Shown here piece after piece: positions 1-64,000 of a stretch of DNA of 64,000 nucleotides. The DNA lies in NCBI RefSeq assembly GCF_017939705.1, contig NZ_JAGKSQ010000007.1:1-64000 (forward strand). The letters are read 5' to 3'. Both the position numbers and the translations under genes were made by a program. This stretch comes from Halalkalibacter suaedae. GTDB lineage: Bacteria; Bacillota; Bacilli; Bacillales; Bacillaceae_D. The notes below the pieces were generated by a model, which did no database searches, was not told where the DNA came from, and worked only from the letters and a program-made list of their open reading frames with translations. The number at the start of each line of letters is the position of its first letter. Positions within the stretch are counted from its first letter, which is position 1.

Positions 1-56
1 ATGTATTAGGCACGCCGCCAGCGTTCGTCCTGAGCCAGGATCAAACTCTCCATAAA
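1..56 (-). rRNA. 16S ribosomal RNA, 5' end only (runs off the window)
   Basis: Read on the minus strand, the first 56 bases are the conserved 5' end of bacterial 16S rRNA, including AGAGTTTGATCCTGGCTCAG and the following GACGAACGCTGGCGGCGTGC. The gene continues to the left beyond position 1. The 5' end is placed at about 56 by comparison with the usual Bacillus start (TTTAT then GGAGAG). The gene runs away from oriC on the left arm, as is usual for origin-proximal rrn operons. Confidence 0.97.
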
Positions 57-219
57 ATTGGTTTGAGTTTAAATAGCTCAATACTTGTTGCTGACTTTTA
101 AAAAAGTCTAAATTGACGAGATATCCTTACTGTTGAAGTCAACAGTAAAATTCTCTTTTTCGCTTGGCTTTTGTTCAGTTTTCAAAGAACTCGTTTGCCG
201 CTCAGTGGCGACTTAAAAT
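57..219 (-). other. rRNA leader region with boxA-like sequence and hairpin
   Basis: This is the transcribed leader between the rrn promoter and 16S. It holds the Bacillus-type boxA-like sequence GTTCTTTGAAAACTGAACAA (minus strand, 171-190), which in this family is linked to antitermination. An inverted repeat at 128-147 has 9-bp arms (TACTGTTGA/TCAACAGTA) and a two-base centre. It may belong to the processing stem around 16S, which is an inference because the 3' side is outside the window. Confidence 0.6.
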
Positions 220-248
220 AATATACCATATTGATTAATCGGCGTCAA
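220..248 (-). promoter_or_regulatory. sigma-A type rrn promoter
   Basis: On the minus strand the -35 box TTGACG (243-248) and the -10 box TATATT (220-225) are separated by exactly 17 bp. It lies about 165 bp upstream of the 16S 5' end. Only this strong candidate was found between the HD-GYP gene and 16S. A second tandem rrn promoter was not recognised. Confidence 0.75.
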
Positions 249-299
249 CAAAAAAAGAAAAATATTTTGAGTGGTAGCTTAAATACAAATAGTGTTCTT

Positions 300-1382
300 T
301 TAGTTAATCACTTCATTTATAAATAATTCAGCATGCTGCACTAAATTTATTATTTCAGCAGTTGAATCTAATTTAACCATTGGTCTTGTTGGATTGCTTT
401 CATTGTAAAAAACAATTTCAGCTGTTTCACTATTTGATAGAAGTACCCGATTCCCAACAGAAACAGGAATAATATTCTCTACTAAAGCTTGAATTGTCTT
501 CAGATCAAACTTTCCAAACTGACCTTTTGAGATATCTTCAATAACTTGATATGGTGATCGTTTTGAACGGTAGAAACGTTCAGAAGTCATCGCATGGTAA
601 ACATCTGCAACAGCCACAATTTGACTGAAAGGATGGATCTTTGAACTTTCAGTACTTAACGGATATCCACTTCCATCATGACGCTCATGGTGTTGTAATA
701 CTGCAAGAAGAATGGAATCAGAAATACCAGTTACTTTCTTTAACATATTATAGGCATAAATAGGGTGCTTTTTTATTTCATCAAATTCTATAGCTGTTAA
801 TGAACCTGTTTTTTGCAAAATACTTGGGGCGATTTTGGCCATTCCTGCATCAGCTAAAACACCAGCATAACCAATTTGAAAATAATCACCTTGCTTATAA
901 TCCATCTTAAGTCCAAGGTAAAAAGATAAGATTCCAACATAAACAGAATGATGGAAGAGGTAATCTTCTTTTGTGCTTAGATGATGGAGATTGACTAGTT
1001 CATGAGGTTGTTCAACTACACTATCAAATAAAGGAGATAAAATTTTTCTAACGTTAAGCATCTCGACCTTGTTACCAGCTTGCCAAGATTGAAAGAGTTT
1101 CTTATATTCTTTAACAGCATTCATGTAATCATTGCTAAAGTTCTTTTCAATAAGAGGTTGTTTTGGTAAAACATCTTCTTCCTTTAATTCAGTTGGAATG
1201 TATTTTTCTCCATTTGCTTTAATTGATTGAACTTCAACAGTTTTAATTAAGAACACATTTAAAACGTTTAGCAGCTCGGGTGTAAGAACCGTATTCTCTC
1301 TAATAATTGGGAAATCTGTTAAGCCATCAACATCTTTAGCAACGATACATCCACTTTCTACTTGTTTTAAATTAACCTTCAT
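300..1382 (-). CDS. HD-GYP-like protein with degenerate HD dyad
   Basis: This 360-residue soluble protein has an HD-GYP type domain over about residues 135-300. The HHERHDGSGYP signature (231-241) is intact, as are the first histidine (HHS, 144-146) and the later VADVYHAM block. The canonical LxHDxGK motif reads LADAG (176-180), so the histidine of the HD metal dyad is alanine. HD-GYP enzymes normally hydrolyse cyclic di-GMP. With this loss the protein may be inactive and act as a binding or scaffold protein, which is an inference. The start is ATG with GAGAGG upstream. The gene lies between gyrA and the rrn promoter, and a TATAAT at about 1425 just after the gyrA terminator may be its own promoter. 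Confidence 0.8.
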   Translation of the reverse strand: MKVNLKQVESGCIVAKDVDGLTDFPIIRENTVLTPELLNVLNVFLIKTVEVQSIKANGEKYIPTELKEEDVLPKQPLIEKNFSNDYMNAVKEYKKLFQSWQAGNKVEMLNVRKILSPLFDSVVEQPHELVNLHHLSTKEDYLFHHSVYVGILSFYLGLKMDYKQGDYFQIGYAGVLADAGMAKIAPSILQKTGSLTAIEFDEIKKHPIYAYNMLKKVTGISDSILLAVLQHHERHDGSGYPLSTESSKIHPFSQIVAVADVYHAMTSERFYRSKRSPYQVIEDISKGQFGKFDLKTIQALVENIIPVSVGNRVLLSNSETAEIVFYNESNPTRPMVKLDSTAEIINLVQHAELFINEVIN

Positions 1383-1441
1383 TATTAAAATCCTCTCAAT
1401 AGAAAAATAACTAAGCTACCTCTCATTATACGTCAACTTTT

Positions 1442-1491
1442 AAAAAACAAAAAGAGGGTGTTAGAAAGGTTTACTACCCTATCAACACCCC
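1442..1491 (-). terminator. intrinsic terminator after gyrA
   Basis: On the minus strand GGGTGTT (1484-1490) pairs with AACACCC (1456-1462) across a 21-nt loop and is followed by a T-rich tract. It separates gyrA from the HD-GYP gene. Confidence 0.65.
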
Positions 1492-1507
1492 TAATGTTAG
1501 TAACTAT

Positions 1508-4063
1508 TTATTCTTCGTTATCCGTTTCTGGTTCTTCCTCTAAATCTTCCTCTGAATCTTTTTCAAGATCAGACTCTAATTCGGAAACTGTTTCTGTTTC
1601 GGATAGCTCATTTGCTTCCTCATCAATGATATCTTCTTCATCTTCAATATCAACTCGTGCTACAGTTGCTACTTCCTCGCCTTCGTTCACGCGAATTAGA
1701 GTAACCCCTTGAGTATTACGTCCAGTTGTTGAGATACCCTCCACTTGTGTACGAATCACAACACCACTTACAGTAATAATCATAATATCATGGTCCTCTG
1801 AAACAACCTTCAAGGCAACTAAAGGTCCATTCTTTTCGGTAATATTACACGTTTTTATCCCTTTACCACCACGATTTTGGATACGATACTCCTCGATAGG
1901 CGTCCTCTTACCGTAGCCTTTCTCAGTAACAATTAGAACCGCATGATCTGGCTCAATAATATCCATACCAACGACATGGTCATCATTCCCTAAGGAGATT
2001 CCTCGCACTCCGGCTGCAGTTCTTCCCATTAAACGAACATCTGTTTCAGGGAAACGAATGGACATCCCCTGCTTTGTTCCAATAATTAATTCCTGACTAC
2101 CATCTGTTAAGCGAACCCCGTGAAGTTCATCTTCTTCCCGTAACGTTATCGCAAACAATCCACCTTTACGAATATTTGCAAAAGATGATAGTGCTGTCCG
2201 TTTTGTTACACCGTATTTTGTTAGGAAGAATAAATAGGCATTTTCCGTGAATTCCTCGATCGGTATAACCGTACTAATATATTCCCCTTGTTCGATCTGA
2301 AGAAGATTAATAATCGGAATTCCCTTTGCCGTTCGGCCAAGTTCAGGAATTTCATACCCCTTCAGACGATAGACTTTACCCTTATTTGTAAAGAATAATA
2401 TCGTATGATGCGAGTTTGTTGTGAATAGATGTTGAACAAAATCATTATCATTTGTTCCCATACCTTGAATTCCTTTACCGCCTCTTTTTTGATTGCGGTA
2501 CGTCGAAATAGGTAATCGTTTAATATAACCATGGTGTGAGATCGTAATAACGATGTTTTGGCGTGGGATTAAATCCTCGTCCTCCAAATGCTCTTCACTC
2601 ATAGAAATGATTGTGCGACGCTTATCATTGTATTTCTCTTTAATTTCTGTGAGCTCTTCTCTGATAATTTCAAGTACCTTTTCATTATCAGCTAGAATGG
2701 CTTTAAGCTCTGCAATTCTTTCCATAAGCTCATTATACTCGTTTTCTATCTTATCGCGTTCTAAACCAGTTAGACGCTGTAATCGCATATCGAGAATGGC
2801 TTGAGCCTGCTCATAGCTTAAACTGAATCGTTCAATTAAGCCGTTCCTTGCTATTTCAGTTGTTTGTGACGCACGAATTAAACTAATTACTTCATCAAGA
2901 TGATCCAGTGCAATACGCAAACCTTCTAGGATATGTGCTCTAGCTTCAGCTTTTCGAAGTTCGAAAGCTGTACGTCTACGAATCACTACGACTTGATGGT
3001 CAAGATAATGCTCAAGACATTCCTTTAGATTTAATACCTTAGGTTGTCCACCTACAAGTGCTAATAGGTTTATACCAAAGCTTGTTTGCAATGCCGTTTG
3101 TTTATATAAATTATTTAGTAGCACATTAGCATTAGCATCTCTACGGAGCTCCATTACAATACGCATTCCTGTACGATCAGATTCATCACGTAGATCCGTA
3201 ATACCATCAATCTTCTTTTCACGAACTAACTCAGCAATTTTTTCGATTAATCGAGCTTTGTTCACTTGATAAGGTAACTCATTGACAATAATGCGTTGCT
3301 TACCATTGTTTTCCTCAATCTGTGTTTGTGAGCGAATAATTATAGACCCGCGTCCAGTTTGGTATGCTTTACGAATACCCGATCGTCCAAGTATCTCAGC
3401 TCCAGTTGGGAAATCCGGACCAGGAATGTATTCCATTAGCTCTTCAATTGTAATATCACGATCCTGAGAAAGAGCAAGAACCCCATCAATTACTTCGCCA
3501 AGTTGGTGCGGAGGAATGTTTGTAGCCATCCCAACCGCAATTCCAGATGCACCGTTAACTAAGAGATTTGGGAATCGTGCTGGTAGAACAATCGGCTCTC
3601 TTTCAGAACCGTCGTAGTTATCCTGGTAATCAATCGTATCTTTATTAATATCACGTACAAGCTCCATTGAAATCTTGGACATTTTCGCTTCTGTATAACG
3701 CATTGCTGCTGCAGAATCACCATCAACAGAACCGAAGTTACCATGTCCATCAATAAGCATATAGCGATAACTAAAGTCTTGAGCCATTCTGACCATCGTT
3801 TCATAAACGGCAGAATCGCCATGTGGATGGTACTTCCCGATAACTTCTCCAACAATACGAGCTGATTTCTTATATGCCTTATCAGACGTCATACCAAGTT
3901 CATTCATCGCAAATAAAATACGGCGATGAACGGGCTTCAACCCATCTCTTGCATCAGGAAGAGCACGACTTACAATTACACTCATCGCGTAATCCATAAA
4001 AGATGACTTCATTTCTTGACTTATATTTCGTTCTTGTACTCTAGATTGATCTTGCTCAGCCAT
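1508..4063 (-). CDS. gyrA: DNA gyrase subunit A
   Basis: This is the breakage-reunion subunit of DNA gyrase, which introduces negative supercoils as a GyrA2GyrB2 complex. The 851-residue protein has the [16 protein letters not shown] block (33-48), the catalytic Tyr123 in MRYTE, and a GyrA-box QKRGGKG (about 524-530) in the DNA-wrapping C-terminal domain. The quinolone-resistance region keeps Ser84 and Glu88, the residues found in susceptible Bacillus. The last roughly 45 residues form a very acidic Glu/Asp/Ser tail, making the protein about 30 residues longer than B. subtilis GyrA. It lies 25 bp after gyrB and is surely co-transcribed. Confidence 0.98.
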
Positions 4064-4088
4064 TAATTATAAACCTCCATCTCCAAGC

Positions 4089-6023
<1,935 letters not shown>

Positions 6024-6059
6024 TTATCAATATATCTAGAAAGGCTATTAATAAATATA

Positions 6060-6326
6060 TTACGTATCTTCTCTCTCCAACTGAAGTTCAACCTTGTTGT
6101 GGGCTCGCCGATTAAGGGTCAACGAAGAAACAGGGGAATAATAGATTTCATCATTTGTTAAAACGATAGACTTAATATAATCAGCGGAGATCGTATTGAT
6201 CTTCTTAGTTTTCCCCTCATGCTTTAAGAAATCAGCTGTTACAGATTGTTCCTTAGAGTCATAATTTAAAATAGCGATAATGTCCTTTGAACGTATAATG
6301 ACATCTCCACCCAAATGGATAAACAT
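6060..6326 (-). CDS. remB: extracellular matrix regulator RemB (DUF370)
   Basis: This 88-residue DUF370 protein has the family opening MFIHLGGDV and the block SKDIIAILNYD. In B. subtilis RemB (YaaB) affects expression of biofilm matrix genes. It lies between recF (18 bp upstream) and gyrB, the conserved position in Bacillus. Assignment rests on size, sequence and position; its DNA-binding role here is inferred from the family. Confidence 0.9.
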   Translation of the reverse strand: MFIHLGGDVIIRSKDIIAILNYDSKEQSVTADFLKHEGKTKKINTISADYIKSIVLTNDEIYYSPVSSLTLNRRAHNKVELQLEREDT

Positions 6327-6344
6327 ACTTACACCGCCTCACTT

Positions 6345-7454
6345 TTAGTGATCAATTGTTCCTTCTGACACATGAAAAACGGCTGCTTTTTTTAATATTT
6401 GATCATCAATTCCTTCAACACTTGTTGTTGTTACAAATGTTTGAACACGCCCTTGAATTGTATGAAGAAGATGGGACTGACGGTAATCGTCTAACTCTGA
6501 GAGCACATCATCTAGAAGTAATATCGGATATTCACCAATTTCTGAATAAATTAATTCTATTTCTGCGAGCTTAACAGCCAAGGCTGTCGTCCGTTGCTGC
6601 CCCTGTGATCCAAAAGTTTGGACATCCCGTTCATTCACAACAAATCCAAGATCATCACGATGAGGACCAAATAACGTTACACCACGTTGTATTTCTTTTT
6701 GTTTCTTCTCTTCATACGTACGATAGAATTCATCCTTTATTTTCGACAAATCCATCTCTTCTAATACGTTAGTAGAGGGGATGTAGCGAATTTCTAGTTT
6801 TTCTTTCCCTCTACTAATGTCATGATGTATCGGTTCGGCCCATTTTTGTAGACGTTTAACAAAGGCAAATCTTCTAATCGTCACTTCTGCAGCTAACACA
6901 ATCATTTGATCTGTTAATACATCCAGCATTTCCTTAGATCCTTTTCCAATCTGGAGTGCTTTTAGCAAATGATTTCGTTGAAGCAAGACTTTATGAAACA
7001 GAGCTAAATGATGTAAATAGACGTTACTAATTTGACCAAGTTCCATATCTAGGAATCTTCGGCGGATTTGCGGACTACCTTTGACTAGGTTCAAGTCCTC
7101 TGGAGCAAACATGACCACATTAGCAGCACCAATGTATTCACTTAGCTTTTTCTGCTCAAGTCCATTTATTTTCCCTTTCTTCCCCTTGAGAGAAAGGATT
7201 AGTTCCATGTTCAGTGGACCTCTTTGTTTCGTGAATTGTCCTTCAATCTTTGAAAACTCAGCTCCCCAACTAATTAACTCTTTATCCTTAGATGTTCGAT
7301 GGGATTTTGCAAGCGCAAGTACATAAATTGCTTCTAGGATATTGGTTTTGCCTTGGGCATTTTCACCTAAAAAAACATTCACTTGTTGTTCAAAATTCAT
7401 CTCAACTCTTTCGTAATTACGAAATTGTCTTAAGAGCAAGTGATCTAAATACAA
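6345..7454 (-). CDS. recF: DNA replication and repair protein RecF
   Basis: This SMC-like ATPase loads RecA at single-strand gaps together with RecO and RecR. The 369-residue protein has Walker A GENAQGKT (about 30-37), the ABC signature block FGSQGQQRT and Walker [13 protein letters not shown] near the C-terminus. Length and the order dnaN-yaaA-recF are typical. The gene starts 12 bp after yaaA, indicating one transcript. Confidence 0.97.
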
Positions 7455-7466
7455 AAGGGATTCCCC

Positions 7467-7682
7467 CTAATTGGCCACAATTTCAATTTTCCTTCCATCT
7501 TCAAAAAGTAAAATGTCGCCAGGTATCAGTTTTTTACCACGACGATTTTCTTCTTCGTTATTCACATAGACAGTATGTTCAGCCAAATACCATTTAGCCA
7601 TACCACCTGTATCAATTAACCCAACCTCTTTAAGAACCTGCCCTAAGGTTATGTAAGCTGTTGAAATGACGATTTGTTCCAT
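7467..7682 (-). CDS. yaaA: S4-domain RNA-binding protein YaaA
   Basis: This 71-residue protein consists of a single S4 RNA-binding fold, with ITLGQVLKEVGLIDTGG and a basic RRGKKLIPGD segment. In B. subtilis YaaA (also called RlbA) is linked to ribosome assembly. It opens the transcript yaaA-recF-remB-gyrB-gyrA, with a promoter about 110 bp upstream. Confidence 0.9.
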   Translation of the reverse strand: MEQIVISTAYITLGQVLKEVGLIDTGGMAKWYLAEHTVYVNNEEENRRGKKLIPGDILLFEDGRKIEIVAN

Positions 7683-7794
7683 GTAATCACATCTTTCTCT
7701 TGTTTTAAGATAAGACTTTTTTCAGCAAAGGGAAGACAGCAAATCATATAAATTGAAATGCTGTCTCTGTTTCTCGTTCATTCGACTTCTCTAT

Positions 7795-7823
7795 ATTGTA
7801 CTAAACGTAGCCTTGATAGCCAA
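7795..7823 (-). promoter_or_regulatory. promoter for the yaaA-recF-remB-gyrB-gyrA transcript
   Basis: On the minus strand TTGGCT (7818-7823) and TACAAT (7795-7800) are separated by 17 bp. It lies in the 165-bp dnaN-yaaA gap. Downstream of it, an inverted repeat (GACAGCA/TGCTGTC, 7735-7765) could form a leader hairpin. It has no long T-run and is therefore not called a terminator. Confidence 0.6.
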
Positions 7824-7847
7824 GTCCTTTTGTTATTCCATCGAAGA

Positions 7848-8990
7848 TTAATATGTTCGAACAGGGGAGAATAGGTGTAAATAATGGTCATGATCGGTTG
7901 GTCTAATAACAAACGGACTCATTGCTCCAGTAAAAGTAATATGAATTTCCTCACTGTCGACAACCTTTAAGGCGTCGATTACATTTTTGCCATTAAAGGA
8001 GATCCTCATATCTTCTCCCTCGAAATCGATTGAGTCAATATGCTCAGTAACTTTTCCAACTTCAGGTGAAATAGAGGTGATCTCAATTTGTCCCCCTTCT
8101 AATGTTTTTAAGTTAATAACATTATTTTTACCCTCTCTTGATAAAAGCAAAGCACGTTCTAATGTATGGAGAAATGGTTTCGCTTTTAGTTTAAAGGCTG
8201 TCTTTGATTGTGTTGGAATCATCCCTTTTGTAACGGGGTATTTCCCTTCAAGTAACCTTGAGAAAAACAAAATATTTTTCATTTTAAATAATACTTGATT
8301 TTCTGTCACGACAATGTCGACCCGTTCTGAGGAATCATCAAGAATTTTGCTCAGTTCATTTAGGCTTTTTCCTGGAATGACAACATTATTAAATGATAAC
8401 GATTCATTATTTCTTTCAATTGTTGCTTTTCTCATTGCTAATCGGTGACTATCTGTTGCAGTACAGTTCAACTCATCTTCTTCCGTTTCTAAGTTTACAC
8501 CTGTCAACACCGGACGTGTTTCCTGAGTGGACACAGCGAAAACTGTTTGGCGAATAAGATTTTTAAGCATATCTTGCGGTAAACGAAAGAGGAGATCTTC
8601 TTTCACTTGTGGTAAACGAGGATATTCCTCAGGGTCTAGTCCGTTTAAATTAAAAACTGAAGAGCCAGAACGAATCGTAGTAGCAAATTGATCTTGAACA
8701 ATGATTTCAATATCTTGTCCTGGTAGCTTCTTAACAATTTCAGCAAAAAACCTAGCTTGGAGAACGATAGAACCCTTTTCCTCAATTCGAACAATTTCCG
8801 AACCTTCTTCTTCTTTAGGGATGAAGGTCTCTATTGAAATATCTGAATCACTTCCTGTTAAAGTAATTCCACTGTGATCGGCAACGATTTTAATTCCTGT
8901 CAGAATAGGAATAGTCGTTCTAGAAGAAACCGCCTTTGTTACATTCTGAACGTCATGAACAAATCGATCACGATTAATAAAAAAACGCAT
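7848..8990 (-). CDS. dnaN: DNA polymerase III beta sliding clamp
   Basis: This is the ring-shaped clamp that tethers DNA polymerase to the template. The 380-residue protein has the expected three clamp domains, starting MRFFINRDRFVHDVQ, and the C-terminal block ending HYLHLFSPVRTY. The start is ATG with AAGGAG upstream. It lies 167 bp after dnaA, and that gap holds the unwinding part of oriC. Confidence 0.98.
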   Translation of the reverse strand: MRFFINRDRFVHDVQNVTKAVSSRTTIPILTGIKIVADHSGITLTGSDSDISIETFIPKEEEGSEIVRIEEKGSIVLQARFFAEIVKKLPGQDIEIIVQDQFATTIRSGSSVFNLNGLDPEEYPRLPQVKEDLLFRLPQDMLKNLIRQTVFAVSTQETRPVLTGVNLETEEDELNCTATDSHRLAMRKATIERNNESLSFNNVVIPGKSLNELSKILDDSSERVDIVVTENQVLFKMKNILFFSRLLEGKYPVTKGMIPTQSKTAFKLKAKPFLHTLERALLLSREGKNNVINLKTLEGGQIEITSISPEVGKVTEHIDSIDFEGEDMRISFNGKNVIDALKVVDSEEIHITFTGAMSPFVIRPTDHDHYLHLFSPVRTY

Positions 8991-9001
8991 AGTAAAAACT
9001 C

Positions 9002-9147
9002 CTTAATTATATATTTATGTTTTTTAAAAAAGTAGTAATAGTAGTAATAGGGGCTGTGGATTTGTGGATAAGCGACTTAAACGAACGCAGGGCAAGCCTA
9101 TCCACATGTTAGTAGTTTGTTGATAGACTTGTACCCTTTATTCACAT
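9002..9147. other. oriC, unwinding half: DnaA boxes, GC cluster, DnaA-trios, AT-rich DUE
   Basis: This is the gap between dnaA and dnaN. Read on the minus strand it holds a perfect DnaA box TTATCCACA (9063-9071), a degenerate box AAATCCACA (9055-9063), and a GC cluster (9050-9055). Seven nearly regular trinucleotides of the ATT/ACT type follow (9031-9050), and then an AT-rich stretch (9002-9031). This is the arrangement of the basal unwinding system described for B. subtilis oriC, where DnaA loads from the boxes onto the trios. Further boxes with one mismatch lie at 9098-9106 (CTATCCACA) and 9138-9146 (TTATTCACA). Confidence 0.88.
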
Positions 9148-9157
9148 TGTGCACAAT

Positions 9158-10513
9158 TTAAGAAGATCTTAATAAATCAATGAGTTCTTGAACCTTATCT
9201 TGAAGATCTTGATCTGTTCTTAGTAAGGTTGAGATTTTTTCATGGGCATGAATGACTGTTGTATGGTCTCGTCCGCCAAATTCACTCCCGATTTTAGGTA
9301 AAGAAGAATCGGTCAACTCTCTTGATAGATACATGGCAATTTGTCTAGGGAATGCTACTGATTTCGTTCGTTTCTTTGCTTTGAAGTCCTCTAACTTTAC
9401 GTGATAATGCTCTCCTACTAATTTCTGAATATCAGTAATCGTTAAGATCTTAGGTTTAGAATTTGGAATAATATCCTTTAATGCTTCGGCGGCTAGGTCA
9501 GCATTCATATCTTGATTAATGAGCGATGAATAAGCAACAACTCGAATTAAGGCCCCTTCAAGCTCTCGAATATTGGTATCTATTTGATTTGCGATATACA
9601 GCATCACTTCATTTGGTATATCTAAATTTTCAGCCTTAGCCTTTTTTCTTAAGATGGCAATACGAGTTTCTAAGTCTGGAGGAGTAATATCAGTAATCAA
9701 TCCCCATTCAAACCTCGAACGTAACCGATCTTCTAACGTAGGAATCTCTTTTGGTGGCCGATCACTAGAGATTACAATCTGTTTCGATTCTTCATGTAGA
9801 GCATTAAATGTATGAAAAAATTCTTCTTGTGTTTGTTCTTTTCCAGCTAAGAATTGAATATCATCTATTAAAAGAACATCGACATTCCGGTACTTGTTTC
9901 GAAAATGGACAGCCTTGTTATCCCGAATCGCATTAATGAATTCATTTGTGAACTTCTCAGAAGATAAGTAAACAACCTTTGCATTAGGGTTATGATCCAT
10001 TACATAATGGCCAATCGCATGCATTAAGTGAGTTTTACCTAGCCCGACTCCACCATAAATAAATAACGGGTTGTAAGCTTTAGCTGGAGCTTCTGCAACA
10101 GCTAGAGAAGCTGCATGGGCAAAGCGATTACCTGAGCCGATGACAAATGTATCGAACATATATTTATCATTGAGCATCGTCTTTGTGGATGAAGCTACTA
10201 AGTCATTCTCCTGCCTTGCCTTCTTTTTCGGTAATGGATCTGGAATAAAATCCTCTTCTAATTCATGCTGCGGGATGACAAACTTCGGCTTAAGTCGAGT
10301 ACCTGTTAAATGTTCAATCGTATCAGTTGTTAATTCAGCATAGTGATCTTCAAGCCAATCGCGTGCAAATTCATTGGGAGCAGTAATGACAATCGTATCA
10401 TTCTGAATATCATTTGCTTTTGTAGCTTTTAACCAGGTTTCAAAACTAGGTTTGCTTACTTTTTTCTCGATTTCAGCAAGAGCCTGGCTCCACAAATCAT
10501 GGATATTCTCCAA
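9158..10513 (-). CDS. dnaA: chromosomal replication initiator protein DnaA
   Basis: This AAA+ ATPase binds DnaA boxes and opens oriC. With the TTG start at 10513 it has 451 residues. It contains the domain I block [16 protein letters not shown], Walker [10 protein letters not shown], Walker [14 protein letters not shown], and the domain IV signature [18 protein letters not shown]. The frame is open for 36 more codons upstream. The TTG is preferred because AGGAGG lies nine bases before it and the product then starts with the usual MENIHDLW. The two halves of oriC flank it. Confidence 0.96.
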
Positions 10514-10639
10514 AGGTTTCCCCCTCCTAACTGTCTTTTTTTTTAGACTTTTAAATGACAAATTCTGCGTGTATAACGTTTGTACACCTCGAAGTATACA
10601 AGCGAATAAATATACATACACACAGGAATCGGTATAAAA

Positions 10640-10990
10640 TAATATTATAGAAGAAAAGCATCATAAACAGAGTTTTGTACATGTTGTGGAAAACTAAATC
10701 AACACCAATTAAAAGATGTCCACAACTTTACCCACAGGCTGTGGACAAATAAATAGCACATTTACCTTATCCACGAGTGAAAACAATTCAATCATAGCAA
10801 AAAAACTTATCAGTGGCAACGGTTTGTTGTATTTATCCACATAACACTGCATCTTGTGTTCTTATTTTATCCACAACACAACATATGTGTGTAACTTGTC
10901 GATAAAACTGAGGAGAACTCGAAAAGTGTCGGTTAATGGTTATCCACAGCACTTACCGAGGGATTTGTATAATGTGTTTTTGTGTTTTAA
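10640..10990. other. oriC, DnaA-box field upstream of dnaA
   Basis: This part of the 599-bp dnaA-rpmH gap carries three perfect plus-strand boxes TTATCCACA (10833-10841, 10867-10875, 10940-10948). Single-mismatch boxes lie at 10685-10693, 10728-10736, 10740-10748 and 10767-10775. In Bacillus this corresponds to the region that controls initiation and autoregulates dnaA. A TATAAT on the minus strand at 10644-10649 could be the dnaA -10, but no convincing -35 was found. Confidence 0.85.
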
Positions 10991-11035
10991 TAGAGGATCA
11001 GAGAAAGGGAGGAAGAAAACTTAATAATAGACTTC

Positions 11036-11065
11036 TTGACATTTACCACTAAAGTTCTTTATAAT
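11036..11065 (+). promoter_or_regulatory. rpmH promoter
   Basis: A perfect -35 TTGACA (11036-11041) and a perfect -10 TATAAT (11060-11065) are separated by 18 bp. They lie about 48 bp before the rpmH start. It faces away from oriC and drives the rightward ribosome and RNase P genes. Confidence 0.8.
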
Positions 11066-11112
11066 TTACAAGAATGTCTAAGGAGTAGTTAATCCTCAGG
11101 GAGGTGTTATAA

Positions 11113-11250
11113 ATGGGAAAACCAACGTTTCAACCAAATAATCGTAAGCGTAAAAAGGTACACGGATTCCGTGCACGTATGAGCACAAAGAACGGCCGCA
11201 AGGTATTAGCTCGTCGTCGTCGTAAAGGAAGAAAAGTTTTATCTGCATAG
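11113..11250 (+). CDS. rpmH: 50S ribosomal protein L34
   Basis: This 45-residue, highly basic protein has the full L34 pattern: [19 protein letters not shown], then a run of arginines and lysines, ending KVLSA. It is one residue longer than the B. subtilis protein because of a GKP opening. GGGAGG lies nine bases before the ATG. It is the first gene on the right side of oriC. Confidence 0.97.
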
Positions 11251-11275
11251 GCCACTGATGTCAGTGGTCTTTTTC
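11251..11275 (+). terminator. terminator or attenuator between rpmH and rnpA
   Basis: CCACTG pairs with CAGTGG around a four-base loop and is followed by CTTTTTCTTCTT. It directly follows the rpmH stop and probably lowers rnpA expression relative to L34. Partial read-through is an inference, since no separate rnpA promoter was seen. Confidence 0.65.
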
Positions 11276-11323
11276 TTCTTAATAAAGAGGAAGTAGAAAA
11301 CAATGATCGAAGGAGGACGTAAT

Positions 11324-11683
11324 GTGAAAAAAGAACAACGGATCAAAAAGAATGATGAGTTCTCAAAGGTCTTCAAACATGGGAAGTCCGTTGCTAATCG
11401 CCAATTCGTCCTCTATACATTAAGGAAAGAGGGACAAGATGCACTTCGGATCGGTCTTTCTGTTAGCAAAAAAGTAGGAAATGCCGTTACTAGAAATCAA
11501 ATTAAACGGTACATACGAGAAGTCTTTCGATTAAATGAAGAAAGCTTGGCTGCGAATGTCGATTATGTCGTGATAGCAAGAAATCCAGCAGCTGAAATGA
11601 AATTTGCAGAAATAGAAAAGAGTTTGTTTCATATATTAAAGAAGGCGAATGTCTTAAATAAGAAAGCAATACTATCAAAGTAG
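11324..11683 (+). CDS. rnpA: ribonuclease P protein component
   Basis: This is the protein subunit of RNase P, which assists the catalytic RNA in trimming tRNA 5' ends. The GTG start at 11324 gives 119 residues (KKEQRIKKNDEF), with AAGGAGG seven bases upstream. An in-frame ATG at 11303 lies before that binding site and is rejected. The RNR-type motif region reads RIGLSVSKKVGNAVTRNQIK, followed by RYIREVFR, as expected for the family. Confidence 0.96.
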   Translation: MKKEQRIKKNDEFSKVFKHGKSVANRQFVLYTLRKEGQDALRIGLSVSKKVGNAVTRNQIKRYIREVFRLNEESLAANVDYVVIARNPAAEMKFAEIEKSLFHILKKANVLNKKAILSK

Positions 11684-11756
11684 GGATGACCTATAGTGGT
11701 AGTCTATTATAAAAGAAGATAGAAGAATTCCTGAAAGAGGATAGGGAGGAAGACAA

Positions 11757-12527
11757 GTGCTGAAAAAATTTGGCTTGGCTGCAATGCTAATTGGGCTTCT
11801 TGTAGTAATGACAGGGTGCTTTAACATTGAGGAACCAATTACAAGAGATAGTGAAGGGATATGGAATTCGTATTTTGTGTATCCGTTATCTTGGTTGATC
11901 ATATATGTTGCAGAGTTATTTAATGAGAACTATGGACTAGCAATCATTATAGTAACGATTCTAATTCGATTGGTTTTACTACCATTAATGATTAAGCAGA
12001 CGAAGAGTGCGAAGGCGATGCAGGCAATCCAACCTGAAATGGCTAAGCTTCGTGAAAAATACAGTGCAAAAGACCAAAAGACACAACAACAATTGCAAAA
12101 AGAAATGATGGAAATGTTCCAAACTAAAGGAGTTAATCCTTTAGCAGGCTGTTTGCCGTTATTTGTTCAAATGCCAATTCTACTTGCTTTCTACCACGCG
12201 ATCATGCGAACAGATGAAATTGGAGGTCATAATTTCCTTTGGTTTGCTTTAGGTGAGCCTGATCCAATTTTTGTTTTACCAATCGTTGCTGGGATCACAA
12301 CTTTTATTCAACAAAAGATGATGATGGTTACAGATAATCCGCAAATGAAAGTATTACTATATGTAATGCCAATTATGATTTTTGTGTTCGCCATTTTCTT
12401 CCCAACTGCATTAACCTTGTATTGGGTTGTTGGTAACATATTCATGATTACTCAGACTTATTTTATTACTGGTCCAAATGTTGGTAAGGATAAGGTACCT
12501 AAAGAAACTGGAGGCAAGAAAAAGTGA
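11757..12527 (+). CDS. yidC: membrane protein insertase YidC/SpoIIIJ (lipoprotein)
   Basis: This Oxa1/YidC family insertase puts membrane proteins into the bilayer with or after SecYEG. In Bacillus this origin-proximal copy (SpoIIIJ) is also needed for forespore development. The 256-residue protein has a lipoprotein signal ending VVMTGC (Cys21), then hydrophobic segments at about 42-75, 125-150, 170-190 and 205-235. The hydrophilic loop between the first two is positively charged. The start is GTG with GGGAGG six bases upstream. It overlaps jag by 4 bp. Confidence 0.95.
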
Positions 12528-13159
12528 AGAAGCTAACTGTTTCAGGTAAAACAATTGAAGAGGCTATTACTAAAGCATTAATTGAGCTTGATACGGTAAG
12601 AGATAAGATCACTTACGATGTTGTTGAAGAGCCAAAAAAAGGGCTATTTGGCCTTTTTGGCTCAAAGCCTGCTGTTGTAAATGTCGTTGTTCTACCTGAC
12701 CCGGTTGAAAAAGCTTATTCGTTTCTACTAGAGACTTTAACCCATATTGGAATTGATTCAAGCATTACAAAGCAGGAAGAGGGACAAACGGTTAAATTCG
12801 ATCTCACTTCAAATGGTGAAGCTGCTCGGTTAATTGGTAAAAGAGGTCAAACGCTTGAAGCATTAGAGTATTTGACCAATGTAGTTGCTAATAGAGAGGC
12901 AGAGTCATACCTTAAAGTAGAACTTGATACTGAAAATTACCGTGAACGCCGGAAACAGATTCTTGAGAAATTGGCAATCCGGGTAGCGAAGCAAGTCAAA
13001 GTGACACGAGTTCCGACTCCGTTAGAACCAATGAATTCAAGTGAGCGTAAACTGATCCATTCCACACTGCAACGTTTTGCTGGAATCCGAACGGTTTCAG
13101 AGGGGAAAGGAATAAAGAGACATATTGTGATTACTCCTGCTTCAAAAAAGTCTCATTAA
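12524..13159 (+). CDS. khpB: RNA-binding protein KhpB/Jag
   Basis: This 211-residue protein has an N-terminal Jag domain ([18 protein letters not shown]), a KH domain with [13 protein letters not shown], and a C-terminal R3H domain with [11 protein letters not shown] and KGIKRHIVI. KhpB binds RNA, usually as a partner of KhpA, and influences cell elongation and division in Firmicutes. The GTG start overlaps the yidC stop, so translation is coupled. A strong terminator follows. Confidence 0.95.
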
Positions 13160-13170
13160 GACTTTCTGTT

Positions 13171-13216
13171 GAGGGTGTTCCAAAAGGTAGATGACCTTTT
13201 GGAACACCCTCTTTTG
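13171..13216 (+). terminator. strong intrinsic terminator after khpB
   Basis: A perfect 17-bp stem starting GAGGGTGTTCC (13171-13187 with 13195-13211) has a seven-base loop and is followed by TTTTG. It ends the rpmH-khpB unit. Confidence 0.85.
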
Positions 13217-13344
13217 TGATTCGTATTTATTGGTTGATTATGCTATTCTAATACTTTAATAATGATGGCTATAGTAACTAATAGTTAAGGTGATAATAAA
13301 GATTATATAATATAGTATATATTGGGTTTATAAGAGAGGTGAGT

Positions 13345-14724
13345 ATGGTGGAATTTGATACAATAGCTGCGATATCAACAGCACTTGGTGAAGGAGCAAT
13401 TGGAATAGTGCGATTAAGTGGGGATCAGGCTGTTGAAATTGCAGATCTCATTTATAAAGGGAAAGACAAGTTAGAGTCCGTTCCTTCCCATACAATTGTT
13501 TATGGGTATATTACTGATCCGAGAACGAATGAACGGATCGAAGAAGCAATGATTTCTATTATGAGAGCACCTAAAACCTTTACTAGAGAAGATGTTGTCG
13601 AGATTAACTGTCACGGTGGAATTTTATCCGTTAATCGTGTCTTACAGCTTGCCTTAAGAAATGGAGCTCGTTTAGCTGAGCCGGGTGAATTCACGAAACG
13701 TGCCTTTTTAAATGGTCGAATTGATCTCTCGCAGGCTGAAGGGGTAATGGATCTCATTCGTGCGAAAACAGACCGTGCGATGGATGTTGCTCTGAACCAG
13801 GTTGAAGGCCGTTTATCTAACCAAATTAGATTATTAAGACAGGCACTACTTGAAACTGTTGCACATGTTGAGGTCAATATTGACTATCCTGAATACGATG
13901 CTGAAACGATGACGCATCATATTTTAAAGGAGAAGGCAGAGTATGTGCTTAAGGAAATTGATAAATTATTAACAACAGCTTCTCAAGGGAAAATTCTCAG
14001 AGAAGGAATATCAACAGTTATTATCGGTCGCCCGAATGTCGGTAAGTCTTCTTTGTTAAATAGTCTTGTCCATGAAAATAAGGCTATTGTTACGGATGTT
14101 CCTGGGACAACTAGGGATGTAATTGAAGAGTATGTGAATGTAAGAGGGGTACCGTTAAAGCTAGTCGATACAGCTGGTATTAGAGAAACTGAGGATATTG
14201 TAGAACGAATTGGTGTTGAACGCTCGAGGCAAGTATTAAAGGAAGCTGATCTTATCTTACTTGTTCTCAATTATGGTGAAGTACTATCAGAGGAAGATCG
14301 TGCTTTATTTGAAGTAGTAAAAGATATGAACGTTATTGTCATTGTCAATAAGACTGATATTGAGCAGAGGATTGATCTAGATGCTGTGAGAGAGTTAGCG
14401 AAAACGCGCCCGCTCGTTACAACATCGCTCCTACTTGATGAAGGGATTGATCAATTAGAGCAAGCAATTGCTGATTTGTTCTTTGAAGGAGATATTGAAG
14501 GTGGCGATTTAACCTATGTGTCGAATACGCGTCATATTGCTTTACTAGAGCAGGCTAGCTCGACGATTAAGGATTCTCTTGAAGCGATTGACATGGGCGT
14601 ACCTATCGACCTCGTGCAGATCGATATAACAAGAACGTGGGAGCTACTTGGCGAAATCATTGGTGACAGTGTACATGAAAGTTTAATTGACCAATTGTTT
14701 TCACAATTCTGCCTAGGGAAGTAA
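13345..14724 (+). CDS. mnmE: tRNA modification GTPase MnmE
   Basis: MnmE acts with MnmG to modify uridine 34 of certain tRNAs (5-carboxymethylaminomethyl side chain). The 459-residue protein has an N-terminal folate-binding domain ([22 protein letters not shown]), a central GTPase domain with [20 protein letters not shown] and NKTD, and the C-terminal CLGK motif. The ATG at 13345 has GAGAGG five bases upstream. An in-frame GTG at 13339 overlaps that site and is less likely. Confidence 0.96.
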
Positions 14725-14746
14725 TGAAAAAAAGGAGGTTAAAAAG

Positions 14747-16633
14747 ATGAATTATCAAGGCGGAGAATTTGATGTTGTGGTCATTGGTGCTGGCCATGCT
14801 GGTGTTGAAGCTGGACTTGCTGCAGCGCGTATGGGTGCTAACACATTAATGCTTACTTTGAATCTAGATGCTGTAGCATATATGCCATGTAACCCTTCAG
14901 TAGGTGGACCGGCTAAAGGGATTGTTGTTCGTGAGATTGATGCATTAGGTGGCGAAATGGGTAGGAATATTGATAAAACTCATATCCAAATGAGAATGCT
15001 TAATACTGGTAAAGGGCCTGCAGTTCGGGCGTTACGTGCACAGGCAGATAAGTTTCTCTATCAAAATGAAATGAAGAAAACGATTGAGGAGCAAGAAAAT
15101 TTGCTTCTGAGACAAGGAATGGTCGATCGTCTTATAGTGGAAGATGGTGTATGTAAAGGGGTAATAACAAACACAGGAGCTGAGTATCGCTCAAAAACAG
15201 TCATTGTTACAACTGGAACATATCTTAGAGGGAAAATTATTCTAGGAGAGCTTGCGTACGAAAGTGGGCCAAATAATATGCAAGCATCTGTTAAATTATC
15301 GGATCATCTAAAGGAGCTAGGTTTTTCTATTGTGCGCTTCAAAACAGGAACGCCTCCTCGTGTGAATGCAAGCAGTATTGATTATTCACAAACAGAGATC
15401 CAACCAGGGGATGACCAGCCTCGTGCGTTTTCATTTGAAACGGTTAAATTCATTACAGATCAGTTGCCTTGCTGGCTAACATACACAGGTGAGGAAACGC
15501 ACACAATTATTAACAATAATCTAAGTCGTTCTCCAATGTATTCTGGTGTTATTGAAGGAACAGGACCGAGATACTGCCCATCAATTGAAGATAAAATTGT
15601 TCGATTCAATGATAAACCGCGTCACCAAATTTTCCTTGAACCAGAAGGGCGTAATACGTCTGAGGTTTATGTTCAAGGATTATCAACTAGTTTACCTGAG
15701 GAAGTCCAACTTGAGATCCTAAAATCAATTCCAGGCTTACAAGATGTGAAAATGATGCGGCCAGGATATGCGATTGAGTACGATGCCGTTGTTCCGACTC
15801 AATTGTGGCCAACGCTTGAGACAAAATTAATTGAAGGTTTATTCACAGCAGGTCAAATAAATGGAACATCTGGTTATGAAGAGGCAGCTGGTCAAGGGAT
15901 TATGGCTGGAATTAACGCAGCTCGAAAAGCTCAAGGTAATGAAGGAATTATTTTAGATCGATCAGAGGCATATATTGGTGTTCTTATTGATGATCTCATT
16001 ACGAAAGGGACAAATGAACCTTATCGTTTACTAACTTCTAGAGCTGAGTATCGTCTTCTGCTTCGTCATGATAACGCAGATTTAAGATTAACTGAAATCG
16101 GACATGAAATTGGAATGATCCCACAGGAACGCTATGAACGCTTTATTTTGAAGAAGAATCAAATTGAGCAAGAAAAGAAGCGGCTAGAAGGAATTATTAT
16201 TAAGCCGTCAGAGCATGTAGCAGAAGTATTAGCTGCAGCAGGGTCTACACCATTGCAAGAAGCGATCAGAGCAACCTTGCTTTTGAAGCGTCCTGAGATG
16301 ACTTATGCTGATATTGCTAAAATAGTAGAAGCTCCAGAAGAGGCTATTAATGAAGAAGTTGCAGAGCAAGTAGAAATTCAAGTGAAATATGAAGGTTATA
16401 TTGAAAAACAGCTTCAACAAGTTGAACGTTCTAAGAAGATGGAAAACAAAAAATTACCAGAAGATCTCGATTATATGGCTATTAGTGGGTTAGCATCAGA
16501 GGCTAGACAAAAATTAAGTCAAGTTCGGCCGCTTTCGGTAGGTCAGGCATCGAGAGTATCTGGAGTGAATCCAGCTGATATTTCGATTTTGCTAGTGTAT
16601 TTGGAGCAGGGGAAATTAGCCAAAATTCAATAA
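14747..16633 (+). CDS. mnmG: tRNA uridine-5-carboxymethylaminomethyl synthase MnmG
   Basis: This is the FAD-dependent partner of MnmE. The 628-residue protein opens with the dinucleotide-binding fold [15 protein letters not shown] and contains the GidA signatures [10 protein letters not shown] and [29 protein letters not shown] lies upstream of the ATG, and the gene is 22 bp from mnmE. Length matches the family. Confidence 0.97.
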
Positions 16634-16651
16634 GAAAAGTGGAGATTGTCC

Positions 16652-17365
16652 ATGTCAAAACAACAATTTATCCCTTTATTAAGGGAAAAAGGCATTGAAT
16701 TAACAGAGAAACAGGAACACCAGTTCGATTTGTACTTTAACATTCTAGTTGAATGGAACGAGAAGATGAATCTAACTGCAATTACGAATGAAGATGATGT
16801 TTATTTAAAACATTTTTATGACTCAATCTCTGCCGCATTTCATTATCCTTTTAAAGCCGGACAAAGGGTTATTGATGTCGGTGCGGGGGCAGGCTTTCCT
16901 AGTATTCCAATTAAAATCATCTATCCTGAGCTAGAAGTAAGTATTGTTGATTCGTTAAACAAACGGATATCATTTTTAGAACATCTCGCTTCCTCATTAC
17001 AATTAAAAAATGTCTTTTTCCATCATGATCGTGCTGAAACTTTTGGACAAAATAAGCAGCATCGTGAAGCATATGATATTGTAACTGCTAGAGCTGTTGC
17101 TAGAATGTCAGTGCTCTCAGAGCTTTGCTTACCGCTTGTTAAGGTGGGTGGTGACTTTTTGGCAATGAAAGCTGCAGGTACACCAAATGAACTTGAGGAT
17201 GCGAGTAAAGCAATTACTCTTCTAGGTGGGAAGATAGTCTCTGACAATGCATTTACGTTGCCGATTGAAGAAAGCGAAAGGCATATCGTTCATCTGCATA
17301 AAGAGAAAGCAACGCCAAAAAAATACCCAAGAAAGCCGGGTACCCCAAATAAGCTACCATTGTAA
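16652..17365 (+). CDS. rsmG: 16S rRNA (guanine-527-N7) methyltransferase RsmG
   Basis: This SAM-dependent methyltransferase modifies G527 of 16S rRNA. The 237-residue protein has the SAM-binding motif [17 protein letters not shown] and the block [12 protein letters not shown]. The ATG at 16652 has GGAG seven bases upstream; an in-frame TTG two codons earlier is not needed. Its stop codon touches a palindrome that is both a parS site and a likely terminator. Confidence 0.96.
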
Positions 17366-17399
17366 GTTATGTTTCACGTGAAACATAACTTCTTTTTTC
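17364..17399 (+). terminator. terminator after rsmG built around parS
   Basis: A perfect 28-bp palindrome (17364-17391) begins inside the rsmG stop codon and is followed by TCTTTTTTCT. As RNA it would form a 12-bp stem with a four-base loop and a U-tract. Its centre is the parS site, so one sequence probably serves both uses. Confidence 0.65.
17370..17385. promoter_or_regulatory. parS centromere site 1
   Basis: TGTTTCACGTGAAACA is a perfect palindromic match to the Bacillus parS consensus TGTTNCACGTGAAACA. ParB binds such sites, loads as a CTP clamp, and with ParA and SMC organises the origin. The site is about 1.2 kb upstream of parA. Confidence 0.95.
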
Positions 17400-17466
17400 T
17401 AAAGCATTTAACATAGTTTCTGAAGACCAATTATATTAATTTTATCTGTTAATTAAGGAATATTAC

Positions 17467-17495
17467 TTGACGCTAATGGCATTGCAGGATATAAA
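17467..17495 (+). promoter_or_regulatory. noc promoter
   Basis: TTGACG (17467-17472) and TATAAA (17490-17495) are separated by exactly 17 bp. The site is about 80 bp upstream of the chosen noc start and downstream of the rsmG terminator. Confidence 0.75.
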
Positions 17496-17576
17496 AGAAA
17501 TAGGGATAATAGAAGGACTTTCGTAGTGTGTGTCGAAATCAGTAAGACGGTTACTATCAGAAGGTGGTGTCAGACG

Positions 17577-18464
17577 ATGAAGCAACCGTTTTCTCGCTTT
17601 TTTGGCTTGAACGATAAACAAGCCGAGGTAGAACAAAGTGAAAACGACGAAATAGAAGTGGTAAGCGAAAACGAAGAAATTAATGATAATGAAGAAGTTA
17701 GAGAAGTATTAATTTCTGAAATTGTACCGAATCGTTTCCAGCCTCGTACTGTATTTGACGAGGAACGCATACAGGAACTCGCACAAACGATTCGTACTCA
17801 TGGGGTAATTCAGCCGATAGTCGTGAGAGAACGTGATGGTAAGTTTGAGATTATTGCTGGTGAAAGAAGATGGCGAGCGGTTACATTGCTTGGTTGGGAA
17901 ACAATCCCTGCACTAATAAAAGATTATAATGACTCCCAAACAGCTTCAATTGCATTAATTGAAAACTTACAAAGAGAAGGGTTAACTGCGATTGAAGAAG
18001 CGATTGCGTACGCAAAGTTAATTGAGTTACATGGCTTAACACAGGAGAGCCTAGCTCAAAGATTAGGAAAAGGACAATCAACTGTCGCAAATAAGTTGCG
18101 ATTGTTACATCTTCCTGATTTAGTTCAGCAAGCAATCATGGAACGCAAAATCTCAGAACGCCATGCCCGGGCATTGCTTTCACTAAAGGATGAAGTCGTC
18201 CAGACAAAGCTTTTAGAAGAAATTATTGAAAAGCATCTTAATGTTAAGCAAACAGAGGAACGGATTAGACAGATTTTAGAAGGTCAACAAGGCCAAAAGA
18301 AAAAAGTAGCAACGCGTAAGTCTTATTCTAAGGATATGCGTATTGCTATGAATACAATTAGACAGTCCGTCGATATGGTTTTAAAAAGTGGTTTACATGT
18401 AGATACAGATGAAGAAGAGCATGATGAATTTTATCAATTTACTATTCGAATTCCTAAAAAATAA
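17577..18464 (+). CDS. noc: nucleoid occlusion protein Noc
   Basis: Noc is a ParB paralogue that binds its own DNA sites and prevents division over the nucleoid. The 295-residue protein starts [11 protein letters not shown], the short amphipathic membrane-targeting helix of Noc, then an acidic linker. A ParB/Sulfiredoxin-like domain follows with the CTP-binding motif GERRWRA, and then a helix-turn-helix ([19 protein letters not shown]). The ATG at 17577 has AAGGTGG upstream. The N-terminal helix distinguishes it from ParB, encoded downstream. Confidence 0.95.
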
Positions 18465-18491
18465 TCTATCAATTGTGATAGATTATTTTTT
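18462..18491 (+). terminator. intrinsic terminator after noc
   Basis: A 10-bp stem TAATCTATCA/TGATAGATTA with loop ATTG is followed by a run of T. It begins at the noc stop codon. Confidence 0.8.
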
Positions 18492-18596
18492 TCTATCAAA
18501 TTATTTACGCAGTTACACAACTTTCTAAAAACGTGAAACGAAAATTGTGTTAAAATAAAAGACGAATTGCAGTTAGGACGGAAAGTAGGTGACAGT

Positions 18597-19370
18597 GTGG
18601 GGAGAATCATCTCTGTAGCAAATCAAAAGGGTGGTGTCGGAAAAACGACAACCGCTGTTAATTTAAGTGCTTGTTTAGCACATATTGGCAAGAAGGTTCT
18701 GCTTGTTGACATTGATCCACAAGGGAATGCAACAAGTGGTGTAGGGATAGAGAAAGGCGATGTTGATGAGTGTGTCTATGATGTCTTAGTTGAGGATGTT
18801 GAACCAAGACAAGTTATAAAGAAATCAGCATTAGAAGGTTTAGATGTTTTGCCTTCTACGATTCAATTATCAGGAGCTGAAATTGAATTAGTACCGACCA
18901 TTTCCAGAGAAGTACGATTAAAAAGAGCCTTGGCAACTGTTTCTGATGATTATGATTTTATATTTATAGATTGTCCACCATCACTGGGGCTACTAACGAT
19001 TAATGCGTTAACCGCTTCAGATTCGGTGTTGATACCGGTACAGTGTGAGTATTATGCATTAGAAGGTTTAAGCCAATTATTAAATACAGTACGATTAGTA
19101 CAAAAACATTTAAATACAAATCTTGCTATTGAAGGTGTTTTGTTAACGATGCTAGATGCTCGAACGAATTTAGGAATTCAAGTTATTGAAGAAGTTAAGA
19201 AATATTTCCGTGAGAAGGTATTTGATACAATTATTCCACGTAATGTACGTTTGGGAGAAGCACCGAGTCACGGGAAACCAATCATAACGTATGATCCTAA
19301 ATCAAGAGGGGCAGAGGTTTACGTAGATTTAGCAAAGGAAGTGGTGACGAGTGGCGAAAGGGTTAGGTAA
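18597..19370 (+). CDS. parA: chromosome partitioning ATPase ParA/Soj
   Basis: This deviant Walker-type ATPase binds DNA as an ATP dimer and is reset by ParB; in Bacillus it also regulates DnaA. With the GTG start at 18597 it has 257 residues, opening MGRIISVANQKGGVGKTTT, so the deviant Walker A lies close to the N-terminus as in Soj. DIDPQGNAT and FIDCPPSLGLLT are also present. AGGTGA lies five bases before the GTG. It overlaps parB by 20 bp. Confidence 0.96.
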   Translation: MGRIISVANQKGGVGKTTTAVNLSACLAHIGKKVLLVDIDPQGNATSGVGIEKGDVDECVYDVLVEDVEPRQVIKKSALEGLDVLPSTIQLSGAEIELVPTISREVRLKRALATVSDDYDFIFIDCPPSLGLLTINALTASDSVLIPVQCEYYALEGLSQLLNTVRLVQKHLNTNLAIEGVLLTMLDARTNLGIQVIEEVKKYFREKVFDTIIPRNVRLGEAPSHGKPIITYDPKSRGAEVYVDLAKEVVTSGERVR

Positions 19371-20199
19371 AGGATTACAAGCATTTTTTCCTGATCATAC
19401 AGATGAAATGGAAGATAAAGTAGAACAGTTATCTGTCTCTGAATTACGATCAAATCCATATCAGCCTCGTAAAACTTTTTCTGAAGAAGCAATTAAAGAA
19501 TTATCAGACTCTATTCGTGAGCATGGTATTCTTCAACCGATCATTGCTCGGAAAACCATTAAAGGCTATGAAATTGTCGTTGGAGAAAGACGTTTTCGTG
19601 CAGCGAAAGAAGCTGGATTAACTGCCGTTCCTGTGGTTGTTAAAGAATTAGATGAACAAAAAATGATGGAATTGGCATTAATCGAAAATCTTCAAAGAGA
19701 AGATTTAAATCCAATTGAAGAAGCTGTGGCTTATGAAAAATTAATGAGCCATCTCAAGGTTACACAGGAACAGCTATCAAAAAGGGTTGGTAAAAGCCGT
19801 CCGCATATTGCGAATCATTTACGATTATTGCAATTACCAAATGTTGTTCAACAATTTATCTCTGACGGAAAATTATCAATGGGACATGGACGAGCTCTGC
19901 TTGGACTAAAAGAAAAACAGAAACTCTCCATCTTACTTGAGAAAGTTTTGCAAGAGAAATTAAGTGTTCGTGAAGTTGAAGCACTAGTAAATCAATTAAA
20001 TGAACATGTTCCACGTGAAACAAAACGAAAGAAAATTGTGTTATCGCCTTTCCTGAAAGAACGTCAGGATGTTCTGAGATCTAGACTTGGAACTTCGGTG
20101 CTGATTAAGCCAGGAAAGAAAAAAGGAAAGATAGAAATAGATTATTTCTCTGATGATGATTTAGAGCGTATCGTTCAGATGTTAGAAGCTAATCAATAA
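19351..20199 (+). CDS. parB: chromosome partitioning protein ParB/Spo0J
   Basis: This is the CTP-dependent clamp that loads at parS and recruits SMC to the origin. The 282-residue protein has the ParA-stimulating N-terminus (AKGLGKGLQAFF), the CTP-binding GERRFRAAKEAG, the helix-turn-helix LSKRVGKSRPHIANHLRLL, and a C-terminal dimer domain. GTG start inside the end of parA. A perfect parS site lies within its own coding sequence, as in B. subtilis spo0J. Confidence 0.96.
   Translation: MAKGLGKGLQAFFPDHTDEMEDKVEQLSVSELRSNPYQPRKTFSEEAIKELSDSIREHGILQPIIARKTIKGYEIVVGERRFRAAKEAGLTAVPVVVKELDEQKMMELALIENLQREDLNPIEEAVAYEKLMSHLKVTQEQLSKRVGKSRPHIANHLRLLQLPNVVQQFISDGKLSMGHGRALLGLKEKQKLSILLEKVLQEKLSVREVEALVNQLNEHVPRETKRKKIVLSPFLKERQDVLRSRLGTSVLIKPGKKKGKIEIDYFSDDDLERIVQMLEANQ
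20007..20022. promoter_or_regulatory. parS centromere site 2, inside parB
   Basis: TGTTCCACGTGAAACA is the exact B. subtilis-type parS sequence. It encodes part of the VPRETK segment of ParB, so DNA binding and coding constraints overlap. It lies 2.6 kb from parS site 1. Confidence 0.95.
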
Positions 20200-20209
20200 T
20201 AATCTAATC

Positions 20210-20253
20210 AAAAAAGTCATCACTATCGATCGTTATAGCGATGACTTTTTTTT
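20210..20253 (+). terminator. intrinsic terminator after parB
   Basis: AAAAAGTCATC (20211-20221) pairs with GATGACTTTTT (20240-20250), with extra pairing CTAT/ATAG nearer the loop. A T-tract follows. Confidence 0.8.
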
Positions 20254-20286
20254 GCTGAAATGAGATTAGGAGGGGAGTAGTAGCGT

Positions 20287-21435
20287 ATGATTTACTTTGA
20301 TCACGCAGCATCTTCGTTTCCAAAGCCAAAAGCTGTGGCACAGGCTATGCATGAAGCAGTAGACACGTACAGTGCGAATCCAGGTAGGGGTGGACACGTT
20401 CTTGCGGAAAAAGCCCGCTTAGCTATTGATGAAACGAGGAAAAAGCTAGCAAATCTTTTTGGAGCAGCAAGTAGCAAGAATGTATGGTTCTATCAAAATG
20501 CAACAATGGCTATTAATCAAGCACTAATTGGTTTTCCATTTGAAAGTGGGGATCATGTTATTACAACGATGTTTGAGCATAACTCAATCTTAAGACCACT
20601 TGAAAAACTGATAAGGGAAAAAGGGATTAAAGTTACATATGTCGAGCCGAATGAAGAAGGAATGATCACTCCTGACGTCTTTTTAGCTGAAGTAACGGAC
20701 CGAACAAAAATGTTTGCAGTCACACATGCCTCCAATGTAACTGGAGCCATATTCCCAATTAAGGAGCTTGCTAAGGTTGCTACGAAGAATAGTATTGTAG
20801 TAGTAGTAGACGCCTCTCAAACAGCTGGGACTCTGCCAATTGATATAGAGAAAGATGGAATTGACCTATTAGCCTTCGCAGGTCATAAATCATTATTAGG
20901 TCCTCAAGGAACTGGTGTCCTTATAAGTAAGCAGGATTATAACCTTGAACCACTTATTGTAGGAGGTACTGGCAGTTATTCTGAATTACCGCATCAACCA
21001 TTATCATGGCCTGATCGGTATGAAGCCGGGACGTTGAATACACCAGGGATTGTCGGGCTTTCAGCAGGTATTGATGAAATTAATCGAAAAGGGATATCGT
21101 CAATTTATGAGCATGAGCAGCAGCTAGTGAAAACATTTTTAGAACAAAGTGAATTAATTGAAGGTTTGACTGTTTACGGGCCAAGGAATCTATTAGAACG
21201 CGTTGCTGTTATTTCGTTTAAGCTTGATGGAATCGATAGTCATGAGGTGGCGATGATTCTTGATGACCATTATCAAATTGCAGTTCGTGCTGGACTTCAC
21301 TGTTCACCGAAAATACATCAATCAATGAAGACAATAGATACAGGTCTTATTCGAGTTAGCTTCGGACCGTATAATACACTTGATGAAGTGAGTAAATTAA
21401 TTCAGGCATTAAAAGAAATAGAAGCAGCATTTTAG
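20287..21435 (+). CDS. class V aminotransferase, cysteine desulfurase family
   Basis: This is a fold-type I PLP enzyme of 382 residues. The PLP lysine is in FAGHKSLLGPQGTGVL, the block VDASQTAG is present, and a cysteine lies in AGLHCSP near the C-terminus, where desulfurases carry their persulfide residue. The opening MIYFDHAASSFPKP is that of the cysteine desulfurase-like group. No sulfur acceptor gene (such as iscU or sufU) is adjacent, so the substrate is not proven. It probably forms a pair with the DUF554 gene 16 bp downstream. Confidence 0.85.
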   Translation: MIYFDHAASSFPKPKAVAQAMHEAVDTYSANPGRGGHVLAEKARLAIDETRKKLANLFGAASSKNVWFYQNATMAINQALIGFPFESGDHVITTMFEHNSILRPLEKLIREKGIKVTYVEPNEEGMITPDVFLAEVTDRTKMFAVTHASNVTGAIFPIKELAKVATKNSIVVVVDASQTAGTLPIDIEKDGIDLLAFAGHKSLLGPQGTGVLISKQDYNLEPLIVGGTGSYSELPHQPLSWPDRYEAGTLNTPGIVGLSAGIDEINRKGISSIYEHEQQLVKTFLEQSELIEGLTVYGPRNLLERVAVISFKLDGIDSHEVAMILDDHYQIAVRAGLHCSPKIHQSMKTIDTGLIRVSFGPYNTLDEVSKLIQALKEIEAAF

Positions 21436-21451
21436 CGAGGAGATCGAGAAC

Positions 21452-22156
21452 ATGGTTTTGACTGGAACAATTGTGAATGGACTGGCAATCATTCTAGCTT
21501 CACTCATAGGTCTACTAGTTAGACGAATTCCTGAGCAAATGAAGCAAACCATCATGCAGGCAATTGCCCTTGCAGTCATTGTCTTAGGTATTGGAATGGC
21601 ATTAGAGAGCGACCAATTTTTAATTGTGATTGCGAGTCTTGTAATAGGTGGAATTATAGGAGAAAAGGTTAATATTGAAGGTGGATTAAATAGAGTAGGG
21701 GTATGGCTTGAACGACGCCTTGGTGCCAAGGAAGAAGGATCAATTGCAAAAGCCTTTGTTACGACAACTCTTATTTATGTTGTCGGTGCTATGGCCATTC
21801 TTGGTGCACTTGATAGTGGTTTACGAGGAGATCATGCCGTTCTTTATACGAAATCAATGCTAGATGGGTTTTCAGCAATTATCTTCACATCAACATTAGG
21901 TATTGGAGTAATTTTTTCAGCTATTCCAGTTATGCTATATCAAGGTGGAATTGCCTTACTTGCTACTCAGATCAATCAATTTGTACCTGAAGTAGTAATG
22001 AGTTCATTTATAACAGAAATGACAGCTACAGGTGGGGTATTGATTATTGCAATTGGATTGAATATTGCGGGTCTATTACAGGTTAGGGTTGCCAATCTAC
22101 TACCTAGTATTGCTATTGTTGCTGTAATGGTAACTGCTTTACACTTTTTTTCTTAA
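21452..22156 (+). CDS. DUF554 family membrane protein (YqgA-like)
   Basis: This 234-residue integral membrane protein opens with the DUF554 pattern LTGTIVNGLAIILASLIG and has about six hydrophobic segments, with a GMALES turn near residue 48. Family members have no firmly established function. A ribosome binding site (GCGAGGAGAT) precedes the ATG. The first copy of the dispersed repeat follows the stop. Confidence 0.88.
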   Translation: MVLTGTIVNGLAIILASLIGLLVRRIPEQMKQTIMQAIALAVIVLGIGMALESDQFLIVIASLVIGGIIGEKVNIEGGLNRVGVWLERRLGAKEEGSIAKAFVTTTLIYVVGAMAILGALDSGLRGDHAVLYTKSMLDGFSAIIFTSTLGIGVIFSAIPVMLYQGGIALLATQINQFVPEVVMSSFITEMTATGGVLIIAIGLNIAGLLQVRVANLLPSIAIVAVMVTALHFFS

Positions 22157-22168
22157 TATAATAAATAG

Positions 22169-22409
22169 AGAGGCTCGGACGCAACAAAAGTGTCTGACTG
22201 AAATTCGGAATAAAGCATTTATTTAGCGGATGAAATATACGTAGACTCCTGCGGGATGCAAAAGCAAGCCAAAGGTGAGACCCCACAGGCGAAGCCGAGG
22301 AGGCTCACCGGCTTCCCGCGGAAAGCGAAGTATATTTCAGGAGCGGCGTCCGCAAGCTATCTATCTTGGTTCGGGTTTTAAGTCAGTTCAGACTTTTGTC
22401 CCGGCCTCT
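22169..22409 (+). repeat. dispersed hairpin repeat, copy R1
   Basis: This 241-bp element has inverted ends AGAGGCTCGGAC and GTCCCGGCCTCT. Inside are nested inverted repeats: TGAAATATAC (22231-22240) with GTATATTTCA (22330-22339), GCGGGA with TCCCGC, and GGTGAG with CTCACC. It lies between the convergent DUF554 and yyaC genes. The right end followed by TTTTTT can act as a terminator. It matches copies R3, R4 and R5 closely and R2 partly. Confidence 0.93.
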
Positions 22410-22415
22410 TTTTTG

Positions 22416-23069
22416 TTATAGTGGTGTCTCTTTTTTTGATTGAAAGAGAAGCTGAGGTTTCACTTTGAGCTTTTGTAATAAGGTAGGGGCACTTGTTTCT
22501 TTCATTGGAAGATTAAGATCTGCCTTTTTAATAGATTCAGCAATGATATCAGCCATTGTCATAACAGTATGAAGTCTTGTGTTTTGTAAGACAAAGTATT
22601 CCATCATTCCACCGATATTTACAATGCCAGTCATATGAATGTCACCAATTGCCGGCAGTTGCTTCTGAACGGCCGCTCCTGGCTGGATAGGGCCATGGGC
22701 GAGTGAAATATGCCCGACACTCGTTAAACGTCCTAGACACGCATCAATCGCTAAAATGAATGGACGGAAGTGTGTGCGCTTAATTTCCTCTAAACGTTCA
22801 ACCATATTGACGGCGTGAACCGGGTGCTCTAACGTTCCATATACATGGAACCGATTTAGGCTCATCTGTTCTAGTTTGGTTCCTATTAGAGGACCCAATG
22901 AATCCCCCGTTGAACGATCTGTTCCAATACAAATAATAACTAAATCGCGTCTGACATAATATTCTGTCATTTCATACAATAGTTCAGCCAGCTTCTCTGT
23001 TACGCAAGAATCATCCATATGAATCCGTAAATGATCTTTTTTACCGAACAGACGATGGTTTGTACTCAT
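22416..23069 (-). CDS. yyaC: spore protease-like protein YyaC (DUF1256)
   Basis: This 217-residue protein has the YyaC/DUF1256 core IICIGTDRSTGDSLGPLIGTKL and FILAIDACLGRL, which resembles the fold of the GPR germination protease. It is a sporulation-associated family of unclear activity. The ATG at 23069 has AAAGGAGG seven bases upstream. The frame stays open further upstream, but those residues look unlike coding sequence and overlap the divergent gene. Its presence supports an endospore former. Confidence 0.9.
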   Translation of the reverse strand: MSTNHRLFGKKDHLRIHMDDSCVTEKLAELLYEMTEYYVRRDLVIICIGTDRSTGDSLGPLIGTKLEQMSLNRFHVYGTLEHPVHAVNMVERLEEIKRTHFRPFILAIDACLGRLTSVGHISLAHGPIQPGAAVQKQLPAIGDIHMTGIVNIGGMMEYFVLQNTRLHTVMTMADIIAESIKKADLNLPMKETSAPTLLQKLKVKPQLLFQSKKETPL

Positions 23070-23166
23070 AACATCGCCTCCTTTGCCATAGTAGTAACAG
23101 TATACGGAACTTTTTTCCTTTCTATACATAGAGAGTGAAGAAAGGGAGAATGAGGAGAGGATTTGT

Positions 23167-24189
23167 ATGTGGGGAAACGGGTTGAAATGGATGTTTCTTA
23201 TAATTGGAACAATGATTGGAGCAGGATATGCATCAGGGCGTGAATTATGGGAGTTTTTTGGTTCAGAAAGCGGACTAGCAATCATTTTGTTTGCTATTTT
23301 ATTTTCTATTTGTTGTACGGTTATTTTAACGATTAGCGCTAATAAAAAGTCAACTCATTATCTTCCGGTGCTACAGGCAATTATGGGGGAACGCCTTTCT
23401 CGAATTTATGATTTTATGATTATCATTTATCTATTTTCAGTAACTGTAATTATGCTTGCAGGGGGTGGGGCGACCCTTGAAGTTGTACATGTACCATATT
23501 GGCTAGGTACCGTTATTATAGGTGGGATGGTCGTTTTATTATTTTTATGGGACACAAAAGGCATGACGTCAATGAATGCTTTTATTATTCCTATCTTAAT
23601 TGTCTTTTTATTAGGTGTGTTAATCGCCTTTCAATCTTTACAAGGCTTTCCAATAGAATTTCGGTTTGATAACCAAAGCAATTGGCCCGCAGCATTAACT
23701 TTTACAGCTTTGAATATATTGCCGCTCATTGCAGTACTTGGTGCGATCGGTAACGAAATTAAACATAAAGGGGAAATATGGATTGCGAGTATAGGTAGTG
23801 GTATTATATTAGGTGGTATCTCCTATTTATATAATGAATCATTGCTTCAAGTTGCTGGAGATATTATGCTCTATGAGATTCCACTATTTGCGATATTAAA
23901 GCACTATCCGTATTTTATGGTACTTATTATGTCTGCATTATTATGGTTAGCCATCTATACAACAGCCGCTTCTGGAGTGTTTGGTTTATTATCTAGAACA
24001 AGAGAGTGGATTAAAGGACCAGCATGGATGATTGCATTGCTTCTAATCAGTATCATGGCGCCACTAACAACGATAGGTTTCTCTACATTAGTTTCGGTTC
24101 TATATCCATTGTATGGAGTCCTTAACCTCTATGTTCTTGCATCCCTTTTGTTATATCCAATAATTCATCGGCGTTCTGCTATGAAATAA
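23167..24189 (+). CDS. YkvI-like polytopic membrane protein
   Basis: This 340-residue protein has about ten hydrophobic segments. The first contains the glycine-rich break GTMIGAGYASGRELWEFFG typical of YkvI-like proteins and reminiscent of APC-superfamily transporters. The substrate is unknown. It is transcribed divergently from yyaC with 97 bp between the starts. GAGGAGAGG precedes the ATG. Confidence 0.75.
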   Translation: MWGNGLKWMFLIIGTMIGAGYASGRELWEFFGSESGLAIILFAILFSICCTVILTISANKKSTHYLPVLQAIMGERLSRIYDFMIIIYLFSVTVIMLAGGGATLEVVHVPYWLGTVIIGGMVVLLFLWDTKGMTSMNAFIIPILIVFLLGVLIAFQSLQGFPIEFRFDNQSNWPAALTFTALNILPLIAVLGAIGNEIKHKGEIWIASIGSGIILGGISYLYNESLLQVAGDIMLYEIPLFAILKHYPYFMVLIMSALLWLAIYTTAASGVFGLLSRTREWIKGPAWMIALLLISIMAPLTTIGFSTLVSVLYPLYGVLNLYVLASLLLYPIIHRRSAMK

Positions 24190-24246
24190 TTCCATCTCTA
24201 ACGAGGTTTCATGTATAATATAAAATGAGAAAAGGAGGTACATGAC

Positions 24247-24447
24247 ATGACAGATAAAGAGTTTGCCCTAAATGATGTTGTAGAAATGAAGAAGCAGCAT
24301 CCTTGTGGTGTGAATCGATGGCAGATCATTCGAATGGGTATGGACGTGAGAATTAAGTGCCAAGGTTGCCAGCATAGTGTCATGCTCCCTCGTAAAGAAT
24401 TTGCGAAAAAAATGAAGAAAATTATTGAGAGTCAAGCAAATGTGTAA
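24247..24447 (+). CDS. yyzM: small DUF951 protein (YyzM-like)
   Basis: This 66-residue protein has the DUF951 pattern: DVVEMKKQHPCG, then IIRMGMDVRIKCQGC, with three cysteines that could bind metal, and a basic C-terminus. It conventionally lies next to ychF in Bacillaceae. AAAGGAGG precedes the ATG and a TATAAT lies just upstream. Function is unknown. Confidence 0.9.
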   Translation: MTDKEFALNDVVEMKKQHPCGVNRWQIIRMGMDVRIKCQGCQHSVMLPRKEFAKKMKKIIESQANV

Positions 24448-24518
24448 GACTTTAGGTAAAAACATTCCAATAGGGAGTCTGCTATGAATATTTATAGTGG
24501 ACTTCCTATCATGTGTTG

Positions 24519-24545
24519 AAGCTGATTGCAGCTTGTCTTTTTTTT
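24519..24545 (+). terminator. intrinsic terminator after yyzM
   Basis: AAGCTG pairs with CAGCTT around ATTG and is followed by GTC and a run of eight or more T. It separates yyzM from ychF. Confidence 0.75.
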
Positions 24546-24639
24546 AGGGAATCACTATAATTAGTAACGACATTAGGAATGAATACATGCTGAGCGTAAA
24601 CGGACAAGCATGTTTGAATATAAAAAAGGAAGTGAACGC

Positions 24640-25740
24640 ATGGCTTTAACTACTGGAATTGTAGGATTACCAAACGTTGGGAAATCTACATTATTTAATG
24701 CGATAACACAAGCAGGAGCTGAATCTGCAAATTACCCATTCTGTACAATTGATCCGAATGTAGGAATTGTTGAAGTACCAGATGAAAGATTAAGAAAATT
24801 AACAGAGCTAGTTTCTCCGAAGAAAACCATTCCGACTGCTTTTGAATTCACTGATATTGCTGGGATTGTAGAAGGTGCTAGTAAAGGAGAAGGGCTCGGG
24901 AATAAATTCTTATCTCATATTAGACAAGTTGATGCTATTTCACACGTTGTTCGATGCTTTGCTGATGATAACATTACACATGTCGCTGGTGGGGTAAATC
25001 CTTTACGTGATATTGAAGTAATTAACCTTGAGTTAATCCTAGCTGACTTTGAAACAGTAGATAAGCGACTAGCTCGCGTTGCCAAGCTTGCAAAAGCAAA
25101 GGACAAGGATGCGATAGCTGAATTAGAAGTTTTAGAACTTCTCCGTGATGCATTTGAGAATGAAAAGCCTGCTAGAAGTATTGACTTTACAGAAGATCAA
25201 GAGAAGATTGTCAAGCAGTTTCATCTATTAACAAGTAAGCCAGTCTTATATGTTGCCAATGTAAGTGAAGATGATTTAATGGCATCAGAAGATAATGACT
25301 ATGTAAAGCAAGTGAAAGAATTTGCCGCAGCTGAAAATAGTGAAGTCATCTTAATCTGTGCCAAGATTGAATCTGAGATTGCAGAGCTTGAAGGTGAAGA
25401 AAAAGAAATGTTCTTAGAAGAGCTAGGAATAGAGGAGTCAGGGCTAGACCAACTGATTCGTGCAGCCTATAATCTTCTTGGCTTACAAACTTACTTCACT
25501 GCAGGTGTTCAAGAAGTGAGAGCATGGACATTCCGTAAAGGAACAAAAGCACCACAAGCCGCAGGAATCATTCATACTGACTTTGAACGAGGCTTCATCC
25601 GTGCCGAAATCGTCTCATACGAAGACCTAGTTGATGCAGGGTCAATGAACGTAGCAAAGGAAAAAGGAAAAGTCCGCTTAGAAGGAAAAGAATACATCGT
25701 TCAAGACGGAGATGTTATTCACTTCAGATTTAACGTATAA
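24640..25740 (+). CDS. ychF: redox-regulated ATPase YchF
   Basis: This Obg-family P-loop ATPase is ribosome-associated and linked to stress responses. The 366-residue protein has GLPNVGKSTLFNAIT, the switch DIAGIVEGASKGEGLGN, and the C-terminal TGS-like domain ending DVIHFRFNV. The ATG at 24640 is chosen for the canonical MALTTGIVG start and upstream AAAGGAAG. An ATG ten codons earlier has no binding site. Confidence 0.97.
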   Translation: MALTTGIVGLPNVGKSTLFNAITQAGAESANYPFCTIDPNVGIVEVPDERLRKLTELVSPKKTIPTAFEFTDIAGIVEGASKGEGLGNKFLSHIRQVDAISHVVRCFADDNITHVAGGVNPLRDIEVINLELILADFETVDKRLARVAKLAKAKDKDAIAELEVLELLRDAFENEKPARSIDFTEDQEKIVKQFHLLTSKPVLYVANVSEDDLMASEDNDYVKQVKEFAAAENSEVILICAKIESEIAELEGEEKEMFLEELGIEESGLDQLIRAAYNLLGLQTYFTAGVQEVRAWTFRKGTKAPQAAGIIHTDFERGFIRAEIVSYEDLVDAGSMNVAKEKGKVRLEGKEYIVQDGDVIHFRFNV

Positions 25741-25748
25741 TCAATAGA

Positions 25749-25816
25749 AAAGATCTTAAAGCTTGTAGGCAACGTCTCCATAACGAGGGACTGTCGACAA
25801 GCTTTTTTGATCTTTA
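25749..25816 (+). terminator. terminator after ychF
   Basis: Two coaxial arms pair: AAAGATC with GATCTTT, and AAAGCTTGT with ACAAGCTTT. Six T follow the inner stem. Between this hairpin and the rpsF promoter (25817-25984) I see no gene or recognisable signal. Confidence 0.65.
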
Positions 25817-25984
25817 ATTCCCAGGAAAAATTTGTAGTGATTTGATTCCAATTTCACCTCTTACAAAGCGGACGGGATGGGAGCTCTCATCTTGGCTTCT
25901 TACCTTTTGACTTTGCTATTACGCGGAAGAGAGGAAGTTTATACACTATAACCACATGAACTTCACCAAACACCAACAATCTTC

Positions 25985-26013
25985 TTGCGTGCCAAGTATC
26001 GATCTGTTATAAT
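25985..26013 (+). promoter_or_regulatory. rpsF promoter (extended -10)
   Basis: TGTTATAAT gives an extended -10 (TATAAT at 26008-26013). The -35 TTGCGT at 25985-25990 is weak but at 17-bp spacing. It would drive rpsF-ssb-rpsR. Confidence 0.6.
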
Positions 26014-26020
26014 CTACTAA

Positions 26021-26100
26021 TGTGAGTAAAATGACTCATCTGATGAGTTTTATTCCTTGCTCCAATAAGGAGCCGTTAGACCAAAAGGAGGTGGACCGGA
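26021..26100 (+). other. structured leader of rpsF, possible autoregulatory site
   Basis: The 5' leader before rpsF contains two small hairpins: ACTCAT/ATGAGT, and GCTCC-AATAA-GGAGC (26059-26073). In many bacteria the S6:S18 complex binds its own rpsF leader. The CCGA bulge of the described motif is not seen here (CCGT follows the second hairpin), so the assignment is tentative. Confidence 0.3.
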
Positions 26101-26388
26101 ATGCGTAAGTACGAAATTATGTACATCATCGCTCCAAACCTAGAAGAGGCAGCTACTAAAGAAGTTGTAGAACGTTTTAATAATGTTCTTACTACTAATG
26201 GTGCTGAAATCGAAAAGGTGAACGAGATGGGTAAGCGCCGTTTAGCATACGAAATCAACGATTTTCGTGAAGGTTTCTACGTATTGTTAAATGTACAAGC
26301 TAGCTCAGAAGCGATTGCAGAATTTAACCGTCTTATTAAGATCAACGATAATGTTATTCGTGTTCTTGTAACAAAAGACGAAGAATAA
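26101..26388 (+). CDS. rpsF: 30S ribosomal protein S6
   Basis: S6 binds S18 and 16S rRNA in the small-subunit platform. The 95-residue protein opens [16 protein letters not shown] and has the [16 protein letters not shown] block. AAAGGAGGTGG precedes the ATG. It is followed 25 bp later by ssb, the usual rpsF-ssb-rpsR operon. Confidence 0.98.
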
Positions 26389-26413
26389 TTAAATGAAAGT
26401 GGGAGGGGTATGA

Positions 26414-26896
26414 ATGCTTAATCGTGTCGTGCTTGTTGGACGCTTAACGCGTGACCCAGAACTACGTTACACACCAAATGGAGTGGCAGTAACAAATTTT
26501 ACCCTTGCGGTAAACCGAACATTTTCAAATAAGCAGGGTGAACGCGAGGCTGATTTCATCAATTGTGTCGTCTGGCAAAAACCAGCTGAAAATGTAGCTA
26601 ATTACTTGAAAAAAGGTAGTTTAGCAGGTGTTGACGGCCGAATTCAAACTAGAAGCTATGACAACAATGAAGGTCGAAAAGTCTTTATTACTGAAGTTGT
26701 AGCGGAAAGTGTTCAATTCCTTGAGCCACGTGGTGCAAACTCAGGGCAAGGAAATGAATCATATGGTGGACCTAGTTCAATGGGGAATAACGATTACGGA
26801 AAGCAGCAGAACCGCTCATCTGGTAGTTTCAATAATGACCCATTTGCAAATGATGGGAAGCCAATTGATATTTCAGATGATGATTTGCCGTTCTAA
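26414..26896 (+). CDS. ssb: single-stranded DNA-binding protein SsbA
   Basis: This is the essential single-strand binding protein at replication forks. The 160-residue protein has the OB fold ([36 protein letters not shown]), a Gly/Asn/Ser-rich linker, and the acidic tip DISDDDLPF that binds partner proteins. Confidence 0.98.
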
Positions 26897-26968
26897 AATC
26901 CTCTCTTGCTTATAATGAAAATGTGATGAATATACGAATACAAATAGAAAAGAAAGGAGTGCTGCTCA

Positions 26969-27202
26969 ATGGCTCGTCGTGGTCGTCCAAAACGTCGTAA
27001 GGTTTGTTTCTTTACTGTAAACAAGATTACGAAAATCGATTATAAAGACACTGATCTTCTGAAGCGTTTCATTTCAGAGCGTGGAAAAATTCTTCCTCGC
27101 CGTGTAACTGGAACATCTGCAAAATATCAACGTCAACTAACTATTGCAATTAAGCGTGCTCGTCAAATCGCTCTATTGCCATATGTAAATGATGTTAACT
27201 AA
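26969..27202 (+). CDS. rpsR: 30S ribosomal protein S18
   Basis: This 77-residue basic protein has the S18 core ([20 protein letters not shown] and [19 protein letters not shown]). One cysteine sits near the N-terminus (KVCFF) in the place of the zinc-type cluster of some homologues. GAAAGGAG lies upstream of the ATG. Confidence 0.97.
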
Positions 27203-27215
27203 TAAGTAAAAATAT

Positions 27216-27249
27216 AAAACACAGCCATCGTGCTGTGTTTTTATTTTTT
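27216..27249 (+). terminator. intrinsic terminator after rpsR
   Basis: AAACACAGC pairs with GCTGTGTTT and is followed by TTATTTTTTG. It ends the rpsF operon. Confidence 0.85.
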
Positions 27250-27256
27250 GAATAAC

Positions 27257-27380
27257 AGGCTGGGACATAACTAAAGTGTCTAACTGAAATACTGAACAAG
27301 GCAATACCTCAGGAGCGGTTTACTTCCGCCCACTATTATTGTTCGGATTTTCTTTTAGTAAATCACTTTTGTCCTAGCCT
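27257..27380 (+). repeat. dispersed hairpin repeat, internally deleted copy R2
   Basis: The ends AGGCTGGGAC and GTCCTAGCCT and the flanks AAGTGTCTAACTGAAAT and CAGGAGCGGTTTACTTCCG match R4 and R5. The central 110 bp or so with the GC-rich nested hairpin is absent. The remaining ends still pair, so the copy would still form a hairpin. It lies between rpsR and yybS. Confidence 0.88.
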
Positions 27381-27499
27381 ATTTTATTTTTTGAATAAAC
27401 TCTCTGATTTCGAGCAATGCTTTAACTTTGAGGGCAATTGCGTTAAAATATAAAAGAATATCAAGAGTTGCATACACAACAAGAAAAAGAGGTGGATTT

Positions 27500-28438
27500 G
27501 TGAGAGAAACAAGAATGATAACAGAAGGGGCTGTCCTAGCCGCTATTGTTACAATAATTTTACTTCTCACGTTTTATGTCCCGGTTATTGGTTCGTTTAC
27601 GATATGGGCACTGTCGTTGCCATTTACTGTATTTACATATCGAAAAGGTTTAAAAGCAGGCTTCATTTTGTTATTTGTTTCATGCTTTATTGCATTTGTT
27701 ATAGGGATTGGTGGAGGGTTAGCAATTGTACCAACCTTCATGTTTGGTAGTGCAGGGTTAGTGATTGGTGAAATGCATCGTCGCGGAAAAAATGGTTTTT
27801 CTGTCTTGTTAGGAGCATCACTGCTATTCATTGTACATATCTTACTTTCATACATCGTTATGACCCTCGTATTAAATATCAATCCAATGCAATTAGCGAT
27901 TGACTTAACAAAAGAACAAATGGAAATGACTGAATCAACGTTAGTTAGTTTTGGTCAAGAAGTAAATATTGAGGCATTTGAAGAAACATTAGATCTGCTT
28001 ATTTATATGGCACCTGTTGTTATTGTAGGAACGGCTGTCACCTTAGCTTTAATTAGTACGTTATTAGGGTATTACGTATTAAGAAAACTAAGACATAAGG
28101 TACAAGCACTTCCCCCATTTCGAGAATGGCAATTTCCAAAGAGCTTTCTATGGTATTATTTAATTGTCATGATTCTTAGCTTTAGTGCTGTTGAAGAAGG
28201 ATCGACACTATTTGTTATTGTTTGGAACCTGTTTCCACTATTAGAGGTAGTCTTAGCAGTTCAAGGGTTTTCCTTTATTTTCTTCTACTGTCATCAGAAG
28301 AAAATAGCGAAGGCAATACCTATTTTGTTAATCGTTGCGTCACTAGTGATCATGCCACTATTACATCTAGTTCGTGTTCTTGGAATTCTAGATTTAGGCT
28401 TTGGTTTGCGTAAGCGAATAGAGAGCCAGAAAAAATAG
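27500..28438 (+). CDS. yybS: YybS-like membrane protein (DUF2232)
   Basis: This 312-residue membrane protein has about eight hydrophobic segments, opening ITEGAVLAAIVTIILLLTF. The GTG start at 27500 has GAGGTGG upstream and matches the family length. It lies 10 bp before gdpP, the conserved yybS-gdpP-rplI order. Some family members resemble S-components of ECF transporters, but the function is unknown. Confidence 0.85.
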   Translation: MRETRMITEGAVLAAIVTIILLLTFYVPVIGSFTIWALSLPFTVFTYRKGLKAGFILLFVSCFIAFVIGIGGGLAIVPTFMFGSAGLVIGEMHRRGKNGFSVLLGASLLFIVHILLSYIVMTLVLNINPMQLAIDLTKEQMEMTESTLVSFGQEVNIEAFEETLDLLIYMAPVVIVGTAVTLALISTLLGYYVLRKLRHKVQALPPFREWQFPKSFLWYYLIVMILSFSAVEEGSTLFVIVWNLFPLLEVVLAVQGFSFIFFYCHQKKIAKAIPILLIVASLVIMPLLHLVRVLGILDLGFGLRKRIESQKK

Positions 28439-28448
28439 GAGTGACAAT

Positions 28449-30413
28449 ATGCCTAAGTTTTTAATGAAACGCTGGCATGGTCAACATGTCAATGCCTTGT
28501 TTATTATTTCAGCTATTTTTATTGGGATCTTGACAGGCTATCAATGGATAATTGGTGTTTTGGGTTTTCTTCTACTAGGGATTATAGCTATTTTCACGTA
28601 TCAAGCGAAGGTAGCCTTCGAGAGAGATTTAGCTGAATATATTTCAACGCTCTCTTACCGAGTCACAAAGGCTGGAGAAGAGGCAGTTACGAAAATGCCA
28701 ATTGGTATGATCTTATTTAATGAGGAACAAAAAATCCAATGGGCCAATCCATTTATTACGAATCTAATAGATGGAAATGTAATCGATAAGCATGTAAATG
28801 AAATAAGCGAGCAATTAATCGTGTTGCTTGAAAGTGATGAAGATGATGATATCATTACATTAGATGATAAATACTTCCAAGTCTCACTTGAACGAAATGA
28901 GCGACTTTTTTACCTTCAAGATGTCACAGGTGTTGAAGAGATGAAGGAACGTTACAAGCAATCACAAACGGTTGTAGCGTTTTTGTATCTTGATAACTAT
29001 GATGAGGTGACTCAGGGCATCGATGATCAACTACGTGGACGATTAATGAGTATTGTAACAACCATCTTAAATGAATGGGCGACAGCTAATAGCATTTTCT
29101 TGAGAAGAACGGCTTCAGATCGTTTTATTGCGATTATGAATGCAAAAGCATTGAAAGAAATCGAAAAGCATCGCTTTGATATCTTAGATAAAATCCGAGA
29201 ACTAACAGCTAAAGAAAAGGTAGCGATTACGTTGAGTGTAGGTGTTGGTACTGGTGAAGATTCAATCAGGGAACTAGGGAAAATTGCCCAATCAAGCTTG
29301 GATCTAGCTCTTGGCCGTGGTGGCGATCAAGTAGCCATTAAGAAGAAAAATGGTAAAGTACGCTTTTACGGTGGGAAATCAAATGCAATGGAAAAAAGAA
29401 CTCGTGTTAGAGCAAGGGTTATCTCTCATGCGTTAAGAGATTTCGTACTTGAAAGTGAAAAAGTATTAATTATGGGCCACCAAAACCCAGATATGGATGC
29501 AATCGGTGCCTCTATTGGTGTAAGAAAGATAGCTGAGGTTAATGGAAAAGAGGGCTATATTGTCTTAGATCCAGATGAGATTAACCATGATGTCCAAAAG
29601 CTAATGGAAGAAATTGAAGAGCATGATTATTTATGGTCACAATTTATTACACCAGAAGAGGCGAAAGAGCAGATTACACCAGAAACATTGTTAATTATTG
29701 TTGATACTCATAAACCGTCTCTTGTAATCGAACCAGATCTATTAGAGTTAGTTGAACGGATTGTTGTTCTAGATCATCATCGCAGAGGGGAAGAGTTTAT
29801 TGATGACCCTGTACTTGTTTATATGGAGCCATACGCGTCCTCCACAGCTGAGCTGGTGACAGAATTACTTGAGTATCAACCAAATAAGCTCAAAATGGAT
29901 CGTCTAGAAGCGACAGCATTGCTTGCTGGTATTATTGTTGATACTAAAAGCTTTGCAGTAAGGACAGGTGCAAGGACGTTTGATGCTGCATCATTTCTGC
30001 GTTCAAACGGAGCAGATACGACATTAGTACAGAACTTATTAAAGGAAGATCTCGAACATTATATTAAACGATCTAAGCTGGTAGAGAGTGCTGAGCACTT
30101 TCTTGATGGCTATGCTATAGCAACAGGTAGTGAAGAGGATACGTATAGTCAGATGATTATTGCTCAGGCTGCAGATACATTGTTAAATATGAAGGATGTT
30201 GTTGCTTCTTTTGTTATTTCTAAGAGAAAAGATGGCATTGTCAGCATAAGTGCTCGTTCGCTGGGTGATGTTAATGTTCAAGTTATTATGGAACAGCTTC
30301 ATGGCGGCGGACATCTTTCAAATGCAGCAACACAGCTTGAAGATATGACAATAATTGAAGCAAAGGAAAAGCTTCAAGAAACGATAACGAAGTGTGCAGG
30401 AGGGGAACAGTAG
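28449..30413 (+). CDS. gdpP: cyclic-di-AMP phosphodiesterase GdpP
   Basis: GdpP hydrolyses cyclic di-AMP and so affects wall and osmotic homeostasis. The 654-residue protein has two N-terminal membrane helices (about 15-50), a PAS-like domain, a degenerate GGDEF domain (about 170-300), and DHH-DHHA1 catalytic domains. Motifs are [23 protein letters not shown] and [10 protein letters not shown]. The GGDEF signature is lost, as is normal for GdpP. Only one base separates its stop from the rplI ATG. Confidence 0.96.
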
Positions 30414-30414
30414 G

Positions 30415-30858
30415 ATGAAAGTAATTTTTTTAGAAGATGTGAAAGGAAAAGGAAAAAAAGGCGAGGCCAAAAACGTTTCAGAGGGATATGCTCGTAACTA
30501 TTTACTTCCAAATAATTTAGCAGTTGAGGCAACCTCTGGAAACATGAAAAATTTAGAAGCTCAGCAAAAGAGTAAGCAAAAAAAGACTGAAGAAGAATTA
30601 GACAAGGCTAAAGCCTATAAAGATGAGCTAGAAGCCTTAACAGTGGAAATTAAAGCAAAATCTGGCGAAGGTGGCCGATTATTTGGAGCTATTTCAACGA
30701 AGCAAATTGCGGAGACGTTGGCTAAAATGAAGAAAAAGGTAGATAAACGAAAAATCTTACTAGATCAACCAATTCGGGCACTTGGCTATACGAATGTTCC
30801 AATTAAGATTCATCCAGAAGTTATTGCAACAGTAAAAGTACATGTTGTGGAAGAATAG
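30415..30858 (+). CDS. rplI: 50S ribosomal protein L9
   Basis: This 147-residue protein has the L9 signature ([13 protein letters not shown] and [13 protein letters not shown]), a long charged central helix and a C-terminal domain with [12 protein letters not shown]. The ATG at 30415 has AGGAGGGG ending eight bases upstream, inside the end of gdpP. Confidence 0.97.
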
Positions 30859-30875
30859 AATAGATTTAAGGAAAT

Positions 30876-30921
30876 GGGTGACATATTCGGTCAATATTGG
30901 CTGAGTCACCCTTATTTTTTT
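30876..30921 (+). terminator. intrinsic terminator after rplI
   Basis: GGGTGAC pairs with GTCACCC across a 22-nt loop and is followed by TTATTTTTTT. Confidence 0.75.
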
Positions 30922-30984
30922 CTATACCAACTTAGAAACTATCCTTTATAATAGGAGAATGAAAGAGAGAAAGGAGGGGTTGGC

Positions 30985-32349
30985 ATGAGTGATTTATACG
31001 CAGACCGTACCCCACCTCAAAACATTGAGGCTGAACAGGCCGTTTTGGGGGCTATTTTTCTTGCAGATGAGGCTCTTGTAACTGCTTCTGAGCGTTTAAT
31101 GCCAGAGGATTTTTATCGTGCTGCCCACCAACGTATCTACCAGGTTATGCTCGATCTAAATGAAAAGGGAGAGCCAGTGGATCTAATAACAGTTACATCT
31201 GAACTCCAAAATCGTAAGTGGCTTGATGATATCGGTGGTGTTCCTTATCTAAGTGATATTTCAAATGCTGTTCCAACAGCAGCAAATGCAGAGTATTATA
31301 GCAAAATCGTAGAAGAAAAATCGATTTTACGTCGACTGATTAAGGTAGCATCAACGATTGCCGCAGATGGTTATGCAAGCGAAGAAGAAGTAGATACAAT
31401 TTTGACAGAAGCAGAGAAAACGATTCTGGATGTATCACAACGTAAAAATACTAGTGCCTTTATTTCGATAAAGGATGTATTAATAGAGACTTACGATAAA
31501 ATTGAATTGCTGCAAAATCATAAAGGTGATATTACTGGAATTCCGACGGGCTTCATTGAATTAGATCAAATGACAGCAGGCTTCCAACGAAATGATCTTA
31601 TTATCGTTGCTGCTCGTCCGTCTGTAGGTAAGACTGCATTTGCCTTAAATATCTCACAAAACGTGGCGACAAGAGCTGGAGAAAATGTTGCTATTTTTAG
31701 TTTAGAGATGGGGGCTAGCCAGCTGGTTCAGCGTATGCTTTGTGCAGAGGGGAATATTGATGCCCAGCGAATGAGGACAGGTGCTTTGAATGCGGAAGAT
31801 TGGCAGAAGTTAACGATGGCAATGGGAAGCCTTGCAAAGGCAGGCATTTATATCGATGACACTCCAGGTATTAAAGTAAATGACATTCGTGCAAAATGCA
31901 GAAGATTGAAGCAGGAGCATGGGTTAGGAATGATCATGATTGATTATCTACAACTGATTCAAGGAAACGGAAAAAGCGGAGAGAACCGTCAGCAGGAGGT
32001 TTCGGAAATTTCGCGGACATTAAAGCAAATTGCCCGTGAACTTGAAGTACCTGTTATTGCCCTTTCTCAGCTTTCTCGTGGTGTTGAATCAAGACAGGAC
32101 AAGCGTCCAATGATGTCTGATATTCGTGAATCAGGAAGTATTGAGCAGGATGCTGATATTGTTGCATTCCTATACCGTGATGACTACTATGACAAGGAAA
32201 CAGAAAATCAAAACATCATTGAAATTATTATCGCGAAACAACGTAATGGTCCTGTTGGAACGGTTGAGTTGGCATTTGTGAAGGAATATAATAAGTTCGT
32301 CAATTTGGACAAGCGTCACGATGAACGTGACATGCCACCAGGAGCATGA
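30985..32349 (+). CDS. dnaC: replicative DNA helicase (DnaB type, DnaC in B. subtilis)
   Basis: This is the hexameric 5'-3' helicase of the replication fork. The 454-residue protein has the N-terminal domain (PPQNIEAEQAVLGAIFL), Walker A ARPSVGKTAFALNIS, Walker B MIMIDYLQLIQG, and the DIRESGSIEQDADIV block. No intein is present. The name dnaC follows B. subtilis; most databases call the protein DnaB. Confidence 0.97.
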   Translation: MSDLYADRTPPQNIEAEQAVLGAIFLADEALVTASERLMPEDFYRAAHQRIYQVMLDLNEKGEPVDLITVTSELQNRKWLDDIGGVPYLSDISNAVPTAANAEYYSKIVEEKSILRRLIKVASTIAADGYASEEEVDTILTEAEKTILDVSQRKNTSAFISIKDVLIETYDKIELLQNHKGDITGIPTGFIELDQMTAGFQRNDLIIVAARPSVGKTAFALNISQNVATRAGENVAIFSLEMGASQLVQRMLCAEGNIDAQRMRTGALNAEDWQKLTMAMGSLAKAGIYIDDTPGIKVNDIRAKCRRLKQEHGLGMIMIDYLQLIQGNGKSGENRQQEVSEISRTLKQIARELEVPVIALSQLSRGVESRQDKRPMMSDIRESGSIEQDADIVAFLYRDDYYDKETENQNIIEIIIAKQRNGPVGTVELAFVKEYNKFVNLDKRHDERDMPPGA

Positions 32350-32362
32350 TCGATAAATAAAA

Positions 32363-32405
32363 GACTGCCTCATAGGGATAAAACCTTATGAGGCAGTTTT
32401 TTTTA
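32363..32405 (+). terminator. intrinsic terminator after dnaC
   Basis: ACTGCCTCAT pairs with ATGAGGCAGT and is followed by nine T. Confidence 0.85.
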
Positions 32406-32410
32406 TAGCT

Positions 32411-32455
32411 AATAGTCGAACGAAAACAAAGGATAATTATATAATTGTTCGTGTT
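32411..32455. promoter_or_regulatory. candidate PurR operator (paired PurBoxes) of purA
   Basis: Two inverted CGAAC cores (32417-32421 on plus and 32447-32451 on minus) lie in AT-rich context directly upstream of the purA -35. PurR of Bacillus binds pairs of inverted boxes with a conserved CGAAC core. Box flanks match only partly, so this is a candidate. No purR gene is in the window. Confidence 0.45.
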
Positions 32456-32459
32456 TACG

Positions 32460-32488
32460 TTGACTCGCTCCTATCTAGTTGGTATACT
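32460..32488 (+). promoter_or_regulatory. purA promoter
   Basis: TTGACT (32460-32465) and TATACT (32483-32488) are separated by 17 bp. They lie about 50 bp before the purA start. Confidence 0.78.
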
Positions 32489-32516
32489 AATCAATGGCTT
32501 TGGAAAAATACTATGA

Positions 32517-33827
<1,311 letters not shown>

Positions 33828-33841
33828 TATAAATCAATATA

Positions 33842-33879
33842 AAGGATGGAAGGATTCCCTTGCATCCTTGTATTTTTTT
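33842..33879 (+). terminator. intrinsic terminator after purA
   Basis: AAGGATG pairs with CATCCTT across a 14-nt loop and is followed by GTATTTTTTT. Confidence 0.7.
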
Positions 33880-33931
33880 CGTTATTCTTAATGGAGTAAT
33901 GAATAGCTCAAAAAAACTTTTTAAAAAAGTA

Positions 33932-33960
33932 TTGCTTCGATTTTTTTTATGTGTTATTAT
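33932..33960 (+). promoter_or_regulatory. candidate promoter of the tRNA cluster
   Basis: TTGCTT (33932-33937) and TATTAT (33955-33960) are separated by 17 bp, with a TG one base before the -10. It is the only promoter-like pair seen between purA and the tRNAs. The -35 is weak. Confidence 0.45.
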
Positions 33961-33993
33961 AAATCTTGTCGCCAAGAGTACAAGCTACTCAAA

Positions 33994-34201
33994 CTTGACA
34001 AAGCAGCATTGAAATACATCAAGAGCCATTAGCTCAGTTACGAGCGTTTCTTCAAGAAATAACTACGAGTTGTTTCGACACAGCTCACTTCTAGCGTTGC
34101 TAGTAGAGGAAGAAACAGGTGGATGCATCATTGAATATGCGTCGTCCGTAAGATTCTTGACAAAGCAGCATTGAAATACATCAAGAGCCATTAGCTCAGT
34201 T
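33994..34201 (+). repeat. 46-bp direct repeat carrying the tRNA-Lys 5' end, with 116-bp spacer
   Basis: The 46 bases at 33994-34039 recur exactly at 34156-34201. Each unit holds 29 bases of upstream leader plus the first 17 bases of tRNA-Lys. The second unit continues into the intact gene; the first is cut off. The 116-bp spacer is unlike any tRNA and can form a stem GTTTCTTC/GAAGAAAC with a small inner hairpin. This looks like a local partial duplication. Confidence 0.9.
34023..34039 (+). pseudogene. truncated tRNA-Lys fragment (first 17 nt)
   Basis: GAGCCATTAGCTCAGTT is identical to the 5' acceptor strand and D-arm start of the intact tRNA-Lys 162 bp downstream, and then the match stops. 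It cannot make a tRNA. Confidence 0.85.
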
Positions 34202-34260
34202 GGTAGAGCATCTGACTTTTAATCAGAGGGTCGAAGGTTCGAATCCTTCATGGCTCACCA
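34185..34260 (+). tRNA. tRNA-Lys (anticodon TTT)
   Basis: A 76-nt cloverleaf: acceptor GAGCCAT pairs with ATGGCTC, the anticodon loop CTTTTAA carries TTT, GGTTCGAATCC forms the T-arm, and CCA is encoded. First of five tRNAs in the cluster. Confidence 0.97.
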
Positions 34261-34275
34261 CTTATTTTTCAAAGT

Positions 34276-34350
34276 GGCCCGTTGGTCAAGCGGTTAAGAC
34301 ACCGCCCTTTCACGGCGGTATCACGGGTTCGATTCCCGTACGGGTCACCA
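34276..34350 (+). tRNA. tRNA-Glu (anticodon TTC)
   Basis: A 75-nt cloverleaf: acceptor GGCCCGT pairs with ACGGGTC (one G-T wobble), anticodon loop CTTTCAC carries TTC, GGTTCGATTCC forms the T-arm, and CCA is encoded. Confidence 0.97.
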
Positions 34351-34366
34351 TTTTATATTATTAATT

Positions 34367-34443
34367 GGTCCGGTAGTTCAGTTGGTTAGAATGCCTGCCT
34401 GTCACGCAGGAGGTCGCGGGTTCGAGTCCCGTCCGGACCGCCA
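34367..34443 (+). tRNA. tRNA-Asp (anticodon GTC)
   Basis: A 77-nt cloverleaf: acceptor GGTCCGG pairs with CCGGACC, anticodon loop CTGTCAC carries GTC, GGTTCGAGTCC forms the T-arm, and CCA is encoded. Confidence 0.97.
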
Positions 34444-34461
34444 TTTAATTTCATATGGTAT

Positions 34462-34537
34462 GGCTTGGTAGCTCAGTCGGTAGAGCAATGGACTGAAAAT
34501 CCATGTGTCGGCGGTTCGATTCCGTCCCAAGCCACCA
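34462..34537 (+). tRNA. tRNA-Phe (anticodon GAA)
   Basis: A 76-nt cloverleaf: acceptor GGCTTGG pairs with CCAAGCC, anticodon loop CTGAAAA carries GAA, GGTTCGATTCC forms the T-arm, and CCA is encoded. Confidence 0.96.
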
Positions 34538-34540
34538 TTA

Positions 34541-34613
<73 letters not shown>

Positions 34614-34621
34614 CTTACTAA

Positions 34622-34656
34622 TCCGTATGTATTCTATACATACGGGTTTTTTATGT
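34622..34656 (+). terminator. terminator of the tRNA cluster
   Basis: CCGTATGTA pairs with TACATACGG around a short loop and is followed by GTTTTTTATGTTTT. Confidence 0.8.
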
Positions 34657-34694
34657 TTTAATTTACAAAAAATATCCAGAAATATGACAAAAAC

Positions 34695-34711
34695 ATTACA
34701 ATCTATTAACA
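34695..34711 (-). promoter_or_regulatory. WalR box upstream of the M23 peptidase
   Basis: On the minus strand the sequence is TGTTAA, five bases, TGTAAT. This fits the WalR consensus of two TGTWAH hexamers with 5-bp spacing. A TGCTAGAAT (extended -10) follows at 34745-34753, which places the box at about -50, a position suited to activation. The regulator genes walRK lie just downstream of the target gene. Confidence 0.6.
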
Positions 34712-34858
34712 TTTAAATTTTATAAGAAACAAAATAGAAGAATATGCTAGAATAAGGAAGGTTATCGAAAGCTGTCTATAAACCAAAAATAAATCGTCCA
34801 AAATACATAGAGTTATGTAGAAAAGGTTTAAGTAAGAAGAATTTTTAGGAGGAATGGC

Positions 34859-36310
34859 ATGAATTCAAAGAAGGATTCTTATATAACGAAGAGACTCGTT
34901 GTTTCTTTACAATTGCTTGTTTTTTGCTCAATGGTTTTTATATTCTCTGGAGCGAATACAGTAAATGCTGAAAAATCATCTATACACACCATATACCACG
35001 TTTATATTAATGGTAAACATATAGGTTTTATTAATAATAAAGAAGCAGTTGAAACGATCCTTGCTGAGAAGGTAGAACAATCCAAGATTGAGAATCTTGA
35101 TCTATCTCTTCAAATTAAAGAGGAAATCGAAGTCATTCCTGAGATTGTTTTTCATGATCGTAGTGAAAATGAGTTGGTTACGTCAACACTAACAGATCAG
35201 GTTTCTGTAGAGGCAAAGGTTGCTGCTCTAGAAATTAATGAAGAGACGATTATTTATCTCCCTTCTGAGCAGGAAGCGGAGAAAGTATTAGAGCAGCTAA
35301 CGGCACCATTTGTTTCAAAGGAAGACTATGAATCTTTCTTTAATTCGGAGGTAAAGGTAGAAACGGAAGAAAAGAAAATAACTCTTGAAATAGGCGATGT
35401 GCTTTACAAAGATATTTCTTTTACAAAAGATGTGGAAATTGCAGAACATGTTGTAGATCCAACTAAGGTTATCTCAGTAACTGATGCTGTTGACTTAATT
35501 AAGAAGGGTGTGCTTAAAGAAACCCCTTATATTGTTAAAGAAGGTGATGTCCTTGGAGCAATTGCTAACAACCATGGACTTACGACAAAAGAGTTACTTG
35601 ATATAAACAAGGATCTTAATGAGGATAGTGTTATAAATATTGGTGATCAATTAAATGTAACCGTATATGAGCCGATCGTTGAGGTTCTTACAACAAAGGT
35701 AAAAAAGGTCGAGGAAGACATTCCGTTTGAAACTGAAGTTCAGGAAGATAGCTCCTTATGGAAGGGTGACCAGAAGGTAACTCAGGAAGGAAGCACTGGT
35801 AAGCAAGTGATTGAATATGAGATCACTGAACAAAATGGAAAAATGGTTAAGCGAGAAATATTATCTGAAGAAATAACTGAAGAACCAGTCAAGAAAATTG
35901 TTGTAAAAGGAACAAAGGTTATTCCATCTCGTGGTTCTGGACAAGTTGCATGGCCGGCAGTCGGGGGCTATATTTCAAGCTATCAAGGAAACAGATGGGG
36001 TCGCTTCCACCGAGGCATTGATATTGCAAGACCGAGTAATTACAATATTCTATCCGCTGATAATGGGACTGTAACCTCCGTTGGCTATCAAGGTGGCTAT
36101 GGAAATGTAGTTAGAATTAATCATAATAATGGCATAGAAACATTATATGCACATTTAGACTCGATTGATGTTAGTGTTGGACAAACTGTTTCACAAGGAC
36201 AGAAGATTGGCGTTATGGGAAGAACCGGGAATTCAACAGGTGTTCATTTGCATTTTGAAATTTATGAGAATGGCCAATTGAAAAACCCAATGGATTATCT
36301 AAATAGATAA
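34859..36310 (+). CDS. secreted LysM-G5-M23 peptidoglycan endopeptidase
   Basis: This 483-residue exported wall protein has an N-terminal signal sequence (hydrophobic 17-31). A LysM domain (about 221-270, VKEGDVLGAIANNHGL and NIGDQLNV) and a G5 domain (about 275-350) follow. The C-terminal LytM/M23 zinc peptidase (about 365-483) keeps HRGID and HLHFE as metal ligands. It would cut peptide cross-links in peptidoglycan. It lies directly before walRK and has a WalR box upstream, fitting a WalR-controlled autolysin. The ATG has AGGAGG upstream. Confidence 0.9.
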   Translation: MNSKKDSYITKRLVVSLQLLVFCSMVFIFSGANTVNAEKSSIHTIYHVYINGKHIGFINNKEAVETILAEKVEQSKIENLDLSLQIKEEIEVIPEIVFHDRSENELVTSTLTDQVSVEAKVAALEINEETIIYLPSEQEAEKVLEQLTAPFVSKEDYESFFNSEVKVETEEKKITLEIGDVLYKDISFTKDVEIAEHVVDPTKVISVTDAVDLIKKGVLKETPYIVKEGDVLGAIANNHGLTTKELLDINKDLNEDSVINIGDQLNVTVYEPIVEVLTTKVKKVEEDIPFETEVQEDSSLWKGDQKVTQEGSTGKQVIEYEITEQNGKMVKREILSEEITEEPVKKIVVKGTKVIPSRGSGQVAWPAVGGYISSYQGNRWGRFHRGIDIARPSNYNILSADNGTVTSVGYQGGYGNVVRINHNNGIETLYAHLDSIDVSVGQTVSQGQKIGVMGRTGNSTGVHLHFEIYENGQLKNPMDYLNR

Positions 36311-36327
36311 AGAATTGAACATTAGAT

Positions 36328-36377
36328 GAAAAGGATATCTTAACAAGTCAATACCGACTTATAAGATATCCTTTTTC
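36328..36377 (+). terminator. intrinsic terminator before walR
   Basis: AAAAGGATATCTTA pairs with TAAGATATCCTTTT across a 19-nt loop, and T-rich sequence follows. It separates the M23 gene from the walRKHIJ operon. Confidence 0.8.
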
Positions 36378-36473
36378 TTATTCTTACATAAGAACGTTTA
36401 AGGATGCTAACGGACGTAAGCAATGACATATGTTAGAATAAAGAGAAACTACAGAGATCGGAGAGAGTTCAGG

Positions 36474-37181
36474 ATGGATAAACGAATCTTAGTTGTAGAT
36501 GATGAAAGACCAATTGCTGACATCTTGAAATTCAACCTCGAAAAAGAGGGGTTTGAAGTAATATGTGCATACGATGGACTTGAGGCAATTGAGCTTGTAA
36601 ATAAAGAGACGCCTGATTTAATTTTACTGGATATTATGCTGCCATATAAAGACGGAATGGAAGTTTGTCGTGAAGTCCGAAAGACATTTGATATTCCAAT
36701 CATAATGCTAACAGCAAAGGATTCAGAAATTGATAAGGTTCTGGGCCTAGAGCTTGGTGCCGATGATTATGTGACAAAGCCATTTAGTACCAGGGAGCTT
36801 CTTGCTCGTGTTAAAGCTAATTTACGTCGACATCGAGTAAGTGATGATACAAGTGGTCAGCTGAAGGAGATTGTTGTAGGTGACTTAAGCATTTACCCTG
36901 AATCTTACTTAGTTAAGCGACGGGGGGAAACGATTGAGCTTACGCATCGTGAATTCGAGTTGATTCATTATTTAGCGAAGCATTTAGAACAAGTAATGAC
37001 AAGAGAGCATCTCTTACAAGCGGTTTGGGGCTATGATTACTTTGGAGATGTTCGAACCGTTGATGTAACGGTGAGAAGATTAAGAGAGAAGGTAGAAGAT
37101 AATCCGAGTTATCCTGTTTGGATCATCACACGACGAGGAGTCGGTTACTATTTATCATCGCCTGAGCGGGAGCAGTCTTAA
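36474..37181 (+). CDS. walR: response regulator WalR
   Basis: WalR is the essential OmpR-family regulator of cell-wall metabolism. The 235-residue protein has a receiver domain (phospho-acceptor Asp in [25 protein letters not shown] near its end). A winged-helix DNA-binding domain with [15 protein letters not shown] follows. The ATG at 36474 ([11 protein letters not shown]) has GGAGAG eight bases upstream. The open frame extends 17 codons further, but there the TGTTAGAAT looks like an extended -10. Confidence 0.97.
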
Positions 37182-38999
37182 ATGAAAGAAAAAGTTGGCT
37201 TTTTTAAGTCGATCCAGTTTAAGCTCATTATTATCTATGTGCTGATTATCTTTATTGCAATGCAAGTCATTGGTGTCTATTTCACGAAGCAGCTGGAGGC
37301 ACAGATGCTGACAAATCATTTTGATATGTTGGATGAACGAGCTCATTTGCTTTCCTATAACATTGCTCAAGAAATGACGAATAATCGTGAGGATCGAACA
37401 GCATTAATTGCTAATATTAATGTTCTTCTAAGAGATATCTTTCCGATTGAGAATACTGAAGTACAGGTCATTGACCAGAATAAAGTTGTGCTAAGTACAT
37501 CTAATCTAAGCAATCGACATATCGTTGGTCAGCAAAGTACTGAGGTTAGAGTGAAGCGGGCATTACTTGGGACTGCAGATGCGACTAATGTCCGCGATCA
37601 ATCTAATGGGCATCGAACGAGAGTGCTTGCAGTACCTATCGTTGTTGAAGAGGACATAGTAGGGGCATTATACATTGAAGCGTCGATTGAAGATATTTAT
37701 GAACAAATAAGACAGATTAATAGCATTCTATTAAGTGGGACATTTATCGCTTTGGCGATCTCAGTTGTTCTGGTTGTCCTTTTAGCTAGAACGATTACAG
37801 CTCCGATCATTGATATGAGAAGGCATGCCCTGAGGATGGGGTATGGTGACTTCACAAGGAAAGTATCTGTCTACAGTGCCGATGAAATTGGGCAGTTAGC
37901 AACCTCATTCAATGACCTTACAATGAAGCTTCATGATGCAACAATTACTCGTAACCGTGAACAAAAGCGTTTGAAATCTGTTCTGACTCATATGACGGAC
38001 GGAGTGATGTCAACGGATCAGGATGGCAAGATCATCTTAATGAATAAGCGTGCAGAGGAATTACTAAATATAGAGAGCGACAAAGCAGTAGGACGTTTCT
38101 TACCAGATGTGCTACATTTATCAGAAACATTTAATCTTGAGGACCTCTATGAACAATCAGAGTCAATTCTACTTGATTTTAGTAATGAAGAGGAAGCTTA
38201 CTTATTAGAGGCAAACTTCTCTGTCATTCAGGAAGAAAATGGACCAATTAATGGTCTAATTACAGTTCTGCATGATGTAACGGAAGAAGAAAAGATTGAA
38301 CAAGATCGCCGTGAGTTTGTTGCGAACGTATCTCATGAATTGCGAACGCCACTCACTACAATGAAGAGTTATTTAGAGGCTCTTGAGGATGGAGCGATTG
38401 AAGATGTAGAGTTATCGCGTCGTTTCCTTGGTGTCACGCAAAATGAAACAGAACGAATGATCAGGCTTGTGAATGATTTACTACAATTATCTAAGATTGA
38501 TAGTCATGACTATCGTCTTACGACAGATACAATTGAATTACGTTCATTTTTAGAATTAACGCTTGATCGATTTGAAATGCTAGCTACTGATAAAAACATT
38601 ATTTTTAATCGTAAATTCAGTAACAAACCAATCTATGTTGACATTGATCAAGATAAGATGACACAAGTCCTTGATAATATTATTTCTAATGCGATGAAGT
38701 ATTCACCAGAAGGTGGAACTGTGAGAATAAGAACGCTCCAACAGGGTGAGAACGTCAGAATTAGTATTGCCGATCAAGGGATGGGTATTCCCCGGGAAAG
38801 CCAAACAAAGATTTTCGAGCGCTTTTACCGTGTTGATAAGGCGAGAGCAAGAAGTGTTGGTGGTACTGGACTTGGTCTTGCTATTGCGAAGGAACTTGTT
38901 CAAGCACATGGAGGACATATCTGGGCCCAAAGTGAGTATGGAAAGGGAACAACAATTTTTATTACCCTGCCTTATACCGTTAAGGAGGTAAAAGCATGA
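37182..38999 (+). CDS. walK: sensor histidine kinase WalK
   Basis: This 605-residue kinase has two membrane helices (about 13-33 and 183-203) around an extracellular Cache-like domain. A HAMP domain (204-256), a PAS domain, a HisKA domain with VSHELRTPL (His about 385), and a catalytic domain with DNIISNAMKYSPEGG and GTGLGLAIAKELV follow. It starts immediately after the walR stop. WalH and WalI, encoded downstream, restrain it in Bacillus. Confidence 0.97.
   Translation: MKEKVGFFKSIQFKLIIIYVLIIFIAMQVIGVYFTKQLEAQMLTNHFDMLDERAHLLSYNIAQEMTNNREDRTALIANINVLLRDIFPIENTEVQVIDQNKVVLSTSNLSNRHIVGQQSTEVRVKRALLGTADATNVRDQSNGHRTRVLAVPIVVEEDIVGALYIEASIEDIYEQIRQINSILLSGTFIALAISVVLVVLLARTITAPIIDMRRHALRMGYGDFTRKVSVYSADEIGQLATSFNDLTMKLHDATITRNREQKRLKSVLTHMTDGVMSTDQDGKIILMNKRAEELLNIESDKAVGRFLPDVLHLSETFNLEDLYEQSESILLDFSNEEEAYLLEANFSVIQEENGPINGLITVLHDVTEEEKIEQDRREFVANVSHELRTPLTTMKSYLEALEDGAIEDVELSRRFLGVTQNETERMIRLVNDLLQLSKIDSHDYRLTTDTIELRSFLELTLDRFEMLATDKNIIFNRKFSNKPIYVDIDQDKMTQVLDNIISNAMKYSPEGGTVRIRTLQQGENVRISIADQGMGIPRESQTKIFERFYRVDKARARSVGGTGLGLAIAKELVQAHGGHIWAQSEYGKGTTIFITLPYTVKEVKA
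38787..38800. promoter_or_regulatory. possible Noc binding site inside walK
   Basis: ATTCCCCGGGAAAG differs at two of 14 positions from the Noc consensus ATTTCCCGGGAAAT. Noc is encoded in the window, but single near-matches arise by chance. Confidence 0.25.
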
Positions 39000-40336
39000 A
39001 TGTAGAGCATATCAAATCAGGTTTGTTAATTGTCCTCATTGGTTTAAGTATCATTTTAACATGGCAACTATACACGTATCAGCCTGAGATTGCTCTTCTT
39101 GATGATGTTACATCACGATATGTCTCAAGTGAACTGATTGGTGAGGAACGAGTGATATCCGATGTTATTCAACCAGACCAAATGGTTGTTCATTATAATG
39201 ACATGAAAGCATTAATCCCCAAAAATGACCCGAAGTTTGCTCAGCTTTATGAGAAACTGTTGACTGCTAGCTTTGAAGAAATTGAAGTGTCAGACGACAT
39301 TTTCCCAAAGGTAAATGAAAGAGGAGGGATTGAATTACTATTTCCTACTTCAATTCCCTCACATCTCTTTCTTAATATGATTTCAGTTGAAACAGACTAT
39401 CTCTATCCTGGAACAGTCATTGACCGTATTTATTTATATGTGAACGATGCTAATGGACAAGTGTATATGCAGTTTCTATCTAGTGAGGATCGTCGGGTCG
39501 GTTCAATGAAAACAAATATAGCAGTCAATGAATTTGAAGAAGTATTTGTTCAGCCAATTAGTGAATATATACCCGTCAAGACACTTGCAGGAGAGAGATC
39601 AACCAAGGCTCTTATTACTGAGGATGTCTATATTACAACTGAACCGTTCAAGGTTGATAAGTTGTCATACGGAGCTACTAAGCTATCCGTTCATTTATTT
39701 AGACAATCGTTATTCACTGATCCGAATGCCGTAAAATATTATCAGCAAACAGACGGTGAAGATTCATATACCGACGGTAACCGCATTATTAATTTGCGAA
39801 AAGACGGTTTGTTTATGGAATATGGGAACACTATTTTCTTAGGTTCACAGGAATTAACGAAGCATATTGTTCAAGGTGGATTTGAATTTATCAATGGTCA
39901 TGGTGGTTGGACTGATCAGTATCTTCTCTCAAATTGGGTATCAACAACGAACCGTGACGAAGTTGAATTCCGTCTAGAACTAAATGGCTTCCCTGTGCAC
40001 AGCATTGATGGACAGGATCGTATGACACTGAAGGCGAAAAGATCTGGTAACCAAATTATTAGCTATTCCAGACCGTTACTAGATCTAGACTCATTAGCAA
40101 TCAACGCAAGTCAAAAAATAGAAATGCCTGCAGGAGAAGATGTGATTAGCTATCTTCAAAATGATGAGCTATTCGATGTACAACGCATTTCAAGAGTATC
40201 AGTTGGTTATGAAATGCACATGACCAATCCAACGTTCTTCACAGTTGAGCCTCATTGGTATGTCTTGTACGGAAGCCGTTGGCAAAAAGTTTCACTTGAT
40301 CAATTGAAGGGAGCAGGCGACAATGGATTGGAATAG
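38996..40336 (+). CDS. walH: WalK regulator WalH (YycH)
   Basis: This 446-residue protein has one N-terminal membrane anchor (about 8-22) and a large extracellular YycH domain. It modulates WalK with WalI. Its ATG overlaps the walK stop by 4 bp. Sequence conservation in this family is low, and the call rests on the anchor, size, motifs such as LFPTSIPSHLFLNM, and operon position. Confidence 0.93.
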   Translation: MNVEHIKSGLLIVLIGLSIILTWQLYTYQPEIALLDDVTSRYVSSELIGEERVISDVIQPDQMVVHYNDMKALIPKNDPKFAQLYEKLLTASFEEIEVSDDIFPKVNERGGIELLFPTSIPSHLFLNMISVETDYLYPGTVIDRIYLYVNDANGQVYMQFLSSEDRRVGSMKTNIAVNEFEEVFVQPISEYIPVKTLAGERSTKALITEDVYITTEPFKVDKLSYGATKLSVHLFRQSLFTDPNAVKYYQQTDGEDSYTDGNRIINLRKDGLFMEYGNTIFLGSQELTKHIVQGGFEFINGHGGWTDQYLLSNWVSTTNRDEVEFRLELNGFPVHSIDGQDRMTLKAKRSGNQIISYSRPLLDLDSLAINASQKIEMPAGEDVISYLQNDELFDVQRISRVSVGYEMHMTNPTFFTVEPHWYVLYGSRWQKVSLDQLKGAGDNGLE

Positions 40337-41099
40337 AACGAAGACGATTTTTATTGTTACGTTTCTGCTCTTAAATTTGTTTTTAACGTGGCAGCTAGTT
40401 GAAACGAATAACGCCAACCAAATGAATTTAATAACTGAGGCTACAATCCAGGAAAAGCTAAAGGAAAATAACGTTAATATTGAGGTTGAACTAAAGGAAG
40501 TAGAAATTTCAAGCCCACTCATTGTTGGGAAAAGTGTCGTTTTTGAGCAAGACAATCTTATACTAGCGAATCAACAAATTGATATTGTTGAAGAGCGGAC
40601 GATCTTCTCAGTGCTTGAAAAGCCATTTCCCCTGACAAATGATCAACTAGATATTGACCTACAGCAATTTTTGACAGGCTATGTCTATAAGGGTGGCGAC
40701 TATCGTTATGATAGCTACGACCCACTAACAAAAAAAATGACCTTATACCAATCGTATGAAGGTAAGATGGCCTATACCCTTGAAGAAGGGCCATTAACAT
40801 TACAATTAGATGATGAGCTACAGATAATTTCTTATGAACAAAGGTATTTTGAGTTTGAGGAGCAACCCGGTAAGGAACCTGAGTTACTTTCAAGTCTAAA
40901 AGCTATTGAAAAGTTATGGAATGATCAGCTAATTGGTATGAACCAGACGATTACAGATGTCCAATTTGGCTATTACAATTTCTTCAGTCCAGCAGGTGAT
41001 GTTCAAGTGTTTGCCCCGATGTGGAGAGTGACGGTCGGAGAAGAGGTCTATCTCGTACATGCAATTAATAGCTCAGTACAAAAACTCTCGGATTCATAA
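40323..41099 (+). CDS. walI: WalK regulator WalI (YycI)
   Basis: This 258-residue protein opens MDWNRTKTIFIVTFLLLNLFL, the family-typical membrane anchor, followed by an extracellular YycI domain. It forms a membrane complex with WalH and WalK. It overlaps walH by 14 bp. Confidence 0.94.
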   Translation: MDWNRTKTIFIVTFLLLNLFLTWQLVETNNANQMNLITEATIQEKLKENNVNIEVELKEVEISSPLIVGKSVVFEQDNLILANQQIDIVEERTIFSVLEKPFPLTNDQLDIDLQQFLTGYVYKGGDYRYDSYDPLTKKMTLYQSYEGKMAYTLEEGPLTLQLDDELQIISYEQRYFEFEEQPGKEPELLSSLKAIEKLWNDQLIGMNQTITDVQFGYYNFFSPAGDVQVFAPMWRVTVGEEVYLVHAINSSVQKLSDS

Positions 41100-41132
41100 G
41101 GTAGAGATAGAAAGAAAGGAAGGAAGGTACGG

Positions 41133-41930
41133 ATGTCATTACGCTTTAGTGTACTTGCAAGTGGTAGTACAGGTAACGCTGTATATGTAGAAACGGATCA
41201 GAAGCGAATTTTGATTGATGCTGGTTTAAGTGGCAAAAAGATGGACGAGTTATTTAAACAAATCAATAGAAGTCCAAAAGAGCTTGATGGCATATTAGTT
41301 AGTCATGAACATAGTGACCATATCAAAGGTGTTGGGATATTTGCTAGAAAGCATAAGCTACCAATCTATGCAAATGAAAAGACATGGCAAGCAATGGAGC
41401 CAATGCTCGGTCAAATACCAACAGAGCAAAAGTTTATTTTTAAGACAGGTGAAGTGAAAAGCTTCGGAAACCTAGATATCGAATCCTTTGGCGTTTCTCA
41501 CGATGCAGCTGAGCCGATGTTTTTTACATTTCAGCATGAAGGTAAGAAGCTCGTGCTTGCAACGGATATGGGCTATGTAAGCGAGCGAATTAAAGGAACA
41601 ATTAAAGGTGCAGACATGTTCATTTTTGAATCAAATCATGATATGAATATGTTACGAATGGGAAGATACCCATGGAGTGTTAAAAGGCGGATACTGAGCG
41701 ATGTTGGACATGTTTCAAACGAAGATGCAGCCCTTGCCTTATCTGAGGTCATAACAGATAATACAAAACGTATTTATTTAGCCCATTTAAGCCTAGATAA
41801 CAATATGAAGGATCTTGCACGTCTTTCTGTCGAACAAGTATTAAAAGAGCAAGGAATGGCGGTCGGTGAGCAATTTTCACTTTATGATACAGACCCGCAT
41901 CATTCTACTCCATTAGCAGTCGTCTCTTAG
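41133..41930 (+). CDS. walJ: metallo-beta-lactamase fold hydrolase WalJ (YycJ)
   Basis: This 265-residue protein has the metal-binding motif [12 protein letters not shown] (about 57-68), further ligands in SHDAAEP and ESNHDMNML, and the opening [14 protein letters not shown]. YycJ is reported as a 5'-3' exonuclease-type enzyme acting in DNA repair in Firmicutes. It is the last gene of the wal operon; the inverted repeat copy R3 follows at once. Confidence 0.95.
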
Positions 41931-41939
41931 TATAAATGA

Positions 41940-42179
41940 AGAGGTTGGGACAAAAGTAATTTAACTAATAGAAAACCGAAAATGATAGTTGGCGGGAGTA
42001 AACCGCTCCTGAAATATACTTCGCTTTCCGCGGGAAGCCGGTGAGCCTCCTCGTGCTTCGCACTTGCGGGGTCTCACCTTTGGCTTTTTTGTCCCGCAGG
42101 AGTCTACGTATATTTCATCCGCTACATGATTGCTTTATTCGGTATTTCAGTTAGATACTTTAATTATGTCCCGGCCTCT
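41940..42179 (-). repeat. dispersed hairpin repeat, copy R3 (inverted)
   Basis: This 240-bp copy is in the opposite orientation to the others, with ends AGAGGTTGGGAC and GTCCCGGCCTCT and the same nested arms (CTGAAATATACTTCG, TCCGCGGGAAGCC, GCAGGAGTCTACG). It fills most of the 400-bp walJ-htrA gap. The rest (42180-42330) holds only a TATAAT at 42290-42295 and the htrA binding site. Confidence 0.93.
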
Positions 42180-42330
42180 TTTTATGCATTACTTTTGACG
42201 TTTACGCGTCAACATTGTTGGGAATTATAAAGAAAAATCAAAAATATCGTAAATTGTGTGAAAGCACTAGTAAATGACTTTTTTCCGATTATAATATAAC
42301 CATAATCATACTAAAGGAAGGTGTAGCAGA

Positions 42331-43545
42331 ATGGGGTACTATGACGATCATGCGACAGAGGTAAGATCAGAAAAACCTCGTAAGCAGCAAAGTCCTATTT
42401 TAATAGCATTTATTAGTGCAGTGGCAGGCGGTATGGTTGTCCTATTTTCAATACCGTTCTTAGCCAACATAGGGTATTTATCATTTCTTGATCAAAATGG
42501 ATCAGATTCCGAAGCGGTGGAAACAAGTGCACCACAAGAAGGTTTGCGGACAGTCCAGCTCGATGTTCATTCTGATATAACCAGTGCTGTCGATAAGGTT
42601 TCCGATGCAGTAGTAGGAATCATTAATACACGCCAAGCCAATTTCTTCGATCAGTCTGGTGGAGAAGGCACAGGCTCAGGAGTTATTTATAAAAAGGCAG
42701 GCGATAAGGCATTTGTCGTTACAAACCATCATGTTATCGATCAAGCTAGCGAAGTTGAAGTTAGTTTGACAGATGGGACTCGGGTACCTGCCAAGGTGCT
42801 AGGAAGTGATGTCATAACTGACCTAGCTGTTCTTGAGATTGATGGTACAGATATTTCAACGGTTGCTGAGTTTGGAGATTCAAAGTTACTGAGAGTTGGT
42901 GAGCCCGCGATTGCAATTGGAAATCCATTAGGCTTACGCTTCTCAAGTACGGTCACACAAGGAATTATTAGTGCAACAGAACGAAGCATTCCTGTTGATT
43001 TAACAGGCAATGGCCAGGTTGACTGGTATGCTGAAGTCATGCAAACAGATGCAGCAATCAATCCAGGGAATAGTGGTGGAGCGTTAGTTAATATTGAAGG
43101 ACAAGTGATTGGAATTAATTCAATGAAAATAGCACAAAGCTCTGTTGAAGGAATCGGTTTTGCGATCCCGACAGAAATTGCTCTTCCCGTTATTGAAGAT
43201 CTCGAACGCTTTAGTGAGGTCCAACGACCACAAATGGGTGTAGGTATTCGTTCATTAAGCGAAATTGCAAGCTACCACTGGCAGGACACTCTAAAGCTTC
43301 CAGCAGAAGTGAAGGGTGGAGTCGTTGTTACAAGCGTTGCTCCCGCATCACCTGCAGAGCGTGCCGGCTTGCAACAATACGATGTTATTGTTGAGATTGA
43401 TGGGACTGCAATGAATGACGGACATGACCTCCGTAAGTATTTATATACTGAAAAACAACTCGGAGAAGAAATTGAAGTGACCATTTACCGAGAAGGGAAG
43501 AAACAAACCGTTACCCTTCAGTTAACGGAGCAGCAAAGCTTCTAA
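42331..43545 (+). CDS. htrC: membrane-anchored serine protease HtrA-like
   Basis: This 404-residue trypsin-like protease of the DegP/HtrA family degrades misfolded extracytoplasmic proteins. It has one N-terminal transmembrane segment (about 22-46), a protease domain with His134 (TNHHV), Asp164 (TDLAVLE) and Ser248 (NPGNSGGAL), and one PDZ domain (about 290-400). Position after walJ is that of B. subtilis yyxA (htrC). Confidence 0.93.
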   Translation: MGYYDDHATEVRSEKPRKQQSPILIAFISAVAGGMVVLFSIPFLANIGYLSFLDQNGSDSEAVETSAPQEGLRTVQLDVHSDITSAVDKVSDAVVGIINTRQANFFDQSGGEGTGSGVIYKKAGDKAFVVTNHHVIDQASEVEVSLTDGTRVPAKVLGSDVITDLAVLEIDGTDISTVAEFGDSKLLRVGEPAIAIGNPLGLRFSSTVTQGIISATERSIPVDLTGNGQVDWYAEVMQTDAAINPGNSGGALVNIEGQVIGINSMKIAQSSVEGIGFAIPTEIALPVIEDLERFSEVQRPQMGVGIRSLSEIASYHWQDTLKLPAEVKGGVVVTSVAPASPAERAGLQQYDVIVEIDGTAMNDGHDLRKYLYTEKQLGEEIEVTIYREGKKQTVTLQLTEQQSF

Positions 43546-43558
43546 ATAAATTCAAATG

Positions 43559-43607
43559 AAGAAGTGTTCAACTAGTCAACAGGGCTAATGGAACACTTCT
43601 TTTTTTG
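43559..43607 (+). terminator. strong terminator after htrA
   Basis: AAGAAGTGTTC pairs with GAACACTTCTT and is followed by a run of T. Confidence 0.87.
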
Positions 43608-43628
43608 TATTTAAAGTTATCCCGAGCA

Positions 43629-43882
43629 TATCCACAGACGTAGAAAGGGTATGCTATAATTAGCAAATAAGAAAGGAAGTTGTCGAATGTATTATGCTTG
43701 TCAGGAACATATAGAGCTAGCACTAGATGTAGTAGTAGATGAAAAAGAATTAGCACCAGTCATTAATAAAATAGAGGATCAAACAAACTTATCCACAACA
43801 TGTAGTTTTTGTGAAAAAGAAGCGATTTACACAATATCTGCGTAAATTAACATGTTGATATGTGGATAACTATTGTGGATAA
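43629..43882. promoter_or_regulatory. DnaA-box cluster at yyzF-rlmH
   Basis: Three perfect DnaA boxes lie within 94 bp: TTATCCACA on plus at 43789-43797 and on minus at 43861-43869 and 43874-43882. A one-mismatch box ATATCCACA is at 43629-43637. In B. subtilis the region upstream of yydA (rlmH) is a known DnaA-box cluster outside oriC that moderates initiation. Position and spacing here point to the same element. Confidence 0.78.
43687..43845 (+). CDS. yyzF: small CxxH/CxxC protein (YyzF-like)
   Basis: This 52-residue protein has CQEH near the N-terminus and CSFC near the C-terminus, four likely metal ligands. GGAAG precedes the ATG, and a TGCTATAAT extended -10 lies about 27 bp upstream. 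Function is unknown. It is regularly found between htrA and rlmH in Bacillaceae. One DnaA box lies inside the gene. Confidence 0.88.
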   Translation: MYYACQEHIELALDVVVDEKELAPVINKIEDQTNLSTTCSFCEKEAIYTISA

Positions 43883-43906
43883 GTTTTAGAAGAAGGTTGT
43901 GAACAT

Positions 43907-44386
43907 GTGAATATCTCAATCATTACAGTTGGGAAGCTAAAAGAAAAATATTTAAAGCAAGGAATTGCTGAATATCAAAAACGATTAGGTGCATACGCCA
44001 AGGTCGAAATCATCGAAGTTGCAGATGAAAAAGCTCCAGAGCAACTAAGTGAACTAGAAATGGAGCAAATCAAGCAAAAAGAGGGAGAACGCATCCTAGC
44101 AAAGGTCCAACAAGATACGCATGTCATCGCTCTAGCCATCGAAGGCAAAATGGCCACATCCGAGGAGCTAGCCGATGACCTCGATAAGCTAGCAACCTAT
44201 GGAAAAAGCAAAATTGCTTTCATTATTGGTGGATCATTAGGATTAAGCGATGATGTCATGAAACGAGCGAATCAGACACTTTCATTTTCGAAAATGACCT
44301 TTCCACATCAGTTGATGCGGTTGGTGTTGGTGGAGCAGGTGTATAGGGCTTTTAGGATTAATCGGGGTGAACCGTACCATAAGTAA
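43907..44386 (+). CDS. rlmH: 23S rRNA (pseudouridine-1915-N3) methyltransferase RlmH
   Basis: This SPOUT-class methyltransferase has 159 residues, the SAM-knot motifs [13 protein letters not shown] and [15 protein letters not shown], and the end [10 protein letters not shown] typical of RlmH. The start is GTG with AGAAGG upstream. It is the last gene of the conserved origin-proximal backbone in this window. Confidence 0.97.
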
Positions 44387-44459
44387 ATGAGGTTTCTAGA
44401 AAAATGGAGTTGAATAAGATTCCTCAAATTTACTGATAAGTAGTTTCTCTAATCTATAA

Positions 44460-44499
44460 AACCCGAATATGGTACTTTAAAAATGCACCTATTCGGGTT
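44460..44499 (-). terminator. terminator between rlmH and the subtilase gene
   Basis: AACCCGAATA pairs with TATTCGGGTT across a 20-nt loop. On the minus strand the stem is followed by TTTATAG, so it mainly serves the leftward protease gene. It may also stop rlmH transcripts. Confidence 0.55.
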
Positions 44500-44518
44500 A
44501 CTTTATAAGAACCCTATT

Positions 44519-46579
44519 CTATAACGGAATCCGAATCATAAATCGAGTATTTTCAGTAATTGCATGGGTGCCGCCCAAAATAGTGAAAGTCGTTCTCGAC
44601 AAATTTTGTTCATTCATCCATGTTTGAACTTCTTTTGGTAGGTGATTGGTATCCGTCAAAATGATAGGAGATCTTTGTGAAGAAGAGTAAGGAGAAGCGG
44701 GAAGGGCATCGATGAAACTTCTCCCACTAGCAAACGATACATTTGAAAAATCAAAGTCTTTTTCAAATCGTTTAACCACTTCAATACTTGTACTAAACCT
44801 AGACTCTCCAGATATTCCTTCAATCGAAGTAACTCCTAGTTGTCGGAGTTGATCTCTAATCTTCTCTGAAATGACCTGTGTTCCCCCTATGATTGTTACT
44901 TTCCTAATTTCATTGTGATGAAAATAACTCACCACCTCACTTGATAGATGATCTCGTGCTGTTAACAAAATGGGGATTTGCATCATTCCGGCGTAAGGAG
45001 CGATAGAAAGTGCATCGGGTGACTGTTCATTTGCAGTTGTTAAAAAGACTTCGTTAGTAGTTCCAACCTCAGAAGCAATTTTCACTGCCGTATCAAATCT
45101 TGAGCGCCCACGGATGCGTTGAATGGGATATCCTTGTTGTCTTAAATTTTTTTCGATTTCGGGAGAGATGGCTGTGTCACCACCTGCTAAGTAAATTTTT
45201 GATGGCTGTAACCTGTTTAATTCAAGCAATAGATCGTTCAATAATCTGTCTGGTCTTGTTAGTAACAAGGGAGATTGAAATTTAGATGCTAATACACTAG
45301 ATGTTAAAGCGTCAATTGGTTGATCACCCCTCCCTAGCACTACTACATCTGAACCTTCAGGCCACCCTCGTCTTGAAACTTCAATCCCAGTTAAATAACG
45401 ATTAGCTCCAAAAATTTCAACGGTTTTTCGTACGTATTCTTCGGGAATTCGAACTAAACCGTGACCAAAAATAACGTCTCGGTTAGGTTCTCCTAAGTCT
45501 TTTACATTTTCAGTCAATCTTGAACGTAGTTGTGTGTTTGTAAAAGTTGGATGCTTTTCTTTCAAAACAGCTAAAGCCCCTGAAACAAAGGGTGCAGACA
45601 TAGACGTGCCGCTCATATTTTGGTAACCATTATTTAAATATGTACTATAAATTCCTATTCCAGGTGCGGATATTTCAAGTGCTGGCCCTGTCGCTGAATA
45701 AGCATTAGCTTGAGTGGAAAACCGTCCACGTTCATTATCTGTATCTGTTGCACCAACAGCAATGACGGAATCATACTTTGCAGGGTAGTTTACCGTATAG
45801 TTATCTATATTGGCTGTCCCATTATTCCCAGCCGATCCGACAAGTAGAATTCCTTGTTCATAGGCTCGGTCGACCATTAATTTTAAGCTATTTGAATGAT
45901 TCGTCATCCCTATACTCAAGTTTATGATATCCATGTTATTTGAAATCGACCACTCCAAAGCATGAATGATACTTGATAAAGATCCCGATCCATCTGCATC
46001 TAATGATTTAACCGCGAACAAATCAACGTCGGGAGCAACTCCTCTTATACCATTTCCGTTATGAAGAGCTGCTAAAATTCCTGCAACATGAGTTCCGTGT
46101 CCATTATCATCATGATATGAATCAGTATAGTGAACAGTAGATATCCCTCCTACAATTTGAAGGTCTTCATGTCGAGTATCAATTCCTGTATCAATAACAG
46201 CTACTCTTACTCCTTTTCCTGTAAAGTTTGCATTCCAGGCAAAAGGAGCATGAATACGATTAATTCCCCAATTATCGGTTTCATTATGAATGGTAACCAC
46301 TTGATCCTCTTCTACATGTTCAACTAGAGGATTTCTTTCGATTTCCTCTAGTTCATTAATGGGCACAATAGCAGTTGCTATTGGGGCGACATCGATTATT
46401 TCAATAATGCTCCCGTCAGCATCCTCGACCACTTCTTCAGACACAGTTTCGTTAAAAGAAATGATTACTTCTGTCATATCATCATATTGATCTACTGCTT
46501 GAGTTCCCAGTTTCCCCTCAGAATTTGAACAGCAGCATAATATCAATAGACTAACTAAGATGATTCGGTTTTTCACCAT
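44519..46579 (-). CDS. secreted subtilisin-like serine protease with triple CWB2 wall-binding domain
   Basis: This 686-residue exported S8 protease has an N-terminal hydrophobic signal with a Cys cluster (15-17) and an I9-like propeptide (about 35-97). The catalytic domain has Asp130 (VIDTGID), His161 (NGHGTHVAG) and Ser326 (GTSMSAP). Three tandem CWB2 repeats (about 390-686) should bind secondary wall polymers. The ATG at 46579 has AGGAGTG upstream; a GTG ten codons earlier does not. It is divergent from a GH18 protein with the same CWB2 array. Confidence 0.92.
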   Translation of the reverse strand: MVKNRIILVSLLILCCCSNSEGKLGTQAVDQYDDMTEVIISFNETVSEEVVEDADGSIIEIIDVAPIATAIVPINELEEIERNPLVEHVEEDQVVTIHNETDNWGINRIHAPFAWNANFTGKGVRVAVIDTGIDTRHEDLQIVGGISTVHYTDSYHDDNGHGTHVAGILAALHNGNGIRGVAPDVDLFAVKSLDADGSGSLSSIIHALEWSISNNMDIINLSIGMTNHSNSLKLMVDRAYEQGILLVGSAGNNGTANIDNYTVNYPAKYDSVIAVGATDTDNERGRFSTQANAYSATGPALEISAPGIGIYSTYLNNGYQNMSGTSMSAPFVSGALAVLKEKHPTFTNTQLRSRLTENVKDLGEPNRDVIFGHGLVRIPEEYVRKTVEIFGANRYLTGIEVSRRGWPEGSDVVVLGRGDQPIDALTSSVLASKFQSPLLLTRPDRLLNDLLLELNRLQPSKIYLAGGDTAISPEIEKNLRQQGYPIQRIRGRSRFDTAVKIASEVGTTNEVFLTTANEQSPDALSIAPYAGMMQIPILLTARDHLSSEVVSYFHHNEIRKVTIIGGTQVISEKIRDQLRQLGVTSIEGISGESRFSTSIEVVKRFEKDFDFSNVSFASGRSFIDALPASPYSSSQRSPIILTDTNHLPKEVQTWMNEQNLSRTTFTILGGTHAITENTRFMIRIPL

Positions 46580-46766
46580 GAAGACACTCCTAATATAAAA
46601 TTCATTCACTACGGAATAGCAATGAATTTTGTTTTAGTTAGAATCGTCAAAAAGGAGGGTGATTATGTACAACCATTCATAATGAAAGTCATATATGAAT
46701 GTAATTTTATTCATAAAAATCAACCTTAATTGTTAAGCTATGAATAAAATACCTAAGGAGGATGAA

Positions 46767-49040
46767 ATGAGACGATTTTTATTAATGATGTCGATGCTGC
46801 TCATTTGTTCTGGATGCTTTGGTATAAATCAAAATCGGGACCCTGATGGCTACGAGGGACAGAATGTACAAGAAGGACAGGATTTTTTACCTTATCAGGC
46901 TAGTGACTTTCATATGAGCTATACGTTTTTTGGTTCAACTCAAGCACAAATAGATTTTGTCAATCGAACAAATGGAAATCTGCAAGTTGTCGCTCCGAGT
47001 TATTTTGATATTAATACAGATGGTAGTTTAAAGTTGACTAATCAGTTGAGCTCAACATTTATTAATGAGATGCACAGACGAAACATAAAAGTTGTTCCTT
47101 TTCTTAGTAATCATTGGGATCGTAATCTTGGACGGGCAGGCTTGGCAAATAAAGAGCATCTATCGAGACAAATAGCACAAGCGATCCAAACATATAATCT
47201 TGATGGTGTAAATGTGGACATTGAAAACGTGACTCATGTAGATAAAGATGATTTTACAGAGCTGGTTCGTTTGTTACGGAGCAAAGTCCCTCATCATAAG
47301 GAAGTATCCGTCGCTGTTGCTGCTAACCCTCAAGGCTGGACACAGGGATGGCATGGCATGTATGACTATCCAAACTTGGCAAAACATGCCGATTACTTAA
47401 TGGTAATGGCCTATGATGAGAGTTATATTGGTGGATCTCCTGGCCCTGTGGCAAGTAAAAGTTGGGTAGAAAAAGGAATTGTTGAACTACTTCAACATGC
47501 ACCTCGAAATAAGATTGTTTTAGGTTTGCCTTTCTTTGGTCGGTATTGGCAAGAGGGAGCAGCAGTTGGTGGGTATGGAGTTGCTAAACATATGGCTGAC
47601 ACATTAGTACAAAGATACAATGGATCCATTACATTTGATGAACAGAGTCAGTCGCCCAGGGTGAACTTCACGATACGAAGTGCGGATCCGACAACGGTCA
47701 TTTCTGGGAGAACACTTCAACCAGGGAATTATACGTTATGGTTTGAGAATCAAAGGTCGTTGCAAGGGAAGTTCGATTTAATTCGTAAATATTCTTTAGC
47801 TGGTTCAGGAAGCTGGGCATTGGGATTAGAGAATCCAGCAATATGGACAAATTACGGGGCATGGGTCATGCCTAATTCAGAGAATCAAGCTGTTAAAATT
47901 TTGCCAGGACACCAAATAACTGGTGTCGTCACAAGTACCACTTTAAACATTAGACAGGAACCTACTACCACTTCTTCAATTGATGGGGAGTTGAAAAATG
48001 GAGAAATCGTTATTATTTCAGATGAAATGATTCAAAGCGGTGACCGTAATTGGTATCCAATTTATCTCGAGAATAATGACATAGGTTATCTAGCTGCAGA
48101 CTACGTTAAACCAGTACAAACGAGAAACCTTTTTGGCCGTGATCGCTATATGACTAGTGTAAACATTGCACATGCTGGTTGGCCGGATGGGTCGGAAACG
48201 GTTGTTCTTGGACGTGGAGATCTACCAGTAGATGCACTCCCAGGAAGTGTATTGGCTGCCAAGTTAGACGCACCACTCCTTTTAACAAGACCTGACACAT
48301 TGCCAACAGCGATACTAGATGAAATAAAACGTTTAGGTGCAGAACGAGTAGTTTTACTAGGAGGAGAAGGAGCTATATCGGCACAAACACAAAGAACTCT
48401 TGAACAAAGTGGAATGATCGTTCAGCGTGTTTTTGGAAGTAATCGTTTTGATACTTCTGTACAAATAGCCAATGAAATTGGAGTAGGAGATGAATTGATA
48501 TTAGTAACGGGCCAGGAAACCTCTCCAGATTCACTTGCTATTGCTCCTTATGCAGGCATACGAGGAATTCCTATGTTACTAAGCTCAAGTCAGACATTAC
48601 CGCGAGAAGTCCACAATTATATAAAAAATAACAGTGTAAAAAATGTAACAGTAATAGGCGGGAAATCAGTCATTTCAGAAAATATCTTACAAGAGTTAAG
48701 ACTTCTTAAGGTTTCATCAGTGGAACGGATTTCTGGTACTGATCGTTTTAGCACAAGTGTAGAAATTGCAAAGCGTTTTGAAGCAGAGCTCCATCCGAAC
48801 CATATTTATTTTGCTAGTGGTCTAAGTTTCATTGATGCTTTACCAGGTGCAGCTCTAGCTACAAGAGACAAAGCACCTATGATTTTAACCAATACTGACA
48901 CAATGCCTAATTCGGTCAGTGACTGGATTAGAAATGATGGACGAATTCATCAAAATGCACAAATCAACTTCTTAGGAGGTTCTTTTACAATTACAGCTAA
49001 TTCAAGGGCTCGGATATTACAACAAATTATATCAAAATGA
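46767..49040 (+). CDS. GH18 glycosidase lipoprotein with SH3 and triple CWB2 domains
   Basis: This 757-residue protein has a lipoprotein-type signal ending LICSGC (Cys17). The GH18 domain (about 45-370) has the active-site motif DGVNVDIEN (Glu153 as acid), close to the spore-cortex hydrolase type. A bacterial SH3 domain (about 390-455) and three CWB2 repeats (about 460-757) follow. It probably cleaves peptidoglycan or another GlcNAc polymer at the wall. ATG at 46767 has AAGGAGG six bases upstream. A small secreted protein follows in the same transcript. Confidence 0.9.
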   Translation: MRRFLLMMSMLLICSGCFGINQNRDPDGYEGQNVQEGQDFLPYQASDFHMSYTFFGSTQAQIDFVNRTNGNLQVVAPSYFDINTDGSLKLTNQLSSTFINEMHRRNIKVVPFLSNHWDRNLGRAGLANKEHLSRQIAQAIQTYNLDGVNVDIENVTHVDKDDFTELVRLLRSKVPHHKEVSVAVAANPQGWTQGWHGMYDYPNLAKHADYLMVMAYDESYIGGSPGPVASKSWVEKGIVELLQHAPRNKIVLGLPFFGRYWQEGAAVGGYGVAKHMADTLVQRYNGSITFDEQSQSPRVNFTIRSADPTTVISGRTLQPGNYTLWFENQRSLQGKFDLIRKYSLAGSGSWALGLENPAIWTNYGAWVMPNSENQAVKILPGHQITGVVTSTTLNIRQEPTTTSSIDGELKNGEIVIISDEMIQSGDRNWYPIYLENNDIGYLAADYVKPVQTRNLFGRDRYMTSVNIAHAGWPDGSETVVLGRGDLPVDALPGSVLAAKLDAPLLLTRPDTLPTAILDEIKRLGAERVVLLGGEGAISAQTQRTLEQSGMIVQRVFGSNRFDTSVQIANEIGVGDELILVTGQETSPDSLAIAPYAGIRGIPMLLSSSQTLPREVHNYIKNNSVKNVTVIGGKSVISENILQELRLLKVSSVERISGTDRFSTSVEIAKRFEAELHPNHIYFASGLSFIDALPGAALATRDKAPMILTNTDTMPNSVSDWIRNDGRIHQNAQINFLGGSFTITANSRARILQQIISK

Positions 49041-49057
49041 GAAAGGAGGTCTCAATA

Positions 49058-49699
49058 TTGAAAAAGTGGATAGGAACAATTATATTAACATGCTTAATAG
49101 TGGGCAGCTTATTAATGCAGAATGTTTCAGCCAAGTCAGGTCCTCAACCTAATGAGACGATCGGACAAGCTAGCATTGATGAAAAGGAAGAAGTAGTAGA
49201 ACTTAATCTTGAGAAAAATGGTTTAGAAAGTGAGGTTGAGGAACTCGACGAAAGTTTGACAGGTGATCAAATTAATGAATTATTGGAAAGTGCAGAAAAA
49301 GACTTATTTGGTTGGTCGGCTGTAGGAGCAGATATTGAAAGAGTAGAAATAGAATCAATACATGGTAATGCATCAGTTCGAATTACAACAGAAAATAAGC
49401 AAGAACATGAAGGGGTCGTTCTTGCTCTTTCCCCCATTAAACCAGAAGTGAATTATGAGTATTCGGTATATGCAAAAGGAGAAGGAGATGTCTACTTAGA
49501 AATTGAAGAGACGAGTAGTAGGGGCCAATTCTTGAAAAGAACTCAGTCAGAATCAGTTACATTAACAAATGAGTGGCAAAGAATTGATTTGAACATAGAA
49601 ACAGTAGCAGAAACAAATCAGGTCGATTTATTTATATTAACAGCAAGTCAACAGCGTGCATTATTTTATACAGATATGATTCAATTTAATGAGTTATAA
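49058..49699 (+). CDS. secreted protein with carbohydrate-binding-like beta-sandwich
   Basis: This 213-residue protein has a signal peptide ending NVSA-KS and an acidic linker. The C-terminal region (about 85-213) resembles CBM4/9-type jelly-roll modules (LFGWSAVGADIERVE, SVYAKGEGDVYLEIEE, NEWQRIDLNIE). A TTG start at 49058 is chosen because AAAGGAGG lies eight bases before it. It begins 17 bp after the GH18 gene, suggesting a joint task at the wall. Sugar binding is an inference from fold resemblance. Confidence 0.7.
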   Translation: MKKWIGTIILTCLIVGSLLMQNVSAKSGPQPNETIGQASIDEKEEVVELNLEKNGLESEVEELDESLTGDQINELLESAEKDLFGWSAVGADIERVEIESIHGNASVRITTENKQEHEGVVLALSPIKPEVNYEYSVYAKGEGDVYLEIEETSSRGQFLKRTQSESVTLTNEWQRIDLNIETVAETNQVDLFILTASQQRALFYTDMIQFNEL

Positions 49700-49700
49700 A

Positions 49701-49731
49701 AGCGACCTCGGTCTTTCGAGGCGTTTTTTTA
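49701..49731 (+). terminator. intrinsic terminator after the CBM-like gene
   Basis: CCTCG pairs with CGAGG, extended by flanking CG pairs with a bulge, and is followed by seven T. Confidence 0.7.
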
Positions 49732-50057
49732 CGTGTCCGGTAAGGATGGCGATTTACCGGGAGAACAGAGCCGGGAGGGCAGGGGTAATCGTGTGATAAA
49801 TCCCTGATCCAAGTGAGCAAGAACTTCATTTAAGGCTAGTATCTTTAAATGAATCTGCACAACAATCTTTATTTTTATAAGCCTTAAATCTCATTTCTAT
49901 ATCGCAAATTGACAAGTTTCCGAAGGGAATTGTCTAATTATAAGAATTAATGTAGATTAATAAGATATAATACTGTTAGTAATTAAGGAATTAGGTGAAG
50001 GTTCTTTTATTAATTTTAAGACAAAAAATAAGTTTATCAGATAAGGAAAAATAGCCT
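49732..50057 (+). other. 326-bp intergenic region without recognised gene
   Basis: The left part is GC-rich and holds an inverted repeat CCGGTAA/TTACCGG; a second one (TCATTTAA/TTAAATGA) lies near 49830. The right half is AT-rich with a TATAAT at 49966-49971, a possible -10 for the kinase gene. No riboswitch or small RNA family was recognised. Confidence 0.4.
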
Positions 50058-51356
50058 ATGTATACAAGGAAATTTAAACGGATTTTCATACTATCTATTA
50101 TTCTTCTATTATTTTTTATAACTATAAATATTTATATCTCCTATTCAAAAATTAATAGAACGGTAGAAGAGTCTATCGCAAATCAAAGTCTCCAGGCAGC
50201 CAAGTCAATAGCTTCTTCAATGGACGTAGAAGGATATAAAAGATTTCTAGCTAACCCTGTCAGAAGCCAGGAGTATTGGGAAATAAGAAGGTATTTAAAT
50301 GATGCAAGAGAAAAAATTGGTGCCCTTCACGTCTACACTTTAGCTGTTGATAATCCTAGAGTGTCGAAGGGGATGATCATGGGAATGCCTGAAGAGTGGG
50401 ATAACTACGATATCGGAGACATTTGTACAGTTCCAGAAAAACAAGTTAAAAGAGCCTATGAAGGTAAAACCTACGTTACCGACGTACTTACTGATTTAAA
50501 ATATGGCAACTACTTATCAGTCGGGGCACCGATAAAGGATAAAGAGGGCGACGTTATTGGTTATTTAGGGATAGATATTAGTGTGGATGTACTGGATGAT
50601 ATTGGCGGAAAAATACTCGGAAATAGTATTTGGCTATTAATTTTCAACGGTTTATTTGTACTTATTGTGAGTGCCTCATTTTTTATCATTCAAAGATGGT
50701 ACCATCAAGAGGTAGCAAAAGAAATGAAGGATACGGAAGATATCTATCATTCAGAAGTTACATCATTAATTTCTTCTGCTCAATCATTAAGGCATGATTT
50801 TTTTAATCATATTCAAGTTATGCATGGACTGCTTAAATTAGGACATCACGAAACAGCTCTCAACTATATAACATCACTTTTTAAGGAAGCACGTTCAATT
50901 GAAAATATAAATATAAATATTGAAAACCCTGGATTGTCTGTATTATTGCAAACAAAGAAATTTTCAGCACAAAATCATAATATTGATATTGACTTCGATG
51001 TATCAAATCATTCCTTTGAAGCAGTCAAAACAGTAGACTTAATAAAGATTTTATCCAATTTAATTGATAATGCAATTGAAGCCACTCTAGAACTCCCGGA
51101 AGATGAAAGGGAAATAGGTATAGAATGTAAGGTCGAACCAGATCAGTATCTGTTTAAGATTGAAAATACGGGACAGAAAATTCAGGATAAAGAGAGCATT
51201 TTTAATAGAGGTTATTCAACGAAAGAACGAGGGAAACAAAGAGGTCAAGGATTATATATTGTGAGGAATGTCATCCATATATATGGTGGAGAAATATCAA
51301 TTGATTCAACCGAAAATAAGACATCTATTATTGTGTTAATTCCTATAAAAAATTAG
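50058..51356 (+). CDS. orphan membrane sensor histidine kinase (Spo0B/GHKL type)
   Basis: This 432-residue kinase has two membrane helices (about 9-28 and 191-212) around an extracellular Cache-like sensor domain (YLNDAREKIGALHVYTL and YLGIDISVDVL). A Spo0B-like helical domain follows, with the likely phospho-acceptor His246 in SLRHDFFNH. The ATPase domain has NLIDNAIEA and RGQGLYIV. It resembles the CitA/DcuS and AgrC side of the kinase families. No response regulator gene is adjacent. The signal is unknown. Confidence 0.8.
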   Translation: MYTRKFKRIFILSIILLLFFITINIYISYSKINRTVEESIANQSLQAAKSIASSMDVEGYKRFLANPVRSQEYWEIRRYLNDAREKIGALHVYTLAVDNPRVSKGMIMGMPEEWDNYDIGDICTVPEKQVKRAYEGKTYVTDVLTDLKYGNYLSVGAPIKDKEGDVIGYLGIDISVDVLDDIGGKILGNSIWLLIFNGLFVLIVSASFFIIQRWYHQEVAKEMKDTEDIYHSEVTSLISSAQSLRHDFFNHIQVMHGLLKLGHHETALNYITSLFKEARSIENININIENPGLSVLLQTKKFSAQNHNIDIDFDVSNHSFEAVKTVDLIKILSNLIDNAIEATLELPEDEREIGIECKVEPDQYLFKIENTGQKIQDKESIFNRGYSTKERGKQRGQGLYIVRNVIHIYGGEISIDSTENKTSIIVLIPIKN

Positions 51357-51526
51357 TTTGAAGGTTTTAAACCCTCACTTTTAACTGACACCGACTGAAT
51401 TGTTGACTTACGGTATAGGTCGGTTTGTTTACTGATGAAACAGGTAAGCATGCAATAAGGCAATATGTAATGATAGCTGTCTATTGATGTTAAGTTCAAA
51501 GTAAATATAATGCTAGGGAGTCCTGT

Positions 51527-52363
51527 ATGATGAAAAGTCCTGCCTTATCGTGGAAAGAAGTTCTGACCGGCGATACGAAGCATACCATTACCGGGGATGT
51601 TAGGATAATCGAAGCCTTCCCAATACCGCAACTGCAGACGGAGCGGAGAGTATGGATTTACTTACCTAGAAGCTATAACGATGAAACTCGTAGTTATCCC
51701 GTTATCTATATGCATGATGGACAAAATATGTTTAATCAAGCGACATCTTGGGGGACTGAGTGGGGTGTTGATGAGACGTTAGAGCAAATGACGATTGGTG
51801 ATCCTGCACTTGAAGCTATTGTAGTAGCTGTTGATCATGGTGGAGACCAGCGTAACGATGAGTATAACTTTACGATTAACACGGAGTATGGTTTCGGTGG
51901 CAAAGGCGAGGCTTATGCTGAGTTCCTCGCGGAGACACTTAAGCCTTATATCGACAGCCATTACCGGACCCTCGCCGGAGCGGAGCATACAATGATGATT
52001 GGAAGCTCATTCGGGGCGTATATATCGCTCTACACCGCCATTCGTTATCCTGCTCAGTTTAGCCGAGTGGGCGGTATTTCATTCGTTATGTGGCAGGACA
52101 ACGGCGCAATGATCCGATTAATTCAGCAGTCGGCTCTTTCTCCTACACTTCGCCTCTATCTTAGCATCGGCGAACTGGAGACCGATAATCCAGACTTTAA
52201 CCGGATTGCCTCTGAGCACGTTGCCCTACTCAACCAGACGCTGACTGCAGCAGGGGTAGAGGATAGCAGAATTCGATTCGACGTCATTCCAGGCGGAACA
52301 CACCACGAATCTACTTGGGGACCACTATTTGCTGAGGCACATCGTTGGCTGATTCAGCCATAA
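51527..52363 (+). CDS. alpha/beta-hydrolase of the esterase D/YieL type
   Basis: This 278-residue hydrolase has VWIYLPRSYND, PVIYMHDGQNMF, the nucleophile elbow GSSFGAY and a late histidine in GGTHHESTW, matching the putative esterase family that includes YieL and enterochelin esterase-like enzymes. No signal peptide is present. Base composition differs from its neighbours: 64 of 120 bases at 51961-52080 are G or C. This suggests acquisition from a higher-GC relative. The ATG is doubled; the second could be used. Substrate unknown. Confidence 0.8.
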   Translation: MMKSPALSWKEVLTGDTKHTITGDVRIIEAFPIPQLQTERRVWIYLPRSYNDETRSYPVIYMHDGQNMFNQATSWGTEWGVDETLEQMTIGDPALEAIVVAVDHGGDQRNDEYNFTINTEYGFGGKGEAYAEFLAETLKPYIDSHYRTLAGAEHTMMIGSSFGAYISLYTAIRYPAQFSRVGGISFVMWQDNGAMIRLIQQSALSPTLRLYLSIGELETDNPDFNRIASEHVALLNQTLTAAGVEDSRIRFDVIPGGTHHESTWGPLFAEAHRWLIQP

Positions 52364-52460
52364 TATGCTTCAAGCGGTTGGTTCAACTGTCAAAGGATAG
52401 AAGGAAAGCCTAAAAGAAATAACTAATAAAAAACCTTATTTAGTTAAATGAAGAACAAAA

Positions 52461-52699
52461 AGAGGCTGGGACATAACTAAAGTGTTTAACTGAAATGCCG
52501 AACAAAGCAGTCATGTAGCGGATGAAATATACGTAGACTCCTGCGGGATGAAAAAGCCAAGTGTGAGACCCCACAGGCGTAGCCGAGGAGGCTCACCGGC
52601 TTCCCGCGGAAAGCGAAGTATATTTCAGGAGCGGCTTACATCCGTCAACTATCATTGTTCGCATTTTGTATTAGCTAAATCACTTTTGTCCGAGCCTCT
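52461..52699 (+). repeat. dispersed hairpin repeat, copy R4
   Basis: This 239-bp copy has ends AGAGGCTGGGAC and GTCCGAGCCTCT (one mismatch). It is nearly identical to R5 over the central GC-rich hairpin. It lies between the convergent esterase and VOC genes and fills most of that gap. Confidence 0.94.
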
Positions 52700-52709
52700 T
52701 TTTGCCTGC

Positions 52710-53087
52710 TTATAATTCCACTTCACTCATTAAGGCATGAGTATTTCCTTCCGTATCTTTAAAAAATACCATCCATGTTTCTGTTTGGCCCATTTTCGCT
52801 ACGACATGCGGTTCATCGATAAAGACAACCTCTTTACTAATTAAGTGTTCATAAGTTGTTTTAATGTCCTCTACATGAAAGTAAATAACTGAACTTGCAT
52901 GGGTGAATTGATCTTTTTCGGGGAGTGATAACATGAGCCGTAATCCATTGCATTCAAAAAATGCCATGCTCTCAGTGTTAAATAAAAGAGTGAGACCTAA
53001 TTTCTCTTTATAAAAATCTAATGCTCTAGTTAAATCCTTAACAGGGACACCAATTTGTCCCACTCTCTGTATTAATGTTGTTTCCAC
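52710..53087 (-). CDS. VOC superfamily (glyoxalase-like) protein
   Basis: This 125-residue protein has paired beta-alpha-beta-beta-beta modules of the vicinal oxygen chelate fold: QIGVPVKDLTRALDFYKEKLG and VIYFHVEDIKTTYEHL, ending in KDTEGNTHALMSE. Such proteins include glyoxalases, dioxygenases and resistance proteins; nothing here decides among them. GTG start with GGGGAG about ten bases upstream. Confidence 0.82.
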   Translation of the reverse strand: METTLIQRVGQIGVPVKDLTRALDFYKEKLGLTLLFNTESMAFFECNGLRLMLSLPEKDQFTHASSVIYFHVEDIKTTYEHLISKEVVFIDEPHVVAKMGQTETWMVFFKDTEGNTHALMSEVEL

Positions 53088-53379
53088 GTGCCATTTCTCC
53101 CCTCAAATAATTACTTAACATAAAATCTACTAAGCTTCTAATACTATGTTCCCTAGTTTGCTAGGAAATTCCTTCTACCAAGAAAACCTACTTTTCATCT
53201 TTCGTCTCAAAATAAATATGACAGCTTGGTTATAACATTCGCAATCTTGAGTATCTTTATTAAGTATGCTACTTTTATTATAATAAAAAGTTATTAAACC
53301 TATAAAATAATATTATATACTGATAATGGTAGGCTCAAAGACTTTCAAAAAAATGATTTCATTCACAAGGAGGACAATA

Positions 53380-54507
53380 ATGAACAATGTTTATCAAGAT
53401 GGCAAGGGGTTTGCAAAGTCCTACATACTGTCTTACACAGAAATGACTGATCAGGAGTCGAGCTTTCCTGAAGAATCCTTTAAGGAACTTGGAGAAAAGG
53501 GCTTTTTAAAGTTACTCGTACCTGAAGAATATGGTGGATATGGCAAAGGCCTTGTCGAGCATGCGGAGGCTTGTCTAGCCTTTGCAGAGACGTGTGCGAC
53601 GACTGCTCTTTGTTACATGATGCATAATGTTGCCTTGATGTGTGTCCTAACGCATGGAAGTGCTGAGCTTAAGAAAAGGATTTTTGAAGATGTCGTAGAG
53701 AACGGCAAATTTCTAGCATTGGGCTACAGTGAAATTGGAACAGGAACACATTTCTACAAGCCAGAAATCACAGCAGAGGTTAAAGGTGAATACACAACGT
53801 TTAATGGCACAAAGAGTATGGTTACTTCTGCTTCGTATGCTTCTTATTATCTCGTTCTTGCACCATCTGTAGAAGAAGGGAAAATTAACAACTGGGTCAT
53901 CCCTCTTGAGGAAGATGGCTTAACATTTGCAAGCTCAGATTGGCAAGGTCTTGGAATGAGGGGGAATTCGTCATGTCCAATGCACATTAATGATGTGACT
54001 TTGCACTCTTCTAACCGTATTGGAGAAGAAGGATCTGGTGAAGAGCAAGTATTCAACGTGGTAGCCCCGTTCTTCATTCTAGGATTAGGTGCCATCTATA
54101 GTGGTATTGCTGTGCATCTGTTTGACATTGTAAGCCATCATGCTGTCGACCGAAAATATCCTGATGGACGTTCACTTTCTAATATTGAGACTGTACAAGT
54201 TCATATCGGCCAAATTTATAAGCAGGCATCTGTAGCCAAAGCAATGACCTTAGATGCTGCACAAGCAGGGGCGAACGGTGATGCCGATGCACTTGCAAAG
54301 ATATTGGCGGCCAGAATCAACGCATCTGAAGCTGCAATCGATTGTGGAACGCTTGCTATGAGAGTTGGAGGAGGAAAAGCCTACAATAAGGCATTACCGA
54401 TTGAGAGACTTTTAAGGGATGCATATGCTGGGCAAGTTATGGCTCCAAGCACCGACGTTTTGAATGTTTGGCTTGGGAAAGCATTAACAGGTCAGATGAT
54501 TCCATAA
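53380..54507 (+). CDS. acyl-CoA dehydrogenase-fold flavoprotein lacking the usual catalytic glutamate
   Basis: This 375-residue protein has N-terminal helical, middle beta and C-terminal helical domains of the acyl-CoA dehydrogenase fold (LLVPEEYGGYGKGLVEHAEA, GYSEIGTGTHF, ERLLRDAYAG). Where dehydrogenases carry the catalytic Glu in a YEGT-like motif, this protein reads VMAPSTD. That pattern fits flavin monooxygenases or oxidases built on the same fold. ATG at 53380 has AAGGAGG upstream. First gene of a four-gene unit with PhnD-like, MetE-like and OsmC-like proteins. Substrate unknown. Confidence 0.82.
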   Translation: MNNVYQDGKGFAKSYILSYTEMTDQESSFPEESFKELGEKGFLKLLVPEEYGGYGKGLVEHAEACLAFAETCATTALCYMMHNVALMCVLTHGSAELKKRIFEDVVENGKFLALGYSEIGTGTHFYKPEITAEVKGEYTTFNGTKSMVTSASYASYYLVLAPSVEEGKINNWVIPLEEDGLTFASSDWQGLGMRGNSSCPMHINDVTLHSSNRIGEEGSGEEQVFNVVAPFFILGLGAIYSGIAVHLFDIVSHHAVDRKYPDGRSLSNIETVQVHIGQIYKQASVAKAMTLDAAQAGANGDADALAKILAARINASEAAIDCGTLAMRVGGGKAYNKALPIERLLRDAYAGQVMAPSTDVLNVWLGKALTGQMIP

Positions 54508-54530
54508 AAAAACAATGAGGAGTGAGTTAA

Positions 54531-55352
54531 TTGAATAACGATACTATAAAAGTTGGAGCCGTCATTTATGATCCGAGGGTTACAGTGATCTGGGGGATCA
54601 TAGCCGATTTTTTCAAGGAGGAAGGGCTTGAAATAGAATGTGTCTTCTATAAGGATTACGAAGTACAGGTAGACGGATTACTGAACAAGGAAATAGACAT
54701 TGCCTGGAATTCTCCTCTAGCATGGTTGGACACATACTTGCGAACCGATGGGAAATGCCAGATGGGTTCGATGAGAGATACCGATAGAGACAGAAAGACT
54801 TGTATCATTGTAAGAAAAGATAGTGGCATCACAAATGCTGCTGAGTTAAAGGACAAGACGATTGGCTTTGGTGCGATCGACTCACCTCAAGCAAGACTAA
54901 TCCCGATCAATCATTTACATAAAAAATATGGGCTTGAGTATGATGAAGATTACACAGAGACATTATTTAATATTGGCGTGGGTCTTCATGGCGACCACGT
55001 CGGAGGAGAGTTAGATGCTCTCAAAGCATTACTTGCAGGTACTGTAGACGCATCTGTCACACTGGATTTGAACTGGGAAGCTTGGAAGAAGGATGGCACG
55101 ATTGATGAGAATCAATTGCTATGTATTGATACGACAGATGTATTTGATCATTGCATTTTCGTGGCACATCCTGATTTTTCAACGGAAAGGTTTATCGAGT
55201 GGGAGAAAGTGCTTAATAAAATGGATTACAACAATGAAGACCATCAGAAGATGATGGATATGGAAGGCCTAAAGGAATGGGTTGAAGGCAGAACGACAGG
55301 GTTTGAGCAATTGCGTGAAGCAAATGATTATCTGAAGTTCCTAAATAAGTAA
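54531..55352 (+). CDS. PhnD/NrtA-like substrate-binding protein without signal peptide
   Basis: This 273-residue protein has the type-II periplasmic binding fold seen in phosphonate and sulfonate binding proteins (IDIAWNSPLAWLDTY, ELKDKTIGFGAIDSPQARLIP, ALLAGTVDASVTLDLNWEAW). It starts directly with NNDTIKVGAVIYDP, with no signal peptide, lipobox or hydrophobic N-terminus. No ABC permease or ATPase gene is near. It is therefore probably cytoplasmic, as a ligand carrier, sensor or enzyme. The start is TTG with GAGGAG upstream, 23 bp after the flavoprotein gene. Confidence 0.82.
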   Translation: MNNDTIKVGAVIYDPRVTVIWGIIADFFKEEGLEIECVFYKDYEVQVDGLLNKEIDIAWNSPLAWLDTYLRTDGKCQMGSMRDTDRDRKTCIIVRKDSGITNAAELKDKTIGFGAIDSPQARLIPINHLHKKYGLEYDEDYTETLFNIGVGLHGDHVGGELDALKALLAGTVDASVTLDLNWEAWKKDGTIDENQLLCIDTTDVFDHCIFVAHPDFSTERFIEWEKVLNKMDYNNEDHQKMMDMEGLKEWVEGRTTGFEQLREANDYLKFLNK

Positions 55353-55476
55353 TTTCTAAAGAGTTGAATGAACTGTTTCTATGAAACTATTTAATTTGGA
55401 AGCAATGAAAAAGAGAAGCGTGGGTGAGCCGTTGCTTCTCTCTACCTATTTCTATCTACTTTAGGAGATGAGAAAA

Positions 55477-56658
55477 ATGAAACGACCATTACCGCTTTTT
55501 CCTACTTCTTTAATGGGAAGCATGCCTAGATCGAAAGAAGTACTAGGTGCACTACGAAAGATGAGAAGAGGAACGATGGACCGAAATGAATTTAACAGGC
55601 TGATTGAGACGGAAACTGAAAAGGTGGTAAAGCTACAGGAGGATCTTGGGATCGATATTATCACAAGTGGAGAAATTGGACGAGATAACTATGTCTCCTT
55701 TGTATCTGATAAAATTGGTGGCGTTGAGATGATGAGCATGAGTGAAATGCTCGATTATATTGATGATAAACAAGCTTTTGAAACCATTTTGACAATGCTT
55801 GATGTTCCCGCAATCAGTATTAAAAATGCCATCTGTGTCGGTAAGCTGCAATACAAAGGTGATATTGTCGCAGATGAGCTTAGGATGATGAAGAAATTCA
55901 CTGATAAACCCGTCAAGGTTACATTACCAGGTCCCTATCTCCTTACTAGATCAATGTGGCTTCCTAATCTCTCTGGTACGTTTTACGAAAGCAAGGAGGA
56001 ACTCGGGCAAGATGTTATAGAGATTATGAAGCGAGAGATAGATAATCTAATCGACATCGGGGTTGACGTTATTCAGTTTGATGAACCCGTATTGACCGAG
56101 GTTGTTTTCACAGATGGAAAGCCAAGATCGTTTATGTGTGCTGCTCTTTCGGAAAGAAAGGATCCTAAGGAGGAGCTAGAATTCGCTAGTTCCTTAATTA
56201 GACAGATTATGGAGTATATTGATCGAACAAAGACCATTACGTCTCTTCATATCTGTCGAGGAAACTGGAGCAAGAATGAGAGCATATTACTCACGGGGCC
56301 CTATACACCATTGCTTGAATTATTTGCGGAGGTGGATCCTGATCTATTAACACTTGAATTCTCAACACCAAGGGCAGGTGAGTTGAACTCCTTATTGTCT
56401 GATAGAAGAATTCGTGAAAATACTGCACTTGGTTTAGGTGTGATTAATCCACGTACAGATGAAATCGAGACAACTGATTCGATTGTTTTAAGAGTGGAGG
56501 AAGCGATGAACGATCTTCCAAAGGAAAAAATATGGCTTAATCCCGACTGCGGGTTTGCAACCTTCTCTAGTAGTCCAGTTAACATACTTGAAAACATCTC
56601 CGGTAAAATCCGTTCACTAACAGACGCAGCTACAATGCTAAGGAGTAAATATGAATAA
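55477..56658 (+). CDS. core-MetE-type zinc methyltransferase
   Basis: This 393-residue protein corresponds only to the catalytic C-terminal half of cobalamin-independent methionine synthase. Predicted zinc ligands are present: His and Cys in LHICRGNW (about 258 and 260), Glu in LEFST (about 293) and Cys in NPDCGF (about 358). The N-terminal half that helps bind methyltetrahydrofolate in full-length MetE is absent, as in folate-independent core methionine synthases and alkyl-thiol transferases. The ATG at 55477 has AGGAG nine bases upstream. Methyl donor and acceptor are unknown. Confidence 0.85.
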   Translation: MKRPLPLFPTSLMGSMPRSKEVLGALRKMRRGTMDRNEFNRLIETETEKVVKLQEDLGIDIITSGEIGRDNYVSFVSDKIGGVEMMSMSEMLDYIDDKQAFETILTMLDVPAISIKNAICVGKLQYKGDIVADELRMMKKFTDKPVKVTLPGPYLLTRSMWLPNLSGTFYESKEELGQDVIEIMKREIDNLIDIGVDVIQFDEPVLTEVVFTDGKPRSFMCAALSERKDPKEELEFASSLIRQIMEYIDRTKTITSLHICRGNWSKNESILLTGPYTPLLELFAEVDPDLLTLEFSTPRAGELNSLLSDRRIRENTALGLGVINPRTDEIETTDSIVLRVEEAMNDLPKEKIWLNPDCGFATFSSSPVNILENISGKIRSLTDAATMLRSKYE

Positions 56659-57139
56659 CGAACCAACAGATAAAGTAGTATTACATGAGTCCAAAGTTTT
56701 TGATATGAGCTTCAGGGGAACGTCTAACGATCTCTCGTCTGTGAAGGTGTATACAAATAGAAGTAGCTTTCAGATTGAAAAACAAGTCAGTTTTGACTCC
56801 GAATATGAACAAATCAGCAGTCTAGAATACTTTGCTGGATCTGTTTTAAGTAGCATTCTATTGACGCTTTTAGAGCAGTCTAAAAAGAAAGGCTCTATTA
56901 TTGAAGAAATTGAAGGAGTCTTGAATCTATCACTGGATAATCCTTTGTCGATGTTGGGGGTAAAAGGATATGACGTGGAACCTTGTATTAATAAAACAAC
57001 GGTAACCGTTTATTTGTATGCTGAGCTTGAGGAAAATGAGCTTTCTGAATTTTGCACTATGGCACTCAATCATTCACCAGTGTACAATACTCTAAAGAGG
57101 TCGATGGAGCTTGAAGTGAACTTTAGGAGACTTGTGTGA
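56651..57139 (+). CDS. OsmC-fold protein lacking both peroxidatic cysteines
   Basis: This 162-residue protein resembles the OsmC/Ohr fold in its helix SSLEYFAGSVLSSILLTLLEQSKKKG, the beta-strand SIIEEIEGVLNLSL and a late ALNHSPVYNTL segment. OsmC proteins use two cysteines; here the first is in a Ser-rich helix without Cys and the second (normally CPV) reads SPV. It is thus unlikely to be a thiol peroxidase and may bind a ligand or partner. It overlaps the MetE-like gene by 8 bp, so translation is coupled. Confidence 0.65.
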   Translation: MNNEPTDKVVLHESKVFDMSFRGTSNDLSSVKVYTNRSSFQIEKQVSFDSEYEQISSLEYFAGSVLSSILLTLLEQSKKKGSIIEEIEGVLNLSLDNPLSMLGVKGYDVEPCINKTTVTVYLYAELEENELSEFCTMALNHSPVYNTLKRSMELEVNFRRLV

Positions 57140-57173
57140 AGAGCTAGATTAATAAGGTGTTTAATTAATATAA

Positions 57174-57412
57174 AGAGGCTGGGACGTAACTAAAGTGTCT
57201 AATTGAAATACTTAACAAAGCAGTCATGTAGCGGATGAAATATACGTAGACTCCTGCGGGATGAAAAAGCCAAGTGTGAGACCCCACAGGCGTAGCCGAG
57301 GAGGCTCACCGGCTTCCCGCGGAAAGCGAAGTATATTTCAGGAGCGGCTTATGTCCGCCAACTATCTTTGTTCGTATTTTCTATTAGTTAAATCACTTTT
57401 GTCCCAGCCTCT
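57174..57412 (+). repeat. dispersed hairpin repeat, copy R5
   Basis: This 239-bp copy has perfectly complementary ends AGAGGCTGGGAC and GTCCCAGCCTCT and the same nested internal arms. It lies between the convergent OsmC-like and clostripain-like genes, 2 bp from the latter's stop codon. It can serve as a bidirectional terminator. Confidence 0.95.
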
Positions 57413-57414
57413 TA

Positions 57415-59379
57415 TTATTCCTCTAAATCAATGATAAACGGTTCAGTATATAATTCGTTCTGTGCATAATCAGTTATATAAAACTGGTAAACATACGCAC
57501 CGGCGGGAACCTCCACGTCTTCAAGAATAAGTTCATTTTCAACGATGAAGGGTTCACCTTCCATAACTCCTGCTTCATCCGTTTCTTCGTTTGTATATTC
57601 AAAAAGGGGAATAATTTCATCTCCTGGCTTAATGGTGATAAGGTTTTTATCTGGCATATTCGTGTCGGGAAGTAACCCTCTCCAGGCTCCATGAATCTCG
57701 TAATACCCACCTGCTTCCTGGCTATCATCCCAGAACCAAGATGTGATAATGCTAACGTCTTTCCCATTTAAAACAACGGGTATTGAATAACGATTGTATG
57801 CATCTGTCTCTTCCTTAACATTCAGGGAAACAAGTTGACCATTTAAACCAGGCCACCATCCTGTGAAATTATCCTCGACTATTCCTGTGTCTGGATCGTA
57901 AATAACGTTATTGTCCATCCCGAGGTGAAGAATCTCTGTCTCATTTTCATCTAAGTAATAACCTAACGTACTATAAATATGTTCAATGCTTTCGTAGTCA
58001 TTTTCACTAATTTGAACGGTGAATACATCATCGTCTCCAGTAGAAAGATCTTCGATGTTAATCGTATCAGTTTCATTGCTTAAGCCGGATGTATACTCTC
58101 GGATAAACGTACCGTAATCCTCTGAAAACTCAAACTCGAAATACGTTGATAGATTCTGAGAAAAGTTTTGCTTATCCTTGAAAGGAAAATAGATTGAAAG
58201 CCCTTCACCATATTGACGAGTCTCTCCATTTACTTTATAGACAACGGCTTCTTTAATAGCTGTTAAAAGAAGATCGGCTTCAGGATAGTCCTTCGTCATA
58301 TTTCTAGCAAAATGCCCTAAATCAAATAAGTCTGAATAGCCTTCATTGGCACTTCCGCCTCCGTAGCTTTCGGCTTTACTAAGACTCCCGGATATCATAT
58401 TTCGATCGGACGGCGTCTGTAAGTCAGGAGTTGCTACTTCCATGAGGTCATCAAGGGCATTCAACACGGCATCTATCTTTGATAAATCGGTTACTGATAA
58501 TGTCACTGTGTCATCAGTATCTTGCTCTTCGGCTTGCTCGTAAAATCCGTCGGCAATGACCTTTCCAAGGGCAGATCCATCCATAGAAGGATTCTGAATT
58601 AACCCATCTAAAATAGCGGCATAATTCCAGCCGTGTCCAGGTTCTAATTCTTCAGAAGCTACTAAATTGTTACCAAAAGGACTAACGGTGTACGCAACTT
58701 CTAAAGAGGCCATAAGACACGCATCAAAACCGATAACTTCAAATATCACCCCTGTTTGATCATAAGCATCTTGCAGAGCGGTATGTAATTCCTTTAGAGA
58801 GAGGTGGTCTAGGTCATTTACTTCATCAACACCAAACCCACCAAGAGGCCCTCCACCATGGTTCCATAGATTCAGTACATATTTTTCTGCGGGGAAATTG
58901 TGAATCGTCCAAACGATAAAATCCGTTAAGGTTTGAGGGTTTCCGATACTCTGATTCCCTATGTCTGCTAAATTGGTTAAACTGCCTTCTTCCACTTGCC
59001 ATACTTGATTTTGAGTGGGGTCAATTTCTTCATTTAGCCATTGCTTTGTTCCTCCTGTTTGAACAATCACGTTTAAATTCTCACTTGAGCCAATTTCCAT
59101 CATCTCATCTAAATCAGAAGAACCGGCACCATACAATTCATTGGTCTCTTCATCGACGGTGCTTTCTAAGTCTGTGCCATTTAGAAACACCATAAACGTG
59201 TAGTCCGCTTGTTCTGTTCTTATTGGTTCACTGCTAATGTCTAACGTTTTTTCTACTTTACTTATACCCTGTTCGTCATGGACGGCCGTTGTTACCTCTT
59301 CATCTGCACAGCCTGTCAAAACAAAGATGAATAGAACACTAGTCCATACCCAGCGAATATTGAATCGATCCCAACCCAT
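57415..59379 (-). CDS. clostripain-like (C11) cysteine peptidase lipoprotein
   Basis: This 654-residue protein has a lipoprotein signal ending FVLTGC (Cys24), so it is probably anchored outside the membrane. The C11 domain has the catalytic His174 in LNLWNHGGG and Cys221 in GFDACLM. A beta-rich C-terminal half (about 430-654) of unknown role follows. C11 enzymes usually cut after Arg or Lys. The ATG has CAGGTGA upstream. It is 144 bp after mnaA on the same strand; joint transcription is uncertain. Confidence 0.88.
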   Translation of the reverse strand: MGWDRFNIRWVWTSVLFIFVLTGCADEEVTTAVHDEQGISKVEKTLDISSEPIRTEQADYTFMVFLNGTDLESTVDEETNELYGAGSSDLDEMMEIGSSENLNVIVQTGGTKQWLNEEIDPTQNQVWQVEEGSLTNLADIGNQSIGNPQTLTDFIVWTIHNFPAEKYVLNLWNHGGGPLGGFGVDEVNDLDHLSLKELHTALQDAYDQTGVIFEVIGFDACLMASLEVAYTVSPFGNNLVASEELEPGHGWNYAAILDGLIQNPSMDGSALGKVIADGFYEQAEEQDTDDTVTLSVTDLSKIDAVLNALDDLMEVATPDLQTPSDRNMISGSLSKAESYGGGSANEGYSDLFDLGHFARNMTKDYPEADLLLTAIKEAVVYKVNGETRQYGEGLSIYFPFKDKQNFSQNLSTYFEFEFSEDYGTFIREYTSGLSNETDTINIEDLSTGDDDVFTVQISENDYESIEHIYSTLGYYLDENETEILHLGMDNNVIYDPDTGIVEDNFTGWWPGLNGQLVSLNVKEETDAYNRYSIPVVLNGKDVSIITSWFWDDSQEAGGYYEIHGAWRGLLPDTNMPDKNLITIKPGDEIIPLFEYTNEETDEAGVMEGEPFIVENELILEDVEVPAGAYVYQFYITDYAQNELYTEPFIIDLEE

Positions 59380-59523
59380 TCGTTCACCTGCTTATTTTTT
59401 ATAAGAAACAAGAAAATTCTATCATTTTTTCAACCAAATATGTGAAGTCTTTTATCACGTTCTATATTGAATAGAGATAGATTAAGCTTTCCGTGCCTTA
59501 TTAAAGAGGTGTAATCCTATGAA

Positions 59524-60636
59524 TCATTGAGGGAGGAACAGTTCTTGCTCTAACACATCGGCAATCCTTTTACTAGCTAGCCCATCACCATAGGGGTTAC
59601 TCGCCTTACTCATTCTTTTATATTCTTCTTCATCATCAAGGAGTAATTTAAAATGATGATAGATTGTCTCCTCATCTGTGCCTACTAATTTCAACGTACC
59701 AGCGTTGATGCCTTCAGGACGTTCAGTAGTGTCCCGCATTACTAGCACAGGCTTACCTAAAGTTGGGGCTTCCTCTTGAATGCCACCACTATCAGTCAAG
59801 ATTAAGTATGATCTAGAAAGGAAATTATGAAAATCAAGGACATCTAATGGCTCGATCATTCTTACTCGTTCCGTCTCTCCTAAGATTTCAAAGGCCACTT
59901 CTCTAACAGTGGGGTTCTTATGAATCGGATAAATAACCTTAATATCTGAATACTCATCGACAATTCGCTTGATGGCTTTGAACATATTTCGCATTGGTTC
60001 ACCAAGGTTTTCTCTTCTATGAGCAGTAATCATAATAAGTCTGTTTTCGGCTGTCCAATCCAGTTGTTCATGAAAATAATCTTTTCTAACAGTAGTTTGG
60101 AGTGCATCGATTGCTGTATTACCAGTTACATGGATCGTTAATGGGTCTTTTCCTTCTCTGATTAGATTGGATCTAGCCATTTCTGTTGGTGCAAAATGAT
60201 ACTTAGCAACAATTCCCACTGCTTGACGATTGAACTCTTCAGGAAACGGTGAGTTGATCGTATACGTGCGTAAACCCGCTTCAACATGGCCAATAGGAAT
60301 GTTTAAATAGAAGCAAGCTAAAGTTGTTACAAAGGTCGTAGTCGTATCGCCATGAACCAAAACCACGTTAGGCTTCACTTCCTGTAATACCGTTCTCATT
60401 CCTTCTAAAATATTGATGGTTACATCAAACAAAGTCTGTTTTTCTTTCATGATTGCTAGGTTATAGTCTGGAACGACACGGAAAGCATCCATGACTTGAT
60501 TGAGCATTTCCCGATGTTGTCCAGTCACACAAACGATTGTCTTTAGTGAATTGCGGTTTTTTAGCTCTTTTACTAAAGGACACATTTTAATTGCTTCTGG
60601 ACGTGTCCCGAATACGACCATTATCTTCTTTTTCAC
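59524..60636 (-). CDS. mnaA: UDP-N-acetylglucosamine 2-epimerase (non-hydrolysing)
   Basis: It converts UDP-GlcNAc to UDP-ManNAc, a precursor of teichoic acid linkage units and ManNAc polymers. The 370-residue protein has the opening VVFGTRPEAIKMCPLV, HGDTTTT, GHVEAGLRT and the late block LTDSGGIQEEAPTLGKPVL. It is divergent from a deacetylase and glycosyltransferase pair, which hints at a shared surface polysaccharide pathway. Confidence 0.95.
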   Translation of the reverse strand: MKKKIMVVFGTRPEAIKMCPLVKELKNRNSLKTIVCVTGQHREMLNQVMDAFRVVPDYNLAIMKEKQTLFDVTINILEGMRTVLQEVKPNVVLVHGDTTTTFVTTLACFYLNIPIGHVEAGLRTYTINSPFPEEFNRQAVGIVAKYHFAPTEMARSNLIREGKDPLTIHVTGNTAIDALQTTVRKDYFHEQLDWTAENRLIMITAHRRENLGEPMRNMFKAIKRIVDEYSDIKVIYPIHKNPTVREVAFEILGETERVRMIEPLDVLDFHNFLSRSYLILTDSGGIQEEAPTLGKPVLVMRDTTERPEGINAGTLKLVGTDEETIYHHFKLLLDDEEEYKRMSKASNPYGDGLASKRIADVLEQELFLPQ

Positions 60637-60865
60637 TGCAATCTCCTTTTATCTATTCTTTATAGTTTTTAAGGTTTTTCGTCGTAATCCTGTCGCGATT
60701 AAGCTTTATTTAACATATAAAACCCAATTATTTTACAGGTGGTTTCTCAAAAAAACGTTATATCCAATTATAACTAGTTAATGCTATAATTTCTCATGGT
60801 TATTTTAAAAATTATCTGAAAATGAAGTTAGAAGCGTTCTGCTTGAAGAAAAGAGGTATTGGAGT

Positions 60866-62773
60866 GTGAAGCAAAAATTCTGGAAAAGGATTTTTTTCAT
60901 TACAGTCACAATTATTGTAGTTGTCTTGGCGACTGGTTATTTTTTGACGTTTACAGGTGAAAATATCTATCCAAATGCCAACAAGAAGCATGCGATGATT
61001 CGACTTGAAGATGTTGGACCGGGTGGAGAGTATAACAGTTTTGAAGATTTAGGAAAGTTACGAGCTGTTATGGATTACTTAGAGTCTAATCAAATTCCAT
61101 TTCATGTAGCGGTTATTCCAAGGATGATAAATGTGGAAAAGGACGGGACTTGGACGGAAAAAGGAATAGATGATCCTAATCCTAATTCGTTCGTTGAGGC
61201 ATTTATTCAGCTGCTTCAAAAAGCCGAGCAGCAAGGTGCTATTTTGGGGATGCATGGGTATAGCCATCAGTATGGTAGTTCTATAAATATAGATAACAAT
61301 CACATTTCTGGAATCGGCTCAGAATTTGATGTGGAGGGTGCACCGGAAACGAAGAGGCCGTCATATGCAGCGGAACGAATTACGAATAGTTTAGCAGCCT
61401 TTGAAAAAGCTGGTATTCAACCGGCTTTTTGGGAGTCCCCTCATTATCAAGATACACGAGAGCAGGAGAAGGTATTTCGTTCTTATATGGGGATTTTGTA
61501 TCAGCCTGATTTCTTTTCCTTACGATCCCTCAAGGATATCAATGCATATGATACAACAAATTTGTATGGACAGAGTAGCCTAGGTTCCATTTATGTACCT
61601 GCCCCGTTCAGTTATGTGACTGATGAAGCCTCCCTTGATCGAATCCTTTTAAAAGCGTCTAAAGATAATGGATTAGGTTCTTTGTTCTTTCATCCATTTT
61701 TAGAATTTCCTTTTTTAGTGGAGGTCTTAGGAACGGATGGAAAGCAGGTGATGCAGGATGGGTTACCTTTATATAAATATAGCGATGAAGATGAAAAAAA
61801 CTCGTACCTTCATAGGTTGGTTGAAGGCTTCGGAAGGGAGGGATATTCTTGGAAATCACTCCATGAGGTTATTCCGTTTACCCCTGCTCATCGTGTGATT
61901 CTGCCGTTAGACTCACAACAAGAGCGTGTGTTGACTGGGGACATAACGGATGATAATCATGCAGATATGCTCGTCGTCAAGAATCGTCGTGCGATAGTGA
62001 TACCAGGTAGATTCACCTTTCCTAGGAATCAACAACAGCATGCATCTGAGGTTTGGTTAGAGTATGAGTTTACTTTGGAGGATCAGGTACTTCTATTAGA
62101 TTGGAATAAGGACGGCAAAGAAGACTTGGCCATTTATAATCAACAAACTGGAGAGTTGAGAGTTGGAATGGCTAAGGAAGGTCATTTTGAAATCCCAATT
62201 TCTCTTGGGAAACTACCGACTGAACTTGAGTCACTTCAAGTATTTCATTCATTTGAGGATCCTGGATTCGTTGCTAGAGAAGATGACCAAATCCTGTTTA
62301 TTCATTTTCAAAATGATGAACTTGTGATTAAAAAGGAAAAGGTCTCTCGAGCGGATGACGCCGATTTATACATTGGTAGCTTTCAAAACTCAAAACAAGA
62401 TGATCTGCTCTTTGTATCCCTTAAAGAACAATCTGCAGCTATTTTCCACTATCAAAGCAATGGACGCCTTTCAAAGGCTAATTCAGTCGAAGGAGTGAAT
62501 TGGGCTAGGGACGCTCAATTATTAGTTGGCGATCCGGATGGAAACGGTATAAGCGATCTCATTTTGTATGATGCCAAAACAGGTATATGGCAAGAATACA
62601 TGAACCAAGGAGAAGCTCAGTTTTACTTGTTGGAGAACAGCTTTGGGCCATGGGCTAAGGGAAAAGGACGAAAGGGTGTGGTCACCGATTTTGATGGTAA
62701 TGGAAAAACAGATATTGCATCATATGATGAAGTCAATCAATTGATTGACATAGCTTTGTCATTTCAAAAGTGA
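60866..62773 (+). CDS. DUF2334 polysaccharide deacetylase with VCBS-like repeats
   Basis: This 635-residue protein has one N-terminal membrane anchor (about 8-30). The DUF2334 deacetylase domain (about 42-345) has an acidic motif in RLEDVGPGG and GMHGYSHQ as likely metal ligands. The C-terminal region (about 350-635) has several FG-GAP/VCBS-like calcium-binding type repeats: DITDDNHADM, DWNKDGKEDL, DPDGNGISDL, DFDGNGKTDI. It probably removes acetyl groups from an extracellular amino-sugar polymer. Start is GTG. The GT2 gene follows 22 bp later. Confidence 0.87.
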   Translation: MKQKFWKRIFFITVTIIVVVLATGYFLTFTGENIYPNANKKHAMIRLEDVGPGGEYNSFEDLGKLRAVMDYLESNQIPFHVAVIPRMINVEKDGTWTEKGIDDPNPNSFVEAFIQLLQKAEQQGAILGMHGYSHQYGSSINIDNNHISGIGSEFDVEGAPETKRPSYAAERITNSLAAFEKAGIQPAFWESPHYQDTREQEKVFRSYMGILYQPDFFSLRSLKDINAYDTTNLYGQSSLGSIYVPAPFSYVTDEASLDRILLKASKDNGLGSLFFHPFLEFPFLVEVLGTDGKQVMQDGLPLYKYSDEDEKNSYLHRLVEGFGREGYSWKSLHEVIPFTPAHRVILPLDSQQERVLTGDITDDNHADMLVVKNRRAIVIPGRFTFPRNQQQHASEVWLEYEFTLEDQVLLLDWNKDGKEDLAIYNQQTGELRVGMAKEGHFEIPISLGKLPTELESLQVFHSFEDPGFVAREDDQILFIHFQNDELVIKKEKVSRADDADLYIGSFQNSKQDDLLFVSLKEQSAAIFHYQSNGRLSKANSVEGVNWARDAQLLVGDPDGNGISDLILYDAKTGIWQEYMNQGEAQFYLLENSFGPWAKGKGRKGVVTDFDGNGKTDIASYDEVNQLIDIALSFQK

Positions 62774-62795
62774 ATTCGAGAGGAAGAAAGTGTGA

Positions 62796-64000
62796 ATGCA
62801 ACAATTCTTTATAGGCATTGCTAATCTATTTCAAATTATTATTTTTTCGGTTAGTATCTATCAAATTATCATCAGTTTGGCTGGTTTTAAGAAACAGAAA
62901 GTGGACATGAGAGAAAAGCCTGCTCCAGAAAAGTCATTTGCTATTCTTGTTGCTGCTCATAATGAAGAGCAGGTTATTGCTCCTTTACTTGAAAATCTCA
63001 AAAAATTGGATTATCCCAAGGACTTATATGAAGTCATTGTCATTTGTGATAACTGTACAGACCAGACTGCAGAAATTGTAACAAAGCATGGTGTAAAGGC
63101 AATGGAAAGGTTTGACGAAGATAGAAAGGGCAAAGGCTATGCCATGGAGTGGATGTTGAATCAACTATGGCAACAGGAACGGCAATTTGATGCAATCATT
63201 GTATTTGATGCTGATAATTTAGTTAGCAAAAACTTTCTTCTTGAAATGAATCACAAGCTGATGGACGGTCACCGTGTCATCCAAAGTTATGTTGAAACAA
63301 AAAATCCCTATGATTCTTGGGTTACACTCTCATATGCGATCACATATTGGTACATTAATAGAATGTGGCAGCAAGCTAGACATAATTGGGGGATGGCAAG
63401 CACACTTGCGGGAACGGGAATGTGTTTTGAATCGAATTTACTTAAGGAAATGGGATGGGATGCCACATCGCTTACTGAAGATGTAGAGTTTACCGCTCGT
63501 TGCATTGGTAATGAGGTCTATCCAACATGGGCTAATCAAGCTATTGTATATGACGAAAAGCCGATTAAACTAATGAGCTCAGTTAGACAACGACTCCGTT
63601 GGATGAGGGGACATACAGATTGTGCACGGAGATACATGAAACCACTCTTATTACAAGCCATTCGAACACGTAGGTTTGCTCAGTTTGATGCCGTGATGTA
63701 CTTGTTCCAACCAATCCGGTTCGTTTTTGTTGCAGCTGTGTGGGTGATGTCATTTCTGCAATTAGCTACACCGCTATACACACAGTTTGCATTTCTAAAG
63801 ACGATACCTGATGAAGGTTGGATTATACTCAATATTGCCTTATTTCTACAATTTCCTATAGTGATGTTAATGGAAAGACGACCTTTAAAGTCTTATTGGG
63901 GACTGATCCTTTTCCCTGTATTTCAATTAACTTGGTTCCCGATTACTTTAATGGGGCTGTTCACAAGTAAGAATAAATCATGGAATCATACTATTCATAC
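62796..64000 (+). CDS. processive family 2 glycosyltransferase (cut by window end)
   Basis: The open frame runs from the ATG at 62796 past position 64000 with no stop (401 codons visible). It has an N-terminal membrane helix and the GT2 domain with DAD (138-140), TED (227-229) and QRLRW (265-269), the marks of processive synthases such as those for poly-GlcNAc, hyaluronan or cellulose. Further membrane segments follow from about residue 300. With the preceding deacetylase and mnaA it suggests a ManNAc- or GlcNAc-type exopolysaccharide. Confidence 0.9.
   Translation, partial: MQQFFIGIANLFQIIIFSVSIYQIIISLAGFKKQKVDMREKPAPEKSFAILVAAHNEEQVIAPLLENLKKLDYPKDLYEVIVICDNCTDQTAEIVTKHGVKAMERFDEDRKGKGYAMEWMLNQLWQQERQFDAIIVFDADNLVSKNFLLEMNHKLMDGHRVIQSYVETKNPYDSWVTLSYAITYWYINRMWQQARHNWGMASTLAGTGMCFESNLLKEMGWDATSLTEDVEFTARCIGNEVYPTWANQAIVYDEKPIKLMSSVRQRLRWMRGHTDCARRYMKPLLLQAIRTRRFAQFDAVMYLFQPIRFVFVAAVWVMSFLQLATPLYTQFAFLKTIPDEGWIILNIALFLQFPIVMLMERRPLKSYWGLILFPVFQLTWFPITLMGLFTSKNKSWNHTIH

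What the first reader, a model, noticed from the sequence alone, without database searches (positions are those of the whole stretch)
53380..57139. Four-gene unit combining a Glu-less ACAD-fold flavoprotein, a cytosolic PhnD-like protein, a core-MetE and a Cys-less OsmC protein
The genes are tightly spaced (23-bp and about 124-bp gaps, then an 8-bp overlap) on one strand. Three of four show family-atypical features: the flavoprotein lacks the YEGT-like catalytic glutamate, the binding protein lacks a signal peptide and any ABC partner, and the OsmC-like protein lacks both cysteines. The MetE-like enzyme keeps all four expected zinc ligands but has only the catalytic half. A plausible reading is oxidative release of a methyl or sulfur group from a small organosulfur or methylated compound, carried by the binding protein and passed to homocysteine or another thiol. 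I know of no described pathway with this set.
Basis: partly seen in the sequence, partly recalled or inferred. Interest (0 to 1): 0.8.

Follow-up and report, generated by a model that had tools for sequence, protein, structure and literature searches.

The report
Selenium-linked demethylation gene cassette
A four-gene bacterial cassette, conserved from Bacillus relatives to distant phyla, travels with the genes for using selenium and probably frees selenium from methylated compounds without vitamin B12, which would be a new route for bacteria to obtain this trace element.

Summary
In detail: four tandem genes encode an acyl-CoA-dehydrogenase-fold flavoprotein without the catalytic Glu, a cytosolic PhnD-like protein, a core MetE-like enzyme and an OsmC-fold protein without active-site cysteines. 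The set is not local. A GTDB scan found 498 relatives of the PhnD-like gene; of the best 80 loci, 48 carry all four genes and 17 carry the first two plus a TusA-like/diiron fusion instead. The four gene trees agree (Mantel r 0.87-0.955, 51 loci). The decisive lead is selenium: 46 of 49 carrier genomes searched have selD and two of the other three have selA, against 33.7% selD in a published survey. In Streptomyces (selD in 24 of 150) the 4 intact orthologues are all in selD genomes; a broken unit lies in a selD-less one. The MetE-like family keeps every zinc and homocysteine residue of MetE. Best reading: a corrinoid-free methyl-selenium salvage unit that moves methyl to homocysteine and supplies selenium to SelD, analogous to corrinoid SdmABC and type I mlp clusters. 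The selenium link is strong (about 0.85); substrate and chemistry are inferred (about 0.5).

The parts
53380..54507 (+). Acyl-CoA-dehydrogenase-fold flavoprotein (375 aa) without the catalytic Glu; nearest NCBIfam model NF049984 (Rv1679/FadE16), 249 bits against a cut-off of 600
   Evidence: family invariants M81, M354, P356 (88 of 88) and H82 (87 of 88)
54531..55352 (+). Cytosolic PhnD/PtxB-fold protein (273 aa); invariant H207-C208 lies at the ligand-cap position of PhnD1/PtxB; nearest NCBIfam model NF049985 (Rv1680), 199 bits against a cut-off of 400
   Evidence: 86 of 86; pLDDT 95.0
55412..55441 (+). Stem-loop (GAGAAGC...GCTTCTC) in the gap between genes 2 and 3, present in 9 of 11 gaps of 65 bases or more that were examined; probably an attenuator or weak terminator between the two gene pairs
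   Evidence: no Rfam match
55468..56658 (+). Core MetE-like methyltransferase (396 aa): MetE catalytic half only, all zinc ligands (H261, C263, E297, C361) and homocysteine contacts (S18, E69, D205) kept, plus family-invariant C123 and C224 that E. coli MetE and the genome's own MetE lack
56651..57139 (+). OsmC-fold protein (162 aa) without the peroxidatic cysteines; family invariants R22 and E88
   Evidence: (56 of 56)

Best explanation
The four genes form a mobile accessory unit for selenium acquisition or salvage. A small methylated selenium compound (for example methylselenol, dimethyl selenide or methylseleninate, taken up or formed inside the cell) is held in the cytosol by the PhnD-fold protein, with the invariant Cys208 in the ligand cleft. 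The base-less acyl-CoA-dehydrogenase-fold flavoprotein carries out the redox step that makes the methyl-selenium bond transferable. The MetE-like zinc enzyme moves the methyl group to homocysteine, giving methionine and leaving reduced selenium. The OsmC-fold protein binds or relays that product to selenophosphate synthetase (SelD). In the second version of the unit a TusA-like domain fused to a diiron oxygenase replaces MetE and OsmC, so the methyl group would be removed oxidatively. Shown here: gene set, conservation, co-inheritance, association with selD, intact homocysteine/zinc site, predicted fold of two proteins. Inferred: the substrate, the order of steps, the roles of the flavoprotein and the OsmC-like protein, the Cys208 chemistry.
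For: Carriers: selD over cut-off in 46 of 49 genomes, selA in 41 of 49; the three without selD are metagenome-assembled genomes, two of which have selA, so 48 of 49 show one of the two. Seven of the eight carriers without selA (Paenibacillus/Cohnella) have selD and all 7 have mnmH, so the unit follows selD, not selenocysteine as such. Background 33.7% selD (PMC5029168, passages). Controls: Bacillales selD 167 of 299, carriers 5 of 5; own family 19 of 41, carriers 3 of 3; Streptomyces 24 of 150, intact orthologues 4 of 4, one of them the query's own genome, and a broken unit in a selD-less genome (L124); Actinomycetes 111 of 394, close orthologues 5 of 5, diverged Rv1680-type relatives 5 of 10. 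Linkage: selD about 12-14 kb from the gene in four Streptomyces genomes; Aerococcus L081 carries the unit among grdX, GrdE/GrdG-like, grdB(UGA), selD, yedF, selB and selA. Methyl transfer: all MetE zinc and homocysteine residues invariant. Precedent: corrinoid SdmABC for dimethyl selenide (PMC11097638, passages) and type I mlp clusters, 87% of species with selenocysteine genes (PMC10418091).
Against: In the window's own genome the unit is not beside selD/selA (contig 28 against contig 29), and in four of the eight further actinobacterial orthologues it is far from selD or on another contig (158 kb in G412, over 600 kb in G562, megabases in G786, another contig in G367). The unit is rare: 5 of 299 Bacillales against 167 with selD, so it is optional. 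The random-sample tests without search centres (and without one carrier known beforehand) are modest one by one (p 0.095, 0.0033, 0.021; combined 5.5e-4; 0.012 instead of 0.0033 if the broken copy counts as a carrier), and the 46 of 49 comparison is not corrected for shared ancestry. The flavoprotein/PhnD-like pair occurs as the Rv1680 type in genomes without selD, so the pair itself is not bound to selenium. One archaeal MAG carrier (L092) has neither selD nor selA. Only 42 of the 80 fetched loci were checked for selD. Nothing here identifies the substrate; the role of the flavoprotein is a guess. No expression or mutant data.
Confidence: 0.5

Rival explanations
1. Selenium delivery or detoxification without demethylation: the PhnD-fold protein binds an inorganic or other organic selenium species (selenite, selenocyanate, seleninate), the flavoprotein reduces it, and the MetE-like and OsmC-like proteins handle a thiol-bound intermediate on the way to SelD.
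For: Association with selD; fold relatives bind phosphite, methylphosphonate, arsenate and arsenite; a PhnCDE-type ABC transporter lies between selB and selD in the window's own genome.
Against: Does not explain why the MetE homocysteine and zinc sites are kept in 55 of 55 proteins; the PtxB STS oxyanion motif has become S118-P119-Q120.
Confidence: 0.25
2. Methyl-sulfur metabolism, with the selenium association arising only from shared habitats or joint horizontal transfer.
For: Sulfur enzymes are among the nearest named relatives (3-sulfinopropanoyl-CoA desulfinase and SfnB models); TusA and OsmC folds occur in sulfur systems (recalled); Rv1680-type relatives occur without selD.
Against: selD is present in 46 of 49 carriers, which come from eight bacterial phyla and one archaeon by record title, and in all intact orthologues of two actinobacterial samples, while the Rv1680-type relatives of the second sample are 5 of 10; broken unit in a selD-less Streptomyces.
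Confidence: 0.15
3. An ordinary extra methionine synthase operon (a further Mes-type family) with unrelated passengers.
For: MetE residues fully kept.
Against: The genome has a full-length MetE (L001, 502 bits); the four trees are congruent and a version without MetE exists.
Confidence: 0.07

Closest known systems
SdmABC dimethyl-selenide demethylation system of Methanococcus (PMC11097638, passages, citing Niess and Klein 2004)
   Same: Linked to mobilising selenium from a methylated compound by methyl transfer; proposed role the same
   Different: Uses a corrinoid protein and coenzyme M methyltransferase; no flavoprotein, PhnD-fold or OsmC protein is named there
Type I mlp gene clusters (PMC10418091, sections and passages)
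   Same: Widespread unit of methyltransferases, 87% of species with selenocysteine genes, proposed methyl-selenide salvage into methionine
   Different: Corrinoid protein and reductive activase, anaerobes only; ours has neither gene and also occurs in Streptomyces and Bacillales
Rv1679 (FadE16)-Rv1680 pair of mycobacteria (NCBIfam NF049984, NF049985)
   Same: Same two-gene pair, adjacent, same order in the M. vanbaalenii and R. opacus plasmids; H207-C208 kept
   Different: The window proteins are below both cut-offs (249 of 600, 199 of 400 bits); partners there are a radical SAM protein or a DoxX-like protein; not tied to selD (5 of 10)
Core methionine synthases MesA-MesD (PMC7857596, abstract and two sections)
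   Same: MetE catalytic half alone, zinc and homocysteine residues
   Different: 24-27% identity to MetE; profile scores for MesD 3rpd (120 bits) within the range of MetE structures (114-140); different partners
PhnD/PtxB phosphite and phosphonate binding proteins
   Same: Fold
   Different: No signal peptide, no ABC partner beside it, STS motif changed, cap Tyr replaced by Cys208

Membership tests
Core methionine synthase (MetE catalytic family) | Zinc ligands H641, C643, E665, C726 (E. coli numbering) | tested here: met
   55 of 55
Core methionine synthase (MetE catalytic family) | Homocysteine contacts S433, E484, D599 | tested here: met
   55 of 55
Core methionine synthase (MetE catalytic family) | Makes methionine in the cell | not testable with these tools
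   needs complementation
MesA/MesB/MesC/MesD | Membership of one of the four published clades | tested here: inconclusive
   Glu at position 484 argues against MesA and MesC (Gln) and MesB (not conserved) by the text of PMC7857596; no tree with these families was made
Acyl-CoA dehydrogenase | Three-domain sequence profile | tested here: met
Acyl-CoA dehydrogenase | Catalytic Glu of the YEGT motif | tested here: not met
   MAPS instead; M354 and P356 invariant in 88 of 88
PhnD/PtxB ABC substrate-binding protein | Fold | tested here: met
PhnD/PtxB ABC substrate-binding protein | Signal peptide and ABC transporter genes beside it | tested here: not met
   by inspection; no predictor run
PhnD/PtxB ABC substrate-binding protein | STS-H oxyanion motif and tyrosine cap | tested here: not met
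   STS against S118-P119-Q120; cap Tyr against Cys208; a His is kept (H153)
Rv1680 family (NF049985) | Score over the curated cut-off of 400 bits | tested here: not met
   199 bits; the diverged actinobacterial relatives L125 and L025 do pass (472, 495 bits)
OsmC/Ohr peroxidase | Two catalytic cysteines | tested here: not met
   no Cys column at 90% in 56 proteins
Type I mlp gene cluster | Corrinoid protein, activase and at least Mlp2 and Mlp3 | tested here: not met
   none among the four genes or the three neighbours scanned
SelD-linked selenium gene | Found only or nearly only with selD | tested here: met
   46 of 49, controls; not a phylogeny-corrected test

The most novel reading that the evidence does not exclude
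A previously undescribed, cobalamin-free pathway by which bacteria (and possibly some archaea) obtain selenium from methylated selenium: a cytosolic binding-protein fold has become a cysteine-based selenium handler, a base-less acyl-CoA-dehydrogenase-fold enzyme works on an organoselenium compound, and a MetE-fold enzyme recovers the methyl group as methionine while the selenium goes to SelD; in a second version a TusA-like/diiron oxygenase does the demethylation with oxygen.
Probability: 0.42. Interest if true: 0.87.

Novelty: new variant of a known kind. Interest (0 to 1): 0.77.

Why it matters
How selenium reaches SelD, and how bacteria use methylated selenium, is poorly known outside methanogens and anaerobes with corrinoid clusters. 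This unit gives named genes, with conserved residues, in bacteria that can be grown, so the question becomes testable by simple deletions. It would also give a function to two orphan gene families and to a further kind of core MetE.

Tried and rejected
DszC/DszB-like desulfurisation (flavoprotein plus binding-protein fold): considered because of the two folds; dropped since the same genes occur in genera I know as anaerobes and the DszC model scores only 57 bits; the DszB comparison was from recall. Riboswitch control (for example SAM): no Rfam match in the 14 loci scanned except a T-box in L064, about 8 kb upstream on the other strand. A role tied to selenocysteine itself: rejected because 7 Paenibacillus/Cohnella carriers lack selA but have mnmH. 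SelB-binding of the intergenic hairpin: dropped because the hairpin also occurs in Cohnella L048, whose genome has no selA. A formate dehydrogenase link (L058-L061, L067, L068, L098, L104; three checked): read as part of selenium gene islands in some genomes, not general. Literature: searches (listings with titles and starts of abstracts) showed no paper linking this gene set to selenium; they cover open-licence PMC papers only.

What was not done: no tree with MesA-MesD; no signal-peptide predictor; no phylogeny-corrected association test.
Full report
What is there. Four genes on the + strand at 53380-57139: flavoprotein, PhnD-like protein, MetE-like enzyme, OsmC-like protein. Pfam and NCBIfam place each in a broad superfamily but none in a named functional family: the best NCBIfam models for the first two are the mycobacterial Rv1679 and Rv1680 families, at 249 of 600 and 199 of 400 bits.

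Conservation. Among 41 genomes of the family the PhnD-like gene is in 3 at 93% identity or more. Among 299 sampled Bacillales 5 have it, four at 85% or more and one (G161) at 37% with the second version of the unit. The six Bacillales copies of the full set (own, G015, G024, G067, G099, G236) keep the order and tight spacing but have different flanks, which points to horizontal transfer. One scan of GTDB genomes with an alignment of the PhnD-like protein found 498 relatives, of which the best 80 were fetched. By profile search 48 of these 80 carry all four genes, 17 carry the flavoprotein and PhnD-like genes plus a different protein, and 15 show fewer genes, several at contig ends. By record titles four-gene loci come from Bacillota, Synergistaceae, Alphaproteobacteria (Neomegalonema), Campylobacterales, Coriobacteria, Rubrobacteraceae, Armatimonadetes, Planctomycetota, Acidobacteria, Latescibacterota, Chloroflexi, Myxococcales, Verrucomicrobiales, Fimbriimonadaceae and one archaeal MAG (L092, Nitrososphaerota). 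In 51 four-gene loci (these 48 plus the window, G067 and G099) the order is flavoprotein-PhnD-MetE-OsmC in 35 and OsmC-flavoprotein-PhnD-MetE in 10, with six others; distance matrices of the four trees correlate at r 0.87 to 0.955, never reached in 999 permutations. The genes therefore move as a unit.

The second version. The extra protein of the 17 loci (and of L039) has a TusA-like N-terminal domain (Pfam 39 bits in L039; TusA structures among profile matches) and a C-terminal ferritin-like part with two D-E-x-R-H motifs and conserved glutamates, related to VlmB, ribonucleotide reductase small subunits and R2-like oxidases. No locus has both this fusion and the MetE-like gene. So either a methyltransferase plus OsmC or a TusA-like/diiron oxygenase works with the same two-gene core, which is what one expects if the common task is removal of a methyl or alkyl group.

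The selenium link. In the Aerococcus MAG L081 the unit is split around grdX, a GrdE/GrdG-like gene, grdB with an in-frame TGA, selD, yedF, selB and selA. This prompted a genome test. Of 49 carrier genomes (7 unnamed Bacillales, 42 through fetched loci; 50 handles asked, one not held) 46 have selD over the cut-off and 41 have selA. The three without selD are MAGs; two of them have selA. Seven of the eight without selA are Paenibacillus or Cohnella and all seven have the selenouridine enzyme MnmH. Published background: selD in 33.7% of bacteria (PMC5029168, passages). Within-group controls: Bacillales 167 of 299 selD+, carriers 5 of 5; own family 19 of 41, carriers 3 of 3. Streptomyces: 24 of 150 selD+, seven hits: four intact orthologues of 66% identity or more (one the query's own genome), all selD+; two diverged (41%), selD-; and one selD- genome, G438, in which the flavoprotein and PhnD-like genes are in pieces while the oxygenase gene is largely open. 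Actinomycetes: 111 of 394 selD+, fifteen hits: five orthologues of 64% or more, all selD+; ten diverged relatives of 36-39% (Rv1680 type by identity; the similar relative L125 passes NF049985), five selD+. In Streptomyces and Actinomycetes the nine intact orthologues all carry the TusA/diiron gene and none of the diverged ones does within the flanks held. Leaving out search centres and one carrier known beforehand, the three samples give p = 0.095, 0.0033 and 0.021, combined 5.5e-4. The 46 of 49 against 33.7% gives p about 1e-18, not corrected for phylogeny. Physical linkage: among 90 loci scanned (80 plus ten from other calls), selA, selB, selD or grd genes lie in the fetched flanks of L024, L042, L071, L072, L081, L098, L104 and L115; identities rest on the record for L024, for L104 and for the rest, of which the L042 gene is below its cut-off (411 of 780 bits) and the L115 gene is a fragment (200 of 268). 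selD is about 12-14 kb from the gene in the Streptomyces genomes G361, G362, G475 and G517 and 29 kb in G784, but 158 kb in G412, far away in G562 and G786 and on another contig in G367. A LysR regulator upstream in L039 has the selenium-metabolism LysR model as its best hit, below cut-off (170 of 250 bits); another in L049 does not.

What the proteins say. MetE-like: the residues of E. coli MetE that hold zinc and homocysteine, as listed in PMC7857596 (sections 6 and 11 read), are invariant in 55 of 55 family members, and two further cysteines, C123 and C224, are invariant and absent from E. coli MetE and the genome's own MetE. It therefore very probably binds homocysteine, and a methyl transfer to it is the natural reaction. 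PhnD-like: AlphaFold model with pLDDT 95.0; nearest solved folds are PhnD1 and PtxB, then arsenate and arsenite sensors and THI5. In profile alignments the invariant H207-C208 (86 of 86) falls on the ligand-contacting D205 and cap Y206 of Prochlorococcus PhnD1, and C208 on cap Y208 of Trichodesmium PtxB; the STS motif becomes S118-P119-Q120 (site residues from passages of PMC5700983). A soft cysteine at the ligand cap and the changed oxyanion motif fit a selenium or sulfur ligand better than phosphite. OsmC-like: fold supported, active-site cysteines gone, R22 and E88 invariant in 56 of 56. Flavoprotein: no base at the usual place, so not an ordinary acyl-CoA dehydrogenase; its reaction is unknown.

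A regulatory detail. Between genes 2 and 3 lies a stem-loop GAGAAGC-GUGG...CC-GCUUCUC (55412-55441) that recurs in 9 of 11 gaps examined (the window and ten other loci with gaps of 65 bases or more), without an Rfam match; units with shorter gaps were not examined. It may tune the second gene pair.

Explanation. I favour a selenium salvage unit that demethylates methylated selenium and hands selenium to SelD, with the methyl group saved as methionine. This is the corrinoid-free counterpart of SdmABC, linked to the mobilisation of dimethyl selenide in Methanococcus (PMC11097638, passages), and of the type I mlp clusters, for which methyl-selenide salvage was proposed and 87% of species carry selenocysteine genes (PMC10418091; discussion, first part of the results and passages read). 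Selenium link: about 0.85. Methyl transfer from a selenium compound: about 0.5. The step done by the flavoprotein and the relay role of the OsmC-like protein are guesses.

Novelty. Literature searches (listings) in the held library showed no paper that connects this gene set to selenium; a 2015 search for selenium genes from sel gene neighbourhoods lists YedE, YedF, LysR and DUF3343 as its candidates (PMC5322559, passages). I class it as a new variant of a known kind, methyl-selenium salvage, built from unrelated proteins.

Noticed in passing
window 52460-52700 and 57173-57413: Two copies (94% identical, same orientation) of a 241-bp element with 13-bp terminal inverted repeats (AAGAGGCTGGGAC) bracket the four-gene unit and a glyoxalase gene; two further near-full copies lie in the window (41939-42180, 22169-22410) and pieces at 27254-27383. 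Looks like a MITE; could have helped move the unit, but it is common here.
   Followed up: partly
L143 (G000 contig 29, 92000-108000), 1065-9420: In the window's own genome a PhnCDE-type ABC transporter (PhnE and PhnC models over cut-off, TIGR01098 for the lipoprotein) lies between selB and selD/selA; other family members (G011, G023, G025) also have a PhnD-type gene within 5 kb of selD. Candidate selenium-compound importer.
   Followed up: partly
L039 7276-8550 and 17 other loci: A TusA-like domain fused to a diiron-oxygenase-like domain with two D-E-x-R-H motifs; the Pfam scan of L039 and NCBIfam scan of L109 gave only partial matches.
   Followed up: partly
L024 1-10847 (Miltoncostaea oceani plasmid): The two-gene core lies near selD, radical SAM genes and a DUF2064/glycosyltransferase pair of the kind I recall from arsenosugar or selenium-associated gene sets.
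   Followed up: no
L062 7550-9972; L073 7294-9925; L075 7313-9925: Tandem duplication of the flavoprotein gene in Gemella and Aedoeadaptatus units; one copy could be a subunit or specialised paralogue.
   Followed up: no
L124 (G438, Streptomyces): Broken copy of the core in a genome without selD, with the oxygenase gene still largely open.
   Followed up: partly
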